The position numbers were made by a program, and so were the translations under genes. Under the pieces are notes generated by a model. It did not search any database. It had not been told where the DNA came from and saw only the letters and a list, made by a program, of their open reading frames with translations. Below are positions 1-64,000 of a DNA stretch of 64,000 nt, piece by piece (within the stretch, counting starts at the first letter, position 1; every line of letters starts with the position of its first letter). The DNA is from Microbacterium sulfonylureivorans (lineage in GTDB: Bacteria > Actinomycetota > Actinomycetes > Actinomycetales > Microbacteriaceae), in the NCBI RefSeq assembly GCF_003999995.1, contig NZ_RJAD01000002.1:434001-498000 (forward strand), in the 5' to 3' direction.

Positions 1-736
1 GGGTCACGGTGACGCTGTCGGATGTCTGGGTGACGCCCTGGAACCGGACGCCCAGCGACGAGGCGATGCCGCGGCGCCGGAACGCGCGCTCGAGCGCTTT
101 GCTGAGCGCGATGTCCTCGTTGGGCACGAGGTGGTCCAGCGCCTCGACGATCGTGACCTCGACGCCGAACGAGCGCCACACGCTGGCGAACTCCACGCCG
201 ATCACACCGCCGCCGAGGATCACCACGCGCGACGGGACCTCGTCGAGCTCGAGCGCGTGCTCGCTGGTGAGGACCCGGCCGCCGATCTCGAGGCCCGGGA
301 GGCTGCGGCTGTATGAGCCGGTCGCCAGCACCACATCCGTACCGCGGTACAGGTCGTCCCCGACGCGGACGGAAGGCCCCGCCTCCAGGCGGCCTTCGCC
401 GGACACGACGGTGATGCCGCGGGCTTTGACGAGACCTTCGAGTCCCTTGAACTTCTTCGCGACGATGCCCTCACGGTAGGCGCGGACGCCGGCCGGGTCG
501 ATGCCGTCGAAGGTGGCGCGGATGCCGATGGCCGAGGCATCCCGAGCCGTCTCGGCGACCTCGGCGGCGTGGAGCAGCGCCTTGGTGGGGATGCACCCTC
601 GGTGGAGGCATGTGCCGCCCACCTTGTCCTTCTCGACGAGGGCGACCGACTTGCCGAGCTCGGCGGCGCGCAGCGCAGCGGCGTAGCCGCCGCTGCCGCC
701 GCCGAGGACGACGAGATCGAAGGTGTGGTCGGTCAT
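1..736 (-). CDS. lpdA: dihydrolipoyl dehydrogenase, 3' end cut by the window
   Basis: This is the FAD-dependent E3 subunit that reoxidises dihydrolipoamide in 2-oxoacid dehydrogenase complexes. The ATG start is at 736, and about 245 codons are present before the window edge. The N-terminus carries the FAD-binding GGGSGG motif near residues 12-17 and the redox disulfide motif GGTCLHRGC (Cys43 and Cys48), diagnostic of the class I pyridine nucleotide-disulfide oxidoreductases. A second dinucleotide fold, VILGGGVIGVEFAS, follows near residue 175. The start codon shares one base with the stop codon of the upstream aminopeptidase gene, so the two are probably one transcript and translationally coupled. 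The family is certain; the exact complex served (pyruvate or 2-oxoglutarate) is not visible here. Confidence 0.95.
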   Translation of the reverse strand, partial: MTDHTFDLVVLGGGSGGYAAALRAAELGKSVALVEKDKVGGTCLHRGCIPTKALLHAAEVAETARDASAIGIRATFDGIDPAGVRAYREGIVAKKFKGLEGLVKARGITVVSGEGRLEAGPSVRVGDDLYRGTDVVLATGSYSRSLPGLEIGGRVLTSEHALELDEVPSRVVILGGGVIGVEFASVWRSFGVEVTIVEALDHLVPNEDIALSKALERAFRRRGIASSLGVRFQGVTQTSDSVTVT

Positions 737-2211
737 CAGGACTCCTCTGTCGTGACGAAGCGGATCAGGCTGCGGACGGTCGCGGCGGTCGGGCCCTTGT
801 CGGTGAATCCGAACCCGCCGCCCTTGTTCATGCCGACGCCGGCGATGTCGAGGTGCACCCAGGGGATGCGAGGCGCGTCGGCCCCGTCACCGGTGCGCCC
901 GACGAAGTGGCGCAGGAACAGCCCGGCGAACAGCGATCCCCCCGCGGGGTCGCCGATCTTGGCGTTCTGCAGGTCGGCGATGGGGGAGTCGAGCTCGTCG
1001 ACCATATGGGCGGGAAGGGGCAGCTGCCACGCGAGCTCAGCTTCGGCGGCCGCCGCCTCGAGATAACGGGCGACAGCCGCGTCGTCGCCCATGACTCCGG
1101 CGTGGCGGCTCCCGAGTGCGATCGTGATCGCACCGGTCAGGGTCGCCACGTCGATCAGCAGATCCGGGTGCTCGCGACTCGCCGCGACCAGGCCGTCGGC
1201 CAGCACGAGACGGCCCTCGGCATCTGTGTTGAGCACCTCGACGGTCGTTCCGTCGAGCATGCACAGGACGTCGCCCGGGCGCGTTGCGCGCCCTGACGGC
1301 ATGTTGTCTGCGACGCACAGCCAGGCTGTCACCTTCACCGGCGCACCGATCGTCGCAACGGCGCGAAGCACGGCCAGCGACGTCGCGGCGCCGCACATGT
1401 CGTACTTCATCCCCACCATCGATGCGGCCGGCTTCAGCGAGAGTCCGCCCGTGTCGAAGGTGATGCCCTTGCCGACGAGCGCGACGTGGCGCGTCGCGCC
1501 CTCCGGCGCGTACTCGAGTCGGATGAGGCGGGGCGGGCGGTCCGATCCTTGACCGACCCCGAGGATGCCGCCGTAGCCGCCCGCACGGAGTGCGGCCTCG
1601 TCGAGCACCTCGACGGTGACCGGGAGACCGTCGACCGAGGCCGTTGCCCGGTCGGCGAAGTCGGCGGGTCCGAGCCATTCGGCCGGGATCGACACGAGGT
1701 CCTTCACGAGGGCGACGGCGTCGGCGATCGCGACGATCCGCGCGAGAGCAACGGCATCGGCCGGCGCGGACCCGTGGACGACGACCCGTGACGCGCGCGC
1801 CTTGGGCGCCTCCGACTTGTAGCCGTCGAACCGGTATCCGCCGAGAGCCGCGCCCTCGGCCACTGCAGTCCACAGGGCCGGCTCGGCGTACGGCGCGGCG
1901 ACGGCGACGGCGGCGAACCCCGTCAGCGTGCGGACCGCCGCACCGACCGCGTCGCGGAGCGCAGCGGCGTCCGGGGCGGCGCCGGTGCCGACGACCGCGA
2001 GCGGAAGGGTGGTCGACTCCGGTGCGTAGACGCGCTGCAACGCTGCGGCGGAGCCCGTGAAGCCGGTGGCCAGGAGGGCTTCGCGAAGCCCCGGCCAGTC
2101 GGACAGATCGGGGGAGTCCTGGGTGTCGAGAGGGGGGAGTGCGATCAGAAGGGCGTCTGCGTCGGACTCTCGGATCGGTGCATCGCTGTATGCGAGGTCG
2201 GGAAACGACAT
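736..2211 (-). CDS. pepA: leucyl aminopeptidase (M17 family)
   Basis: This is a cytosolic two-metal aminopeptidase that removes N-terminal residues from peptides. The roughly 491-residue product has the N-terminal M17 domain and a C-terminal catalytic domain with the metal-binding stretches VGKGITFDTGG and the family signature NTDAEGRL. A GGAG element lies just upstream of the chosen ATG at 2211. An in-frame ATG at 2220 would add three residues and cannot be excluded. The gene is followed directly by lpdA, with a one-base stop/start overlap. It is divergent from the PAC2 gene, with only about 85 bp between the two starts. Confidence 0.93.
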   Translation of the reverse strand: MSFPDLAYSDAPIRESDADALLIALPPLDTQDSPDLSDWPGLREALLATGFTGSAAALQRVYAPESTTLPLAVVGTGAAPDAAALRDAVGAAVRTLTGFAAVAVAAPYAEPALWTAVAEGAALGGYRFDGYKSEAPKARASRVVVHGSAPADAVALARIVAIADAVALVKDLVSIPAEWLGPADFADRATASVDGLPVTVEVLDEAALRAGGYGGILGVGQGSDRPPRLIRLEYAPEGATRHVALVGKGITFDTGGLSLKPAASMVGMKYDMCGAATSLAVLRAVATIGAPVKVTAWLCVADNMPSGRATRPGDVLCMLDGTTVEVLNTDAEGRLVLADGLVAASREHPDLLIDVATLTGAITIALGSRHAGVMGDDAAVARYLEAAAAEAELAWQLPLPAHMVDELDSPIADLQNAKIGDPAGGSLFAGLFLRHFVGRTGDGADAPRIPWVHLDIAGVGMNKGGGFGFTDKGPTAATVRSLIRFVTTEES

Positions 2212-2296
2212 GGTCTCCATCCTAGGGAGGTCGCGTGTTCGCTCTGAGCGGGACCGGCTCGCCCCGGTGGTCGGCGGCGGCTCGTAGCATGGACCT

Positions 2297-3220
2297 ATGC
2301 CCCTGCCCGGTCCGCTGTTCGAGCGCTCGGCCTCCGCGCCCCCTGTGCCCCGAGGTCTGCCGCTCGTGATCGCGCTGACCGGATTCACCGACGCCGGCAG
2401 CGCCGTCAGCCGCGTCGTCGACTACTTCCGCGAGGACCTGTCACCGACGCCGGTGGCGGTCTACTCGAACGACGTCATGCTCGACTACCGGGCGCGGCGA
2501 CCGGTGATCTCGTTCGACCAGGATCACCTCACCGACTACCGCCCGCCGCGCCTGGAGCTCTCGTTCGCCCACGATGCCCTCGGCCAGCCGTTCCTGCTGC
2601 TGGCCGGCTACGAGCCCGACTTCGGGTGGGACGCCTTCGCAGCCTCGGTCCTCGCGTTCGTCGCCGACTACGCGGTGTCGACGGTGACCTGGGTCCACGC
2701 GATCCCGATGCCCGTCCCGCACACGCGACCCATCGGAACGACGGTCAGCGGCACGCGCAGCGAGCTCACCGAGGCCCACTCGGTCTGGCAGCCGCACACC
2801 GAGGTGCCCTCCACGGCAGGACACCTCCTCGAGTATCGCCTCGCCGAGGCGGGCGTGAGCGTCGCGGGGTTCGTGCTGCTGATCCCGCACTACCTCGGCG
2901 ACACCGAATACCCGGCCGCGGCCCTCGCGGCCCTCGACAGCCTGACGGTCGCGACGGGACTCGTCTTCACCGGCGAAGACCTCCGCGAGGAGAACCGCGA
3001 CTACCTGGCCAAGGTCGACGACCAGGTCGCCAACAGCGACGAGCTCTCCCGGATGGTCCAGGGCCTGGAGGAGCGCTACGACGCGTACATGGCGGGGTCG
3101 ACGCTGGCGACCCCGATGATCCACACCGGCGATCTGCCGAGCGCGGACGAACTCGCCGCTGAACTCGAGCGTTTCCTGGCCAGCAGGCCGACGGGCGACG
3201 AGGACAAACGCGGAGCCTGA
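2297..3220 (+). CDS. PAC2 family protein
   Basis: The 307-residue product belongs to the proteasome-assembly-chaperone-2 (PAC2) family found throughout Actinobacteria. The features seen are the N-terminal LVIALTGFTDAGSAVSRV stretch, the central PHTRPIG segment and the C-terminal DLPSADELAAELERFLA helix. The role of bacterial PAC2 proteins is not established; they are related in fold to archaeal and eukaryotic proteasome chaperones. A TAGCAT -10 box at 2285-2290 lies six bases before the ATG, so the transcript is probably leaderless. A GC-rich hairpin follows the gene. Confidence 0.85.
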   Translation: MPLPGPLFERSASAPPVPRGLPLVIALTGFTDAGSAVSRVVDYFREDLSPTPVAVYSNDVMLDYRARRPVISFDQDHLTDYRPPRLELSFAHDALGQPFLLLAGYEPDFGWDAFAASVLAFVADYAVSTVTWVHAIPMPVPHTRPIGTTVSGTRSELTEAHSVWQPHTEVPSTAGHLLEYRLAEAGVSVAGFVLLIPHYLGDTEYPAAALAALDSLTVATGLVFTGEDLREENRDYLAKVDDQVANSDELSRMVQGLEERYDAYMAGSTLATPMIHTGDLPSADELAAELERFLASRPTGDEDKRGA

Positions 3221-3235
3221 ACGGAATGCACGCAC

Positions 3236-3261
3236 GCTCCCCGACGTTTCCACAGGGGAGC
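3236..3261 (+). terminator. weak hairpin after the PAC2 gene
   Basis: A 7-bp perfect stem (gctcccc/ggggagc) with a 12-base loop lies 16 bases after the stop codon. There is no T-run, so termination is only plausible. Confidence 0.4.
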
Positions 3262-3442
3262 GATGAGAGCTGTTGGCGCCAATGCCTGCAGGACTTCTCA
3301 AGTGTGAGATACTAGACGCTCTGACCCGTTGTCAACTGGTTCCGTGAGGTCTTCTCGGCGGAGCGAGGACTTGACAAGGGTCTTACTAGTGTCCGAAATC
3401 GACCGGGGGCGTGGGGCACGCGTTCCTGGTGAAAGGCGAAAC

Positions 3443-4851
<1,409 letters not shown>

Positions 4852-4855
<4 letters not shown>

Positions 4856-5547
4856 GTGAGGCGAACGCCGGCAAGGCGCTCACCGTATCCGTCGAGGGCT
4901 CGTCGTTCGCACGCATTCCGATCCGCACGCGTGTCGTGATGCCCGGTGACGACCTCGACGCGTTCGTACGCGAGTACGCCGAGGAGATCGTCCGGAACGG
5001 CGACCTGCTCTTCGTGACCGAGAAGATCGTCGCCATCACCCAGGGTCGGTCCTACCTCGTCGAAGACATCAAGCCCCGCAGGCTCGCGCTCTTCCTGTCC
5101 AAGTACGTCACGCGCACTCCCTACGGCATCGGCCTCGGCATGCCCGAGACGATGGAGATGGCGCTGCGCGAGTGCGGAACGATCCGCATCCTGTTCGCGT
5201 CGGCCGTCGCCGCCGTCACCAAGGCGTTCGGCCGCAAGGGCGACTTCTACCGCATCGCGGGCGACAAGGCGCGCGCGATCGACGGGCCGACGAGCGGGAC
5301 CATCCCCCCGTACAACAAGGCCGTCGTACTCGGGCCCGAGCGACCGCGCGAGGTCGCCGAGCACCTCAAGGCGCTCCTCGGGGGCGTTCCGGAGGTCGCG
5401 GTGGTCGACATCAACGACCTCGGCGGCAACATCCTCGGGTCGACGCTCGACAAGGCGGGGGAGAAGCGCCTCGTCGCGATCCTCAAGGACAACCCGCTCG
5501 GTCAGGGACACCAGTCGACACCGCTCGGAGTCGTCCGCGCGGTCTAG
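4852..5547 (+). CDS. coenzyme F420-0:L-glutamate ligase-like protein
   Basis: The 231-residue product resembles the CofE/FbiB N-terminal family, which joins glutamate to F420-0 through a GTP-dependent gamma-amide bond. The family traits seen are [29 protein letters not shown], a Gly-rich [22 protein letters not shown] stretch and [11 protein letters not shown]. The GTG start overlaps the sigma-factor stop as GTGA, so translation is probably coupled. No other F420 genes (cofC, cofD, cofGH) are in the window. The substrate is therefore uncertain, and the protein may ligate something else. Confidence 0.75.
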
Positions 5548-5560
5548 CGCGCATCCAGTC

Positions 5561-5604
5561 CGCGAAAGGGGCGGGTTCTCGTTCGAGAACCCGCCCCTTT
5601 CGCG
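5561..5604. terminator. strong bidirectional terminator
   Basis: A perfect 21-bp inverted repeat with a two-base loop (arms 5561-5581 and 5584-5604). It begins 13 bases after the cofE-like stop and ends 15 bases before the stop of the convergent ATP-grasp gene. The AAAGGGGCGGG/CCCGCCCCTTT arms allow it to serve both strands. Confidence 0.85.
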
Positions 5605-5619
5605 TTCCGCTGAGGCGAT

Positions 5620-6642
5620 TCAGAAGCCGATCGCGGCGCGGTACCGGGGCTTGTGTCCGGTACGGATGCCGGTGACGCTGGGCTTGTTCTCATAGACCCC
5701 GGCGCCCCAGTTCCCTTCGACGAGGACCGGACCGTCGGGCGTGACCACGATGTCCCAGCCGACGTACTGAACCTGCGGCACGACGCGCGCGACCCGATCG
5801 ACGAACGCCTTCACCTCGTCGACCATCGGCAGCTGGAAGTCGCCGATGACGAAGCCGCTGTCCGGGTGGCGCTCGTGGACGTGTGCGTGAGAGTCGTACC
5901 CGGGTCCTACCGCGTGGCCGTTCTCGTCGAGCATCGTGTAGAAGCCGCCGAAGGTCATCTGGTCGCTGACCTCCCCGCGGCCGAACTTCTGCGCCATCGC
6001 GAGGATGTGCGTCTGCTCGCCGTCGAAGAACGCCGTGACGCGAGTGGTGTTGACGGTGCCGGGACAGACCGCGGCCAGGTCCGCGTGCTGGCGGATGACC
6101 TCTTCGATCAGGACCTCTCCGCGTTCGAGCAGGCCGCGGTGGAATGCATCCCAGTCCTCGACGTCCGCCGCGTGGTAGCGGTGCACGCCGGTGCCGGCCT
6201 GACCGATCGGCTCCTTCGTGACGATCGTGCCGTGCTCCTCGGTGAACGCGCGGACGGCTTCGGCGTTGCCCTCGTCCACGACCATCCAGTCTCGGTGGAG
6301 GTGCTCGCTGAAGACGCGGTCGAACTCGACCTTGTCGTGGAACATGTGGCGGAAGTCGGGGTGGTCGTAACGCTGCGACAGCTGGTTCGAGACCGGGTGG
6401 GTCATGTACGTCGCGCGCTCGGCCCTGGTGAGGATCGCGAAATCGTAGTCCACGTAGTCCTGGAATCCCACCTGACGGAAGCCGGCGGACCACAGCATGT
6501 CGACGAGCACGGCCGGGGTCCATTTGCCGTGCTGCTCCGAAGTCTCCTTGGCGCGGTCGACCACCGATCCGACGTCGATGCGACGGGCGCGGGCGGCGAG
6601 GTAGCGAAGGCGGGGCGCGAGGCCGAGGCCCTGAGAAGACAT
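5620..6642 (-). CDS. ATP-grasp protein of the sugar-transfer-associated type
   Basis: The 340-residue product looks like the ATP-grasp family called sugar-transfer-associated (ATPgrasp_ST). It has the nucleotide-binding segment IVTKEPIGQAGTGVHRY, an acidic hinge EVLIEEVIRQH, the segment CPGTVNTTRVTAFF and the metal-binding ending VGWDIVVTPDGPVLVEGNWGAG. Such proteins make carboxylate-amine or related ATP-dependent bonds; the substrate cannot be read from sequence. The gene is divergent from the racemase-like pair, with 47 bp between starts. That makes a shared envelope or peptidoglycan role conceivable, but this is inference. Confidence 0.75.
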   Translation of the reverse strand: MSSQGLGLAPRLRYLAARARRIDVGSVVDRAKETSEQHGKWTPAVLVDMLWSAGFRQVGFQDYVDYDFAILTRAERATYMTHPVSNQLSQRYDHPDFRHMFHDKVEFDRVFSEHLHRDWMVVDEGNAEAVRAFTEEHGTIVTKEPIGQAGTGVHRYHAADVEDWDAFHRGLLERGEVLIEEVIRQHADLAAVCPGTVNTTRVTAFFDGEQTHILAMAQKFGRGEVSDQMTFGGFYTMLDENGHAVGPGYDSHAHVHERHPDSGFVIGDFQLPMVDEVKAFVDRVARVVPQVQYVGWDIVVTPDGPVLVEGNWGAGVYENKPSVTGIRTGHKPRYRAAIGF

Positions 6643-6689
6643 GCGTACTCCGGGATGGGGGTTCGGGGGGTCCCGGATAGTCTAGAGGC

Positions 6690-7436
6690 GTGAGTTCGGC
6701 GAACCCTGGGCGCGGCGTCGCCGCGTCGGCCCCTGAGCCGTCCAGCGCTCCGGTCGCCCGCATCTCGGCATCCGCCGTCGCCCGCAACGCGTACATCGCG
6801 ATCTCGCGGGTTCCTGCGGGAACCCGGGTCGTCGCCGACCTGCGCGCCGATGCGTGGGGCCACGGGGCCCTCGCGGTCGCCGCCGAACTCCTCGCCGCGG
6901 GCGTCGACACGCTGCGCGTCGACGATGCCCCCGCTGCACACCTGCTCACGGACGCGGGCGTGTCCGGCGCCACCACCGTCGATCCGCCCGGCCTGGACTC
7001 GCTCACCCTGTTCGGCCTTCCCGGCGGTGCGCGCGACGCGACGCCCGCGATGCGCCTGAGCGGCACCGTTCTGAGTGTGAAGTCCCTCCGCCTGGGCGAG
7101 GGCGTCTCGTACGGCTACGCGTTCCGCGCCGCGACGGACACGCGCGTGGCGCTCGTTTCCGGCGGCTACGCCCAGGGAGTCGTCCGGGCGCTCGGTGGCC
7201 GCGCCCGGGTGACGATCGACGGCGTCCCGCACCCGATCGTGGGGCGCGTGGCGATGGACGTCTGCGTGGTCGACATCGGCGCGGAGCCGGTCGAACGGGG
7301 CGATGAGGCGGTCTTCTTCGGCGATCCACGGCACGACGAGCCTTCGCTCGCGGAATGGGTCGCCGCAACGGGGCTCGAGGCCGCCGAGCTCGTCACGGCC
7401 GTGGGGCTCCGCGCGACACGGGAGCACGCGGCATGA
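6690..7436 (+). CDS. truncated alanine racemase homologue lacking the PLP lysine
   Basis: The 248-residue product aligns by motif to bacterial alanine racemase but has a shortened N-terminal barrel. The position of the PLP lysine motif (K-A-N-A-Y-G-H-G in the family) reads LRADAWGHG, so Lys is replaced by Arg52. The sequence then jumps from about residue 90 to the C-terminal beta domain and omits roughly 140 barrel residues. That domain is complete: VSYGYAF with the catalytic-type Tyr141, GGYAQGVVRAL, and GRVAMDVCVVDIG with Met189-Asp190. The GTG start follows a TAGTCT box by six bases (leaderless). The stop overlaps the next gene's ATG. It cannot be an active racemase by itself; see the paired finding. 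Confidence 0.8.
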   Translation: MSSANPGRGVAASAPEPSSAPVARISASAVARNAYIAISRVPAGTRVVADLRADAWGHGALAVAAELLAAGVDTLRVDDAPAAHLLTDAGVSGATTVDPPGLDSLTLFGLPGGARDATPAMRLSGTVLSVKSLRLGEGVSYGYAFRAATDTRVALVSGGYAQGVVRALGGRARVTIDGVPHPIVGRVAMDVCVVDIGAEPVERGDEAVFFGDPRHDEPSLAEWVAATGLEAAELVTAVGLRATREHAA

Positions 7437-8479
7437 CCGGCGTCATGCGGGTCGACCTCGACCGGTTCGCGGCGAACGTGGCCCACGTCCGCCGCACGGT
7501 GGCCCCGTCCGAGCTGATGCTGGTCGTGAAGGACGACGCGTACGGGCACGGTCTCGGACCGGTCGTCCGCCGCGCGCATCGAGAGGGCGTGCGCTGGATC
7601 GGCGCCTTCGATGTCGCGACCGGGTGCCGCGTACGCGAGCTGCTCGGCGCCGACGTGCGGATCTTCTCGTGGATCGCGGCGTCCCGTGCCGAGGTCGCCG
7701 CGGCGGTCTCGGCCGACCTCGATCTCGGGGTGGGAGATCCCGCCCTGCTCGAGGACGTCGCCGCCGAGGCGCGATCGGCCGGGGCTCGCGCGCGCGTCCA
7801 CCTGAAGATCGACACGGGTCTGCACCGCAACGGCGTCCGGCCTGAGGACTGGGGCGCCTTCATCATGAGGGCGGCCGAGCTGGCGGCGGAGGGATGCCTC
7901 GACGTCGTCGGCGTCTGGAGTCACATCGCCGAGGCATCGGATCAGGACGATGACGAGGCGCGGGCGGTGTTCGACAGCGCGGTGGCAGATGCCCGCGCCG
8001 CCGGACTGTCGCCGAGCACCCTTCATCTCTCGGCCAGCGCTGCGTCCTTCGCGCGGTCGGAGTTCCGGTACGACATGGTCCGGGTGGGCGCGTTCTGCTA
8101 CGGGATCCGGCCCGCGGGCGGCCCTGGCGAGGACGCCCTGGGGGTACGGCCGGTCGCCACCCTCGAGGCGGAGGTCGCCCACGTAGCGGGCACCGAGGTC
8201 ACCATCTCGCTCGGATCGCTCGACGGCCTGCCCTCGACCCTCGGTGGCCGCGCGATGGTCGGCACTCCGGCCGGCCCACGGCGGCTGCTGGCCGTGGGCG
8301 CCGAATCCCGGGTGCAGGGCTGGGACGGCGCCGCGGTCGGCGACGTCGTCACCGTGTACGGCCCCGGGGGAGCGGGCGAATCCTCGGCCACGGATCTCGC
8401 CGAGGCGATCGGGACGATCGGCGAGGAGATCGCCGTACGCGTGTCTCCGCTCGTGCCCCGGATCTACGCGGGGGAGTGA
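7433..8479 (+). CDS. alanine racemase family protein with a degenerate C-terminal domain
   Basis: The 348-residue product has a full alanine racemase barrel: PLP lysine motif LVVKDDAYGHG (Lys33), VHLKIDTGLHRNG (Lys125, Arg132), LHLSASAA, and DMVRVGAFCYG. The C-terminal domain that normally supplies the second catalytic base to the partner subunit is altered. The VSYG tyrosine motif is replaced by VTISLGSLDGLP, and the GRVSMD motif by a sequence without Met-Asp. The ATG overlaps the previous stop as ATGA, implying coupled and perhaps stoichiometric synthesis with the preceding gene. Annotation simply as alr would probably be misleading. The amino acid used could be Ala or another peptidoglycan residue. 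Confidence 0.82.
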   Translation: MTGVMRVDLDRFAANVAHVRRTVAPSELMLVVKDDAYGHGLGPVVRRAHREGVRWIGAFDVATGCRVRELLGADVRIFSWIAASRAEVAAAVSADLDLGVGDPALLEDVAAEARSAGARARVHLKIDTGLHRNGVRPEDWGAFIMRAAELAAEGCLDVVGVWSHIAEASDQDDDEARAVFDSAVADARAAGLSPSTLHLSASAASFARSEFRYDMVRVGAFCYGIRPAGGPGEDALGVRPVATLEAEVAHVAGTEVTISLGSLDGLPSTLGGRAMVGTPAGPRRLLAVGAESRVQGWDGAAVGDVVTVYGPGGAGESSATDLAEAIGTIGEEIAVRVSPLVPRIYAGE

Positions 8480-8489
8480 CGCCTCGGCG

Positions 8490-8714
8490 TCAGTTGGTTT
8501 CGGCCAGTCGGGCCGTCTCGTCGTGCCACGAGGTCGCGATGGTGCGCAGCTTCTCCTCGTACTTGCGACCGTGGTGCGCGCAGAAGAGCAGCTCGCTGCC
8601 GTTCACCTCGGCGGCGATGTAGGCCTGCGCTCCACACGAGTCGCAGCGGTCGGCCGCGGTGAGGCGGTAGTCGAGGACGGCGCCCATCTCGGTGGGTGTC
8701 GAAAGAGTGGTCAT
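8490..8714 (-). CDS. small Zn-ribbon-like protein (DUF7455 type)
   Basis: The 74-residue product has a CDSCGAQAY motif and a downstream FCAHHGRKYEEKL motif, which together make a likely C2H-C metal site. I recognise it as a small actinobacterial protein, family DUF7455, usually found beside sigma-factor and topoisomerase genes. The ATG at 8714 is preceded by GAGGAGG, a near-perfect ribosome binding site, so upstream in-frame ATGs are not used. Function is unknown. It is convergent with the racemase gene and divergent from the topoisomerase gene. Confidence 0.8.
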   Translation of the reverse strand: MTTLSTPTEMGAVLDYRLTAADRCDSCGAQAYIAAEVNGSELLFCAHHGRKYEEKLRTIATSWHDETARLAETN

Positions 8715-8883
8715 CTCGGTGCCTCCTCGAATAGATAGAACTCCGGTGCGGGTCATGAAATACAACCACGCCTTTGTTTCGAGAATGCCGCGAACAGGTC
8801 ACATTTCGCTGAGCGCGTACGCCGGGGCCGGGCGGAGCGTGTCGGGGCCGTGCTCGAGGCCGCCCCGGATACGCTTGAGGATT

Positions 8884-10956
8884 GTGACCGCCGAGTACTC
8901 CGCCCATCATCTCCAGGTCCTCGAGGGCCTCGAAGCGGTTCGCAAGCGCCCGGGCATGTACATCGGCTCGACCGACTCCCGTGGACTCATGCACTGCCTG
9001 TGGGAGATCATCGACAACTCCGTCGACGAGGCCCTCGCGGGTCACGGCTCGCGCATCGACATCCTGCTCCACGCCGACGGCAGCGTCGAGGTCAGAGATC
9101 GTGCACGCGGCATCCCCGTCGACATCGAGCCGCGCACCGGCCTGTCGGGGGTCGAGGTCGTCTTCACGAAGCTCCACGCCGGCGGCAAGTTCGGAGGGGG
9201 CTCGTATGCCGCGTCCGGTGGTCTCCACGGTGTCGGCGCCTCCGTCGTGAACGCCCTCTCGGAGCGCCTCGACGTCGAAGTCGACCGCGGCGGCAAGACC
9301 TGGGCGATGTCGTTCCATCGCGGAGAGCCGGGCGTGTTCGCGAACGGATCTCCGTCGTCGACCTTCACGCCCTTCGAGAAGAGCTCCGAGCTGCGCGTCG
9401 CCGGCCGGGCCGCCAAGGGCGTCACCGGAACCCGCATCCGCTACTGGGCGGACCAGCAGATCTTCACGAAGGATGCCGCGTTCAACCTGCAGGAGCTCGA
9501 GCAGCGCGCGCGCCAGACCGCGTTCCTCGTGCCGGGCCTCGAGATCGTCATCCGCGACGAGCGCACCGAGGAGCACGTCGAGACGAGCTTCCGCTTCGAC
9601 GGCGGGATCTCGGAGTTCGCCGACTTCCTCGCGCCCGACGCACCGATCACCGACACGTGGCGGCTCACCGGGACGGGGACGTTCACCGAGACCGTGCCGG
9701 TGCTTCAGCCGACGGGCGCGATGGTGCCGACCGAACTCGAGCGCGTGTGCGAGGTCGACGTGGCTGTGCGCTGGGGCACGGGGTACGAGACCACTTCCCG
9801 GTCGTTCGTCAACATCATCTCGACGCCGAAGGGCGGCACGCACCAGCAGGGTTTCGAGGCCGGCCTCATGAAGGTGCTCCGCACCCAGGTCGAGCAGAAC
9901 GCGCGCCGTCTCAAGTTCGGCAGCAGTGACAAGCTCGAGAAGGACGACATCCTCGCCGGCCTCTCGGCGGTGCTCACGGTGCGCCTGCCCGAGCCGCAGT
10001 TCGAGGGGCAGACGAAGGAGGTGCTCGGCACCCCGGCCGTCCGACAGATCGTCGCGAACGTCGTCACCCGCGAGCTCACTGCCCGCTTCACGTCACCCAA
10101 GCGCGACGACAAGGCGCAGACCTCACTGCTGCTCGACAAGGTCGTGTCGGAGATGAAGGCGCGTGTCTCCGCGCGTGCGCACAAGGAGACCCAGCGCCGC
10201 AAGAACGCGCTCGAGTCCTCCTCTCTCCCCGCGAAGCTCGCCGACTGCCGAACCAACGAGGTCGAGGCATCCGAACTGTTCATCGTCGAGGGCGACTCGG
10301 CACTCGGCACGGCCAAGCTCGCGCGCAACAGCGAGTACCAGGCGCTCCTCCCGATCCGCGGCAAGATCCTCAACGTCCAGAAGGCGTCGATCAGCGACAT
10401 GCTGTCGAACGCAGAGTGCGCCGCGATCATCCAGGTGATCGGCGCCGGCTCGGGGCGATCGTTCGATCTGGATGCTGCGCGCTACGGCAAGATCATCCTG
10501 ATGAGCGACGCCGACGTCGACGGTGCGCACATCCGCACCCTGCTGCTGACGCTCTTCTTCCGATACATGCGCCCGCTCATCGACGACGGTCGCGTGTACG
10601 CGGCCGTGCCGCCGCTTCACCGCGTCGTCGTCATGAATCCGGGAACCAAGCCCAACGAGACGATCTACACGTACTCCGAACAGGAGCTCCATACGCTCCT
10701 CACCAAGCTCACGAAGTCCGGCAAGCGCTGGCAGGAGCCTGTGCAGCGCTACAAGGGCCTCGGCGAGATGGACGCCGACCAGCTCGCGACGACGACGATG
10801 GATCGCGCGGGTCGCACCCTTCGCCGGGTGCGGATGACGGATGCCGAGGCGGCGGCATCGGTGTTCGAGCTGCTCATGGGCAACGACGTCGCTCCGCGCA
10901 AGGAGTTCATCATCGACTCGAGCGACCGCCTCGCGCGCGAGCGCATCGACGCCTGA
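8884..10956 (+). CDS. parE: type IIA topoisomerase subunit B (topoisomerase IV-like)
   Basis: This is the ATPase/TOPRIM subunit of a type IIA topoisomerase, 690 residues. The GHKL ATPase features are [11 protein letters not shown], the glycine loop [15 protein letters not shown] and a transducer domain. The TOPRIM features are [20 protein letters not shown] and [11 protein letters not shown]. The GTG at 8884 is chosen because [27 protein letters not shown]-type N-termini start here, and because a TACGCT box lies eight bases upstream. The partner A subunit gene is immediately convergent. Chromosomal gyrB normally lies near dnaA, which is not here, so the second enzyme (ParE) is the likelier identity. 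Confidence 0.88.
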   Translation: [690 protein letters not shown]

Positions 10957-10972
10957 CGTCGCCCTGCAGCGC

Positions 10973-11000
10973 CGTCCGGCCACGGTAGCGCGGCCGGACG
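10973..11000. terminator. hairpin between convergent topoisomerase genes
   Basis: A perfect 9-bp GC stem (arms 10973-10981 and 10992-11000) lies in the 50-bp gap between the two converging genes. It can stop transcription from either side, although no T-run follows. Confidence 0.55.
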
Positions 11001-11006
11001 CCCGGA

Positions 11007-13466
11007 TCAGCGGACCCCGGTGCCGATCGCGCCGATCACGCCGTCGAGCGGCGTGCCGGAGGCATCCCGCTTCGCGCCGGACTCCGGGAGCGTGCGCGCT
11101 GCGCCGTCCGGACCGACAGCGCGTGGATCGGATCCGACCCACGCCAGCGTGATCGCATCCTCGCCCTTCAGCAGACGCTGAGCACGGACGCCGCCCGTTG
11201 CGCGCCCCTTCGCCGGGAACTCGGAGAACACCGAGACCTTGGCGCTGCCGGCGTCGGTTCCGGCAAGCGCCGACGTCGAGCCCGCCACGGTGACCACGAC
11301 CGCGTCGAAGGCCGAGGCGCCGACGACGGTGAACGCGATGACCTCCGCGCCGTCGCCGAGCCGGATGCCCGCCATGCCGCCCGCCGCGCGCCCCTGAGGA
11401 CGCACCGAGGCGGCGTCGAAGCGCAGCAGCTGGGCGTCGTTGGCGACGAATACAAGCTCGGCGCCGTCCGACGCGGGTGCCGCTCCCACGACACGGTCGC
11501 CGTCGCGCAGCGCGATGATCTCGATGTCGTGCTTCGTGCCGAGCTCGGAGGCCGCGACCCGCTTGACGATTCCGTGGCGCGTGCCGAGCGCGATGGGCGG
11601 GCCGTCCTGGAGCGGGACGATGGCGACGACATGCTCACCCGTGTCCAGCCCGAGGTACTGGTCGGCACGTGTTCCTGCGGCGAGCTGCACCGAGTTCCCC
11701 GGCACCGAGGGGAGGTCGACTGGAGAGAAGCGCACGAGCCGGCCCGCGCTCGTGACCGCGCCGACGTCGCCGCGTGTGGTGGCGTCGACCCACGAGCGGA
11801 TCGCGTCGTGCTTCGCGCGTCGCGCCGGAGGCACGATCCCGCCGTTGGCGGCATCCGCGTCGACCTCGGCGCGCACCATGCGCCCGGTCGCCGACAGGAA
11901 GACCCGGCAGGGTGCATCGGCGATCTGCAGATCGGCGGCGGCCGCGGCGGCCCGTGACCGTGGGGCGACGGGACCGCCGTTGAGCAGCAGCGTGCGCCGG
12001 GGAGTGCCGAACGTCTCGGCCGCGGCATCCAGCTCCCGTGCGACCTGAGAGCGCAAGAGGATCTCGCTCGCGAGGAGCTCTTCGAGCTCGGCGATCTCGG
12101 CCTTGAGCTTGTCGCGCTCGGCTTCCAGCTCGATCCGAGAGAAGCGGGTCAACCGGCGCAGGCGGAGCTCGAGGATGTACTCGGCCTGCGCATCCGACAG
12201 GTCGAACACGTCCATGAGGCGCGTCCGCGCCTGATCGCCGTCGTCCGACGCCCGGATGACCTGGATGACCTCGTCGATGTCGAGGATCGCGATGAGCAGG
12301 CCTTCGACCAGGTGCAGGCGCTCCTTGCGTCGGGCGAGGCGGAACCGGCTGCGGCGAGTGACCACGCTGATCCGGTGGTCGAGGTAGACGCGCAGGAGCT
12401 CCTTCAGCCCGAGCGTCTGCGGCTGGCCCTCGACGAGGGCCACATTGTTGATGCTGAACGAGTCCTCGAGGGGCGTCAGGCGATACAGGTGCTCGAGCAC
12501 CGCCTGCGGGTCGAAGCCGGTCTTGATGCCGATCACCAGGCGCAGACCGTTGTGCCGGTCCGTCAGGTCGGTGACGTCGGCGATGCCCTGGAGCTTCTTC
12601 GCGGTGACGGCGTCTTTGATCTTCTCGATGATCCGCTCGGGACCGACGAGATACGGCAGCTCTGTGACGATGATGCCGGTGCGGCGAGGACCGAGCGACT
12701 CGATCGACACCTTGGCGCGCGTGCGGAAGCTCCCTCGCCCCTTGGCGTAGGCATCCTTGATGCCGTCGAGCCCCACGATGATCCCGCCCGACGGCAGGTC
12801 CGGTCCGGGGACGAACTCCATGAGCTCCTCCACCGACGCCTCGGGGTTGTCGAGGAGGTGGATGGCGGCGCCGACGACCTCGATGAGGTTGTGGGGTGCC
12901 ATGTTCGTCGCCATGCCGACGGCGATGCCGGTCGCCCCGTTGACGAGCAGGTTCGGGTAGGCGGCCGGAAGCACCTCGGGCTGCTGGAACTGCCCGTCGT
13001 AGTTGGGGATGAAGTCGACGACATCCTCGTCGAGGTTCTCGGTGAGGGCGAGCGCCGGCGCAGCGAGGCGCGCCTCGGTGTACCGAGGTGCCGCCGGGCC
13101 GTCGTCGAGAGACCCGAAGTTGCCGTGTCCGTCGACTAGGGGCACGCGCAGCGAGAACGGCTGCGCCAGACGCACCAGCGCGTCGTAGATCGGCGCGTCG
13201 CCGTGGGGGTGGAGCTTTCCCATCACTTCGCCGACGACACGGGCGCTCTTGACATGGCCGCGATCAGGGCGGAGGCCCATGTCGGCCATCTGGTACAGGA
13301 TGCGGCGCTGCACGGGCTTGAGCCCGTCGCGTGCGTCGGGCAGGGCGCGCGAGTAGATCACCGAGTAGGCGTACTCGAGGAAGGACCCCTGCATCTCGGT
13401 CGACACATCGACCTCTTCGATGCGACCGTGGTCTACGGGGGTGGAGTCGGTGCGGGATGCAGGCAT
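11007..13466 (-). CDS. parC: type IIA topoisomerase subunit A (topoisomerase IV-like)
   Basis: This is the DNA breakage-reunion subunit, 819 residues. The N-terminal domain has [24 protein letters not shown], the winged-helix segment [18 protein letters not shown] and the catalytic tyrosine Tyr129 in [10 protein letters not shown]. The C-terminal third contains the repeated beta-pinwheel blades that wrap DNA. The gyrase-specific GyrA box is not obvious, which favours ParC over GyrA. It converges on parE, so the two subunits are made from separate promoters. Confidence 0.88.
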
Positions 13467-13532
13467 GACGATGTGGCCTCGGGTGACGGCGGAGCGGCGG
13501 GGGCCGTCCGCCGGTGTGCGAGACTGGCCCCG

Positions 13533-14648
13533 ATGTCCCTCAGCCTACCCGCGGACCCGCCGCGAGCCCGGAGCCTCACCGGTGTCGTGCCGCAGATGGC
13601 CGCGGCGCTCGAGGGTCGATCGGAGTGGTTCGCGCCCGCCAGGAGCGCCGTGGTCTTCGTCGTCGACGGCCTGGGCGCCCACAATCTCGCCGCGCGCGCC
13701 GGTCATGCGAGGTTCCTCGCTCAGGCCGGGACCAAGCGCGATGTCGCGCGAACGGTGTTCCCGTCGACGACCGCGTCCGCGCTCACGAGCCTGCTGACCG
13801 GCACGCTGCCGGGGGAGCACGGCATCGTCGGCTATCGCGCACGCATTCCGGGCACGGACGACGTCGTCAATCAGCTGCGCGGGTGGAACACCGACGGGCT
13901 GCCGCTCGAGTGGCAGCGCTCCGTCCCGCTCAGCGCATCGCTGGGTCGCCCGTTCTTCGTCGTCTCGAAGCGCGAGTACATGGGCACCGGTTTCACCGCC
14001 GCCACGCAGGCGGGCGCGGACTTCCACGGTGTCGACGATCTCATCGAGCGCGTGCAGACGGCCGCCGAGCTCGCGGCGCAGCATCCCGGCTCGCTCGTCT
14101 ATCTGTACGCCCCCGAACTCGACGGCATCGGCCACCGGCGCGGGTGGCAGTCGGACGAGTGGGTCGTCGGCCTCGAGAAGGTGGATGCCGCATCCCGCAC
14201 ACTCGCCGGCGCGCTCGCTCCCGGCACGGGAGCCGTGGTGACCGCCGACCATGGCATGGTCGACATCCCCCGTCACCGGCACATCCTGCTCGGCGAGGGT
14301 GACGGACTGGTCGACGGGGTGCGCCTCATCGGCGGCGAGCCGCGGATGCTGCACCTCTACGCCGAACCGGGGGAGGCCGACGTGGTGCTCGCCGCCTGGA
14401 CCGCTGCCGAGTCCTCGCGCTCGTGGGTGCTCTCCCGCGACGATCTCCTCGACTCCGGCCTGTTCGGTGCGGTCGACGCAGAAGTGAGGGACCGCATCGG
14501 CGACGTCGTGATCGCCGCACGCTCCGGCGTGGCGTACTACGACGATCGCATCGCAGACAAGGGTCCGCAGAGGATGATCGGCCAGCACGGATCCTTCACA
14601 CCGGAAGAGCGGATCGTGCCGCTCATTCGTCTCGGCGCGTTCGCCTGA
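13533..14648 (+). CDS. alkaline phosphatase superfamily / type I phosphodiesterase-like protein
   Basis: The 371-residue product belongs to the nucleotide pyrophosphatase/phosphodiesterase branch of the alkaline phosphatase superfamily. Metal and nucleophile features are [13 protein letters not shown] (first Asp), [23 protein letters not shown] (a Thr nucleophile in the family), [13 protein letters not shown] and [11 protein letters not shown]. There is no signal peptide, so it is probably cytosolic. The ATG at 13533 is favoured because homology begins directly after it; the upstream extension is antisense to the parC N-terminus. The substrate is unknown. Confidence 0.8.
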
Positions 14649-14666
14649 CGCCCCGCGCCTCGACGA

Positions 14667-15701
14667 TCAGTCGTCGGTGCGTGCCCCGAAGACGATCTCG
14701 TCCCACGACGGCATCGAGGTGCGGCCCTTGCGGCGGCCCGCTTCGGCGACGGCAGAGGGCACCACGTCGTACTCGACGACATCGGGCTCGGCTTCCGCAG
14801 GCGACTCGTCATATCCCGGCTCGAGCGCGTCGAACAGAGCCACCGGCGAGTGCGAGCGGGCGGGCGAGGGCTCTTCTGCTCCGGGCAGCGGCTCGCGCTG
14901 ACCACGGCGGCGGCGGAGCGCCTCGAGGAGATCGGCGGTCTCGGCAGAGGTCACCGCGGGCTCGTCCGCGCGCTTGATCGCCGCGTCCTGGACGGCGGGA
15001 GCGGCGGGAGCCGGCAGATCCGGCGACTCGAAGTCGGCATCGGGAAGCTTGCGCGGACCGAAGGCGCCGCTGTCGAACCGCGAGTCGTCCTTCGGCGGGA
15101 CGGTCTCCAGCGCGCGCAGCCGGGGGATGAGTCCGTCCGGGAGGGAACCCTGACGTGACAGCTGAATCGCGTCCGCGTTGAGCGGCGACAGCGTGCTGCG
15201 GCGCGGATCGAAGCTCCAACGCGCATCGTGGTCGACCTCGTTCGCGGTGAACTCGAGCTTGACGACCCAGCCGGTGGGCTCCTTCCAGCTCGTCCAGCGC
15301 TCGCTCGACGAGCCTGCCTCGTGCAGCTTGCCGCGCACGGCGGATCCGAACGTGGGGTGGCCGTCGGTCTCGAAGTCCCCGCCCAGCAGCACCGGCACGG
15401 CCAGCGCCTGACCCACGATGTGCTCGCGTTCTGCCAACACCGGACCCTCGAATCGCACCACGTCCTCGACGCGGGCACCGAGCAGGCTCGCGACCTCGTC
15501 GGCGGACAGCCCCGCGCGGATGTGCGACTGGATCTCGCGCGGACTCGGGCGTGCTGCCTGCGTGTCGCCGTCGCGATCGCGCCGCGCTTTGCGCAGTTCG
15601 ATCCGCAGCACATCGTCGACGGCGAGGGCGAACCTCTCGCCAGACTCGGTCGCCAGGACGAGCTTGTCGTCCTCGGTTCCGATGACCTTGAGCTGTTCCA
15701 T
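14667..15701 (-). CDS. sepH: septation protein SepH
   Basis: The 344-residue product matches SepH (DUF3071), which stimulates FtsZ assembly in Streptomyces and mycobacteria. The N-terminal ~70 residues (MEQLKVIGTEDDKLVLATES through SADEVASLLG) form the conserved HTH-containing domain. The acidic, low-complexity middle is variable, and the C-terminus ends with the family signature RTSMPSWDEIVFGART. A GGAGG element sits nine bases before the ATG. The protein is cytosolic and acts at the division site. It is convergent with the phosphodiesterase-like gene. Confidence 0.9.
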   Translation of the reverse strand: MEQLKVIGTEDDKLVLATESGERFALAVDDVLRIELRKARRDRDGDTQAARPSPREIQSHIRAGLSADEVASLLGARVEDVVRFEGPVLAEREHIVGQALAVPVLLGGDFETDGHPTFGSAVRGKLHEAGSSSERWTSWKEPTGWVVKLEFTANEVDHDARWSFDPRRSTLSPLNADAIQLSRQGSLPDGLIPRLRALETVPPKDDSRFDSGAFGPRKLPDADFESPDLPAPAAPAVQDAAIKRADEPAVTSAETADLLEALRRRRGQREPLPGAEEPSPARSHSPVALFDALEPGYDESPAEAEPDVVEYDVVPSAVAEAGRRKGRTSMPSWDEIVFGARTDD

Positions 15702-15913
15702 GCGAACGCCCCTCCGATCCTGCGTGTCCCGCCCATGCTGACACAGGGGATGTCCCCGGCCGGGAATATCCAGCGCGTGGCGCGAGTTTCAGGGGAGCGC
15801 ACGGTCGAGCATCCGAACTTCCGCATTTGCGAAAAAGGATTCGGTCATGCAAACTATCGCCGCCCGAAAGGGCGAGCGCACCCGCGATATTCCGGAAGTT
15901 GAGACGTTCACGA

Positions 15914-16207
15914 ATGGCCACCGATTACGACGCCCCCCGCAAGACCGAGGACGACAGCGAGTCGATCGAGGCTCTGAAGGAGCGCGTGCCCGACAAGCTC
16001 TCGGGCGCGGTCGATGTGGAGGACGCCGACAACCCGTCGGGCTTCGAGCTGCCGGGGGCGGACCTCTCCGATCTCGAGCTCGATGTCGTCGTTCTTCCGC
16101 CCCAGGAAGATGAGTTCACCTGTGTGAACTGCTTCCTCGTCAAGCACCGCTCGCAGCTCGACCACGACACGAAGAGCGGACCTATCTGCTCGGAGTGCTC
16201 CGCCTAG
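15914..16207 (+). CDS. DUF4193 domain protein
   Basis: The 97-residue protein is acidic at the front (MATDYDAPRKTEDDSESIEAL) and ends in a zinc-ribbon-like FTCVNCFLVKHRSQL...GPICSECSA with two CxxC pairs. It is a conserved actinobacterial family of unknown function. There is no strong ribosome binding site. Its 3' end overlaps the convergent DUF3093 gene by 26 bp. Confidence 0.88.
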   Translation: MATDYDAPRKTEDDSESIEALKERVPDKLSGAVDVEDADNPSGFELPGADLSDLELDVVVLPPQEDEFTCVNCFLVKHRSQLDHDTKSGPICSECSA

Positions 16208-16670
16208 CCTGAGCGCGGCGCACCGCCGCGGCGAGCCGATCCGGCGTGCGTGAGGAGATCACCCACGCCGGCGTCGGGTCGTCGGGGTCGGTGACGCGAA
16301 TCACGACGACACCGTCGATGCCGCCTCGGATGACGTGCCACGACCGCGGGTCGAGGCCGACGCCCCGCTGATGGCGGGCGTCTTCCGCCGTGAACACCTC
16401 CGGCTCGCCGAGCATCTCGACCGTCATGTGCGCCCGACCCGCCTGCAGCACGTCGCCGCGAACACTGACGACGGGAGATCCGGCGATCAGCAGCCCGACG
16501 ACGGCCACCCCCACTGCGGCGCCGATCACGAGCGCGAGGGTCGTGTCGATCGGCGCGAACACGAGGGCGGCCATGGGGCCGGCGACGGCCGCGCTCACGA
16601 GAACCCAGAGCGAGGGCCCGAGCCTCTCTCGATAGCCTTCGGTCCCGACATCGTGCGCTGTCTTCTGCAT
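16182..16670 (-). CDS. DUF3093 membrane protein
   Basis: The roughly 162-residue product begins MQKTAHDVGTEGYRERLGPSLWV and has two adjacent hydrophobic helices (about residues 18-40 and 43-62). A basic soluble domain follows, with VEMLGEPEVFTAEDARHQRGVGLDPRSWHVIRGG. This arrangement is the actinobacterial DUF3093 family, of unknown function and predicted to sit in the cytoplasmic membrane. An ATG at 16679 would add MRV. It is divergent from dut, with starts only about a dozen bases apart. Confidence 0.82.
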   Translation of the reverse strand: MQKTAHDVGTEGYRERLGPSLWVLVSAAVAGPMAALVFAPIDTTLALVIGAAVGVAVVGLLIAGSPVVSVRGDVLQAGRAHMTVEMLGEPEVFTAEDARHQRGVGLDPRSWHVIRGGIDGVVVIRVTDPDDPTPAWVISSRTPDRLAAAVRRAQARRSTPSR

Positions 16671-16682
16671 TACCCTCATTGG

Positions 16683-17135
16683 GTGACTGAAACGGTGGAC
16701 GTCCCCATTATCGCCTCCGACGTCCCGGTGTACGCGCACCCGGGCGACGCCGGAGCCGACCTCGTGGCTGCGGAGGCGGTTCGCCTCGAGCCCGGCCACC
16801 GGGCGATGGTGGGGACCGGGGTGCGGATCGCGCTCCCGGAGGGCTACGTGGCGTTCGTCGTGCCGCGCAGCGGCCTCGCCGCCAAGCACGGCATCACCGT
16901 GGTGAACGCTCCGGGAACGATCGACGCCGGATACCGAGGCGAGATCAAGGTGATCCTGCTCAACACCGACGTCGCGGTCGCCCATGACATCGCCGTCGGC
17001 GACCGCATCGCCCAGATCATCGTGATGCCCGTGCCCCGCGCGCATTTCATCCCCGTGGAGTCCCTTCCCGACAGCGTCCGCGGCGAGGGCGGCTTCGGCT
17101 CCACGGGCTTCAAGAAGGACGGAGTCCTCGCATGA
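16683..17135 (+). CDS. dut: dUTP diphosphatase
   Basis: This homotrimeric enzyme hydrolyses dUTP to dUMP and PPi, keeping uracil out of DNA and feeding thymidylate synthesis. The 150-residue product has all five motifs: HPGDAGADL, PRSGLAAKHGI, GTIDAGYRGE (with the catalytic Asp), RIAQIIV and the C-terminal RGEGGFGSTG. A TACCCT box six bases before the GTG suggests a leaderless transcript. The stop overlaps the DUF3710 start (ATGA), beginning a three-gene coupled operon. Confidence 0.95.
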   Translation: MTETVDVPIIASDVPVYAHPGDAGADLVAAEAVRLEPGHRAMVGTGVRIALPEGYVAFVVPRSGLAAKHGITVVNAPGTIDAGYRGEIKVILLNTDVAVAHDIAVGDRIAQIIVMPVPRAHFIPVESLPDSVRGEGGFGSTGFKKDGVLA

Positions 17136-17731
17136 CCGACCCCACATCCGCCGACGGCCCCCGCAAGGACGCTCCCGAGGACCGTGCCAGCGCCGGACCG
17201 TTCGACGAGTCCGAGGCGAACCCGGTCCGTCCGTACATCGACCTCGGCGGGATCAAGATACTCCCGCGCGAGGGCCTGAACCTCCGTCTCGAGGTGGAGG
17301 AGCAGACAAAGCGAATCGTGGCCGTCGGCCTGGACTACGCGGGTTCGACGCTCCAGGTGCAGCCGTTCGCCGCCCCGCGCACGGTCGGCCTCTGGGCCGA
17401 GACCCGTGAGCAGATCCGCGCCCAGATCCGCCAGCAGGGAGGACGCGTCGAGGAGCGCGAGGGCCCGCTGGGTCCCGAGCTCCTGGCCGAGGTGCCGGTC
17501 GTGGCGGGCCCCGAAGGCACCGCCGGCAAGCGCTTGGCCCGCTTCATCGGCGTCGACGGCCCGAGGTGGTTCCTCCGCGGCGTGATCGGCGGCGCGGCGA
17601 CCTCGGACGTCGATGCGGCCGCGGCCGTCGAAGACCTCTTCCGTTCCATCGTCGTGGTGCGCGGGGGGTCGCCGATGCCTCCTCGCGACCTCATCCCGCT
17701 GCGGATGCCGGCGACGCCGGGCGTCGCGTGA
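17132..17731 (+). CDS. DUF3710 family protein
   Basis: The 199-residue product carries the DUF3710 core NPVRPYIDLGGIKILPREGLNLRLEVEE and WAETREQIRAQIRQQGG. It is usually found directly after dut in Actinobacteria, as here. It has no signal or membrane segment. The function is unknown. It overlaps both neighbours by four bases. Confidence 0.88.
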   Translation: MTDPTSADGPRKDAPEDRASAGPFDESEANPVRPYIDLGGIKILPREGLNLRLEVEEQTKRIVAVGLDYAGSTLQVQPFAAPRTVGLWAETREQIRAQIRQQGGRVEEREGPLGPELLAEVPVVAGPEGTAGKRLARFIGVDGPRWFLRGVIGGAATSDVDAAAAVEDLFRSIVVVRGGSPMPPRDLIPLRMPATPGVA

Positions 17732-18507
17732 CCGAGGACACCCGCCCGCCCGCGCCGTCGGGCGACACCGAATCCGGCGACGATGCCGGAGAGGGCGCAG
17801 CGGCTCAGGCGTCCGCATCCGACATCCTCGGCGCCGCCCTCGGCGACGCCGCCCGTCGGGCCGGACTCGACCCCAACGAGGGCAAGTCGACCGGTCACGT
17901 CGTCTGGGCAGCCATGGGCGGCTGGCGCGGTGTGCTCGAATCCGTGGTCCCCGGGCTGGTCTTCATCCTCGCCTACACGCTCACGATCGATCCCGCCTCC
18001 GGCGAGGGCGACCTGTGGCTCTCGCTGGGACTGTCCGTGGGCATCGCGGCGATCTTCACCGTCGCGCGGCTCATCGCCCGGCAGCCCATCACCGCTGCCG
18101 TCGGCGGCCTCGTCGCGGCGGGGGTCGCCGCTGCCTTCGCGGCGTTCACCGGTGAGGCGAGCAACAACTTCATCCCGGGGTTCATCACCAATGCGCTGTA
18201 CGGCACCGCGTTCCTCGTCTCCGCGCTCATCGGATGGTCGCTGATCGGCCTGGCCGTCGGCTTCCTGATGGGCGAGGGGACGGCGTGGCGCAAGGACAAG
18301 CGCAAGCGGCGGGCCTTCTTCTGGCTCGCGATCGCCTGGGCGTCGCTCTTCGCCGCGCGCCTCCTCGTGCAGCTCCCGCTCTACTTCGCCGACAACGTCA
18401 CGGCTCTCGGCATGCTGAAGCTCGTCATGGGCCTGCCGCTGTTCGCACCGCTCCTGGCGGTCACGTGGCTCGCCGTCCGGGCGCTCTATCCGCCGGAGCG
18501 GAAGTGA
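17728..18507 (+). CDS. DUF3159 multi-pass membrane protein
   Basis: The 259-residue product has an acidic soluble N-terminus of about 70 residues. About six hydrophobic segments follow (VPGLVFILAYTL, LSVGIAAIFTVARLI, AVGGLVAAGVAAAFAAF, GTAFLVSALIGWSLIG, AFFWLAIAWASLFAARLL and LPLFAPLLAVTWLAV). This matches DUF3159, the common third member of the dut-DUF3710-DUF3159 cluster. The GTG start at 17728 overlaps the preceding stop. The function is unknown. Confidence 0.85.
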   Translation: MTEDTRPPAPSGDTESGDDAGEGAAAQASASDILGAALGDAARRAGLDPNEGKSTGHVVWAAMGGWRGVLESVVPGLVFILAYTLTIDPASGEGDLWLSLGLSVGIAAIFTVARLIARQPITAAVGGLVAAGVAAAFAAFTGEASNNFIPGFITNALYGTAFLVSALIGWSLIGLAVGFLMGEGTAWRKDKRKRRAFFWLAIAWASLFAARLLVQLPLYFADNVTALGMLKLVMGLPLFAPLLAVTWLAVRALYPPERK

Positions 18508-18510
18508 TAC

Positions 18511-18534
18511 ATTTATCTTGATATCAAGATAAAT
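18511..18534. promoter_or_regulatory. 24-bp perfect palindrome upstream of aconitase
   Basis: Two exact 12-base arms (ATTTATCTTGAT and its complement) form an AT-rich palindrome in otherwise GC-rich DNA, 110 bp before acnA. The TCTTGA-N2-TCAAGA core looks like an operator for a dimeric winged-helix repressor of the MarR type. From memory, UrtR-type MarR proteins such as Streptomyces TamR bind similar sites and control aconitase. The regulator itself is not in this window. Confidence 0.7.
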
Positions 18535-18643
18535 TGACCCCGCCGAGGCTTAGGTCACCCTCACTAGCCGAGGGCTCCGGAGCGGGGGAAGATGGGGAGT
18601 GCCGGACCTTGCCCCGCTCCCGCCGCCGACGAAGGAGACAGAC

Positions 18644-21472
<2,829 letters not shown>

Positions 21473-21480
21473 CGCGCGTC

Positions 21481-21518
21481 GCGAAGGGGCCGGGGTCGTT
21501 CGACCCCGGCCCCTTCGC
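21481..21518 (+). terminator. terminator of acnA
   Basis: A perfect 18-bp GC-rich inverted repeat with a two-base loop, beginning eight bases after the acnA stop. The stem style is the same as at 5561-5604. Confidence 0.8.
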
Positions 21519-21689
21519 GCACCCACCTCAGGACAGGCCGGGATCCGTGGCCTCCGAGAACGGTGAGGACGCCCTGCGAGTGTTCTGCGATGCGCCGATC
21601 CAGGCGGGCACAGTGGGGCCGCCGGGTAGACTGTTCTCGGCGTCCGAGGCGGGCGCCGACCTGTCTGCACCACCGATGGAGGGAGTCAC

Positions 21690-23651
21690 ATGGCGCTGTT
21701 GTCCTCCATCACCGGGCCCCGGGATCTCGACGGGCTCAGCACGTCGCAGCTGCAGGAGCTCGCCGGCGAGATCCGCGCGTTCCTCATCGAGAACGTCGCC
21801 CGAACGGGTGGTCACCTCGGCCCGAACCTCGGCGTCGTCGAACTCACCATCGCCCTTCACACGGTGTTCGACTCGCCCGCCGACCCGTTCATCTTCGACA
21901 CCGGGCACCAGTCGTATGTGCACAAGCTCCTCACAGGTCGTCAGGACTTCACCAACCTGCGTTCACGCGGTGGACTCGCCGGCTACCCGCAGCGGTCGGA
22001 GAGCCCGCACGACGTCGTCGAGTCGTCGCACGCGTCGAGCTCGCTGAGCTGGGCAGACGGGGTCTCGCGAGCCCTCACCCGCACCGGCCGCAAGGACCGT
22101 CACGTGGTCGCCGTCGTCGGAGACGGGTCGCTGACCGGCGGGATGACGTGGGAGGCCCTCAACAACATCTCCGACGACAACGACCGCAACCTCGTGATCG
22201 TCGTGAATGACAACGGCCGCTCCTACGCGCCCACGATCGGCGGAATGGCCCGGTATCTGAACCGAGTGCGAACCGCCGACACCTACCGCACCCTTCACCG
22301 CGGGTCGGACACGCTCTTCCGCAAGCTCGGCCCTGCCGCCCGCGCGGTCTACCGCGGCGTCCGCGGCGGCACCCACGGGTTCCTCTCCCGCTTCACCAAC
22401 AACGCGGCGCTGTACTCGAACCTCGACATCAAGTACCTGGGTCCCGTCGACGGACACGACCTGCCGACCCTCATCGAGACCCTCAGGCTGGCGAAGTCGT
22501 ACGGTGCGCCCGTCATCGTGCACGCGATCACCGAGAAGGGCCGCGGCTACCAGCCCGCCCTCGACGACGAGGCCGACCAGTTCCACGCGGTCGGCAAGAT
22601 CGACCCTGCAACGGGGAAGACCGTCGGCAGTTCGGGCGGTGCCCCTGCGTGGACCGACGTGTTCGCCGACGAGCTCGTCTCGGTGGGGGAGAAGCGCGAC
22701 GACATCATCGCGATGACGGCGGCCATGCTCCGGCCCACCGGATTGCTGCCGTTCGCCCAGCGCTTCCCGGATCGCGTCTACGATGTCGGGATCGCCGAGC
22801 AGCACGCGGTCGCGTCAGCCGCGGGCCTCGCCTTCGGGGGCCTCCACCCGGTCGTCGCGATCTACGCCACGTTCATCAATCGCGCCTTCGATCAGGTGCT
22901 GATGGATGTCGCGCTCCACCGCGCCGGGGTGACGTTCGTGCTGGATCGCGCCGGCGTCACCGGGCCGGATGGTCCCAGCCATCACGGCATCTGGGATCTC
23001 GCGATGCTGCAGCTCGTGCCGCACATCCGCATCGCCGTCCCTCGCGACGCCGAGCGGCTGCGCGAAGAACTGCAGGAGGCAGTGGCCGTCGGCGATGCGC
23101 CCACCGTGATCCGCTTCCCCAAGGGAGGCGTCAGCCCCGAGCTGACAGCGATCGAACGTCTCGACGACGGGGTCGACGTCCTCGTGCGCTCCGAGGCGCA
23201 GGACGTGCTCATCGTCGGCATCGGACCGATGGCGCACATCGCGGTCGATGTCGCGAACCGCCTGCGCGCGCAGGGGATCGGCGCCACCGTCGTCGACCCG
23301 CGATGGGTGGTGCCCGTCCAGCCGTCGATCGTCGAGCTCGCGGCATCCCACCGCCTCGTCATCACGATCGAGGACGGTATCCGCGTCGGAGGCATCGGGA
23401 CCCGCGTACGCCAGGTGCTGCGTGAAGCGGGAGTCGACACGGCCGTCGACGAGCTCGGCGTGCCCGACGAGTTCATCGATCACGCGACTCGCGAGCAGAT
23501 CCTCGAGGATGCCGGACTCACGCCGGCCAAGATCGCCCAGGATGTCGTGTCCCAGGTGCTCGGGACGCGCATCCCGGTCGCCCGTGGGGCGTCGACCGCC
23601 GAGATTCCGACGATCGGGTCGTTCTCGCGCAGCCAGGAGAGCCAGCGCTAG
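21690..23651 (+). CDS. dxs: 1-deoxy-D-xylulose-5-phosphate synthase
   Basis: This TPP-dependent enzyme condenses pyruvate and glyceraldehyde 3-phosphate, the first step of the MEP isoprenoid pathway. The 653-residue product has FDTGHQSYVHKLLTGR, the TPP/Mg motif GDGSLTGGMTWEALNN, the catalytic-type VGIAEQHAV glutamate and the transketolase C-terminal domain. GGAGGGAGTCAC gives a strong ribosome binding site, and a TAGACT box lies near 21627. Convergent terminators follow. Other MEP genes are not in the window. Confidence 0.95.
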   Translation: MALLSSITGPRDLDGLSTSQLQELAGEIRAFLIENVARTGGHLGPNLGVVELTIALHTVFDSPADPFIFDTGHQSYVHKLLTGRQDFTNLRSRGGLAGYPQRSESPHDVVESSHASSSLSWADGVSRALTRTGRKDRHVVAVVGDGSLTGGMTWEALNNISDDNDRNLVIVVNDNGRSYAPTIGGMARYLNRVRTADTYRTLHRGSDTLFRKLGPAARAVYRGVRGGTHGFLSRFTNNAALYSNLDIKYLGPVDGHDLPTLIETLRLAKSYGAPVIVHAITEKGRGYQPALDDEADQFHAVGKIDPATGKTVGSSGGAPAWTDVFADELVSVGEKRDDIIAMTAAMLRPTGLLPFAQRFPDRVYDVGIAEQHAVASAAGLAFGGLHPVVAIYATFINRAFDQVLMDVALHRAGVTFVLDRAGVTGPDGPSHHGIWDLAMLQLVPHIRIAVPRDAERLREELQEAVAVGDAPTVIRFPKGGVSPELTAIERLDDGVDVLVRSEAQDVLIVGIGPMAHIAVDVANRLRAQGIGATVVDPRWVVPVQPSIVELAASHRLVITIEDGIRVGGIGTRVRQVLREAGVDTAVDELGVPDEFIDHATREQILEDAGLTPAKIAQDVVSQVLGTRIPVARGASTAEIPTIGSFSRSQESQR

Positions 23652-23716
23652 ATCGTGTACCCCGCCGACGTTCGGCGGCGCGGCACGCGATCGGACGAGG
23701 TCTTCCTCGCGCCCGT

Positions 23717-23760
23717 ACGTCGAAGGGCGGCTCTCCCGCAGGAGGACCGCCCTTCGACGT
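23717..23760. terminator. terminator between convergent dxs and fatty-acid genes
   Basis: 14-bp perfect arms (23717-23730 and 23747-23760) enclose a 16-base loop, in the gap between two converging genes. It can serve both strands. Confidence 0.75.
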
Positions 23761-23770
23761 TCGCAGCCGA

Positions 23771-25915
23771 CTAGTCGCCGATGCCCGTGATCACGGGGTG
23801 GTGGAACGTGTCGCCGAAGACGCGCTCGGAGGCCCCCTCGCGGTCGAGGTACGGCGACGCGCCGCCGTCGATGAAGGGCCAGCCCGCACCGAGGATGAGG
23901 CAGAGGTCGATGTCTTCGACCTCGGGCACGACGCCCTCGTCGAGCATGATCCTGATCTCCTTCGCGAGCCCGTCCTGGACGCGCCGGAGGATCTCCGCCT
24001 CGCTCGACGGCGACGAGCCGACGGCGCCCTTGAGCACCTTCTCCGCGGCCTTCGTCCAGCCGGTCACGCGCCCGCTCTTGTCCTTCTCGACGACCTCCGG
24101 CAGCTCCGCGAGCCGGTGGAAGTTCTCCGAGGCGTAGAAGCGCTCGGGGAATGCCGTGACCATCGTGTCCTGCACGTGGGCAGCGACCTTCCATCCCACG
24201 AGATCGATGAGCTGGAACGGCGTCATCGGCAGGCCGAGCGGCTGGAACGCCTTCTCGACCGTGAGGAGCGGCGTTCCCTCGTACACGGCGCGCGCGGCCT
24301 CGCCCATGACCTTCGCGAGAAGGCGGTTCACGACGAAGCCCGGTGCGTCGGCGGTGAGGACCGCGTTCTTGCCGAGACCCTTCGCGACGACGAAAGCGGT
24401 CGAGAGCGCGGCGTCCGAGGTGTTCGGGGTCTTCACGATCTCGATGAGCGGCATCACCGCCACCGGGTTGAAGAAGTGGAAGCCGACGAGCCGCTCCGGG
24501 TTCGCGAGCTTCGCGCCGATCTCCTCGACCGAGAGCGAGGAGGTGTTGGTGGCGAGGATCGCATCCTCGGCGATGATCTGCTCGATCTCGCCGAACACGG
24601 TCTGCTTGACGCCGACTTCCTCGAACACGGCCTCGATCACGAAGTCGCAGTCCGCGTAGAGGCTCTTGTCGGTCGTGCCCGTCACGAGCGCGCGCAGGCG
24701 GTTGGCGGCATCGGCGTCGAGCCGGCCCTTGGCCTCGAGCTTGCCGATCTCGTCGTGGATGTACGCCACACCCTTGTCGACTCGGGCCTGGTCGAGGTCG
24801 GTGATGAGCACCGGAACCTGGAGCTTGCGCACGAAGAGCAGCGCGAACTGGCTCGCCATGAGACCGGCGCCGATGATGCCGACCTTGGTCACCTTCTTGG
24901 CGAGGCCCTTGTCGGGTGCACCGACGGGGCGCTTCGCCCGCTTCTGCACGAGATCGAACGCGTACATGGACGCGGCGAACTGATCGCCCGTGACGAGGTC
25001 GGCAAGCGCCTCGTCCTCACGGGCGAAGCCCTCGGCCTTCGTGCCGCCCTTCGCCTTCTCGAGCAGCTCGAGCGCCGCGTAGGGAGACTTCGGCACGGTG
25101 CCGATCTTCGACTCGAGCATGCCGCGGGCCATCTTGATCGCGATGGGCCACTTCGTCAGACGCTCGATCTTGCCCGGCTCGTTCCGGCGGTCGACCTTGA
25201 CGCCGCCGGCGAGCACGGCGTCCGCCCACTTCAGCGAGTCCTCGAGGTAGTTCGCTGCGGGGAAGATCGCGTCGAAGATCCCGTAGTCGAACGCCTGCTG
25301 GGGCTTCAGCATCCGGTTCTGCTTGAGCGGGTTCGAGATGACGACCTCGAGCGCGTTCTCGATTCCGATGAGGTTCGGCAGCAGGTAGGCGCCGCCCCAG
25401 CCGGGGATGATGCCGAGGAACACCTCGGGCAGCGCGACGGCGGCCGCTGAGGCATCCACCGTTCGATACGACGAGTTGAGTGCGATCTCGAGTCCGCCGC
25501 CGAGCGCGAGGCCGTTGACGAAGGCGAACGACGGCACGCCCAGCGTGCCGAGCTTGCCGAACACGTGGTGCCCGAGCTGGGCGATGAGTCGCGCGTTGTC
25601 CTTCGACCCGACCTTGGAGATGTCGGACAGGTCGGCACCGGCGGCCAGGATGTACTGCTTGCCGGTCACCGCCACGGCCTGGATCTCGCCGGCGGCGGCG
25701 CGGGCCTTCAGCGCATCGAGGGTGGCGCCGAGCTCGGTGAGCGTCGTGGGCCCGAGCGTGTTGGGCCGGGTGTGGTCGCGCCCGTTGTCGAGCGTGATGA
25801 GGGCGAGCACCCTGCCGGAGGCGAGACGGATGTCGCGGACCCGCGAGTGGGTGACGACCTCTCCCTCGGCGAGCGCGTTCAGCGGGGAGAAGTCGACGTC
25901 TTCGTAGTTCGTCAT
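23771..25915 (-). CDS. fadB: fatty acid oxidation complex alpha subunit (enoyl-CoA hydratase / 3-hydroxyacyl-CoA dehydrogenase)
   Basis: This is a bifunctional beta-oxidation enzyme of 714 residues. The N-terminal crotonase domain has AAGADLSDISKVG, the oxyanion hole GLALGGGLEIAL and ALPEVFLGIIPGWGG with the catalytic Glu. A central NAD fold reads VGIIGAGLMASQFALLF. The HAD domain follows with ATNTSSLSVEEI, VGFHFFNPVAVMPLIEIV (catalytic His) and a paired C-terminal domain. The ATG at 25915 is preceded by AGGA. It lies nine bases after the thiolase gene in the same direction, so the two form an operon encoding both subunits. Confidence 0.93.
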   Translation of the reverse strand: MTNYEDVDFSPLNALAEGEVVTHSRVRDIRLASGRVLALITLDNGRDHTRPNTLGPTTLTELGATLDALKARAAAGEIQAVAVTGKQYILAAGADLSDISKVGSKDNARLIAQLGHHVFGKLGTLGVPSFAFVNGLALGGGLEIALNSSYRTVDASAAAVALPEVFLGIIPGWGGAYLLPNLIGIENALEVVISNPLKQNRMLKPQQAFDYGIFDAIFPAANYLEDSLKWADAVLAGGVKVDRRNEPGKIERLTKWPIAIKMARGMLESKIGTVPKSPYAALELLEKAKGGTKAEGFAREDEALADLVTGDQFAASMYAFDLVQKRAKRPVGAPDKGLAKKVTKVGIIGAGLMASQFALLFVRKLQVPVLITDLDQARVDKGVAYIHDEIGKLEAKGRLDADAANRLRALVTGTTDKSLYADCDFVIEAVFEEVGVKQTVFGEIEQIIAEDAILATNTSSLSVEEIGAKLANPERLVGFHFFNPVAVMPLIEIVKTPNTSDAALSTAFVVAKGLGKNAVLTADAPGFVVNRLLAKVMGEAARAVYEGTPLLTVEKAFQPLGLPMTPFQLIDLVGWKVAAHVQDTMVTAFPERFYASENFHRLAELPEVVEKDKSGRVTGWTKAAEKVLKGAVGSSPSSEAEILRRVQDGLAKEIRIMLDEGVVPEVEDIDLCLILGAGWPFIDGGASPYLDREGASERVFGDTFHHPVITGIGD

Positions 25916-25924
25916 CGAGATGTC

Positions 25925-27127
25925 CTACTTCTTCTTGCCGTTGTAGTGGGGGTTCTCCCAGATGACCGAGCCGCCCTGCCCGAGGCCGACGCACATCGCG
26001 GTGAGCCCGTAGCGGACGTCGGGACGCTCGGCGAACTGGGCCGCGAGCTGGATCATCAGGCGCACGCCGGAAGCCGCCAGCGGGTGCCCGAGTGCGATCG
26101 CGCCGCCCCACTGGTTCACGCGCGGGTCGTCGTCGGCGATGCCGAAGTGGTCGAGCAGTGAGATCACCTGGATGGCGAACGCCTCGTTCAGCTCGAACAG
26201 TCCGATGTCGGTGATCGAGAGCCCGGCCTTCTTGAGCGCCTTCTCGGTCGACGGGATCGGACCGATGCCCATGATCTCGGGCTGCACACCCGCAAAGGCG
26301 AACGAGACCAGCTTCATCTTCGGAGCGAGGCCGAGCTCTTTGACCGCTCCGCCGCCGGCGAGCAGCGACATCGTCGCGCCATCGGTCAGCGGCGACGACG
26401 TGCCTGCGGTGACGCGACCGTGCGGGCGGAACGGCGTCTTGAGCGCGGCGAGGTCCGCCATCGTGGTCTGGGGGCGGCGACCCTCGTCGTCGGTGGCGAG
26501 CCCCCATGTGCCCTCGGCATCCTTGATCGCCACCGACACGAGGTCGGGCTGGATCTTGCCGGCGTCGTAGGCGGCCTGCGCCTTGTGCTGGCTGAGCATG
26601 CCGTAGCGGTCGGAGCGCTCCTTGGTGAGGTGCGGGAACCGGTCGAAGATGCGCTCGGCGGTGACGCCCATGTTCAGTGCGCCGGGGTCGACCATGCGCT
26701 CGGAGACGAACCGCGGATTGGGGTCGGCGTTGCCGCCGATGGGGTGGTGGCCCATGTGCTCCACGCCACCGGCGAGGGCGACGTCGTACATGCCTACGCC
26801 GATCGAGCCCGCCATGGTGGTGACGCTCGTCATGGCGCCCGCGCACATTCGGTCGATCGCGAACCCGGGGACGCTCTGGGGCAGCCCGGCGAGGATCGCC
26901 ACGCTGCGCCCCAGGGTGAGACCCTGGTCGCCCGTCTGCGACGTCGCGGCGATGGCCACGTCGTCGATGCGGTCCTTCGGAACGCCGGGGTTGCGCTCCA
27001 TCAGTCCGATCGTCGCCTTCACGGCGAGATCGTCCGATCGGGTGTTCCAGTACATGCCTTTCTCGCCGGCGCGCCCGAAGGGGGTGCGCATTCCATCGAC
27101 GAAGAAGACGTCCGAAATCTCGGCCAC
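25925..27127 (-). CDS. fadA: acetyl-CoA acyltransferase (thiolase)
   Basis: This is the beta-subunit thiolase, which cleaves 3-ketoacyl-CoA with CoA to release acetyl-CoA. The 400-residue product has the nucleophile in IDRMCAGAMTS, the NEAFA motif, GGAIALGHPLAASG (catalytic His) and the second Cys in TAMCVGLGQGG. The GTG start at 27127 has GGAGG just upstream. It is the first gene of the fadA-fadB operon, about 70 bp from the RNase D stop. Confidence 0.93.
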   Translation of the reverse strand: MAEISDVFFVDGMRTPFGRAGEKGMYWNTRSDDLAVKATIGLMERNPGVPKDRIDDVAIAATSQTGDQGLTLGRSVAILAGLPQSVPGFAIDRMCAGAMTSVTTMAGSIGVGMYDVALAGGVEHMGHHPIGGNADPNPRFVSERMVDPGALNMGVTAERIFDRFPHLTKERSDRYGMLSQHKAQAAYDAGKIQPDLVSVAIKDAEGTWGLATDDEGRRPQTTMADLAALKTPFRPHGRVTAGTSSPLTDGATMSLLAGGGAVKELGLAPKMKLVSFAFAGVQPEIMGIGPIPSTEKALKKAGLSITDIGLFELNEAFAIQVISLLDHFGIADDDPRVNQWGGAIALGHPLAASGVRLMIQLAAQFAERPDVRYGLTAMCVGLGQGGSVIWENPHYNGKKK

Positions 27128-27199
27128 TCTGCCTCCAAAAATAGGGATGCCGCCAGCCTAGGTACGCGCCGGAACGCCCGGAAAACGGGTGGGGGATTC

Positions 27200-28399
27200 C
27201 TACGAAGCGGTTTCCGGCGCCGTCTCGACCGCTTGCACGGAATCCACAAAGGCATCGGCGATCACCTGTGAGGTCTGCGCAATCTGCCAGGCTCTGGCTC
27301 CGAGTCCGAGGAGGGCTTCGCCGACCGACGCCGCGGTCACCGGCTCCGGAGGAGCCCACGCGACGCGCCGCAGAAGTTCGGGGGTGAGGAGGTTCTCGGT
27401 CGGCATGTTCAGCTCTTCGGCCCGCTTCTCCACGGCGGGTCGCGCGGCCTTGAGCCGTGCGTCGGCCTCGGGGTTGCGGTCGGGCCACGCACGGGGCGGA
27501 GGGAGCGAGTCGCCCCCGGTCGCACGTTCCAGCGGGAGATCCTTCGACGCGCGTCCGTCTTCGATCGCCGCCCACCAGCGGTCGAGCTGAGACCGGCTCG
27601 CCCTCCCCGTGAACTCCTTCACGGCCGCGAGGTCCTGCTTCGACTTCGGGTCGGCGAGGACTGCCGCCACGAGGGCACGGTCGGGCACCAGGCGCCCCGG
27701 TGCGACGTCCTCCGCGACGGCGAAGTCCTCCCGCGCCGTCCAGAGCGCACGCGCGACCGCGAGCGCCTTGCGGCCGCGCACGGTGTGGAGTCCGCTGAGC
27801 CGGCGCCAGGGCTCCTCGCGCGGCGGCTTCGGTTCACGCTCAAGCACCGCACGGAACTCCTCGGCGGCGAATTCGGTCTTCTGCTGCTCCTCGAGCTCCG
27901 CGGCGAGGGCGTCGCGAACGTCGACGAGGTGCTCGACATCCAGTGCCGCGTACTCGAGCCACGACTGGGGGAGCGGCCGCGTCGACCAGTCCGACGCGGA
28001 ATGCGCCTTGGCCAGCGTGATGCCGAGGGTGTCCTCGACCACCGCGCCGAGTCCGACGCGCTCGTGGCCGAGCAGCCGCGCGGCCAGTTCGGTGTCGAAC
28101 ATCGACGCCGGCTCGAGGCCGAGCTCGCGCAGCGACGGAAGATCCTGACTCGCGGCGTGGAGGATCCATTCGGCGTCGCCGATCGCGTCCTGCAGCGAGC
28201 CGAACTCGCCGATGGGCGGGGGATCGAACAGGAACACACCCGCTCCGCGACGGAAGACCTGGATCAGGTAGGCACGCTGCGAGTAGCGGAACCCCGACGC
28301 GCGCTCCACGTCGACCGCGACAGGACCGTACCCGTTCGCCAGTCGCCGCGACGCGTCGACCAGGTCCTCGAGCCGATCGATGACGACGTAATCAGTCAC
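27200..28399 (-). CDS. rnd: HRDC domain ribonuclease D-like protein
   Basis: This is a 3'-5' exoribonuclease family protein of 399 residues. The DEDD exonuclease domain starts with VAVDVERASGFRYSQRAYLIQV (Asp and Glu ligands) and contains ASQDLPSLRELGL and LEYAALDVEHLVDVRDAL. One HRDC nucleic-acid-binding domain follows (LHTVRGRKALAVARALWTARE). The GTG start at 28399 lies inside the DUF3000 3' end, an 8-bp overlap, so the pair is coupled. The likely role is in tRNA or stable RNA 3' processing. Confidence 0.85.
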   Translation of the reverse strand: MTDYVVIDRLEDLVDASRRLANGYGPVAVDVERASGFRYSQRAYLIQVFRRGAGVFLFDPPPIGEFGSLQDAIGDAEWILHAASQDLPSLRELGLEPASMFDTELAARLLGHERVGLGAVVEDTLGITLAKAHSASDWSTRPLPQSWLEYAALDVEHLVDVRDALAAELEEQQKTEFAAEEFRAVLEREPKPPREEPWRRLSGLHTVRGRKALAVARALWTAREDFAVAEDVAPGRLVPDRALVAAVLADPKSKQDLAAVKEFTGRASRSQLDRWWAAIEDGRASKDLPLERATGGDSLPPPRAWPDRNPEADARLKAARPAVEKRAEELNMPTENLLTPELLRRVAWAPPEPVTAASVGEALLGLGARAWQIAQTSQVIADAFVDSVQAVETAPETAS

Positions 28400-28982
28400 G
28401 CGTCGCCCTACGCGAACCCAGCATTGCAATCCCTTCCGAGCCCGGCGGAAGACCCGCGAGCATGCACACAAGCTCTGCCCATGCTTCCACGTGCGGCGCG
28501 ATCGCGCCTTCCGGCGACCAGGAGGCCCGCAGTTCGATCTGCGCGCCGTCGCCTTCGGATGCGAGAGAGCCGAACCCCTTCGACAGCGTCTTGGTCGCGG
28601 TGCCGGAGGCCGAATGGAACGCCGCACGCCGCGATTCCAAGGCATCCGTGAGCCACGCCCACGCGACATCCGCCAGCATCGGATCGACGCCGATGTCGGG
28701 CTCGAGCGGCGCCTGCGCGAAGCAGACGATGCGCCACGGCCCATTCCACTGCGCCGGCTCGTCGGGATCGTGCAGCAGGATGAACCGCCCCGTCCCGTAC
28801 GCCGACTCGACGCCCTCATCCTCCGGCCGGACGTCGCCCGCCAGCGCGAGCGCGTTCGTCGCCAGCCCGGTCGGCGCGGGGATCTCGCGGACGGACAGGT
28901 CTCCGCGGAATTCGATCGCCCGCACCTGTTCGGCCACGTTCGCGAACGGCGTCATAGCCGCCGGGGGACGATGCTCAGCCAC
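28392..28982 (-). CDS. DUF3000 domain protein
   Basis: The 196-residue product has the conserved actinobacterial DUF3000 stretches FANVAEQVRAIEFRGDLSVREIPAPTGLA and ELRASWSPEGAIAPHVEAWAELVCMLAGLPP. It is typically encoded next to the HRDC RNase gene, as here. The GTG start follows a TAGTCT -10 box by six bases, so the transcript is likely leaderless. The function is unknown. Confidence 0.88.
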   Translation of the reverse strand: MAEHRPPAAMTPFANVAEQVRAIEFRGDLSVREIPAPTGLATNALALAGDVRPEDEGVESAYGTGRFILLHDPDEPAQWNGPWRIVCFAQAPLEPDIGVDPMLADVAWAWLTDALESRRAAFHSASGTATKTLSKGFGSLASEGDGAQIELRASWSPEGAIAPHVEAWAELVCMLAGLPPGSEGIAMLGSRRATRD

Positions 28983-29007
28983 GCGGACAGACTAGAGTGA
29001 GGCCTCG

Positions 29008-30228
29008 ATGGTCGCCTCCAGGCGCGCCGCGATGGGCGGCGCATCACCCACTCTCCTTGCCGGGATCCGGCCCGCGCTCACTGTGATCAGCGTGGCCCTC
29101 GCCGGTGTGCTCTCCGCGATGGCGGTCGCGTCCATCCACATGGCGCGCCGCGTCGTGACACCGGCCGTGCGTCTCCCCGACACGCGGATCCTGTCGCTCG
29201 ACACCGCGGCGCAGACGATCACGCTGTCGCGCACGCCCGACACCGAGCTTCCCGGACGCTACGGCCTGTTCACGAGCGGCACGTCGGACTACGTCAAGCT
29301 CGGCTCCGTGCTCTCCGAGGACGAGACGAGCGTGAAGCGCAAGCTGCTCACTCATGTCGCCTCCGATGCCCGCCTGTCGCCGGATGCGGCCTTCAGCGGC
29401 TGGTATTACGACCGTCCCGAGCAGCTGCAGCTCCCGTTCACCCCCGAGCTCATCGGCTCTGCGGTCGGCCCGTGCCCCGCGTGGCTGTTCCCTGCAGGCG
29501 CCGGTGGCGTCTGGGTCATCCAGATCCACGGCCGGGGGACGACCCGAGCGGAGTGTCTGCGGGCGGTGCCGCTGTTCCACCGGAACGGAATCACGTCGCT
29601 CGTCGTCTCGTACCGCAACGACGGCGAAGCGCCGCGCAGCCGAGCGGGCACCTACACGCTCGGTGCCACGGAGTGGCGCGATGTGGACGCCGCCGTCGGG
29701 TTCGCGCGTCGTCGCGGAGCCGAGCGGATCATCCTCATGGGATGGTCGATGGGCGGAGCGATCGCCCTCCAGATCTCGCTGAACTCGGCGCACCGGGCCG
29801 CGATCACCGGGCTGATCCTCGAGTCGCCCGTCGTCGACTGGCGACTCGTCCTCGAGTATCAGGCCCGGCTCATGAGGGTTCCGCCCACCGTCAGCCGGCT
29901 GGCGATCGGAGCGCTGCAGAGCGATTGGGCGACGCCCGTCACCCGCGCTGGGGGCGCGATCCCGTTCGACCGCCTCGACGTCGTCGCGCGCGCGCAGGAG
30001 CTGCGGCATCCGATGCTCATCCTTCACAGCGACGACGACGGATTCGTCCCCTCGGACGCCTCCCACGACCTCGTCGCGGCGCGACCGGACATCGTCCAGC
30101 TCGAGGTGTTCGAGGTGGCTCGGCACACCAAGCTCTGGAACTACGATCAGGAGCGCTGGAGCGAGCGCATCGGCGGGTGGCTGGCCGAGCACGACCTGAC
30201 TCCGACGCCGCCCTCCGCCGAGGACTGA
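29008..30228 (+). CDS. membrane-anchored alpha/beta hydrolase
   Basis: The 406-residue product has one N-terminal hydrophobic helix (about residues 17-45, LLAGIRPALTVISVALAGVLSAM) and then a serine hydrolase fold. The nucleophile elbow is LMGWSMGGAIAL. An Asp candidate is in LILHSDDDGFVPSD and a His candidate in EVARHTKLW. The oxyanion region reads VIQIHGRGTTRAE. The catalytic domain would face outside. The substrate is unknown. Its -10 box (28993-28998) overlaps that of the divergent DUF3000 gene by two bases. Confidence 0.78.
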   Translation: MVASRRAAMGGASPTLLAGIRPALTVISVALAGVLSAMAVASIHMARRVVTPAVRLPDTRILSLDTAAQTITLSRTPDTELPGRYGLFTSGTSDYVKLGSVLSEDETSVKRKLLTHVASDARLSPDAAFSGWYYDRPEQLQLPFTPELIGSAVGPCPAWLFPAGAGGVWVIQIHGRGTTRAECLRAVPLFHRNGITSLVVSYRNDGEAPRSRAGTYTLGATEWRDVDAAVGFARRRGAERIILMGWSMGGAIALQISLNSAHRAAITGLILESPVVDWRLVLEYQARLMRVPPTVSRLAIGALQSDWATPVTRAGGAIPFDRLDVVARAQELRHPMLILHSDDDGFVPSDASHDLVAARPDIVQLEVFEVARHTKLWNYDQERWSERIGGWLAEHDLTPTPPSAED

Positions 30229-30237
30229 CGAGCGGCC

Positions 30238-30690
30238 TCAGGGGCGGCGCTTCGCCTGCACCTGGCGCTTCGCACGCATGAGCATGCCGGTCATTCCGGA
30301 GATGCGCAGCGGGGAGACGACGCGTGTGAGCCCGATGCTCTGCGGGAAGTCCGCGGGGATCGCGAGGACCTCGTCGGCCGTCAGCCCCGTGATGCCCTGC
30401 GCGAGGATGCTCGCGAATCCTCGCGTGGTCGGCGCCTCGGGCGGTGCCGTGGCGTGCATGGCCACCACGCCGGCGTCATCGACGTCGATGACGATGAACA
30501 CGGGGGACTGGCACTCGGCCACCCGCTCGTAGAGTTCCGGGTGCCCTTCGAACTCGGCGGGCACCGGCGGCAGCTCCTGCGAGAACTCCAGCAGCAGCTG
30601 CAGCCGATCGGACTCGGGGAGCTCGAGGAACTCGTCGCGGATCTCGGCAAGACTCGCGGGAAGCACGGGGTCGGACATCCCCGCCATCAT
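30238..30690 (-). CDS. sufE: SufE family Fe-S cluster assembly protein
   Basis: This small sulfur acceptor takes persulfide from a cysteine desulfurase. The roughly 150-residue product has the expected length and fold features: LPESDRLQLLLEFSQELPPVP, the persulfide Cys in VAECQSPVFIVIDV, and ITGLTADEVLAIPADF. Starts at 30690, 30687 or 30678 are possible. It follows the rhodanese-type sulfurtransferase gene, which suggests linked sulfur handling. Confidence 0.88.
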   Translation of the reverse strand: MMAGMSDPVLPASLAEIRDEFLELPESDRLQLLLEFSQELPPVPAEFEGHPELYERVAECQSPVFIVIDVDDAGVVAMHATAPPEAPTTRGFASILAQGITGLTADEVLAIPADFPQSIGLTRVVSPLRISGMTGMLMRAKRQVQAKRRP

Positions 30691-30723
30691 TTCACGGGAG
30701 AGGGTGGGGCGGATGCCTCGTCC

Positions 30724-31626
30724 TCAGCGAGCAGGAAGCTCACCGGGCTCTGAGCCCGACACGATCGGCACGCGCACGGCGCTGCCCCACTCGGTCCACG
30801 AGCCGTCGTAGTTGCGTACGTGCTCGAATCCGAGCAGGTGCTTGAGGACGAACCACGTGTGGCTGGATCGCTCGCCGATGCGGCAGTATGCCACGACCGC
30901 ATCGTCGTCCTGCAGGCCGACCTCGTCACGGTAGATCGCGTCGAGCTCCGCGCGCGGCTTGAAGCCGCCGTCCGCGGCCACCGCTCGCGCCCACGGAACG
31001 CTCTTCGCGGTCGGGATGTGCCCGGCGCGAAGCGCGCCCTCTTCGGGATAGGCGGGCGCCGAGGTGCGCGAGCCGTCGTACTCCTCGGGGGAGCGGACGT
31101 CGATGAGCGGGCTGCCCAGGTGCTCGAGCACATCGTCCTTGTACGCGCGCAGCGCGGTGTCGTCGCGCTCGACGACGGGATACTCGGTCGGTGCGCGGCC
31201 GGCGGGTTCCGTCGTGATCGGGCGGCCCTCCGCGATCCACTTGTCGCGACCGCCGTCGAGCAGCCGCACGTCCTCGTGGCCGAAGAGCGAGAACACCCAC
31301 AGCGCATACGCAGCCCACCAGTTGTTCTTGTCGCCGTAGATCACGACGGTGTCGTCACGCGAGATCCCCTTTCTGCCGAGGAGTTCCGCGAAGCCGGCGC
31401 CGTCGACGTAGTCGCGCACCACCGGGTCGTTGAGCTCGGTGTGCCAGTCGACTTTGACCGCACCGGGGATATGGCCCGTCTCATAGAGGAGGACGTCTTC
31501 GTCGGATTCGACGACGACGAGACCGGGCTCACGCAGTCGCGCCTGGAGCCAGTCGCCTGTGACGAGGCGCCGGGGTTCGGCGTACTCGGCGAACTTGGCG
31601 GACGACGTGTCGGTCTCGACGGTCAT
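30724..31626 (-). CDS. sseA: thiosulfate/3-mercaptopyruvate sulfurtransferase (two rhodanese domains)
   Basis: The 300-residue product has two rhodanese repeats. The N-terminal one is inactive ([17 protein letters not shown], no Cys at the loop). The C-terminal one is active, with the persulfide Cys in [23 protein letters not shown] is the loop seen in actinobacterial SseA/CysA-type enzymes. It moves sulfur from a donor to cyanide or a thiol acceptor. It is the first gene of a two-gene unit with sufE, and divergent from zapE. Confidence 0.9.
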
Positions 31627-31746
31627 GGCGATGCTCCTCGGTCAGGGCGAAAGGGGAAGACGACTAGGGTTGAACCGTCCTCTCCGACCCTAGATTCCCG
31701 GGCGAGGCCCCATCCTCCTTCTGTAAGACTCCGACACAGGATCCGT

Positions 31747-32775
31747 ATGACCGCCTCCGCCGCCCGCACCGGCATCGTCCACCTCGCGGAGCGCACCCCG
31801 CAGCTCGCGGGCGCAGAGATGGTCGCCGCGCTCGTACCGCCCCCGCAGTTCGCCGACGCGACGTTCGACACGTACCGCGCGGACCCGGAATTCCCTTCAC
31901 AGCAGGAGGCGAAGGACCTGCTCCGAGCTTTCTGCGGCGCGGGCCAGCTGGCGAAGGGCGGCTTCTTCCGCAAGGCGAAGAGGCCGGAGGTGAAGCCCGG
32001 CGTCTACCTCGACGGAGGGTTCGGCGTCGGCAAGACGCATCTGCTCGCGTCGATCTATCACGCGATGCCGGCACGGCGGAAGTACTTCGGCTCGTTCATC
32101 GAGTACACCGCGCTCGTCGGGGCGATGGGCTATCAGAACACGGTCGAGCTGTTCCGCGGAGCCGACCTGCTCTGCATCGACGAGTTCGAGCTCGACGATC
32201 CGGGCGACACGATGGTGATGACGCGGCTGCTCGCGGAGCTCGTCTCATCCGGCACGCGGCTGGCCGCGACATCCAACACCCCACCCAACGCCCTCGGCGA
32301 GGGCCGGTTCGCCGCGCAGGACTTCCTGCGCGAGATCCACGCGATGGCGTCCAGCTTCCAGACGATCCGCATCGACGGCACGGACTACCGCCACCGCGCG
32401 GTCGACGGGCACGCCGCGGTGCTGTCCGCGCCGCAGTACGAGGCTGCGATCGCGGATGCCGCGGCCGCCGGCACTGCGTCGGACGACACGTTCGCCCAGC
32501 TCATCGCCCACCTCGCCAAGGTGCATCCCTCGCGTTACATCCGGCTCATCGAGGGCATCACTGCCGTGGGACTGCGCGAGGTGGAGCCGTTCACCGATCA
32601 GTCCGCCGCGCTGCGATTCGTCGCCTTCATCGACCGGGTGTACGACGCCGAGCTGCCCATCCGGGCGACGGGCGTCTCGCTCGACCTGGTCTTCCCCGAC
32701 GAGATGCTCTCGGGCGGCTATCGGAAGAAGTACCTGCGCGCGATCTCGCGCCTGGTGGCGTCGACTCTCGCCTGA
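31747..32775 (+). CDS. zapE: AFG1-like cell division ATPase ZapE
   Basis: The 342-residue P-loop ATPase has Walker A GGFGVGKTH (about residues 96-104), Walker B LLCIDEFEL, and sensor LAATSNTPPNALGEGRF. These match the AFG1/ZapE family, which affects Z-ring stability in Proteobacteria; the actinobacterial role is less studied. The ATG at 31747 is where homology begins. It is followed by a regulated gap before amtB. Confidence 0.87.
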   Translation: MTASAARTGIVHLAERTPQLAGAEMVAALVPPPQFADATFDTYRADPEFPSQQEAKDLLRAFCGAGQLAKGGFFRKAKRPEVKPGVYLDGGFGVGKTHLLASIYHAMPARRKYFGSFIEYTALVGAMGYQNTVELFRGADLLCIDEFELDDPGDTMVMTRLLAELVSSGTRLAATSNTPPNALGEGRFAAQDFLREIHAMASSFQTIRIDGTDYRHRAVDGHAAVLSAPQYEAAIADAAAAGTASDDTFAQLIAHLAKVHPSRYIRLIEGITAVGLREVEPFTDQSAALRFVAFIDRVYDAELPIRATGVSLDLVFPDEMLSGGYRKKYLRAISRLVASTLA

Positions 32776-32799
32776 TTCACGGCACCCGTCCGCCCCCGC

Positions 32800-32846
32800 G
32801 AAACACGATGTTTACGCACACGCGCTTCACGTAACCGGCGGGAAAC
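32800..32846. promoter_or_regulatory. GlnR-like binding-site array upstream of amtB
   Basis: Two half-site pairs fit the actinobacterial GlnR pattern of GAAAC and GTNAC boxes separated by six bases: GAAAC-N6-TTTAC (32800-32815) and GTAAC-N6-GAAAC (32831-32846). GlnR is the usual nitrogen regulator of amtB in Streptomyces and mycobacteria. The pairs lie about 90-135 bp before the amtB start. The match is by eye. Confidence 0.6.
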
Positions 32847-32935
32847 ACAGGGTGAACCGCGGCCGAAACGGGCCGTCGCGACACTGGGGGGACCCGACGC
32901 TACACCTGCGTCCCTGCAGAGAGGTTCACCCCGAG

Positions 32936-34204
32936 ATGGATCAAGGCAACACCGCATTCATCCTGATATGCGCGGCACTCGTCCTTCTGATGACGCCCGG
33001 ACTCGCGTTCTTCTACGGCGGACTCGTCAAGGCCAAGAGCGTCATCAGCATGATGATGCTCAGCTTCGGCGCCATGGGCCTGATCGGCGTCCTGTGGGTC
33101 GTCTACGGCTACGCGATCGCGTTCCCCGGCTCTGAGGGCCTCGTCGCCCCCTGGGCGATCGACTGGAACAACATCGGCCTTTCGGCGCTCATCGAGGTTC
33201 CGGAGGGCGCAGCGTTCCCGCCGCTCGCATTCGTCGCCTTCCAGGCGACCTTCGCCATCATCACCGTCGCGCTCGTCTCCGGCGCCATCGCCGACCGGGC
33301 GAAGTTCGGCTCGTGGCTGATCTTCGCCGCGCTCTGGGCAACGATCGTGTACTTCCCGGTCGCCAGCTGGGTGTTCAACTTCGGCCTCGCCGAGGACGGC
33401 AGCTTCGCCTACGGCGGCTGGATCACCTACGGCCTGCAGGAGTGGTTCGGCCTCGGTGCGATCGACTTCGCCGGTGGTACTGCGGTCCACATCAACGCCG
33501 GTGCCGCAGCACTCGCCCTCGCGCTCGTCCTGGGCAAGCGGGTCGGCTTCCAGAAGGGCGTCCACGTCCCGCACAACCCGCCGTTCGTCCTGCTCGGCGC
33601 CGGTCTGCTGTGGTTCGGCTGGTTCGGCTTCAACGCGGGCTCCGAGCTCGCCGCCGACGGCACCGCAGCGCTCGCGTTCGTCAACACGATCGCCGCTCCC
33701 GCAGCAGCGCTCCTGGCCTGGCTGATCGTCGAGAAGATCAAGGACGGCAAGCCGACGTCGGTCGGTGCCGCTTCGGGCGCCGTCGCGGGCCTCGTCGCCA
33801 TCACGCCTGCGTGCGCGTCGCTGACGCCGATCTGGGCCGTCGTGCTCGGCCTCATCGCCGGTGCCGTCTGCGCGCTCGCGATCGAGCTGAAGTTCAAGTG
33901 GGGCTTCGACGACTCGCTCGACGTGGTGGGCATCCACCTCGTGGGCGGTCTGATCGGAACGCTGTACCTGGGCTTCTTCGCCACCAACACCGGTCTGTTC
34001 ACCGGTGGCGACGGCACGCAGCTCCTCGTTCAGGCCATCGCCGCCGTCTCGGTGCTCGTGTACTCGTTCGTCCTCGCCTGGGTCATCGGCTTCGCGATCG
34101 AGAAGACGGTCGGCTTCCGCGTGAAGAACGAGGACGAGGTCGCCGGGATCGACACGGTCGTGCACGGCGAGGAGGGCTACGTGCTCGAGGGCGCTCGCGC
34201 CTGA
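32936..34204 (+). CDS. amtB: ammonium transporter
   Basis: This inner-membrane ammonium channel of the Amt/MEP/Rh family is 422 residues, with about 11 membrane helices. It begins MDQGNTAFILICAALVLLMTPGLAFFYGGL, the family signature. The pore and twin-His features are in FAGGTAVHINAGAAAL and VVGIHLVGGLIGTL, with the FGWFGFNAGSELAADG stretch between. The ATG lies after GAGAGG at a suitable distance. No glnK or glnD follows in this window, unlike many actinobacterial amtB operons. A GlnR-like array upstream implies nitrogen control. Confidence 0.93.
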   Translation: MDQGNTAFILICAALVLLMTPGLAFFYGGLVKAKSVISMMMLSFGAMGLIGVLWVVYGYAIAFPGSEGLVAPWAIDWNNIGLSALIEVPEGAAFPPLAFVAFQATFAIITVALVSGAIADRAKFGSWLIFAALWATIVYFPVASWVFNFGLAEDGSFAYGGWITYGLQEWFGLGAIDFAGGTAVHINAGAAALALALVLGKRVGFQKGVHVPHNPPFVLLGAGLLWFGWFGFNAGSELAADGTAALAFVNTIAAPAAALLAWLIVEKIKDGKPTSVGAASGAVAGLVAITPACASLTPIWAVVLGLIAGAVCALAIELKFKWGFDDSLDVVGIHLVGGLIGTLYLGFFATNTGLFTGGDGTQLLVQAIAAVSVLVYSFVLAWVIGFAIEKTVGFRVKNEDEVAGIDTVVHGEEGYVLEGARA

Positions 34205-34220
34205 TCCTCATCCACAGCAC

Positions 34221-34257
34221 AGGAGGGGCGTCGCGGATCTTCCGCGGCGCCCCTCCT
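34221..34257 (+). terminator. terminator of amtB
   Basis: 17-base arms (34221-34237 and 34241-34257) pair with one mismatch around a three-base loop, 16 bases after the amtB stop. Confidence 0.75.
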
Positions 34258-34278
34258 CGTTCGCGTTAGGGTGACGAC

Positions 34279-34809
34279 GTGACGCAAAGCCCCGGCATCC
34301 TGAGCCGCATCGCGCAGCTGTTCCACCCCACGACAAGGAAGAGCAGCTCGACCTCGCGCGTAACGCCCGGAGACGATGAACCGGGGCGGAGCGGGGCGAC
34401 GGCGACCGTCGAGATCGTCCCCCCGGCACGGGACGCCCTCAGGATCTCCTACGCCCCCGACGCCGACGGCGACCCGGACGCCGGCGAGATCGTGTGGACG
34501 TGGGTGCCGTACGACGAGCGCGACGGGCGGGGAAAGGACCGGCCCGTGCTGGTCATCGCGCACGAGAACGCCGACTGGGTGTACGTCGTTCGACTCACCA
34601 GTAAGTCGCACGACGGCGAACGCGACTTTCTGGCGATCGGCGCGGGCGCCTGGGACTCGCAGGGCCGACCTTCATGGGTCGACGTCGAGCAGATCTACCG
34701 CGTGCATCGGGACGGCATGCGGCGCGAGGCATCCGTCCTCGATCTCGACAGGTTCGCTCGGGTCGCCGACGCGCTCCATCGACGCTACGGCTGGGCGGTC
34801 GGGGCCTGA
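34279..34809 (+). CDS. PemK/MazF-like protein without an adjacent antitoxin
   Basis: The 176-residue product has a disordered N-terminus of about 65 residues. A PemK/MazF-like beta-barrel follows: AGEIVWTWVPYDERDGRGKDRPVLVI, VVRLTSK, GERDFLAIGAGAWD and PSWVDVEQIYRV. MazF toxins are ribosome-independent endoribonucleases. The core GDIVWV-type start and RPVLV motif fit the family. No antitoxin-sized gene precedes it in the same direction. A TAGGGT box six bases before the GTG suggests a leaderless transcript. Whether it is toxic is unknown; chromosomal solitary PemK-like proteins are common in Actinobacteria. Confidence 0.75.
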   Translation: MTQSPGILSRIAQLFHPTTRKSSSTSRVTPGDDEPGRSGATATVEIVPPARDALRISYAPDADGDPDAGEIVWTWVPYDERDGRGKDRPVLVIAHENADWVYVVRLTSKSHDGERDFLAIGAGAWDSQGRPSWVDVEQIYRVHRDGMRREASVLDLDRFARVADALHRRYGWAVGA

Positions 34810-34830
34810 ATCCCGCCCCCGCGAACGACG

Positions 34831-34850
34831 AAACCCCGCCGGGGCGGGGG
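34831..34850 (-). terminator. terminator of the minus-strand tRNA-Val
   Basis: On the minus strand a 7-bp stem (ccccgcc/ggcgggg) with a two-base loop is followed by TTT, just downstream of the tRNA gene. Confidence 0.6.
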
Positions 34851-34854
34851 GTCG

Positions 34855-34930
34855 TGGTGGGCGATACCAGACTCGAACTGATGACCTCTTCCGTGTGAAG
34901 GAAGCGCGCTACCAACTGCGCCAATCGCCC
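34855..34930 (-). tRNA. tRNA-Val(CAC)
   Basis: The acceptor stem GGGCGAT/ATCGCCC, D arm, anticodon stem CTTCC/GGAAG around loop TTCACAC (anticodon CAC) and T arm GTTCGAGTC are all intact. CCA is encoded. The acceptor stem is identical to that of tRNA-Val(GAC) at 35314. Confidence 0.93.
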
Positions 34931-35020
34931 GTGGCCCCGTGGGGCCGAGACTCGATCCTACCCGATGCCGAGGCCTGTCTCGAACCGGGACGGGGAGACA
35001 CGCGCGGGCCGCGCTCGGTT

Positions 35021-35048
35021 TTGCGTCATGCGATTCGTGGGATAAAGT
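35021..35048 (+). promoter_or_regulatory. promoter of the tRNA Gly-Cys-Val cluster
   Basis: TTGCGT and TAAAGT hexamers are separated by 16 bases. The -10 box ends 37 bases before tRNA-Gly. Confidence 0.6.
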
Positions 35049-35085
35049 CTTTCAAGTGCCCGGGTGAGAAACGCGGGAACGAAAT

Positions 35086-35158
35086 GCGGATGTAGCGCAG
35101 TTGGTAGCGCACAACCTTGCCAAGGTTGGGGTCGCGAGTTCGAGTCTCGTCATCCGCT
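35086..35158 (+). tRNA. tRNA-Gly(GCC)
   Basis: The acceptor GCGGATG/CATCCGC, anticodon stem CAACC/GGTTG around TTGCCAA (anticodon GCC) and T loop GTTCGAGTC are intact. CCA is not encoded. Confidence 0.93.
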
Positions 35159-35212
35159 CGAGTGCAGGGACTTCTCCCCGGAGGAGTCACGGCACGTGGG
35201 GTCAAACCACAC

Positions 35213-35283
35213 GGTGGCGTGGCCGAGCGGCTAGGCACCGGCCTGCAAAGCCGTTTACACGGGTTCGAATCCCGTCGCCACCT
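35213..35283 (+). tRNA. tRNA-Cys(GCA)
   Basis: The acceptor GGTGGCG/CGCCACC, anticodon stem CCGGC/GCCGT around CTGCAAA (anticodon GCA) and T loop GTTCGAATC are intact. CCA is not encoded. Confidence 0.9.
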
Positions 35284-35313
35284 CCACTCCCGGTCCCGAC
35301 CGGAGCACGACTC

Positions 35314-35388
35314 GGGCGATTGGCGCAGCGGTAGCGCGCTTCCCTGACACGGAAGAGGTCACTGGTTCGATCCCAGTATCGCCCACCA
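35314..35388 (+). tRNA. tRNA-Val(GAC), integration target
   Basis: The acceptor GGGCGAT/ATCGCCC, anticodon stem CTTCC/GGAAG around CTGACAC (anticodon GAC) and T loop GTTCGATCC are intact, and CCA is encoded. Its last 22 bases (apart from the final A) are repeated at 46290-46311. The integrated element therefore rebuilt a functional 3' end on insertion. Confidence 0.93.
35366..35387 (+). other. attL core of the integrated element
   Basis: This 22-bp sequence starts at TTCGATCC in the T arm, ends with CCCACC, and is repeated exactly at 46290-46311 in direct orientation. It lies in the 3' end of tRNA-Val(GAC), a usual target of tyrosine integrases. Confidence 0.85.
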
Positions 35389-35393
35389 AAAAG

Positions 35394-35416
35394 CCCCCGG
35401 AAATCCGGGGGTTTTT
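35394..35416 (+). terminator. terminator after tRNA-Val
   Basis: A 7-bp stem (cccccgg/ccggggg), a four-base loop and a TTTTT run follow the tRNA closely. It lies inside the element, so it replaces the chromosomal terminator left at 46320-46340. Confidence 0.85.
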
Positions 35417-35434
35417 GCGTGACACGGTGACCTA

Positions 35435-35453
35435 GGGCAATATCTGGGCAATA
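35435..35453 (+). repeat. paired GGGCAATA repeats near attL
   Basis: Two direct copies of GGGCAATA begin at 35435 and 35446. The same pair occurs near attR (46138 and 46148). They are probable arm-type binding sites for the element integrase, the second kind of site used by lambda-like integrases. Confidence 0.55.
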
Positions 35454-35541
35454 ACGCCCGGGACGATGTCTAGCTCTGACCGACTGGTCGCGATACGTTC
35501 GCGCCAGACCCGTCGCACGGACGGAGATTTGGGGCAGGTCA

Positions 35542-35811
35542 ATGACGACGTACATGGTGGGCTACGACCTGGGCAAGCCGGGGCGGGACTACGACGGCCT
35601 GCACGAGTATTTGAAGTCCTTCCGCACCTACTGGCACAACCTTGACAGCACGTGGCTGGTGGTCACTTCGGAGTCTGCCGAACAGCTTCGAAACGGGGCC
35701 GGTCGATTCCTCGACAACAGCGACAAGCTGCTCGTGTGCCAGGTTACGACGCCAGGGGCTTGGCGTGGGTTCGGGGAGTCTGGCTCAGAGTGGCTCATGA
35801 AATACCTGTAG
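35542..35811 (+). CDS. Cas2/VapD-like ferredoxin-fold small protein (SinR family-like)
   Basis: The 89-residue product starts MTTYMVGYDLGKPGRDYDGL and has STWLVVTSESAEQLRN and KLLVCQVTTPGAW. This is the beta-alpha-beta layout with an early Asp that typifies the Cas2/VapD/SinR group of small ferredoxin-fold proteins. VapD and some Cas2 members are nucleases; others are not. There is no CRISPR array nearby. It is one of only two plus-strand genes in the element, at the attL edge, a place where accessory cargo is often found. The function is inferred only from family resemblance. Confidence 0.6.
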   Translation: MTTYMVGYDLGKPGRDYDGLHEYLKSFRTYWHNLDSTWLVVTSESAEQLRNGAGRFLDNSDKLLVCQVTTPGAWRGFGESGSEWLMKYL

Positions 35812-36070
35812 TGGCTTAGCATTCAGCCCCCTGGATGCTCGGTAGGTCCGGCTCGTTTGGCTGCCGCTCGGAGCGCGTCTAGTGCTGCGATGCGCGCGGC
35901 TAAGACTGCAATTGCTGACCTGTGTAGGCGTCAGCCAAACGATTCGCGGACTGGGAGGTTCCATACCGGCGGCTGTGAGGATGCTGACATCGCGGCGACG
36001 CGACCAAGAGGTGTCGGTAGGTAGTCGTAGCCTCCAAGGCACACCCACCCGAGGTGAAAGAAGGAACGCC

Positions 36071-36343
36071 ATGAAGGTCACAATGAAGTGGAACCAGCAG
36101 GGCCTGCGACAGCTCGAGCGCGACATCGCTGCGGGTACGAAGCGGATCGCGGAGGAGGCGATCGAGAAGCTTGACCGCTCGGCCCGCGCCCAGTTTGGCG
36201 GCAAGCCGGCTGACGAGATCCGCGAGCCGATCCAGCGCCTATTCGCAAACGGCGGCGTGAACGTTACGGACCCCGAACTCGGTGGGTACGTGGACGCTGT
36301 GAGCGGCAACAGCCCGTTCAAATGGCACGTCAGTCTCCGCTAG
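36071..36343 (+). CDS. small hypothetical protein of the element
   Basis: The 90-residue basic/alpha-helical protein starts MKVTMKWNQQGLRQLERDIAAG and shows no domain I recognise. The ATG at 36071 is supported by GAAGGA seven bases upstream. Its TAG stop shares the palindromic CTAG with the tape-measure gene stop on the other strand, a 4-bp convergent overlap. It could be minor phage cargo. Between 35812 and 36070 I see no gene. Confidence 0.6.
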   Translation: MKVTMKWNQQGLRQLERDIAAGTKRIAEEAIEKLDRSARAQFGGKPADEIREPIQRLFANGGVNVTDPELGGYVDAVSGNSPFKWHVSLR

Positions 36344-39102
36344 CTGTTCATCTTTCCGCGACGGTCGGCCCTGTCACTGGTCCGAGCCGCAGACGCGACC
36401 GCGTTCCCCGCGATCACCCGTGCATGAGTGAGGATCGACCCGTCCGCGTCGACCAGCGTGACGGTGTCAGGGAAGCTCACACCACTGCCTGCACTGGTTC
36501 CACCAGCCTGCGCGCCGCCGTATGCCGGCATCCAGACTGTATGCTGCTGCGCGTCACTCCATTGGCCGGCGCGAGCGGCAGCGCGCATCGCTTCTACAGC
36601 GGCGTGCCCGCCGAAACCACGGACCTCCGTCGCGGACAGCATGTGTTCCTCGTCGGACGCCATGATCGGGATCGAATCCGAAGTCGACGTACCCGGCCCG
36701 TTGATCCGGCCACCACTGGCACGACGCATGATGCCACCACCGACCTGGGACACCACCAGCACCGGGTCTGCGGTGTCCACATAGTTCAGAGCAGCCTTCA
36801 GCCTGGCCAGTGCCGCCTCCGCGCCGGCCGTGTCGTGCAGCACCTTGAACTTTGCTTCGTCGGGAATGGCGTAGATCTTGTCCGCAAGATTCTCCGCTTC
36901 ATCAGCCGACGCGCCCAGATCCGTCGCTCGGTCGATCAGCGCCTGCCGACCATCAATAAGCGACTGCTTATATGCGTCGGTGTTCTGGTCCAGGTCGAAC
37001 TGTTTCTCTGCGGCGGCCTGCGACTTCGCGGCCATGTCGGTCAGCATCCCGAGGTTGTTGCGGCCCGCCTCAGTGGTGGTGTCCAATCCGAGCGCGTACC
37101 CCTCCGCACCCTCCCGAACCTTCCCGATCGCTTCCTCCACCCCGGCAAGTGCGTCCTGATAGGCGATGTTCGCTGATACGGCGTCCTGCCCCACCCCGTT
37201 CGCTTCAGTGATCATGTCGATGAGGGTGGACAGTTCGTCGTTGAACGCCTTGGACTCAGCCGCAGCATCCTTGTACGCCTCCGCCGCGGTCTGGGTTGAT
37301 TCGGCGTTGTCATCGGTCGCGGTCTTCGACTGCCGGTTGATCTCCGTGCCACGCTCGAGGGCGTCGTTCTGTTCCCGCAGCGTCGTGACCATCGTGTTCA
37401 GCGCGCCGATCGCGTCCAGGCGGGTGAGGCCCGATTCCTTCATCACCTCATTCAGAGCCGTCTCGTCACCGTCCGCGGCTTTCAGGTACACGGATAGTTC
37501 CTTCATCGCGTCCGCGTTGCCCGTGGCCGCATCCTTCAGGGTGGTGAGGCTGGCACCCAGCTTCTCCGCCGCGTCGAACGCGGAACCTTTCGACATCCAC
37601 GCCCACGACTGCTCCGCGGCCAGGTTGTCCACCGCGAGGTCGCGGGCGGCGTCACCGCCCTGCTGAAGCGCCTGCGCGTACGACTCGGCCCGCTGCTGCG
37701 CCTCGGCCTGTGCCGCCGCCAGAGCGCCGACAGTGGCCACCAGAGCGGTAATGGCGAGGGTCACCCCACCCCCGATGAGCGCGAACCGGGTGCCGGTGGT
37801 CGACAGTTCCGACAGGGACCGTTTCAGTTCGGCCAGCTTCGTCACCGCAAGGACCGACGCACCCCCAGTGAGGGCGACTGTCCCGGCCACGGCGGTGAAG
37901 ATCCCGATCAGACCCTGCGCCGGTTCCGGCATCGCGGAGAACGCCTGCGCGAGCCCTGCCACACCATCCGCGCCGGCCTTCACCGCTGGCAGTAGCTGTT
38001 CACCCACCGAGATCGCGGCATCGTTGACGGAGTTGGTCATGATCTGCAACCGGGCCTCGGTCGTGTCGTACCGTTTGCGGGCCTCCTCGATCAGTGCAAG
38101 GTTGTCTTCCCACGCCCCGGACCCGAGTTCAAGGGATTCGCGGAGGAGGTCACCACTGTTCGCCATACCGAGGAGCGCTTGCGACACGCGGATATCCGAC
38201 TGCCCGAGGTCCGAGAGAGTCTTGAAGACGTCGCCGCCCTCGGCGTTGATCCGCCCCAGGCCTTCGACGAACGTGGCGATTGCCTCAGCCGGCGCGGTCT
38301 GGAACGCCTTCGAGAACTCCGCCGACGACATCCCAGCCACCTGCGCGAACTGCTCAAGCTCTTCCCCACCCGCGGACACGCTCATGGCAATGTCCGTCAT
38401 GATCCGGGAGATAGCCGTACCACCGGCCTCAGCCTCGATACCCACCGACGCGAGAGCGTTAGCGAACCCCAGAACCTGAGCCTCAGTCAGCCCCACGATC
38501 TTGCCCGCGCCCGCGATCCGCTGAGCCATCTGCACGATGTCACGCTCAGTCGACGCACCATCGTTACCGAGAGCGACCAGAGCCGCACCCAGATTGTCAA
38601 CCTCTTCCGGGGCGGTCTGCATCACATTCATCAGTTGCGCGATCGACGTTGCCGCCTCATCCGCGGTCAGATTCGTCGTCTCCGACAGGTCGATCATCGT
38701 CTTCGTGAACGCCGCCACATCCTCACGGGCAACACCCAACTGCCCCGCAGCCTCAGCCACCGCAGCAATCTCCTGATGCGTCGCCGGAAGAGTCGTCGCC
38801 AGAGACCGCAACTGATCCTCAAGAACCTGCATCTGCTCCGTGGACCCGTCAACGGTCTTCGTGACCCCAGTCCACGCGGACTCCCAGTCAATCGCCGCCT
38901 TCGTCGCCAGTGCCGCAGCCGCGACCAGCGCCGCACCAGTGAGCATCGACGTCCGACCGAGCGACTGAAACGCCTCGCGCTTCTGAGTCAGCTTCTCCGC
39001 CTCAGTGCCCGTCTCACGGGTCGCTTTCGCAGCCTTCTGCATCCCGTCGATGTACTGCTGCATCTGCACCGAAAGGGTCGTCTTTACCTGCCGATCAGTC
39101 AT
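36340..39102 (-). CDS. phage tail tape-measure protein (TP901 type)
   Basis: The 920-residue product scaffolds the tail tube and sets its length in siphophages. It has a coiled-coil N-terminus, an internal hydrophobic patch (GALVAAAALATKAA), the TP901 core (DWESAWTGVTKTVDGSTEQM through LMNVMQTAPEEVDNLGAAL), two further hydrophobic segments near the centre, and Ala/Glu-rich helices. It is full length for a small siphophage. No tail genes follow it, because the element ends about 1 kb later. The start overlaps the previous stop (ATGA). Confidence 0.88.
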   Translation of the reverse strand: MTDRQVKTTLSVQMQQYIDGMQKAAKATRETGTEAEKLTQKREAFQSLGRTSMLTGAALVAAAALATKAAIDWESAWTGVTKTVDGSTEQMQVLEDQLRSLATTLPATHQEIAAVAEAAGQLGVAREDVAAFTKTMIDLSETTNLTADEAATSIAQLMNVMQTAPEEVDNLGAALVALGNDGASTERDIVQMAQRIAGAGKIVGLTEAQVLGFANALASVGIEAEAGGTAISRIMTDIAMSVSAGGEELEQFAQVAGMSSAEFSKAFQTAPAEAIATFVEGLGRINAEGGDVFKTLSDLGQSDIRVSQALLGMANSGDLLRESLELGSGAWEDNLALIEEARKRYDTTEARLQIMTNSVNDAAISVGEQLLPAVKAGADGVAGLAQAFSAMPEPAQGLIGIFTAVAGTVALTGGASVLAVTKLAELKRSLSELSTTGTRFALIGGGVTLAITALVATVGALAAAQAEAQQRAESYAQALQQGGDAARDLAVDNLAAEQSWAWMSKGSAFDAAEKLGASLTTLKDAATGNADAMKELSVYLKAADGDETALNEVMKESGLTRLDAIGALNTMVTTLREQNDALERGTEINRQSKTATDDNAESTQTAAEAYKDAAAESKAFNDELSTLIDMITEANGVGQDAVSANIAYQDALAGVEEAIGKVREGAEGYALGLDTTTEAGRNNLGMLTDMAAKSQAAAEKQFDLDQNTDAYKQSLIDGRQALIDRATDLGASADEAENLADKIYAIPDEAKFKVLHDTAGAEAALARLKAALNYVDTADPVLVVSQVGGGIMRRASGGRINGPGTSTSDSIPIMASDEEHMLSATEVRGFGGHAAVEAMRAAARAGQWSDAQQHTVWMPAYGGAQAGGTSAGSGVSFPDTVTLVDADGSILTHARVIAGNAVASAARTSDRADRRGKMNS

Positions 39103-39593
39103 TGCCCGGCCCCCTTCGCCTTCACGACCTCCGCGCGACGTGCCCGCGGTTTCGACTCATGGATGACCCAAAGCACCGTCGCCGCATCCTCCAGCGCCGG
39201 CCCATCCAGCAGGCCCGCGAACTCCGCCCACACCTCAGCCGCAACCGGCTCACCATCCACCAGAACCGTGGGCACCGTCTCACCGTTCACCCACGCCGAC
39301 TCCACCGGATAGTTACGGACCACGGCGTGACTGTCGTAACCAACCGCGAAGTCATGCGTTGAACCCTTCCGCGGCGGACTCACGGCCGTCAGATCACACC
39401 ACCGGGCTCCCGCGAGCTGCACGAACTCAATCCGCGCCACCACATCACCCACCGCGATCTCGAAACCATCCCGATCCGGGGCAGCCTCACGCGCAAGCGC
39501 GATCAGTTCCCCGATCCGAGAACCTGCCTCAGACGCCTCATCTGCGGGCGCGTTACCCGCGCGCATCTTCTCAATTAGCTGATCAATGGGCAT
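39099..39593 (-). CDS. phage protein upstream of tape measure, probable tail assembly chaperone
   Basis: The 164-residue product begins MPIDQLIEKMRAGNAPADEASEAGSRIGEL and has no catalytic motif that I see. In siphophages the gene before the tape measure usually encodes the tail assembly chaperone, and the length and position fit that. The start at 39593 is favoured by GAGGAG. An ATG at 39614 is possible. The usual -1 frameshift extension is not evident, because it directly overlaps the tape-measure start. Confidence 0.55.
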   Translation of the reverse strand: MPIDQLIEKMRAGNAPADEASEAGSRIGELIALAREAAPDRDGFEIAVGDVVARIEFVQLAGARWCDLTAVSPPRKGSTHDFAVGYDSHAVVRNYPVESAWVNGETVPTVLVDGEPVAAEVWAEFAGLLDGPALEDAATVLWVIHESKPRARRAEVVKAKGAGQ

Positions 39594-39717
39594 TCTGGTT
39601 CTCCTCGGTTTCATCGATTGGGTTGCCGTTCTCGTCCACGACGGTCACGTACTTGAGCCAGTCATCCCGCGCGCGCTCTCGCGGCACCACAGGCGGTGGG
39701 TGCTTCCACCGGGCCAT
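39583..39717 (-). CDS. 44-residue phage protein (MARWK family)
   Basis: The product begins MARWKHPPPVVPRERARD and ends DENGNPIDETEENQNAH. Its start ATG overlaps the preceding stop by one base, and its end overlaps the next gene by 11 bp, which supports translation. It shares the MARWK start with its upstream neighbour. The function is unknown. Confidence 0.6.
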   Translation of the reverse strand: MARWKHPPPVVPRERARDDWLKYVTVVDENGNPIDETEENQNAH

Positions 39718-39932
39718 CAGGACGCCACCAGACAGCGCAGACAGCGACACACACGCTGCGGGAACGGGTACGTCGGGTAACGGTCGTAGAAGTCCCTCAG
39801 GAATGCGTCATGATCGCTCGGCGGGAGCCCGTCAAGTCCACGGTTGCGCTCGGTCATCAACACCGAACGACGATGCGCAGGAATGACAGCCTCAGCCAAC
39901 GGTTCAACGGTTCGTGTCTTCCACCTAGCCAT
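39717..39932 (-). CDS. 71-residue phage protein (MARWK family) with a terminal Cys pair
   Basis: The product begins MARWKTRTVEPLAEAVIP and ends FPQRVCRCLRCLVAS. It is start/stop-overlapped with both neighbours, so it lies in a tight phage operon. The MARWK start is repeated in the next protein. The function is unknown; a small structural or head-tail protein is possible. Confidence 0.6.
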   Translation of the reverse strand: MARWKTRTVEPLAEAVIPAHRRSVLMTERNRGLDGLPPSDHDAFLRDFYDRYPTYPFPQRVCRCLRCLVAS

Positions 39933-40306
39933 CAGCGCACCGCCCGCAACGGCCGATCCCACCGGGCCGCAGCACCAGCCTTGCCACGGGCCGTATTGAA
40001 CCGGTCCTGAGCCGCAACGTCTTCAGGCAAGTGCAAGTCAGCGACGAGGCGAACGAACGCGGCCTGCTGCTGACGCAACTCACCCACGGCCGGATGCAAC
40101 ACACGCTGACCCATCGAGCCGGTAATCATCGTCCCGTCCGCGTCGACCGCCGCCGCCAGCGCGTCGATGCGATCGAGAGTGCGGCACACCTCGAGAAGCA
40201 CCTCCGACTCCTTCGCGTCGAACTCCATATCCGCCGTCAGCGACAACCAAAACTTCGCGCCGCGCACGCCGAGTCCATCCGGGGCCTCTTCCTCGGTCTC
40301 ACTCAT
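39932..40306 (-). CDS. P27-type phage terminase small subunit
   Basis: The 124-residue product has the P27-like pattern DAKESEVLLEVCRTLDRIDALAAAV, GSMGQRVLHPAVGELRQQQAAFVRLVADLHLPE and a basic GKAGAAARW end. This recognises packaging DNA in phages with P27-type terminases. The ATG at 40306 is supported by the local sequence start MSETEEEAPDGLG. No large terminase subunit follows it here. That is unusual, since the two genes normally sit together. Confidence 0.7.
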   Translation of the reverse strand: MSETEEEAPDGLGVRGAKFWLSLTADMEFDAKESEVLLEVCRTLDRIDALAAAVDADGTMITGSMGQRVLHPAVGELRQQQAAFVRLVADLHLPEDVAAQDRFNTARGKAGAAARWDRPLRAVR

Positions 40307-40421
40307 CGAATCTGTCTCCAATCTGCATCCGAAAAAACGGGACCCTCGACCATGGATGTTTTCCAGACCTCCCCGACGGTATGGATGCGGGGAGTGATCG
40401 GGAGGCCCCGCGCACGGGGGG

Positions 40422-40616
40422 TCATGGTGTTGCTGACGGTCTCGGGTTGTACCGCGTGAGCTGTCCCTTGTCGTCGTACTCGTACTCGGGCAGTGGGTCG
40501 GTGTGCGGGTTGCCGTTGTTGTCACTCGGGTTGTCGTGGCGGGCTGCCGCGGATTTCTCTGCGATGCGTTGCGCGATGCTCTTGGTTGGGGTCAGGTTCA
40601 GGTCGCGGAGGGTCAT
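40422..40616 (-). CDS. 64-residue hypothetical phage protein
   Basis: The polar, probably disordered product begins MTLRDLNLTPTKSIAQRIAEK. AAAGGA lies nine bases upstream. It is encoded directly after the 212-residue gene. The roughly 115 bp between it and the terminase gene contain nothing that I recognise. Confidence 0.55.
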   Translation of the reverse strand: MTLRDLNLTPTKSIAQRIAEKSAAARHDNPSDNNGNPHTDPLPEYEYDDKGQLTRYNPRPSATP

Positions 40617-40618
40617 GG

Positions 40619-41257
40619 TCAGAGTCCTTTGAGTGCGTTGATGACGGTCTTGACGTGGACGGGGATGGCCTGCTCAGCGGAGGAGGCGATGCGGTGTGCG
40701 GGTGTCCATATGGTCGCGACATCGAGGAGGGCTTCGCCTTCCCAGGGCAGGTGGTCGGTGATCCATTCGCGGACCGCGACCGCTGATGTCAGTTCGCGTG
40801 CTGCGGCGTCGATCTCTTCGAGTGCTTTGTGCATCCGGGTACGGGCCTTGTCTTCGGTCTTGCGGAAGGGGGTGAGGTTGGCCTGCATCTTTGTGCGTTC
40901 CGCGGCGAGGTCGTTGAGGACGAGGGGGAGCGCTTCTCGGTAGGCGCCGATCTGGTCTTCGAGCAGCTTCTTCTTCGCGGTTAGCGCTTGGGCTGCGTCG
41001 GTGACTACGACGCCGGTTCCGGTTCGGCCTGACTCTGCGGTGGCTCGTCCGTCAGCGACGCGGGCTGCTTGGACGTGCGTCCCCCAGTTGGTGATGAGGT
41101 TGGTGAGGTCGCTTGAGGTGTGGCCGATCTTGCCGTTCAGTTCGTCGAGCTCTGCGAAGAGTCTTGCGAAGTCTTTGGTGAGCGCTTCGAGCGGCGGGCG
41201 GGCGGAGGGGCCGAATGCGCCACCGTCGGTGGGGTTGGGGTTCTTGGTGCGGAGCAT
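40619..41257 (-). CDS. 212-residue coiled-coil hypothetical protein
   Basis: The product starts MLRTKNPNPTDGGAFGPSARPP and is mostly helical with a coiled-coil centre (KKKLLEDQIGAYREALPLVLNDLAAERTKM region). GAAAGG seven bases before the ATG at 41257 supports this start over 41293. I do not recognise the family. It could be a scaffold-like or satellite-specific structural protein. Confidence 0.55.
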   Translation of the reverse strand: MLRTKNPNPTDGGAFGPSARPPLEALTKDFARLFAELDELNGKIGHTSSDLTNLITNWGTHVQAARVADGRATAESGRTGTGVVVTDAAQALTAKKKLLEDQIGAYREALPLVLNDLAAERTKMQANLTPFRKTEDKARTRMHKALEEIDAAARELTSAVAVREWITDHLPWEGEALLDVATIWTPAHRIASSAEQAIPVHVKTVINALKGL

Positions 41258-41289
41258 GGTTGTGCCTTTCGGTGTGCAGTTCGATGTGG

Positions 41290-41529
41290 TCATTTCTTCA
41301 GTCCACGGTGGAGTCGGATGGAGAGCGCGTCGTCTCTAGGTCGGATGGTCACGTCCCAGCCGTCAGCGACGAGGTGTGCGAGTGCGACCATTGCTGCGGG
41401 GCCGGCGAATGCGATGCGGTAGCGGTACTCGAGCGTGTCGTCGTCGTTGCTGACGAGCGACTCGGTGTGGCCGAATGCGCAGGCGATGCCCTGCTCTCTG
41501 AGTGCTCGGGTGGGACTCGGGTGGTTCAT
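41290..41529 (-). CDS. 79-residue hypothetical protein
   Basis: The product begins MNHPSPTRALREQGIACAFGH. The start is chosen because AAGGAG lies six bases upstream. An ATG at 41547 is also in frame. No known domain is seen. Confidence 0.5.
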   Translation of the reverse strand: MNHPSPTRALREQGIACAFGHTESLVSNDDDTLEYRYRIAFAGPAAMVALAHLVADGWDVTIRPRDDALSIRLHRGLKK

Positions 41530-41549
41530 TGCCGTCTCCTTGGTCATGG

Positions 41550-42182
41550 TCAGTCGACCTCGTAGGAGCCCTGCATGTACAGGGCGTCGCCGTTTGCGAG
41601 TGCCCCGGGGTACGTGTTTGACAGGTTCGTGGCTGTCATGATCGGCCCCGCCGAGTTGCCGAGGGTCGCGTAGATGATCGACCCGCCTGGGATACGGGCC
41701 TGTACCGGGTAGATGATTCCCGCGGCCCGCGTCCACACGCCGGTGCCGACATGCTTGTACGCCGAGTCCGCGGGCGTGACAGGGGTAGAGAACCCGAACG
41801 CTGCTGAGGCGCTTGTGGTGGAACCTGCTGTGAACCGGAGGGCGTAGTGCACGTGCCGGCCGTTCTGCTGGTACTTCCCCGAACGGGTGCCGTTACCCAA
41901 CGACAGGCCGGTGAGGGTCGGGGTCCACGACTTCCAGTCATGGAAGATCGCGTCCCAGTTCGTGCCGTCATGCAGGTACTCGGTGTCGACGGCGGTGTCG
42001 AACCAGCCGAGCCCTTCACGGGCATAGTCGTACGCGGTACGTTCCGCCGTCGACCCGATCAGTCGTGTACCGACCTTCCCGGCGTACGCGGCCACTTCGG
42101 TCATGTCGACAGCCGTGTCGGGGGGTGCCGCAGCGAGGTAGATCGGGGCACCGGTCGTTGGGTTGTTTGAGCTCGCCGTCAT
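41550..42182 (-). CDS. tail-fibre or receptor-binding-like structural protein
   Basis: The 210-residue product has YDYAREGLGWFDTAVDTEYLHDGTNWDAI, a tail-fibre-like repeat with a Trp-containing end, and then a Gly/Ser/Thr-rich beta domain (YALRFTAGSTTSASAAFGFSTPVTP). This is the architecture of small minor tail or baseplate receptor-binding proteins in Microbacterium-type siphophages. The family assignment is by motif only. Confidence 0.55.
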   Translation of the reverse strand: MTASSNNPTTGAPIYLAAAPPDTAVDMTEVAAYAGKVGTRLIGSTAERTAYDYAREGLGWFDTAVDTEYLHDGTNWDAIFHDWKSWTPTLTGLSLGNGTRSGKYQQNGRHVHYALRFTAGSTTSASAAFGFSTPVTPADSAYKHVGTGVWTRAAGIIYPVQARIPGGSIIYATLGNSAGPIMTATNLSNTYPGALANGDALYMQGSYEVD

Positions 42183-42184
42183 GG

Positions 42185-42448
42185 TCAGTCTCCTGTCCTG
42201 CGCCGTGTGGCGCTTCCGTAGTAGCGGCCTGCCCAGTACCCGCCTGTTGGGTGTGCGGCCTCGCCATAGGCCCTGCAGAGGTCGTAGAGGGGGCATTGCG
42301 CGCAGGTTTGCCGCATGTCCTCCTGTTCCTCGGGTGTGACGTCTTCCCGATCCCGGATGAACAGGTCGTCGCCCATACAGACAGGCTCGGTCTTGTCCAT
42401 CGCGGCGAGGAGCGCCGCGTATTCTTCGATGCCGCTGTTAGTCGCCAC
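42185..42448 (-). CDS. WhiB-like transcription regulator
   Basis: The 87-residue protein has the four cysteines of the WhiB Fe-S cluster in C24, C49, C52 and C58 (TCAQCPLYDLCRAYG), and PTGGYWAGRYYG, the WhiB glycine turn. WhiB proteins bind [4Fe-4S] clusters and interact with the principal sigma factor. The GTG start is supported by GGGAGG seven bases upstream. It overlaps the 56-residue gene by 11 bp. Phage-borne WhiB proteins are known from mycobacteriophages. Confidence 0.85.
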   Translation of the reverse strand: MATNSGIEEYAALLAAMDKTEPVCMGDDLFIRDREDVTPEEQEDMRQTCAQCPLYDLCRAYGEAAHPTGGYWAGRYYGSATRRRTGD

Positions 42449-42608
42449 TGAGTGCCTCCCGGTCTGCGGGAGTGAGCGTCGGGAAGACGTCGCAGTGGGT
42501 CTCGTGGAGAACCTGTTCGACCGGCACGTCCGTTCCCGGCCGGCGGACGACACGAATCCACGGGTCGCAGCCTCGGCAGGTTGCCGTCCACACGCGTGCG
42601 ATGCTCAT
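42438..42608 (-). CDS. 56-residue CxxC protein
   Basis: The product begins MSIARVWTATCRGCDPWIRV and has one further Cys (HETHCDVF). It overlaps the end of the ATPase gene by four bases and the WhiB gene by 11 bp, so it is a coupled cistron. It might be a small zinc protein; the function is unknown. Confidence 0.6.
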   Translation of the reverse strand: MSIARVWTATCRGCDPWIRVVRRPGTDVPVEQVLHETHCDVFPTLTPADREALSGD

Positions 42609-43645
42609 GCGTCCACCCCCGCAAGTTCAGGGGGTGTGAGTTGTGTGAGTTTGTGAGTTTCGGAGTCGTCGAACTCGGGGAAACTCACACTTCTCACACT
42701 TCTAACGGGGGCATAGAGGCCACGGGCGAGCTTCGTGATCCTCCCGGATTCGAGAGCACGCCGCAGGTACTCATCGATGCCGGGGACGCCCTGCATGAGC
42801 GTCTTCACATCGCTGGGTTTGATGCCCTCGGGGAACCTACCCACAGTCGCGATGACATCTGCCATGCGATCGCCAACGCCGGCCGTGCTCCGAGCGTTCT
42901 GGGCGGCCTGAGCGGCGTCCTCGAGATCCTGCCCGTCGAGGTGCCATGCGCCCGTCTCTGTCATCAGGAGGCTGTATTCACCCTCTGCGGCGTCACGTGA
43001 TGTGACGAACAGCGTTGCGCGGTCGTCGTTCCGTTCACGCCTCAGGACGAGGACGGTATCCGCGGCACCCGCGATGCCCTGTGTGCCGCTCACGGCGTCC
43101 AGGAAGTCCTCTCCGCCGCCCTTGCGGGTGTGGTGCACGATGATGAGGCTGGATCCGGGGACGGCGTCACACGTTGCTTTCAGGGCAGACAGCACCCGGT
43201 AGTCATGCCCGTACTGGGAGGCGTTCCCAGCCGGCGGCATGACCTTGCCGAGCGTGTCGAGAATCACGACAGGATCAGAGCTCGAGTGCTTCGTCATGAA
43301 ATCGGTGATCGTCTCGATGACAACACCTGCGGGGATCTCGACGCGGAACTCGAGCAGCGGCGACACCTCGGCCGGGTTGAGTCGCACAAGACGGTCCTGC
43401 AACCGACGCGGGCCGTCTTCTAGGGCAAGGTACAGCACCGGACGAGGTGCCCCGACAGGGAGCGCGCCGAAAGCGTCGCCACCGCACGACAGCGCGACGC
43501 CCAGCCCGAGCACCATCCACGACTTGCCTATTTTCGGCGCGGCGACCAGCAGAGTCATCCCCTCAGGGATCACCCCTGGCACGACGTAGCGGATCGGGGG
43601 GAATGCCTGTGCCATCAGCCACTCAGCAGTAAGGGCGTCGCTCAT
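42605..43645 (-). CDS. RecA-like AAA ATPase (RepA/DnaB-type helicase)
   Basis: The 346-residue product has Walker A LVAAPKIGKSW (Lys41), Walker B VVILDTLGK and the VHHTRKGGG loop of the RepA/RecA-type hexameric ATPases often encoded by phages and plasmids. A C-terminal winged-helix-like stretch (GIKPSDVKTLMQGVPGIDEYLRRALESGRITKLARGLYAP) could bind DNA. It likely drives element replication. It begins inside the previous gene's stop (ATGA). Confidence 0.85.
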   Translation of the reverse strand: MSDALTAEWLMAQAFPPIRYVVPGVIPEGMTLLVAAPKIGKSWMVLGLGVALSCGGDAFGALPVGAPRPVLYLALEDGPRRLQDRLVRLNPAEVSPLLEFRVEIPAGVVIETITDFMTKHSSSDPVVILDTLGKVMPPAGNASQYGHDYRVLSALKATCDAVPGSSLIIVHHTRKGGGEDFLDAVSGTQGIAGAADTVLVLRRERNDDRATLFVTSRDAAEGEYSLLMTETGAWHLDGQDLEDAAQAAQNARSTAGVGDRMADVIATVGRFPEGIKPSDVKTLMQGVPGIDEYLRRALESGRITKLARGLYAPVRSVRSVSFPEFDDSETHKLTQLTPPELAGVDA

Positions 43646-43977
43646 GCTGCATCCGCCTTCCGTGCCTGCACCACGGAGAAGTGCTTCAGCCAACGGTCGC
43701 GCTCCGCAACAACCTCGGCAGGGTTGTTCGCGACGAAATACCAGTGATCGGCTTCACGCTCGAGGCGGTCCACCGTCGACTGCATCCGGACCTGTCCCTG
43801 CCGGAACCCGTCGTTCCAGACGAGCGGCCAAGGCCACGGCAGTTGGTGAGGCTGAAGATCACCGTTGAGCAGCGCCACACACGCGGTCAGAAGTCCGGTA
43901 GCCTGGAGGGGAACACGCTCACCAGCAATGTTCTCGAGCCCCGGCCCGCCAGCCGGGGTTTCGTTATTTCTGCTCAA
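43642..43977 (-). CDS. 111-residue hypothetical protein of the replication cluster
   Basis: The TTG at 43977 is the best start, because AGGAGG lies seven bases upstream. It gives a product beginning LSRNNETPAGGPGLEN (Met by initiation). It contains TACVALLNGDLQPHQLPWPWPLVWNDGF and a helical end DHWYFVANNPAEVVAERDRWLKHFSVVQ. I do not recognise it. It is coupled to the ATPase gene. Confidence 0.6.
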   Translation of the reverse strand: MSRNNETPAGGPGLENIAGERVPLQATGLLTACVALLNGDLQPHQLPWPWPLVWNDGFRQGQVRMQSTVDRLEREADHWYFVANNPAEVVAERDRWLKHFSVVQARKADAA

Positions 43978-44024
43978 ACTCGGGCCTCCTGTGTTCAGTT
44001 TTCGTACTGCGCGGCCGGCCAATA

Positions 44025-44216
44025 TCAGCGGCCCGAAGTCAGCGGTCGACCGAGCGCTTCCAGGCTGGTCATGTCGACCCGAATCAGGCGCGGCCCAAAT
44101 CGCTGAGCCTCGATCAATCCCGCGGCCACCCACCTCCGGATCGTCTTGTCACTGACCTGTGCAGTGTCCGCTGCTTGCTGGATCGTGCCCCACGCGTTTT
44201 TGGCAGTCGCCTCCAT
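44025..44216 (-). CDS. excisionase-like winged-helix protein
   Basis: The 63-residue product has a MerR/Xis-type HTH: GTIQQAADTAQVSDKTIRRWVAAGLIEAQRFG and RLIRVDMTSLEALGRPL. AAGGGGG eight bases before the ATG is a good ribosome binding site. Position and size suit a recombination directionality factor or small regulator. Confidence 0.75.
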   Translation of the reverse strand: MEATAKNAWGTIQQAADTAQVSDKTIRRWVAAGLIEAQRFGPRLIRVDMTSLEALGRPLTSGR

Positions 44217-44531
44217 CGCTTACCCCCTTTTTGGAAAGTCGCTATTGCCTTCCTGATCAGTATGGTGTATGGGCCCAAACGGATGTCCAACTAGGGGTAG
44301 ATATGGCTAGTAGTTACTCGCAGTGTTTATCTCGCTGATCAGGGCTTTTAGGTCGCCGCGCTGATGGGTGCACTGTCTAACTCGCTACCCATAAGGGGAG
44401 ATCACGGAGCATCCCGGAGCGACCCGGAGGAACCCTATAGACGTCTACGTGTGCTTGACTTAGACGAGTTTGGGACTAATCTGGGGAAACTTTGCACCCC
44501 GGGCGTGTCGGACGGTGTCGTCGGCTGAATT
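44217..44531. promoter_or_regulatory. regulatory intergenic region of the element
   Basis: This is the largest gene-free stretch of the element (377 bp with the hairpin). It holds two CTGATCAG palindromes (44253-44260 and 44335-44342) and several CTCGC repeats (near 44317, 44331 and 44389). Around 44455 a TTGACT-N16-TAATCT pair reads on the plus strand and points into the hairpin at 44532. The minus-strand promoter of the replication operon is probably here, but I could not fix it. Confidence 0.5.
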
Positions 44532-44576
44532 GCATGAGCCCTCCACCCCGTCAGGAACGGGTTGAAGGGCTCATGC
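44532..44576 (-). terminator. hairpin after the repressor-like gene
   Basis: 19-base arms (44532-44550 and 44558-44576) pair with two mismatches around a seven-base loop. It lies 18 bases beyond the stop of the minus-strand HTH gene. Confidence 0.65.
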
Positions 44577-44593
44577 GCGCAGGGGCGGCGGGG

Positions 44594-44893
44594 TCAGACG
44601 GTCACGTCCTCGGGCTTCCACGCGGCGTAAAACACTCCGGGCAGATGCGTGACCAGGAAGACGTTCTCGAGGTTGGCGAGGTCGTACACGGTCCACGCTG
44701 ACCACAGGTTGAGCCGCGACGACATAGCGGCCGTGGACATGCCAAGGCGAGCGGCGGTTTCGCGAACCGTCCATCCCCGGTCGGCCATCAGAACCCGCAC
44801 CTCGTCGGAGAGCGCGAGGTTGCCGGCTGCTGAGACTTTGACTCGGCGGGACGTATCAAGTTCAGGTCGCTGGGTATCTTGTGGCTTGGACAT
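44594..44893 (-). CDS. HTH regulator, immunity repressor candidate
   Basis: The 99-residue product has an HTH in VRVLMADRGWTVRETAARLGMSTAAMSSRLNLWSAW. It sits beside the integrase like the repressor of many integrated elements. The start is uncertain. The ATG at 44893 has GAAGGG upstream. An ATG at 44980 overlaps the integrase stop as ATGA and would add 29 residues. Confidence 0.6.
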   Translation of the reverse strand: MSKPQDTQRPELDTSRRVKVSAAGNLALSDEVRVLMADRGWTVRETAARLGMSTAAMSSRLNLWSAWTVYDLANLENVFLVTHLPGVFYAAWKPEDVTV

Positions 44894-44976
44894 CGTTGCT
44901 TGGCCCTTCGGTGTCTGGCCCTCGTCGTGTTCACGCACGGCGGGGGCACTGATTAGGTGTACGAAATCCGTACGCC

Positions 44977-46125
44977 TCATGCGAGGTCGCTCATGCGCCT
45001 CGCAAGCTCTTCATCCCGCCCAGCGGTGTGCTGGTATCGCATCGCAGCCGCCACGGTCGAGTGACCAAGGCGGGTCTGCAACTCCTTCAACGTGGCACCC
45101 GCCAAAGCCGCACGCGTCGCCCCGTAATGGCGTAGGGCGTGCCACGGCATGTCCGGGCGCTTAGCAGCCTTCCTAGCGCGATCCCAGTGCTTATAGAAGG
45201 ACGTCTGCGAAAGGTGAGTGACACCGTCCGCAGCGGGGAACAGCAGAGAATCGGGGAATCTACTGACGTACTCAGTGAGGTGCGTCGCCACGATGTCAGT
45301 CACGTGCGGGGGAAGGACGATCGTGCGCACACCCGCCTCACTCTTCGTCTCCCCGAGAACAAAGCCCTGCCCGGTCACGTGCGTCACTGCCCGCGCCACG
45401 TTGACCATGTAGACGTCGCCCGCTCGCTCGAGATCCTTCACCCGCAGCTCGGTGAGCTCGCCGTAGCGAACCCCAGCCCATGCCGCCAGGATGACAGCCG
45501 CCCGATACCGGGGCGTGATGTTGTCCAGGATCGCCTGTAGCTCGGATGCCGTGGGCGGAACAACTTTCTTGCCAGTGGACGCGGACGCGGCTCCGCGTAT
45601 CTGGCACGGGTTCACCTTCAGCCGGCCATCGGCCACGGCCGTGGTCAGGATCGACTTGAGGAGTTCGTATGCTCGTGCCGCTTGCGTCTTCGTGCCAGCG
45701 GCCAACAAAGCGGAGTACCAGCCGCGCACGCCTTCCGTGGTGATCGCAGTGAGGCGAGACTCAGCGAAGGGCTTCAGCGGGCCCGCGACCAGACGACGGT
45801 ACTCCGAAGCCGTGCGAGGTCGCAGGTGGTCGCCGTGACGATTGGTCCGGGTTGCGATCCACTGCTCTGCGTACTCAGCGAATAGCATCCCGCGGCCGCG
45901 CTGCGCGCTCTCGGCCTTGGCTGTGTCCATCTCGGACCAAGTGCCCTGAAGGATGCGTCCCTGCTGGATCGCCAACCAGCCGCGGGCATCCGTCATCGTG
46001 TCGAACGTCTGCGGGGCGTTGTGCCGCTCTCCGTCCGGTCCGACGTACGACGCCTGATGGCGGCCCGATTCGCGCTTGCGGATCGCCCCGAAGCTCTCAC
46101 GGCGCTTGCGCTTCGTACCGACCAC
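44977..46125 (-). CDS. int: tyrosine-type site-specific integrase
   Basis: The 382-residue product has an N-terminal arm-binding domain, a core-binding SAM-like domain, and a catalytic domain with Arg220 (AGVRYGEL), Lys261 (ETKSEAGVR), His329 and Arg332 (PWHALRHYG), His355 (LGHS) and the nucleophile Tyr364 (MRYQHT). All six residues are present, so it should be active. The GTG at 46125 has AAAGGAG upstream. It lies 165 bp from the attR core, as expected for an integrase that targets the tRNA-Val 3' end. Confidence 0.92.
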   Translation of the reverse strand: MVGTKRKRRESFGAIRKRESGRHQASYVGPDGERHNAPQTFDTMTDARGWLAIQQGRILQGTWSEMDTAKAESAQRGRGMLFAEYAEQWIATRTNRHGDHLRPRTASEYRRLVAGPLKPFAESRLTAITTEGVRGWYSALLAAGTKTQAARAYELLKSILTTAVADGRLKVNPCQIRGAASASTGKKVVPPTASELQAILDNITPRYRAAVILAAWAGVRYGELTELRVKDLERAGDVYMVNVARAVTHVTGQGFVLGETKSEAGVRTIVLPPHVTDIVATHLTEYVSRFPDSLLFPAADGVTHLSQTSFYKHWDRARKAAKRPDMPWHALRHYGATRAALAGATLKELQTRLGHSTVAAAMRYQHTAGRDEELARRMSDLA

Positions 46126-46137
46126 TGGGTCTCCTTT

Positions 46138-46155
46138 GGGCAATACCGGGCAATA
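46138..46155 (+). repeat. paired GGGCAATA repeats near attR
   Basis: Copies at 46138-46145 and 46148-46155 repeat those at 35435 and 35446 in the same orientation, which supports a shared integrase arm-site role. Confidence 0.55.
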
Positions 46156-46289
46156 TCTCGTGTCTCGACGTGTCCACTTGCGGGTTTCAGTGACCTTAAC
46201 ACGGACGATCAAGGATGCGCTAGAACGCAGGCGAAACTGCGGCATTTGCCCGGGATTCCGGGGGAGTGGCCCAGTGACGCAAATACAGT

Positions 46290-46311
46290 TTCGATCCCAG
46301 TATCGCCCACC
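46290..46311 (+). other. attR core of the integrated element
   Basis: This is an exact direct repeat of 35366-35387. It retains only the T-arm-to-acceptor end of the tRNA, so no second tRNA gene exists here. Confidence 0.85.
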
Positions 46312-46319
46312 GAAGAAAA

Positions 46320-46340
46320 CCCCCGCTTGACGGGGGTTTT
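46320..46340 (+). terminator. former chromosomal terminator of tRNA-Val
   Basis: A 6-bp stem (cccccg/cggggg) with a five-base loop and a TTTT run. It lies directly after attR. Before integration it would have followed the tRNA. Confidence 0.8.
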
Positions 46341-46531
46341 CGCGTATCCACCGCGTTCACGGGCGCTTCGCGTGGGACCGGTGTGCAACGGGTCGAGCGA
46401 TGCCCGCGCTGATCCGAGCGAGCGACGTCCGCCGCAACGCAGACACCCGGCGATCGCGCCCGTCGGGACACGGAGATGGTGCGTCGCCGGGCTCCGGGTC
46501 GAACCTGAGCGCGGAGCGAGTCCGGCACCGC

Positions 46532-46885
46532 TCAGGAGAGCCGGGGGTCGTCGGCAGGCCGACCCGCGCTGTGGCTGCTCAGCCCGTCCATGACCACGGA
46601 GTCGAACCCGTCCCGGAACGCGCCCCACACGACCGCGGGAAGATCCGGCTGCAGGCGGAAGTAGGCGTTCTGCAGCTCACCCACGCACGCACTGGAGTCC
46701 TTCCTGGCGGCGTCGGCCCCCGCCTGGTAGGCCCGCACGGCGTCTTCGCGGCAGCACGTGCCGGAGTGAAGTCGAAGGTCGACGCTTGCAGTGCCGGCCG
46801 TGATCGCCGTCGCCGCGGGCACCGAGAGCGGTGCGAGCGAGACCGGGACGCCCGGCGAGCACCGGTCTGATCCGTCGGGAATCAT
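46532..46885 (-). CDS. hypothetical protein, possibly an exported remnant
   Basis: The roughly 117-residue product begins MIPDGSDRCSPGVPVSLAPL and has a Cys pair (GTCCREDAVRAYQAG). The start at 46885 is six bases after TAGGAT, a leaderless arrangement. Codon use is plausible, but I recognise no family. Positions 46341-46531 hold nothing that I can assign. Confidence 0.4.
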   Translation of the reverse strand: MIPDGSDRCSPGVPVSLAPLSVPAATAITAGTASVDLRLHSGTCCREDAVRAYQAGADAARKDSSACVGELQNAYFRLQPDLPAVVWGAFRDGFDSVVMDGLSSHSAGRPADDPRLS

Positions 46886-47066
46886 GCGCATATCCTATAG
46901 GGTGCGTCGTGAATCATGGTATGTCGTCCGTCGTGGATCGCTTCAGGGGCGCCAGGGTCCCGGCGCAGCGTCGACCGTCGCAATGACGCCACCCGGGACC
47001 GACCGTCCATCGATGCAGAGCGGCCCAGCCCGGGCGAGCCGCACGAGCCCGGGCGGGGCCGGCCCG

Positions 47067-49355
47067 TCATGCGCGCCGACGCCTGCGGGCCACGAGCATC
47101 AGCCCGGCGGCGAGCAGGACGGCGCCGCCGGCCGCCGGCCAGGCCCACGTGCTGTCGAGTCCGGTCGCTGCGAGCCCGTGAGCGCTGTCTGCAGGAGACT
47201 CGGTTCCGGTGATTCCGGCGTCGCTCGGCTGCTCGCCGCTCGGTTCTTCGCCACTCGGACCTGCATTGCGCGCGTAGACGTTCTCGATCTCGATCACCGT
47301 GTCCACTCCCGGCTCGACCGTGACGGCACCGAGCCGGTCCCGGGTCTCTGCCAAGACGCCGTTCCTCGAGAGCGACGCGCGGATCGCGACATCCCATCCG
47401 TCTGCGGCACCCGTCGCCGCTTCGACCAGCGTGCACGTCTGGGGAGACTGGATGCCGGAGATCACGCGCGTCACGTCGGCGCTGCCTGCCTCGAGGACGA
47501 TCTCGGTGCGCTGACCACCGCAGTCCACCACGATCCGGACGTCGTCGGGCCGCACTGCGGGGTCCGACGGCGCCTTCTTCGTGACCGTCAGAGTCCCGGC
47601 CGCGACGAACTGATTGGTGAAGGTGCAGACGGGCGCCGGGGCGCCCTCGGTCACGGCCACGGTGACGTAGGCCGATTCGAGGTGGACGGAGGTCTCCGCG
47701 CCCCCGCAGTCCACGCTCTGAAGCCGCCACACGCCCGCGTCGCTCGCTGCCGGCATGACCTCCTGGATACCGAACTCCGAGTGCTCCGCCACATCGATGC
47801 CCTCGTACACGGCCTCTGCCGATGCGATCTCGCCCTCCCGCGTCGTGGTGGCACGAGTCGTGAAGACGCCGCCGCCGGTGTCGGGCTCGCCGAGCTCGTT
47901 GAGCGGGAACACGTCATAGGCGAACGTCCCCGTGCCGCCCGTCGTGATCTTCGCGAGTGCGAGCGAGGCTGTCGGCACGTATTCGTTCACGATGAGACAG
48001 TCGGCGCCCTCGCCGGTGGCGAGGACCTTGGAGCTCTCCCAGACGCCGGGACTGATCTCCGAGATGGGCATCGCCTCGCCGTTGCACTGCGCGGTCGCCA
48101 TGCGCCAGAATCCGGCTCCGGTCGCCGGAGGCATCACTTCACGCGCCGTGATCGGGCCGGGCTCGGTCGAGTCGGTGGCGGTCACGAGCACGGGAGCGCC
48201 CTCCTGCGTGGTGGTGACCGTGGCCTCGACGGTTCGACGCTGACTGGTGACCGTGAACGGGAAGGTGCCGACGCGACCGAGCGTGGCCTTGTACAGGGCC
48301 GCAGCCCCGGTGGGCCGGCGGTGGTTCGTGTAGGTGCAGACGACATCGTCGCCGGCGGCCAGGCGAATCTCCGCCCCGGGCCCGTCGATCGCGATCTCGG
48401 TGTCGCCGGTCTGCGAAACGCACTCCAGACCGTCGAAGTCCCATCCGGCTTCGTCCAGCTCGCGCACCGTCCACGGCTCGTCCCCGGAACCCACGGCGGC
48501 GCGGACGAAGGTCTGCGTCCCGGGAGCTCCGGCGCCGGCACGCAGCGAGAATCGGCCGACCTCGCCGTCCTGCTTGTCGAACGAGAGCGAGCCCTCGAAG
48601 TCGAAGGTGCCGACGCCGTTCGTCTCAGCGGGGACCTCCTTGCGGACCGTGATCGTGCCCGTCCCCGGCGGGGGAGTGACGGCGTAGTAATAGCAGAACA
48701 CGTGTGAGGCGCCGTTGGGGAACCAGACGTAGTCGACGTTGTCGGCGTTCCGAGCATCCTGCGCGCAGCGAAGCGCGGCGAACGCGACGTCGTCCTGCCG
48801 GCCGTTGAGCGTGTCCGTCCCGACGCCGCCCTGGACGACGAGCCGGCCGCCCGACTGCACGGCCGCGATCTGGTCGGCGGTCAGCGGAACTGTCACGGCT
48901 CCCTCGATGACCTCACCGGTCGGGGCGCCGGCTGAATCCAGCCGAGCGGTCGAGCTCGTCGTCGTGACCGGGCCGCCGGTGTAGGGCCCCGAGGCTCGAC
49001 TGAGGTAGTTCGCGGCCTCGGACTTGCCCACGATGCCGCGTCCGAGCGACAGCGACCAGTCGGTCAGCGGCCGGCAGCCCGGCGAACCGGCGGCCTCGGC
49101 ATCCGGCTCCACGACGCCGTTCGCCGCATAGGTCGAATCGGCCCCGAGGTCTCGGAGCGACTCCATGATGTCGTTGCGTGCTTTGTTGGCCATGACGTCG
49201 GTGTAGTCGTCGCAGATGCGTGCGACGTACGTGACGGAGAGCGGCTCAGCGGCCGACGCCGGAGCGGCGGTGACGACGAGCGAGCCGCCGATGAGGGCGA
49301 GCACGGCGGCCCCGCCGATCAGGCGAGGAAGACGTGCGGGATGTGGGTGAGACAT
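47067..49355 (-). CDS. LAxTG-anchored surface protein with repeated beta-domains
   Basis: The 762-residue product has a Sec signal (GGAAVLALIGGSLVVTAAPASAA). A ~190-residue N-terminal domain follows, and then repeated prealbumin-like or SpaA-type beta-domains marked by VCTYTNHRRPTG, VCTFTNQF and IENVYAR endings. The C-terminus carries LAATG, a hydrophobic stretch and RRRRR, a class E sortase sorting signal. It should be covalently attached to the cell wall. The next gene downstream of its locus on the same strand order is a signal peptidase. No pilin or sortase gene is visible in the window. Confidence 0.85.
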   Translation of the reverse strand: MSHPHPARLPRLIGGAAVLALIGGSLVVTAAPASAAEPLSVTYVARICDDYTDVMANKARNDIMESLRDLGADSTYAANGVVEPDAEAAGSPGCRPLTDWSLSLGRGIVGKSEAANYLSRASGPYTGGPVTTTSSTARLDSAGAPTGEVIEGAVTVPLTADQIAAVQSGGRLVVQGGVGTDTLNGRQDDVAFAALRCAQDARNADNVDYVWFPNGASHVFCYYYAVTPPPGTGTITVRKEVPAETNGVGTFDFEGSLSFDKQDGEVGRFSLRAGAGAPGTQTFVRAAVGSGDEPWTVRELDEAGWDFDGLECVSQTGDTEIAIDGPGAEIRLAAGDDVVCTYTNHRRPTGAAALYKATLGRVGTFPFTVTSQRRTVEATVTTTQEGAPVLVTATDSTEPGPITAREVMPPATGAGFWRMATAQCNGEAMPISEISPGVWESSKVLATGEGADCLIVNEYVPTASLALAKITTGGTGTFAYDVFPLNELGEPDTGGGVFTTRATTTREGEIASAEAVYEGIDVAEHSEFGIQEVMPAASDAGVWRLQSVDCGGAETSVHLESAYVTVAVTEGAPAPVCTFTNQFVAAGTLTVTKKAPSDPAVRPDDVRIVVDCGGQRTEIVLEAGSADVTRVISGIQSPQTCTLVEAATGAADGWDVAIRASLSRNGVLAETRDRLGAVTVEPGVDTVIEIENVYARNAGPSGEEPSGEQPSDAGITGTESPADSAHGLAATGLDSTWAWPAAGGAVLLAAGLMLVARRRRRA

Positions 49356-49487
49356 GGTGGTCCTGTGTGTTCGGGTCCGGCTCCACGGGTGATCGAGCCA
49401 TGGAGGAGAGATCCCCTGAGCCGCAGAACATCACGCGATCCCTGCTGGGAGAATGCCGAGAACCGACCGCCGGCCGGCCCGATGCCG

Positions 49488-50096
49488 TCAGAAGGTCCAG
49501 AACGCTCGACCCACGACATCCGCCAGCGGCACCGAGCCGTTGACCCTGCTGTCCGCGCTCAGCCCTCGATTGTCGCCGAGCACCCAGAGGTGCTGGCTGG
49601 GTACCACCACATCGAACGGCTCCTGCGGCGCGAGGCGTGCATAGGGCTCGTCGAGGAGGACGCCGTTCACCTCGACCGATCCGTCGGCCAGTCCCACGAT
49701 TCGGTCGCCCGGCCCGCCGACGACGCGTTTCACGACGTAGCCGTTCTCGGCGTAGAGCACGTCGGCCCAGCTCCGCGATGCGGGCGCCTCGCCGGCGTCC
49801 AGCCACGAGCCGGGGTCATGGAAGACGACGATGTCGCCTCGGTGGAATCCGGTGAGGCGGGGCGTGACCTGGTCGACGAGCACTCGATCGTCGACGGCCA
49901 GCGCCGGACCCATCGACGCGCTCGCGATCGAGAAGCTGCGGACAAGGAATGCGTTCGTGACCGCGGATGCCGCGACCCCGACGAGCAGCAGGACGAGGGC
50001 GAACCGGGCGAGCCGTCGACGGCACGCGCGAGGACACGGCGGCCGGGGGATGTCGCGCCGGAGCAGCGGCCGGTCGACGATGGCGTCCTGCGTCAC
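49488..50096 (-). CDS. lepB: type I signal peptidase
   Basis: The 202-residue product has one N-terminal membrane helix (about residues 30-50). The catalytic Ser61 lies in SIASASMGPAL and Lys123 in GYVVKRVVGGPGD. The GDNRGLSADSR box follows. This places it in the S26A signal peptidases that cut Sec signal sequences on the outer membrane face. The GTG start is supported by GAGGA. It is the first gene of the unit shared with the LAxTG protein, and divergent from the sigma-fusion gene. Confidence 0.85.
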   Translation of the reverse strand: MTQDAIVDRPLLRRDIPRPPCPRACRRRLARFALVLLLVGVAASAVTNAFLVRSFSIASASMGPALAVDDRVLVDQVTPRLTGFHRGDIVVFHDPGSWLDAGEAPASRSWADVLYAENGYVVKRVVGGPGDRIVGLADGSVEVNGVLLDEPYARLAPQEPFDVVVPSQHLWVLGDNRGLSADSRVNGSVPLADVVGRAFWTF

Positions 50097-50310
50097 GTGC
50101 TTCCTCTCCGGTCCGCGCGGCGGGGAGGCGCCGCAGAGAACTCCCTGCCACTTCGATGCAGACGGACCGATTTCATGACGCGATTCGCGAAATGGGGGTA
50201 GACCCCGACCGCGGCCCGAAGCTTTTTCAGGCGAATCGCGTAACGTTCTGTGGCTGACAGCGTCTTGCGGGCGGGTCTCCATCCGGGGATGCGTCGAGGT
50301 GGGAGAGGGA

Positions 50311-52104
50311 ATGCAGACCGAGCACGACGACGACCTCGTCGACGAGACCGTCCGATCGGACAGCGAACTCGTCGATGCGGTGCGTGCGGGCGACTCGAAC
50401 GCCTACGCCGAGCTCTGGCGCCGGCACTATCGCGCCGGCGTCGCCGCCGCCCGCGCGGTGACGGGCACCTTCGACGCGGACGACCTGGTGCAGGAGTCGT
50501 TCACGGCGATCTACCAGGCCATCCGGAAGGGCAAGGGACCGACATCCGGATTCCGGCCCTACCTGCTCGCATCGGTCCGCAACACCGCGGCAGGCTGGGG
50601 CCGCGCGAAGCGCGAGTCCGCCGACGACCAGCTCGATCTCGTCGCGGATCCGTCGTCGAGCGACCGGTCCGCAGACGACGCCTTCGACCGCACGCTCACC
50701 GTGGGCGCGTTCCGCAGCCTGCCGACGCGCTGGCAGGAGGTGCTCTGGTACACCGAGGTGGAGCAGATGAAGCCCGCCGAGGTGGCCCCCCTGCTCGGAC
50801 TCAGGGCCGCCGCCGTCTCGCAACTGGCCTTCCGGGCCCGCGAGGGTCTCCGAGAGGCGTGGATCCAAGGCCATCTCCGATCGCTCGACGACAAGCCGGA
50901 ATGCGAATGGACGGTCGCGCATCTCGGCGCGTACGCCCGCGAGAACGCATCGCGGCGCGACGTCGAGCGCGTGCGCGCGCACCTCGACGGCTGCGCGCGA
51001 TGCGTCATCGTGGCCGAGGAGGCCGGAAACGTATCGAGCCGCATCGCGCTCGTCCTGCTCCCGCTCGCACTCGGCGTCGCGGGCGCCGGGGGATACCTCG
51101 CCTCTCTCCAGACCACCACGTCGTCCGCCGTCGCGATGGCCGTCGGCGGCATGCCCGCATCGACGATCCCACCCGCGCCGGCGCCCCCTCGCCTGCCTCG
51201 CGTCCGTCGACCTCGCCGCATCGACGGCTCCGCCCCCGACCCGGGCGGCGTCGCCACCTGGGAGGCTGCGGGCGCGGTCGGACGCACGGCAGCGCTCGGG
51301 TCGCACTCCGGAGTCGCCGGTGCGACCGCGCTCGGTCTCAAGGTCGCCGGAACGGCGGCAGCAGCGGTGCTCGTCGCCGGCGGCGGCGTGACAGCGGTCA
51401 CCCTGGCGATCGGCGCGAACGCGACCGCGAGCCCCGCACCCCCCACTGCCGGTGGAATGGCGCTCGAGTCGGAGGGCGAAGTCCTCCCGCAGGACGACCT
51501 CCTCGAGCCCGTCGAGCAGCTGGTGACGCCCGAGCGAGTGGCGTCGCCGCCCACGGTGCATGTCCCCGTGGCGACGCCGCAGACTCCCGGCGAGGTACCG
51601 CTCGAGCAGGCGCCGTACGACCCGCCGACGGGCTCACCCAGCACGCCGAAGACACCAGCGGTTCCGCCGGCCGAGCCCGAGACGCCCGAGGTTCCCCCGG
51701 TCGAACCCGAGACGCCGGTCGACCCGCCCGTCGAACCCGAGACGCCCGATCCCGTGCCCCCGGTGCTGCCGGTCGTCGGCCCGGAGTGGACCTACGGCAT
51801 CGTCGAGGACAACGAGTGGAACGATCTGCTCGAGCCGCGAGCCGATATCGAGCTCTTCGCGGATGCGTTCGCGCAGTCGGGCACGACCGTCGAGTTCGTC
51901 GTGGGCGGGGTCGTGCAGCTGACGAAGGTCGTGGATGAGACCGGCCGCGTCTCGTTCTGGCACGTGATGTACCTCGACGAAGTGACCGAGGACACTCCGG
52001 TCACCCTCCGGTACCTGATCGACGGCCAACCCGGGCCGGAGACCTCGTACACGGTCGCGCAGATGCGCAGTGAGGTCGGCAGCGGCGCCGGTCAGGCGGA
52101 CTAG
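50311..52104 (+). CDS. ECF sigma factor fused to a zinc anti-sigma domain, TM helices and a Pro-rich tail
   Basis: The 597-residue product starts with sigma region 2 (AYAELWRRHYRAGVAAARAVTGTFDADDLVQESFTAIYQAI) and region 4 (LPTRWQEVLWYTEVEQMKPAEVAPLLG...AVSQLAFRAREGLREAW). A ZAS-type motif HxxxCxxC (His224, Cys228, Cys231) follows, then a hydrophobic segment at about 245-266. A second hydrophobic segment lies at about 343-372, then a Pro/Glu-rich stretch with repeated VEPETP units and a small C-terminal domain. The sigma and its inhibitor domain are on one chain. The ATG at 50311 is chosen by GGGAG upstream. Confidence 0.85.
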   Translation: MQTEHDDDLVDETVRSDSELVDAVRAGDSNAYAELWRRHYRAGVAAARAVTGTFDADDLVQESFTAIYQAIRKGKGPTSGFRPYLLASVRNTAAGWGRAKRESADDQLDLVADPSSSDRSADDAFDRTLTVGAFRSLPTRWQEVLWYTEVEQMKPAEVAPLLGLRAAAVSQLAFRAREGLREAWIQGHLRSLDDKPECEWTVAHLGAYARENASRRDVERVRAHLDGCARCVIVAEEAGNVSSRIALVLLPLALGVAGAGGYLASLQTTTSSAVAMAVGGMPASTIPPAPAPPRLPRVRRPRRIDGSAPDPGGVATWEAAGAVGRTAALGSHSGVAGATALGLKVAGTAAAAVLVAGGGVTAVTLAIGANATASPAPPTAGGMALESEGEVLPQDDLLEPVEQLVTPERVASPPTVHVPVATPQTPGEVPLEQAPYDPPTGSPSTPKTPAVPPAEPETPEVPPVEPETPVDPPVEPETPDPVPPVLPVVGPEWTYGIVEDNEWNDLLEPRADIELFADAFAQSGTTVEFVVGGVVQLTKVVDETGRVSFWHVMYLDEVTEDTPVTLRYLIDGQPGPETSYTVAQMRSEVGSGAGQAD

Positions 52105-52286
52105 GGATCCCGACGAGAAGGTCGATCTTCGGGCTCATCCGCACCGCGGGAGGGATGATCGTCCGACTGCGGCAGCGGTGCGATACCGCGGGATACCGCG
52201 ACCGAGCGCTGTTCGGTTTGACATGGCGCGGGCCATGACGGATGCTGTGCAGGCTGTTCCCTCGCCCCTTGTCACGACGGAGTGCC

Positions 52287-54620
52287 ATGCGGTCCATCCG
52301 ACGTCCCCTCGTCGCGCTCGCCACCATGGTCGCCCTCCTCGGCATCCAGGCGATCGCCGACCCCACCGGCCTGCTGGCCCTCGTCGGCTGGTCGGGCGCT
52401 GCGCCCCGGTTCGACGGGCTGTGGTCCATCGCGCCGTACGCGATCTCTGTCCCGGTGCTGCTGGGCCTCCTCTGGTGGGTGACAGTGCGCGCCGGAGATC
52501 GGTATTGGACGCTCGTGCCCGGCATCGTTCTCGCCGTGATGCTCGCGCACGCCGCGGCGTGCTTCGTCATGACGTGGGACCCCGCGATCGCGACGTGGGC
52601 CGCGGCGTACGTCACCGCGAAGGCCGTCCCCGCCGCGCTCGTCGTCGCGGCGTTCGCGCGGTGGTTCGGTGGCCCGTCCGATCGATCCCGGGGCGAAGCC
52701 GGCGCGGTCTGGCTGCCCGCGGCTCTCTTCGCCGCGGTCGCTCCGCTGCTGTCGGGTCTCTGGTGGACGAGCACGGTGTACGCGCCGGGGGTCCCCGCGG
52801 CGCGGCCTGACCGCGGCCTCGTATCGGTCGTCCTCGCGATGGCGCTGATCGCCGGTGCGACGGCATTGGTCCTGCCCTGGATGCGTCGACGTGTGCCCGG
52901 CGTCCTCGGCGGCTGGCTCGCGGCCTTGGTCGCCGGCGGCCTGCTCGGCGTCGTCCAGGCACTGCTCGCCCTGCTCATCGACGGGTTCCGCGGCGACCTC
53001 TGGCCGCTCATGTCCGCCTACGTCGCGGTCGCGGATGGCCTGTCGTTCGGAGCGTGCGTGGGATGGATCGCGGGTGTCGCCGCCGTCGTGACGGACCGTG
53101 TGCGCTCCGGGCGCGGTGCGCGGGCGATGATGCTCGCCACGGGAGCCGTCGCCGTGGTCGCCGTCATCGCCGTCGTCGTGACCCTCGTGACCCCCGCGCC
53201 CGGTGCCTCGGCTGCCGACCGCGAGGACGCCATGCCTGCCGGCTTCCTGCGAGCGGATGCCGGGGTGATCGCCGACGGCGAAGGCAACGAGGTTCTCCTC
53301 CGGGGTGTCAACGTCAACCAGCTCGTCGACTTCTACCGCCCCCGGCCGGACGTCGACGACACGTCGCCGTTGACCGAAGCGGACTTCGCGGGGATCGCAG
53401 AGCAGGGCTTCAACGTCGTGCGCCTGAACATATCGTGGTCCGCGCTCGAGCCGGAGCGCGGCTCGATCGACGAGGCCTACCTCGACGCGATCCGCGACGC
53501 CGTCGACCAGGCAGACGCGCACGGGCTCTACACGGTCCTCGACATGCACCAGGACTCATGGTGGAACGTCGGCACTGCAGAAGGCGAGCAGTGCCGGCTT
53601 GGCACCGACACGATGTGGGGCTACGACGGCGCACCGGAATGGGCGACGATCACCGACGGGGCGCCGCGATGCCAGTTCCAGGGCCGTGACATCTCGCCGG
53701 CGAGCGACCGCGCATTCCAGAACTTCTACTTCGACACCGACGGCGTCCAGAGCGCACTCGTCGCCACGTGGGCGAAGCTCGCCGCCGAGTTCCGCGACGA
53801 TCCCTCCGTCGCAGGCTTCGACCTCATGAACGAGCCGGGCTTCGGCGAGACGGCGCCAGTGACCACCTCGCACCTGCTCGGCCGGTTCTACGACAGGGCG
53901 ATCGATGCGATCCGGGCCGAGGGAGCTCGGCACATCGTCTTCATCGAGCCGAGCATCCTCTGGTCTGGACTCGGCTTCGACAGCGGCCCTCCGCCGGCGT
54001 TCACGACGGATAGGAACATCGTCTTCTCCCCGCACCTGTATGCGGAGTCGATCACGATGGACCGTTCGCTCGGTCTGCCGCCGATCGTCTCCATGGAGCG
54101 CCAGTTCACGCTGGCGTTGCGGGCCGCCGACCTGTACGGCGTGCCGCTCTGGTCGGGGGAGTACGGCTACTGGGGCGAGGACGCCGATCGTGTGGCACGG
54201 CTGGAGCGCTACGCCGAGCTCGAGGACGAGCACCTGCTCGGCAGCGCCTACTGGGTGTGGAAGCAGGCCTGCGGCGACCCTCAGGGCGGCATCGTCGAGA
54301 TCACGGACGCCCTCATGCGCGAGGACTGCGCGACCGGCGAACCCGCTGCCCCGCGCGGCGATCTCCTCGAGATCCTCAGCCGGGCGTACCCGCGTTCGGC
54401 GCCCGGCGTGCTCACATCGCTCGAGGCGGACGGCGCGAGCATCGACGTCACCGCGACGACCGACGTGCCAGGCTGCGGTCTCGAGGTGTGGATCCCGGGG
54501 GATGCCGAGCCGGACGTCTCCGCGACGGGAGTCACGGAGCTCGCGACGGAGGAGGTACCCGGTGGATGGCTCGTCACCGGATGCGCCGACGGCGAATACA
54601 TGCTGACGACGAACGGCTGA
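52287..54620 (+). CDS. multi-TM protein fused to a GH5 glycoside hydrolase
   Basis: The first ~315 residues contain about nine hydrophobic helices. A GH5 barrel then starts with VLLRGVNVNQLVDFYRP. It has the acid/base Glu516 in FDLMNEPG and the nucleophile Glu625 in LWSGEYGYWG, plus WSALEPERG, ILWSGLGF and FSPHLYAESI. The sequence is closest in pattern to endoglycoceramidase- or cellulase-type GH5 proteins. The N-terminal fusion would display the enzyme at the membrane. The substrate is unknown; a host or plant glycolipid or glucan is possible. Confidence 0.75.
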   Translation: MRSIRRPLVALATMVALLGIQAIADPTGLLALVGWSGAAPRFDGLWSIAPYAISVPVLLGLLWWVTVRAGDRYWTLVPGIVLAVMLAHAAACFVMTWDPAIATWAAAYVTAKAVPAALVVAAFARWFGGPSDRSRGEAGAVWLPAALFAAVAPLLSGLWWTSTVYAPGVPAARPDRGLVSVVLAMALIAGATALVLPWMRRRVPGVLGGWLAALVAGGLLGVVQALLALLIDGFRGDLWPLMSAYVAVADGLSFGACVGWIAGVAAVVTDRVRSGRGARAMMLATGAVAVVAVIAVVVTLVTPAPGASAADREDAMPAGFLRADAGVIADGEGNEVLLRGVNVNQLVDFYRPRPDVDDTSPLTEADFAGIAEQGFNVVRLNISWSALEPERGSIDEAYLDAIRDAVDQADAHGLYTVLDMHQDSWWNVGTAEGEQCRLGTDTMWGYDGAPEWATITDGAPRCQFQGRDISPASDRAFQNFYFDTDGVQSALVATWAKLAAEFRDDPSVAGFDLMNEPGFGETAPVTTSHLLGRFYDRAIDAIRAEGARHIVFIEPSILWSGLGFDSGPPPAFTTDRNIVFSPHLYAESITMDRSLGLPPIVSMERQFTLALRAADLYGVPLWSGEYGYWGEDADRVARLERYAELEDEHLLGSAYWVWKQACGDPQGGIVEITDALMREDCATGEPAAPRGDLLEILSRAYPRSAPGVLTSLEADGASIDVTATTDVPGCGLEVWIPGDAEPDVSATGVTELATEEVPGGWLVTGCADGEYMLTTNG

Positions 54621-54673
54621 TCCGTCCGACGGGAGCAGCGCTCGCACCCGCCTGTCTGGCTAGACTCGACGGC

Positions 54674-54742
54674 ATGGAACTCATCGTGTCGGAGCGCGCG
54701 CCCATGGTCGCGCCGACCGGCACGCGAACGCTCGGCGCCTGA
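54674..54742 (+). CDS. short leader ORF upstream of thrS
   Basis: A 22-codon frame begins at an ATG seven bases after a TAGACT -10 box, so the message would be leaderless. It ends in a TGTRT stretch with three threonine codons. A GC hairpin (54749-54765) follows its stop, about 45 bp before the thrS start. The layout fits a leader peptide that senses charged tRNA-Thr, but no experiment is implied. Confidence 0.5.
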   Translation: MELIVSERAPMVAPTGTRTLGA

Positions 54743-54811
54743 GCGGGCGGGGCGCGTGGTGCGCCCGAAGCTGAGTAGCCTTGATCCGAGCCACCTCCAG
54801 GAGAGTTTCCA

Positions 54812-56821
54812 TTGACTGACGCCGCTTTTCCGCCTGCCGCGCCCTACCCCGCAGACGGCTTCGCCCTGTTCCCCGACCGCTCCGTGGTCGCCCTGCGTGT
54901 CAACGGCGAGCTGAAGGACCTCGCCACGGTCGTCGAGGAGACGGATGCCGTCGAGCCGGTCGCCATCGACAGCCCCGACGGGTTGAACATCCTCCGCCAC
55001 TCGGCTGCGCACGTGCTCGCGCAGGCGGTGCAGCGCATCAACCCGCAGGCGAACCTCGGCATCGGCCCGCCGATCACCGACGGCTTCTACTACGACTTCG
55101 GGGTGGAGCATCCCTTCACCCCCGAAGACGTCAAGGCCATCGACAAGGAGATGCAGCGCATCGTGCGCGAGGGTCAGCGCTTCGTACGCCGCGTCGTGAC
55201 CGATGACGAGGCCCGCGTCGAGCTCGTCGACGAGCCGTTCAAGCTCGAGCTGATCGGGCTCAAGGGCGGCTCGAAGGAGGCCGCCGACGGCGCCTCCGTC
55301 GAGGTCGGAGCAGGCGAGCTCACCATCTACGACAACGTCGACCGCGACGGCCAGACGGTCTGGAAGGACCTGTGCCGCGGCCCTCACCTGCCGAGCACCC
55401 GCATGATCGGCAACGGCTGGGCGCTCCAGCGTGTCGCCGGCGCGTACTGGCGCGGGAGTGAGAAGAACCCGCAGCTGCAGCGCATCTACGGCACCGCGTG
55501 GCCCACGAAGGACGAGCTGCGCGCCTACCAGCAGCGTCTTGAAGAGGCCGCCAAGCGCGATCATCGCAAGCTCGGGAAAGAGCTCGATCTCTTCTCGTTC
55601 CCCGACGAGATCGGCTCCGGTCTGTCGGTGTGGCACCCGCGGGGCGGCATCGTGCGACAGGAGATGGAGCAGCACGCGCTGCGCCGTCACCGCGCCGCCG
55701 GATACACCTACGTCTACACGCCGCACATCTCGAAGCAGGATCTGTTCCTTCAGTCGAATCACCTCGTCACCTACAAGGAGGGGATGTTCCCGCCCATCCA
55801 CCTCGATGAGGAGCGCGACGAGCACGGCGAGGTCACCAAGGCCGGCATCGACTACTACCTCAAGCCGATGAACTGCCCGATGCACATCCTGATCTTCAAG
55901 GAGCGGGCGCGCAGCTATCGCGATCTGCCGATGCGACTGGCCGAGAACGGCACGGTGTACCGCAACGAGCTCTCGGGCGCCCTGCACGGTCTCACCCGCG
56001 TGCGCGGCTTCACTCAGGATGACTCGCACCTGTTCGTCACGCCGGACCAGCTCGAGGAGGAGACCACCCGCGTCCTCGAGTTCGTCATCTCGATGCTGCG
56101 CGACTTCGGCCTGAGCGACTTCGAGCTCGAGCTGTCGATGCGCGACGACGAGAAGGACAAGTGGATCGGCTCGGACGAGTTCTGGGAGTACTCCACGAAC
56201 GCCCTGCGCAACGTCGCGGTCGCGAGCGGCCTGAAGCTCACCGAGGTGCCCGGCGAGGCCGCGTTCTACGGGCCGAAGATCGACCTGAAGACCAAGGACG
56301 CGATCGGCCGCACGTGGCAGCTGTCCACAGTGCAGGTCGACCCCAACCTGCCGGAGCGCTTCGAGCTGGAGTACACCGACCGGGACGGCCAGAAGAAGCG
56401 GCCGATCATGATCCACCGCGCGCTGTTCGGCTCGATCGAGCGGTTCTTCGCGATCCTCCTGGAGCACTACGCCGGCGCATTCCCGGTGTGGCTGTCGCCC
56501 GTGCAGGTCGTCGGCATCCCGGTCGCCGAGGAGTATGCCGACTATCTCTCCGACGTCGTGGCTCAGCTCAAGGTCGACGGCGTGCGCGCCGAGCTCGACC
56601 ACAGCGACGACCGCATGCAGAAGAAGATCCGCACGCACACCACCCAGAAGGTGCCGCTGATGCTGATCGCGGGGGAGCAGGATCGCACGGGCGGGACCGT
56701 GTCGTTCCGCTTCCGCGACGGCACGCAGGAGAACGGCGTGCCGATCGCCGACGCCGTCCGCCGGATCCACGAGTCGATCGCGGCGCACACTCTGGTCAAC
56801 ACAGCGGAGGACTTCGCGTGA
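54812..56821 (+). CDS. thrS: threonyl-tRNA synthetase
   Basis: This class II aminoacyl-tRNA synthetase (669 residues) charges tRNA-Thr. The features are the TGS-type N-terminus ([19 protein letters not shown]), the editing domain ([15 protein letters not shown] with the HxxxH zinc-like motif), motif 1/2/3 elements, the zinc Cys in KPMNCPMHI, and an anticodon domain. The start codon is TTG with AGGAG upstream. The stop overlaps the HIT gene GTG start. Confidence 0.95.
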
Positions 56822-57408
56822 GCGAGGCGACGCCGGTGGGTGACGCCTCTCACTCCGATGCATCACCTGCCGACGTCGCGGGACTGGTGGATGCCGCGAC
56901 CCTGCCGGGGATTCCCGATGAGTTCCAGCGGCTGTGGACGCCGCATCGCATGGCGTACATCCAGGCCGGACCCGATCCGCTGCGCGCGGCGTGCCCGTTC
57001 TGCGAGGCGCCCCACAAGTCGGACGAGGACGGACTGATCGTCGCGCGAGGCCGCACCGCCTACGCGCTGCTGAACCTGTTCCCGTACAACTCGGGTCACC
57101 TGCTCATCTGCCCGTATCGCCACATCGCGACGTACGACCAGGCGACGGACGAGGAGGTGGCGGAGATCGGCTCCCTCACCCAGCAGGCGATGCGCGTGCT
57201 GCGGTCCGTCTCGCGCTGCGACGGCTTCAACATCGGCATGAATCAGGGTGCGGTGGCAGGTGCCGGCGTCGACGAGCACCTCCACCAGCACGTCGTGCCG
57301 CGGTGGTCTTCGGACGCCAACTTCTTCCCGATCATCGCGAAGACGAAGGCGCTGCCGCAGCTGCTCGGCGATGTGCGTCGCGCAGTCGCGGCGGTCTGGA
57401 CGGCCTGA
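56818..57408 (+). CDS. HIT family hydrolase
   Basis: The 196-residue product has the HIT triad [10 protein letters not shown], a [14 protein letters not shown] lead-in, and a Cys pair in [12 protein letters not shown]. It is typical of actinobacterial HIT proteins encoded just after thrS. HIT enzymes cleave AMP-containing or dinucleoside compounds; the substrate is unknown. The GTG start is coupled to the thrS stop. Confidence 0.88.
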
Positions 57409-57437
57409 TCGCCGGCACCGGATGCCTCGGCCGTTGG

Positions 57438-57478
57438 CCCACGCGCCCTGAGGCTCCGCGCAGCGCGGAGGGCGTGGG
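57438..57478. terminator. terminator between HIT and pdxY
   Basis: An inner 8-bp stem (ctccgcgc/gcgcggag) with a one-base loop is extended by an outer pairing (cccacgc/gcgtggg) across a small bulge, in a convergent gap. Confidence 0.6.
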
Positions 57479-57493
57479 GAGCATCCGCTCGCC

Positions 57494-58345
57494 TCAGGCG
57501 ACCTGGCGCGCCTCGAACTGCATGCGCGGCCGCGCGTAGGACTCCTGCGACTCGACGAGCTGCAGCTCGCGCTCGCCCGACTCGTGGGTGCGCTCGAGCA
57601 GGTCGTAGACGCTCGAGGTGGTTCGCGCGAGCGCGTCTGCGAGGTCGCCCGTGCGGCGATAGTGCGCGGTGAAGAGCGCCGCCGTCACGTCGCCCGATCC
57701 GTTGGCCTTCATCGGGATGCGCGGCGTCTGGACGATCCACGCGCCGGTGTCGTCGACGGCGAGCATCTCGATCGTGCCGTCCTCGGCGTCGGGACGCTCG
57801 ACGCTCGTGACGAGCACCGTTCGCGGTCCGGTCGCCCGGACCAGATCGACCGAGGCGAGCGTGGACGCGAGGGTGCCGGGCTCGGTGCCGGTCAGGAACC
57901 CGAGCTCGAACTGATTGGGCGTGATGATGTCGGCCGCGGGAACGACGCGCTCGCGGAGCAGGATCGGAATCGCGGGCGCGACGAAGCAGCCGGATTTCGC
58001 GTTTCCCATCACCGGGTCGCACGAATACACCGCCCCCGGGTTGACGGCCTTGATCCGCTCGACCGTCTCGAGGATCACGTCGCCGATGCCCTCGCCGCCC
58101 TGGTACCCCGAGAGCACGACGTCGATCTGCGGGAACACTCCGCGCTCTTCTATCCCGAGGATGACCTCGCGGACGTCGTCCGGGCTGATGAGCGGCCCGC
58201 GCCAGGCTCCGTACCCGGTGTGATTCGAGAAGTTGACCGTGTAGACCGGGAGCACCTCGACGCCGATGCGCTGAAGCGGGAAAACGGCCGCCGAGTTGCC
58301 CACGTGCCCATAGGCGACGGCGGACTGGATCGAGAGGATCTTCAC
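57494..58345 (-). CDS. pdxY: pyridoxal kinase
   Basis: This ribokinase-fold kinase (283 residues) phosphorylates pyridoxal in the B6 salvage pathway. It has [49 protein letters not shown] and the ATP/anion hole motif [15 protein letters not shown]. The GTG start is eight bases after the MocR-type regulator stop, so they form one unit. Confidence 0.92.
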
Positions 58346-58352
58346 CGCTCGA

Positions 58353-59696
58353 TCATGCCACTTCCGCCGGTGCCGACCGGCCGTGCAGGGCTTCGACCGC
58401 ACCCGCGATGTCCGACGCCAGCTGCGCGGAGTCGGCGTCGTCGAGGTCGTGCACGGTCAGGCGCAGACGATGCGACGGACGTGGGCCGCTCAGGACGAAG
58501 TCGTCGCCGCTGCGGGCCAGCCACCCCCGCCGCATGAGTCGCTCCGTGACGGCTCGGGCCGGTACGGGCAGGTGCACCCAGAGGTTCAGTCCGTCGCCGG
58601 CGACCGTCGGGATGCCATGGCCGGTGAGCCGCTGCGCGAACGCCGCGTTGCGTGCGGCATAGTGCACGCCCGCGCGCTGGACGGCCGCCGTCACGGCGGA
58701 GTCGGACATCAGCGTGTGGGTCAGCCGCTGCAGCAGGTGGCTGACCCAGGTCGTCCCGGGGGTGAGCCGCATGGCGAGCCGCTCCGCCGTCTCGGCGTCG
58801 GACGCGGTGACGGCGAGGCACATGTCGGGTCCGAGGAACTTCGAGACCGACCTGATCAACGCCCAGCGTCGATGCTCGGCTCCGATCAGCGAGTGGAACG
58901 GCTGCTGCGACAGCAGCGAGAAGTGGTCGTCCTCGATGACGAGGACGTAGGGGTGCTCCCGGAGGAGCGCTCGCAGGTCTGCCGCCCGCCGCTCGGACAG
59001 GCTGGCTCCGGTGGGGTTCTGCGCGCGAGGGGTGCAGACGACCGCGCGGACGCCCTGCTCGAGTGCGGCCCGCAGGCCCTCGACGGTCATCCCCTCGTCG
59101 TCGACGGGAACGGGAACAGGGCGGTAGCCGCCGATGCGCACCGTGTGGATGCTCGTCAGGAAGCACGGATCCTCGAGGGCGACGGCGTCGTCGCGGGTGA
59201 GCACGCCGGTGAGCAGTCGCTCGACCGCGTCGGCGGCCCCGCTGGTGATCGTGAGGCGCAGCGCGGCACCGGGAGCGAGATCCTCCTTCATCCACTCCTT
59301 CGCCCACCGTTCCAGGTCGGGATCGATCACGGGCTCGCCGTAGAGCACCGGGCGCCCCGCCATGCTCGTGAGCGCGCGCGACAGGTCGGGGATGAGCTCC
59401 GGGTCGGGATTGCCGGTGCCGACGTCACGCAGCACGCTGTCTGCGGCGAAGCCCTCCTGCGCGACGGGGGAGCGATCCGCGACATGGGTGCCGCCACGAC
59501 CGCGGGTCACGACCACGCCGGCCTGCGTGAGCTGTCGGTAGGCGGCGACCGCGGTGTTCCGATTCACTCCGAGCGACTCGGCGAGGACGCGCACCGGGGG
59601 CAGGGCGTCTCCCGGACGAAGCGTCCCGCGCTCGAGCAGCGCCCGCAGACTGTCGGCGATCTCCGACGCGGAGCTGCCGCTGATCTCGAGGTCCAT
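58353..59696 (-). CDS. pdxR: MocR/PdxR-type regulator (GntR HTH plus aminotransferase domain)
   Basis: The 447-residue product has an N-terminal winged helix ([25 protein letters not shown]) and a PLP-binding fold-type I domain with the lysine in [12 protein letters not shown]. It is probably the PdxR activator of PLP synthesis, because it is divergent from pdxS and next to pdxY. PLP would act as the sensed ligand. Confidence 0.9.
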
Positions 59697-59745
59697 GTCA
59701 CCGTCCTTCGCTGTCCCGAGTGTAGGGCGCGGTACATGCTATCTT

Positions 59746-59776
59746 TTGGCCTAGGTCAATACCCGACCTGTATTCT
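59746..59776. promoter_or_regulatory. divergent pdxR/pdxS promoter region
   Basis: On the plus strand TTGGCC is followed 17-19 bases later by TGTATTCT. On the minus strand a TTGACC element overlaps. The 120-bp gap is AT-richer than its surroundings and is the natural PdxR binding region. The boxes are weak by eye. Confidence 0.45.
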
Positions 59777-59816
59777 TCGTCGCGCTCCGCTGCGCGACCC
59801 GTCGAAGGGAACCCTC

Positions 59817-60707
59817 GTGAGCACAGTCGACACCGGCACCGGCCGGGTCAAGCGCGGCCTCGCCGAGATGCTCAAGGGCGGCGTCATCATGGACGTCGTC
59901 ACGGTAGAGCAGGCGAAGATCGCGGAGGATGCCGGCGCCGTCGCCGTCATGGCGCTCGAGCGCGTCCCCGCCGACATTCGCGCCCAAGGCGGCGTGTCGC
60001 GGATGAGCGACCCCGACATGATCGACGGCATCATCGAGGCCGTCTCGATCCCGGTGATGGCGAAGGCCCGCATCGGTCACTTCGTCGAGGCCCAGGTGCT
60101 GCAGGAGCTCGGCGTCGACTACATCGACGAGTCCGAGGTGCTCTCGCCGGCGGACTACGTCAACCACATCGACAAGTGGGGCTTCACGGTTCCCTTCGTC
60201 TGCGGTGCGACCAACCTCGGCGAGGCCCTCCGCCGCATCAACGAGGGCGCGGCGATGATCCGGTCCAAGGGCGAGGCAGGCACCGGCGACGTCTCCGAGG
60301 CGACCAAGCACATCCGCAAGATCACCAGCGAGATCAACGTCCTCACGTCGATGACGAAGGACGAGCTCTACGTGGCCGCCAAGGAGCTCCAGGCGCCGTA
60401 CGACCTCGTGGCCGAGATCGCCGAGACGGGCCAGCTCCCGGTCGTGCTCTTCGTGGCCGGCGGGGTCGCGACGCCCGCCGACGCCGCGATGATGATGCAG
60501 ATGGGCGCCGACGGCGTCTTCGTCGGCTCGGGCATCTTCAAGTCGGGCAACCCCGCGCAGCGCGCGGCGGCGATCGTCAAGGCGACGACGTTCTACGACG
60601 ACGCCAAGGTCATCGCCGACGTGTCGCGCGGCCTCGGCGAGGCCATGGTCGGCATCAACGTCTCCGACCTCCCCGCGCCGCATCGCCTGTCCGAGCGCGG
60701 CTGGTGA
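59817..60707 (+). CDS. pdxS: pyridoxal 5'-phosphate synthase subunit PdxS
   Basis: This lyase subunit (296 residues) makes PLP from ribose 5-phosphate, glyceraldehyde 3-phosphate and ammonia supplied by PdxT. It has [35 protein letters not shown], the Lys-containing [12 protein letters not shown], and [12 protein letters not shown] with the second lysine. The GTG start has GAAGGGA seven bases upstream. It is followed by pdxT after 13 bp. Confidence 0.95.
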
Positions 60708-60720
60708 CCGGCGCCGCCGC

Positions 60721-61317
60721 ATGACGACATCCCGTCCCCGCGTCGGCGTCCTCGCTCTCCAGGGCGACGTGCGCGAGCACGCGCGCGTCCTGACCGAGCT
60801 GGGCGCCGACGTGGAACTGGTCCGCCGCCCCGCCGAGCTCGCGTCCGTCGACGGTCTCGTCATCCCCGGCGGCGAGTCCAGCGTGATCGACAAGCTCTCG
60901 CGCGCCTTCGGGATGCGCGAGCCCGTCCGCGACGCGATCGCCGCCGGGATGCCGGTCTACGGCACCTGTGCGGGCATGATCCTGCTCGCCGACCGCATCA
61001 TCGATGGGATCGAGGGCCAGCAGACCTTCGGCGGACTCGACGTGACCGTCCGACGCAACGCGTTCGGCAGTCAGGTCGACTCGTTCGAGACCGATCTGGA
61101 CGTGCCGGTCCTCGGTGGCGACAGCGTGCACGCCGTCTTCATCCGTGCGCCGCTCGTCGAGCAGGCGGGCGATGAGGTCGAGCGCCTCGCCCAGCTCGAC
61201 GACGGAAGGATCGTCGCCGTGCGGCAGGGGGCGCTGCTGGCGACCGCATTCCACCCCGAGGTCACGGGCGAGCATCGATTCCACCGCCTGTTCCTCGATA
61301 CCGTGCGTTCGATCTGA
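60721..61317 (+). CDS. pdxT: pyridoxal 5'-phosphate synthase glutaminase PdxT
   Basis: This glutaminase (198 residues) channels ammonia to PdxS. It has [12 protein letters not shown], the triad Cys in [11 protein letters not shown], and His-Glu in [12 protein letters not shown]. It is adjacent to pdxS in the common two-gene operon. Confidence 0.95.
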
Positions 61318-61351
61318 CGTCCGGTCTCGCGCACCGGTTAGATTCTGTGGC

Positions 61352-61873
61352 ATGACGATCAACGACTGGTGGCGCGAGCATCCCGAGGAGCGCTACTGGA
61401 TGATCGCGCCGTCGAAGGGGATCGTCGCGGACGCGCTCTCCGCCCCGAAGTCGTCGGACGATCGCCGGTTCGAGTGGTCCCACGAGCTCGTCGGCTTCAC
61501 CGAACCGGGTGACACGCTGTTCGTGTGGGATCGCACGCTCTCCGTGCCGGGAATCGCCGCCTGGGGGCGCGTCCTCGGTCCGCTCGGTGAGGAGACGCGC
61601 ACACGGCGCGGCGACGAGCTCCCTCACTGGCGCATGCCCGTCAGCGACACCCTTCGACTCGCGAGCCCGATCACGCTCACGGCCCTCCGTCGCATCGGCG
61701 GCGAGATCGTCGCCGTGCGCAACGAGATCGAGGCCCTCACGGATGGCCCCGTGTACTTCCCGTTCATCGGCTCGCCCGAGACGCTCGCCCCGGCGCCGGC
61801 GTACCTCACGAAGGTCCCGCGCGATCTCGTGGCACTGCTGTCTTCGCGGTTCGGCTTCGAGTTCGCGCTCTGA
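61352..61873 (+). CDS. conserved hypothetical, EVE/PUA-like protein
   Basis: The 173-residue product begins MTINDWWREHPEERYWMIAPSKGIVADAL and has WDRTLSVPGIAAWGRVLGPL and PVYFPFIGSPETL. The pattern of Trp-rich segments around a small beta-barrel recalls EVE/PUA-type RNA or modified-base readers, but I am not certain. TAGATT lies seven bases before the ATG, so the transcript is leaderless. Confidence 0.6.
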   Translation: MTINDWWREHPEERYWMIAPSKGIVADALSAPKSSDDRRFEWSHELVGFTEPGDTLFVWDRTLSVPGIAAWGRVLGPLGEETRTRRGDELPHWRMPVSDTLRLASPITLTALRRIGGEIVAVRNEIEALTDGPVYFPFIGSPETLAPAPAYLTKVPRDLVALLSSRFGFEFAL

Positions 61874-61875
61874 GC

Positions 61876-62409
61876 ATGACCGCCTGGATCGCACTCCTGC
61901 GCGGGGTGAACGTCGGCGGGATCACGATCCGCAATGCCGACCTCGCCGCCGTCTTCGTCGATCTGGGCTTCGCCGAGGTGCGCACCGTGCTGGCCAGCGG
62001 CAATGTGGCGTTCGACACGGATGCCGCGGCATCCGCTCGAGCGCAGCTCAAGACCTCGATCGAGAAGGCGCTGCGGAGCCGATTCGGCTACGACGCGTGG
62101 ATCGTGCTCGTGACGGCGAGCGAGCTCCTAGCCGCGGCCGACGGCTTCCCGTTCGACGAGAGCGACGCGTCGCGCCAGCCGTGGGTCGTCTTCTGCGTCG
62201 ACGACGAGACCCGCGATGAACTCGTGACCGCGGCCAGGACGATGGATGCCTCCGCCGACCCCATCGCGGCGGGGCCGGGCGTCGTCTACTGGAATCCCGT
62301 CAAGGGCACGACCGTCGACACCCCGTTCGGGAAGCTTCTCGGCAGGGCGGCGTACAAGCCGCGCACGACGAACCGCAACCTGCGCACACTGCGGAAGGTG
62401 ATCGGCTGA
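61876..62409 (+). CDS. DUF1697 family protein
   Basis: The 177-residue product has the DUF1697 pattern: WIALLRGVNVGGITIRNADLAAVFVDLGFAEVRTVLASGNVAF, and the C-terminal AYKPRTTNRNLRTLRKV. The function is unknown. It starts two bases after the previous stop. Confidence 0.88.
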   Translation: MTAWIALLRGVNVGGITIRNADLAAVFVDLGFAEVRTVLASGNVAFDTDAAASARAQLKTSIEKALRSRFGYDAWIVLVTASELLAAADGFPFDESDASRQPWVVFCVDDETRDELVTAARTMDASADPIAAGPGVVYWNPVKGTTVDTPFGKLLGRAAYKPRTTNRNLRTLRKVIG

Positions 62410-62535
62410 CCCTCTCGATCTCGACGCCGTGTCACGCGGGCGGGGCAGGTTTAGAATGGTCAGCCGGTGGTCACACCCCGACGCGCTCCACCGCCGTCGG
62501 GCGGGCGACCCGCCGACGAGCTGATCAGGAGAAGT

Positions 62536-63294
62536 ATGTCCGGGCATTCCAAGTGGGCCACCACGAAGCACAAGAAGGCCATCATCGATTCGCGCCGCGC
62601 GAAGTCGTTCGCGAAGCTGATCAAGAACATCGAGGTGGCCGCGAAGATCGGCGGCGCCGACCTCGCCGGCAATCCGACTCTGTACGACGCCGTGCAGAAG
62701 GCGAAGAAGACGTCAGTCCCCAACGACAACATCGACCGCGCGATCAAGCGCGGCGCGGGCATCGGCGGCGAAGCGGTCGAGTACACCTCGATCATGTACG
62801 AGGGCTACGGCCCGAACGGCGTCGCGCTCATGATCGAGTGCCTCACCGACAACAAGAACCGCGCCGCTGCGGAAGTGCGCACCGCACTGAGCCGCAACGG
62901 GGGCAGCCTCGCCGACCCCGGCAGCGTGGCCTACAACTTCACGCGCAAGGGCGTCATCGTCGTCTCGGGCGAGGGCACGACCGAGGACGACGTCATGATG
63001 GCCGTGCTCGAGGCGGGCGCCGAGGAGGTCGAGCCGCACGCCGAGGGCTTCGAGGTCATCACCGAGGCGCACGACCTGGTGACCGTCCGCACCGCGCTCC
63101 AGGACGCCGGAATCGACTACGAGTCGGCCGACGTGGAGTTCGTGCCGAACCTCAAGGTCGAGATCGACGCCGACACCGCTCGCAAGATCTTCCGTCTCAT
63201 CGACGCGCTCGAAGACAGCGACGACGTGCAGAACGTCTTCAGCAACTTCGACCTCAGCGCCGACGTCCAGGCCGAGCTCGAGAGCGACGAGTAG
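62536..63294 (+). CDS. yebC: YebC/PmpR family translational/transcriptional regulator
   Basis: The 252-residue product starts [21 protein letters not shown] and has [28 protein letters not shown], both diagnostic. YebC proteins bind DNA or act in translation of proline-rich stretches, depending on subfamily. AGGAGAAGT gives a good ribosome binding site. The position directly before ruvCAB is the usual actinobacterial order. Confidence 0.93.
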
Positions 63295-63357
63295 CCCCCG
63301 CCGCCGACACGGGCGCGCCTGGGACGGGCGGATGGTCCGCTCGCCTAGCGTGGGGGT

Positions 63358-63933
63358 GTGGCATCCCGTTCCGCGCGCGGCGCGCTCCGAGTCCTGGGCA
63401 TCGACCCGGGTCTGACGCGATGCGGCGTGGGCGTGGTGGATGTCGCGTCCGACCGGTCTGCGCGGCTCGTGCACGTCGGTGTGGTCCGGTCCGATCCCGG
63501 CGTGCCGATCGAGCAGCGTCTCGCGATCATCGCCGCAGGGCTCCGCGCGGTCATCGACGAGCACGGTCCGCACGTCGTCGCTGTGGAGCGCGTCTTCGCC
63601 CAGCACAACCGTCACACCGTGATGGGCACCGCCCAGGCGAGCGGCATCGCGCTGCTCGTCGCGGGGGAGCGCGGGCTGCCCGCGGCCACGCACACTCCCT
63701 CCGAGGTGAAGGCCGCGATCACCGGGTACGGCGCGGCCGACAAGCGGCAGGTGCAGGCCATGGTCGCGCGCGTGCTGCGGCTCGACGCGCTGCCGCAGCC
63801 CGCGGATGCCGCCGACGCCCTCGCGATCGCACTGTGCCACGCATGGCGCGGGGGAGCGGCGGTCGCCGCATCCGCTCCACCGACTCCTGCGCAGCGGGCC
63901 TGGGCCGACGCCGAGCGACTCGCCCGACGCTGA
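63358..63933 (+). CDS. ruvC: Holliday junction resolvase RuvC
   Basis: This dimeric endonuclease (191 residues) cuts Holliday junctions with RuvAB. It has the catalytic acids in [18 protein letters not shown] and [20 protein letters not shown] box six bases before the GTG suggests leaderless translation. Confidence 0.93.
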
Positions 63934-63942
63934 GCGTGTCGC

Positions 63943-63958
63943 TCGAACAAACGTCCGA
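63943..63958. promoter_or_regulatory. LexA-type SOS box before ruvA
   Basis: TCGAAC-N4-GTCCGA matches the actinobacterial LexA consensus TCGAAC-N4-GTTCGA at all but one base. It lies 22 bases before the ruvA start. Confidence 0.7.
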
Positions 63959-63979
63959 ACGCGCCCGTAGGCTCGAAGC

Positions 63980-64000
63980 ATGATCTCCTCAGTCCGGGGC
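63980..64000 (+). CDS. ruvA: RuvA, start only (cut by the window)
   Basis: The frame ATG-ATC-TCC-TCA-GTC-CGG-GGC encodes MISSVRG, which is the conserved RuvA N-terminus. TAGGCT lies six bases before it. The order ruvC-ruvA and the SOS box support the call. Confidence 0.8.

Follow-up and report, generated by a model that had tools for sequence, protein, structure and literature searches.

Two adjoining forward-strand genes of the window, the whole 64,000-nucleotide stretch of Microbacterium sulfonylureivorans DNA that was analysed, are both related to alanine racemase (Alr). Gene A (6690..7436, GTG start, 248 aa) encodes the alanine-racemase C-terminal domain together with a remnant barrel, matching profile positions 1-126 of 127 of the C-domain family PF00842 (108.9 bits) and only positions 1-70 of 220 of the barrel family PF01168. 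Gene B (7433..8479, ATG start, 348 aa) encodes a complete barrel, matching the entire PF01168 profile (1-220 of 220, 177 bits) and PF00842 at positions 76-127 of 127 only. The best curated family match for both proteins is TIGR00492 (alr), whose cut-off of 168 bits is missed by both (A 115.9, B 134.6). The stop codon of A and the start codon of B overlap in a forward-strand ATGA (7433..7436), from which we infer that translation of the two genes is coupled; the A and B reading frames of relatives have comparable short overlaps, their start codons having been chosen by script.

In A, an arginine (Arg52, 6843-6845) stands at the place of the PLP lysine, Tyr141 (7110-7112) lies within VSYGYAF and Met189-Asp190 (7254-7259) within GRVAMD, as located by sequence, Pfam and alignment. 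Lys33 (7529-7531), Lys125 and Arg132 are present in B, and the VSYG loop is absent from its C-terminal domain. A sequence-only reading of the window had named these same residues, correctly, and had put the shortening of the A barrel at about 140 residues. Counted by hand on the sequences, with the barrel start taken from the Pfam match, A has about 116 residues between its first barrel strand and the tyrosine versus about 252 in the complete Alr of this genome, a loss of about 136. Alignment also places Glu331 of B (8423-8425) at the position of Alr Tyr354. The AlphaFold prediction for B (mean pLDDT 95.4, pTM 0.92, 31 aligned sequences) is a barrel plus a C-terminal strand domain, in which the canonical place of the VSYG loop is taken by a strand (242-252), a short turn and a second strand (255-258).

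The pair is not the only alanine-racemase relative in this 3.79-Mb genome. A genome search recovered a canonical complete alr with the active-site string KKRHRYMDY (in order Lys39, Lys129, Arg136, His166, Arg219, Tyr265, Met312, Asp313 and Tyr354) and a second complete racemase whose Lys129 and Tyr354 positions hold Glu and Gln, respectively, and which adjoins genes that, going by their sequences, we take to be VanY-like and D-Ala-D-Ala-ligase-like. A separate complete KKRHRYMDY alr was likewise present in 9/9 other pair-bearing genomes from which one was fetched. Since complete alr genes coexist with it, the A-B pair is not the D-Ala supply.

Complementary conservation and distribution of the pair

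We aligned 58 pairs, comprising 57 relatives and the pair of the window; the loci had been fetched mostly for adjoining A-like and B-like matches, so the sample is non-random and the counts are lower bounds. In B, Lys39, Tyr43, Lys129, Arg136, His166 and Arg219 (Alr numbering) are each conserved in 58/58, the column of the VSYG tyrosine, Tyr265, is a gap in 58/58, and the Tyr354 column holds Glu (35/58) or Asp (23/58) and in no case Tyr. In A, the PLP lysine, Lys39, is found in 0/58 (Arg 42, Asp 5, Ala 4, Ser 3, Thr 3, gap 1), Tyr265 and Met312 are each found in 58/58, with either Asp (47) or Asn (11) at position 313; the Tyr354 position is never Tyr (0/58). An unrelated tyrosine of the L123 B protein was placed in the Tyr265 column by a second, profile-based alignment only. 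The complementary loss of site residues that had been read from this one locus thus recurs in every aligned pair and, repeated in 58/58, is not a matter of chance. An assembly break or frameshift of a single alr was rejected, as the barrel of B is complete, A has a barrel remnant of its own and the 58 pairs are alike. The complementary two-gene split is real and conserved.

Co-conservation in Microbacteriaceae genomes, which the sequence-only reading had proposed to look for, was borne out. In 58/58 pairs, loci that were picked because both genes adjoined, A directly precedes B and shares its strand, and both genes are absent in 18/18 chosen pair-less Microbacterium genomes. Searching A and B each in 299 Microbacteriaceae genomes placed the pair in at least 76 of them, this genome included, and in 28 of 85 genera; an A-like match was found in at least 69 of the 119 Microbacterium genomes searched, and five low-ranked ones were confirmed on fetching. 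With the B profile, 80 named loci were retrieved, the top 80 of at least 588; 74 were of the split kind and 6 were canonical alr, and the closest named relative of B among these 80 was from M. flavescens (78% identity). Of the 74, 72 have A as an ORF of its own, one (L256) has it fused to B, and in one (L220) it is off the contig; the B end is broken or cut in L247 and L262. Among the pairs from the 299 genomes, A of L164 is truncated by the contig end. An order-level search of 297 genomes, 23 of them from this family, yielded no A-like protein outside the family among the matches listed; the two other-family matches with the furthest N-terminal reach (G310 and G335) are canonical alr instead.

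Fusions, intermediates and tandem racemases

Several loci depart from the two-gene layout. A and B share one open frame of 832 codons in L091, where the fusion protein, read from a plausible GTG, has 663 aa and some 55-60 residues of linker between the halves; they are fused also in another genus (L170/L256 and L335). At 12 loci (L094, L096, L101, L103, L131, L152, L153, L154, L160, L161, L170 and L171) A has a near full-length barrel from which the catalytic residues are gone. A further 14 loci have a tandem of two complete racemases in place of the split pair. In seven of these the first enzyme has KKRHRYMDY and the second KKRHRYMDD, with Tyr354 giving way to Asp354; in the other seven the first has K[CV]RHRYMNY and the second K[GSTN]RHRYMDE, with Tyr354 giving way to Glu354. 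Neither sigA nor parE was seen in the fetched stretch of any of the 12 of these 14 loci that were laid out.

In barrel trees, B and the complete enzymes with Asp or Glu at position 354 group apart from canonical alr (SH-aLRT 97.9; FastTree 0.943). A single clade of all split B proteins was rejected at the 5% level (p-AU 0.029), a result that is only modest because the groups were defined once a first tree had been seen, and a simple model was used. On this rejection, splitting or its reversal took place repeatedly. A clade of B and the Glu354 tandems that leaves out the Asp354 tandems was not rejected (p-AU 0.225). The complete Asp354 and Glu354 tandem enzymes may represent the ancestral state, or recombination with a neighbouring alr may have given the Tyr loop back to them; in the direction that seems likelier to us, the split enzyme would have come from a tandem of two complete racemases via complementary loss.

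The dN/dS of A in six closer comparisons within Microbacterium was 0.07, 0.09, 0.10, 0.12, 0.17 and 0.20, calculated with one or the other of two estimators and with dS above 2 in two of the six; three more distant comparisons gave about 0.4 with synonymous changes near saturation. Judged by these ratios, A is under purifying selection. Of the two observations that, according to the sequence-only reading, would together refute it, a complete alr in the same genome was indeed found (two here and one in each of 9 others), but decay of one gene beside the other was not seen: A has a dN/dS of 0.07-0.20, and A and B are both absent in the 18/18 pair-less genomes.

Gene neighbourhood and cell-wall chemistry

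The conserved left border of the locus is a forward-strand gene (3329..4855) whose product we take, from its sequence, to be a sigA-like primary sigma factor. It is followed by a gene for a CofE-like protein (4852..5547, forward strand; partial PF01996 match) and by one for an ATP-grasp ligase-like protein (5620..6642, reverse strand; PF14397), both of the same cluster. To the right, a DUF7455 protein (8490..8765, reverse strand) lies between B and the conserved right border, a parE/gyrB-type topoisomerase subunit B gene (8692..10956, forward strand; true start further in). The pair is placed between sigA and parE in most sufficiently long loci, and in many loci of the Asp354 kind it is inverted, converging on gatD. 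Among 133 distinct pair loci, after removal of 15 duplicates, murT-gatD accompanies the pair in 62, a CofE-like gene in 64, both in 1 and neither in 6, and the CofE-like gene is mostly accompanied by an ATP-grasp gene. Of the six with neither, L200 and L207 show an ATP-grasp gene and L220 is cut; L084, L153 and L230 are not obviously cut at that place, and in L153 sigA is directly beside A. Pair loci with neither module count against the cross-bridge reading given below.

A CofE-like gene was present in all 22 Microbacterium genomes chosen (18 without and 4 with the pair). The 18 pair-less genomes, chosen for having just one A-profile match, lack A-B but all retain the rest of the cluster: sigA, the CofE-like gene, one or two ATP-grasp genes, DUF7455 and parE. 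A-B therefore comes and goes as a unit while the cluster around it stays constant, a pattern that would follow if the cluster worked for B-type bridges and required A-B only for a bridge residue in the D-form.

No MurT_C match was found in a search of this genome, and the MurT and GatD relatives that adjoin the pair in other genera score below the NCBIfam cut-offs. Alignment to S. aureus GatD (5n9m) set the positions of Cys and His, which we take to be the catalytic residues. In the pair loci the Cys is absent from 72/72 GatD ORFs (63/63 distinct sequences), its position being Gly in 51, Ala in 17, Ser in 2 and Thr in 2, and the His is kept in 25/72. Lacking a catalytic Cys, these proteins cannot use the known route to free ammonia from Gln. 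The Cys is likewise missing from GatD in 14/14 genomes that carry two complete racemases in tandem. Of 8 chosen family members that have GatD but not the pair, 7 also lack it, and so a dead GatD alone does not call for the pair. The eighth of these (L308) keeps the Cys, as do a second GatD copy of G163 (L312) and 3/3 GatD of other families.

In lipid II, the alpha-carboxyl of D-Glu is the group that MurT-GatD usually amidates and also the start point of the B-type bridge. The CofE-like and ATP-grasp proteins here, or MurT with a glutaminase-dead GatD elsewhere, are probably ligases that attach the D-diamino acid. We tentatively extend this to the view that the sigA-parE locus might be a dedicated B-type cross-bridge pathway, in which A-B would act on Orn or Lys where B has Glu and on Dab where it has Asp, the amine would be ligated to the D-Glu alpha-carboxyl in place of GatD-delivered ammonia, the CofE-like/ATP-grasp module would replace MurT and glutaminase-dead GatD, and the split would have been repeated or undone.

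The substrate is suggested by the Tyr354 position. In the available portion of a lysine racemase study (PMC3485190) the corresponding residue is Thr391, docked to the side-chain amine of D-Lys, and in that of a study of T. tengcongensis Alr (PMC4517790) the side chain of the intermediate points at the residue in this position, where Asp or Glu lowered Ala racemisation. Because B has Glu or Asp there, in the side-chain pocket, a diamino-acid substrate seems likeliest: A-B would racemise L-Orn, L-Lys or L-Dab to the D-form for a B2-type cross-bridge. Excerpts of published work report D-Lys in the wall of Frigoribacterium and D-Orn in that of Homoserinimonas (PMC7033078), L-DAB with D-Orn in Agreia (PMC5945732), D-Ala-D-Dab in Rhodoluna lacicola (PMC4156110), and D-Orn in M. 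galbinum and in the M. testaceum clade except M. enclense, the diamino acid of Microbacterium varying by species among D-Orn, L-Lys and DAB (PMC10757982). B has Glu in records named Frigoribacterium, Homoserinimonas, Agreia, M. galbinum and the M. testaceum clade, and Asp in a Rhodoluna MAG, so that pair and residue match the wall published in these excerpts in six named taxa, mostly at the level of the genus rather than the same strain. Two records fit less well. M. enclense has L-Lys in its wall according to the same excerpt (PMC10757982), and the presence of the A-B pair in a record of that name (L203) counts against the D-diamino-acid reading; Cryobacterium is listed with DAB in the part of PMC7033078 available, and Glu, not Asp, is found in B of a record under the name Cryobacterium sp. 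BB307 (L258), a poor fit.

A predicted heterodimeric racemase

In alanine racemase, one subunit gives Lys39 to the active site, and its partner contributes Tyr265' together with the C-terminal-domain Met and Asp, as described in the available portions of two structural studies (PMC3485190, PMC4517790). An A-A dimer would be without the PLP lysine and a B-B dimer without the tyrosine. An A-B dimer would have one complete composite site, formed by the B barrel and the A C-terminal domain, and one dead site. B would give the PLP barrel with Lys33, Lys125, Arg132, His and Arg, and from A the second base, Tyr141, and the loop of Met189-Asp190 would reach this barrel over the dimer interface, the two proteins being subunits of a fold-type III PLP racemase that would work only as a heterodimer. 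The strongest evidence for this prediction, although indirect, is the complementary retention of residues: A keeps the trans-acting and loses the cis-acting residues, and B does the reverse. The heterodimer, the distinct racemase class and the link to B-type peptidoglycan that the sequence-only reading had put forward all gain indirect support from this conservation and from the natural fusions, the intermediates, the phylogeny and the gene context. That reading had not noticed the acidic residue at the Tyr354 position, the murT and Cys-less gatD or CofE-like/ATP-grasp neighbours, the fusions or the full-length relatives in tandem.

B might instead be active alone, as a homodimer or monomer using another base or catalysing another PLP reaction, with A serving to regulate or chaperone either B or the complete Alr. 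Its confident predicted fold without A (pLDDT 95.4) would agree with this, and there is a precedent in the trypanosomatid prozymes, which excerpts of PMC5201418 and PMC3663545 describe as dead paralogues activating a partner. Regulation, however, needs no such pattern as that of A, which keeps exactly the trans-acting Tyr, Met and Asp/Asn in 58/58 pairs with the cis-acting residues lost; the full-length relatives of B hold the Tyr in their own chain, and A-B fusions exist in two genera. We regard independent activity of B as improbable. Parts of the ancestral enzyme are missing from both chains and a complete alr is present, as would be seen in a decaying duplicate without enzymatic function, but the dN/dS of A (0.07-0.20), active-site residues invariant in 58/58 and the occurrence of the pair in 28 genera make that explanation extremely improbable.

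An obligate A-B heterodimer might also act on Ala, Ser or another small amino acid, the Glu or Asp of B being structural and the cell-wall neighbours a mere gathering place of cell-wall genes. TIGR00492 is, after all, the best curated match for both proteins, though below its cut-off, and the two chains together hold every Ala-racemase catalytic residue. Set against this are the canonical complete alr in the same genomes and the acidic residue that replaces Tyr354 in every aligned B (Glu 35, Asp 23), a replacement that, in the portion of PMC4517790 available, lowered Ala racemisation in one Alr. A small substrate is thus unlikely in our judgement. For our preferred reading in full, an obligate A-B heterodimer with a composite site that makes the D-diamino acid of B2-type bridges, we put the probability at about 0.68. 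Taken separately, A-B is likely a heterodimeric racemase, and we lean towards a diamino-acid substrate serving B2-type bridges. What is observed is the anatomy of the genes, their complementary conservation, the fusions and intermediates, the Glu or Asp of B, the conserved cluster and the loss of the GatD Cys; the heterodimer, its activity and substrate, the course of evolution and the part played by the neighbours are our interpretation.

A literature search weighted towards open access covered alanine-racemase heterodimers, racemases and D-Orn of B-type peptidoglycan, ornithine racemase, and MurT/GatD in connection with Microbacteriaceae or type B walls; among the titles and beginnings of abstracts listed there was no description of this pair and no gene named for the source of B-type D-Orn, D-Lys or D-Dab. 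If the preferred reading is true, the pair is a clean natural case of the passage from a homodimer with shared sites to an obligate heterodimer with one site, for which likely ancestors (tandems), intermediates (dead barrels) and end states (short A, fusions) coexist in Microbacteriaceae. It would also offer a candidate for where the D-ornithine, D-lysine or D-diaminobutyrate of B-type peptidoglycan comes from, a step that is missing for a wall type long used, over decades, as a taxonomic trait, and the Cys-less GatD beside the pair points to a repurposed MurT-GatD.

Among known systems, Alr (PF01168 and PF00842, TIGR00492) resembles A-B in its fold type III, PLP lysine and Arg/His network, and its second base, Tyr, comes from the other subunit, as predicted for A-B. 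Alr is a homodimer with two equal sites and has Tyr354, whereas A-B has the halves of the site on two proteins, one predicted site per dimer and Glu or Asp in B. The known MurT-GatD lipid II isoglutaminyl synthase, relatives of which adjoin the pair in other genera, has a GatD with a catalytic Cys, in contrast to 0/72 of the GatD beside pairs. The racemases Lyr and Bar (4dza, 4dyj) share with B the Alr fold and a changed Tyr354 position, and their substrates are basic amino acids, the class proposed here for A-B. They differ in being homodimers with Thr or Ala rather than Glu or Asp at that position and, according to the available part of PMC3485190, in having an Asn in a role like that of carbamylated Lys129, which B keeps. 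The trypanosomatid AdoMetDC-prozyme and DHS pairs are, in the excerpts cited above, similar in design, each consisting of two paralogues that are needed together, one of them catalytically dead; there the dead paralogue activates its partner, whereas A would instead supply one of two catalytic bases.

GatD and the genes in its place beside the split pair

The catalytic Cys of GatD, compared at the sequence level in loci that include L285–L305, was present in none of the 72 MurT-associated GatD ORFs beside split racemase pairs in Microbacteriaceae (pair loci such as L077, L079, L105, L117, and L131) and in none of the 14 tandem-racemase genomes from this family; it was retained in all three from other families. 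This MurT–GatD has likely been repurposed.

In the window, the position occupied by murT-gatD in other genera holds a CofE-like (F420-0:glutamate-ligase-like) gene (4852–5547) and an ATP-grasp gene (5620–6642). The CofE-like gene was found in all members of a chosen set of 22 Microbacterium genomes.

Unusual pairs and tandem racemases

Locus L160 (genome G225) carries two distinct split pairs, with one CofE-like and two ATP-grasp genes. The A proteins of L123, L125, L126, L128, and L129 lack most of the N-terminal barrel remnant, having 86–117 residues ahead of the Tyr by open-frame count. At L153 (G053), sigA directly adjoins A, and neither murT-gatD nor the CofE-like/ATP-grasp module occurs within the fetched stretch, making this pair an exception to the usual gene neighborhood.

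Two complete racemases stand in tandem at L121, L151, L155–L158, and L180, both without Lys129 and differing from each other at residues 313 and 354. These tandems perhaps represent an earlier heterodimer stage with two unlike sites.

A third racemase in the same genome

M. sulfonylureivorans also encodes a third racemase (L002, contig C3 near 317524), in which Lys129 is replaced by Glu and Tyr354 by Gln. It adjoins what we take to be VanY-like and D-Ala-D-Ala-ligase-like genes, a VanT-like set.
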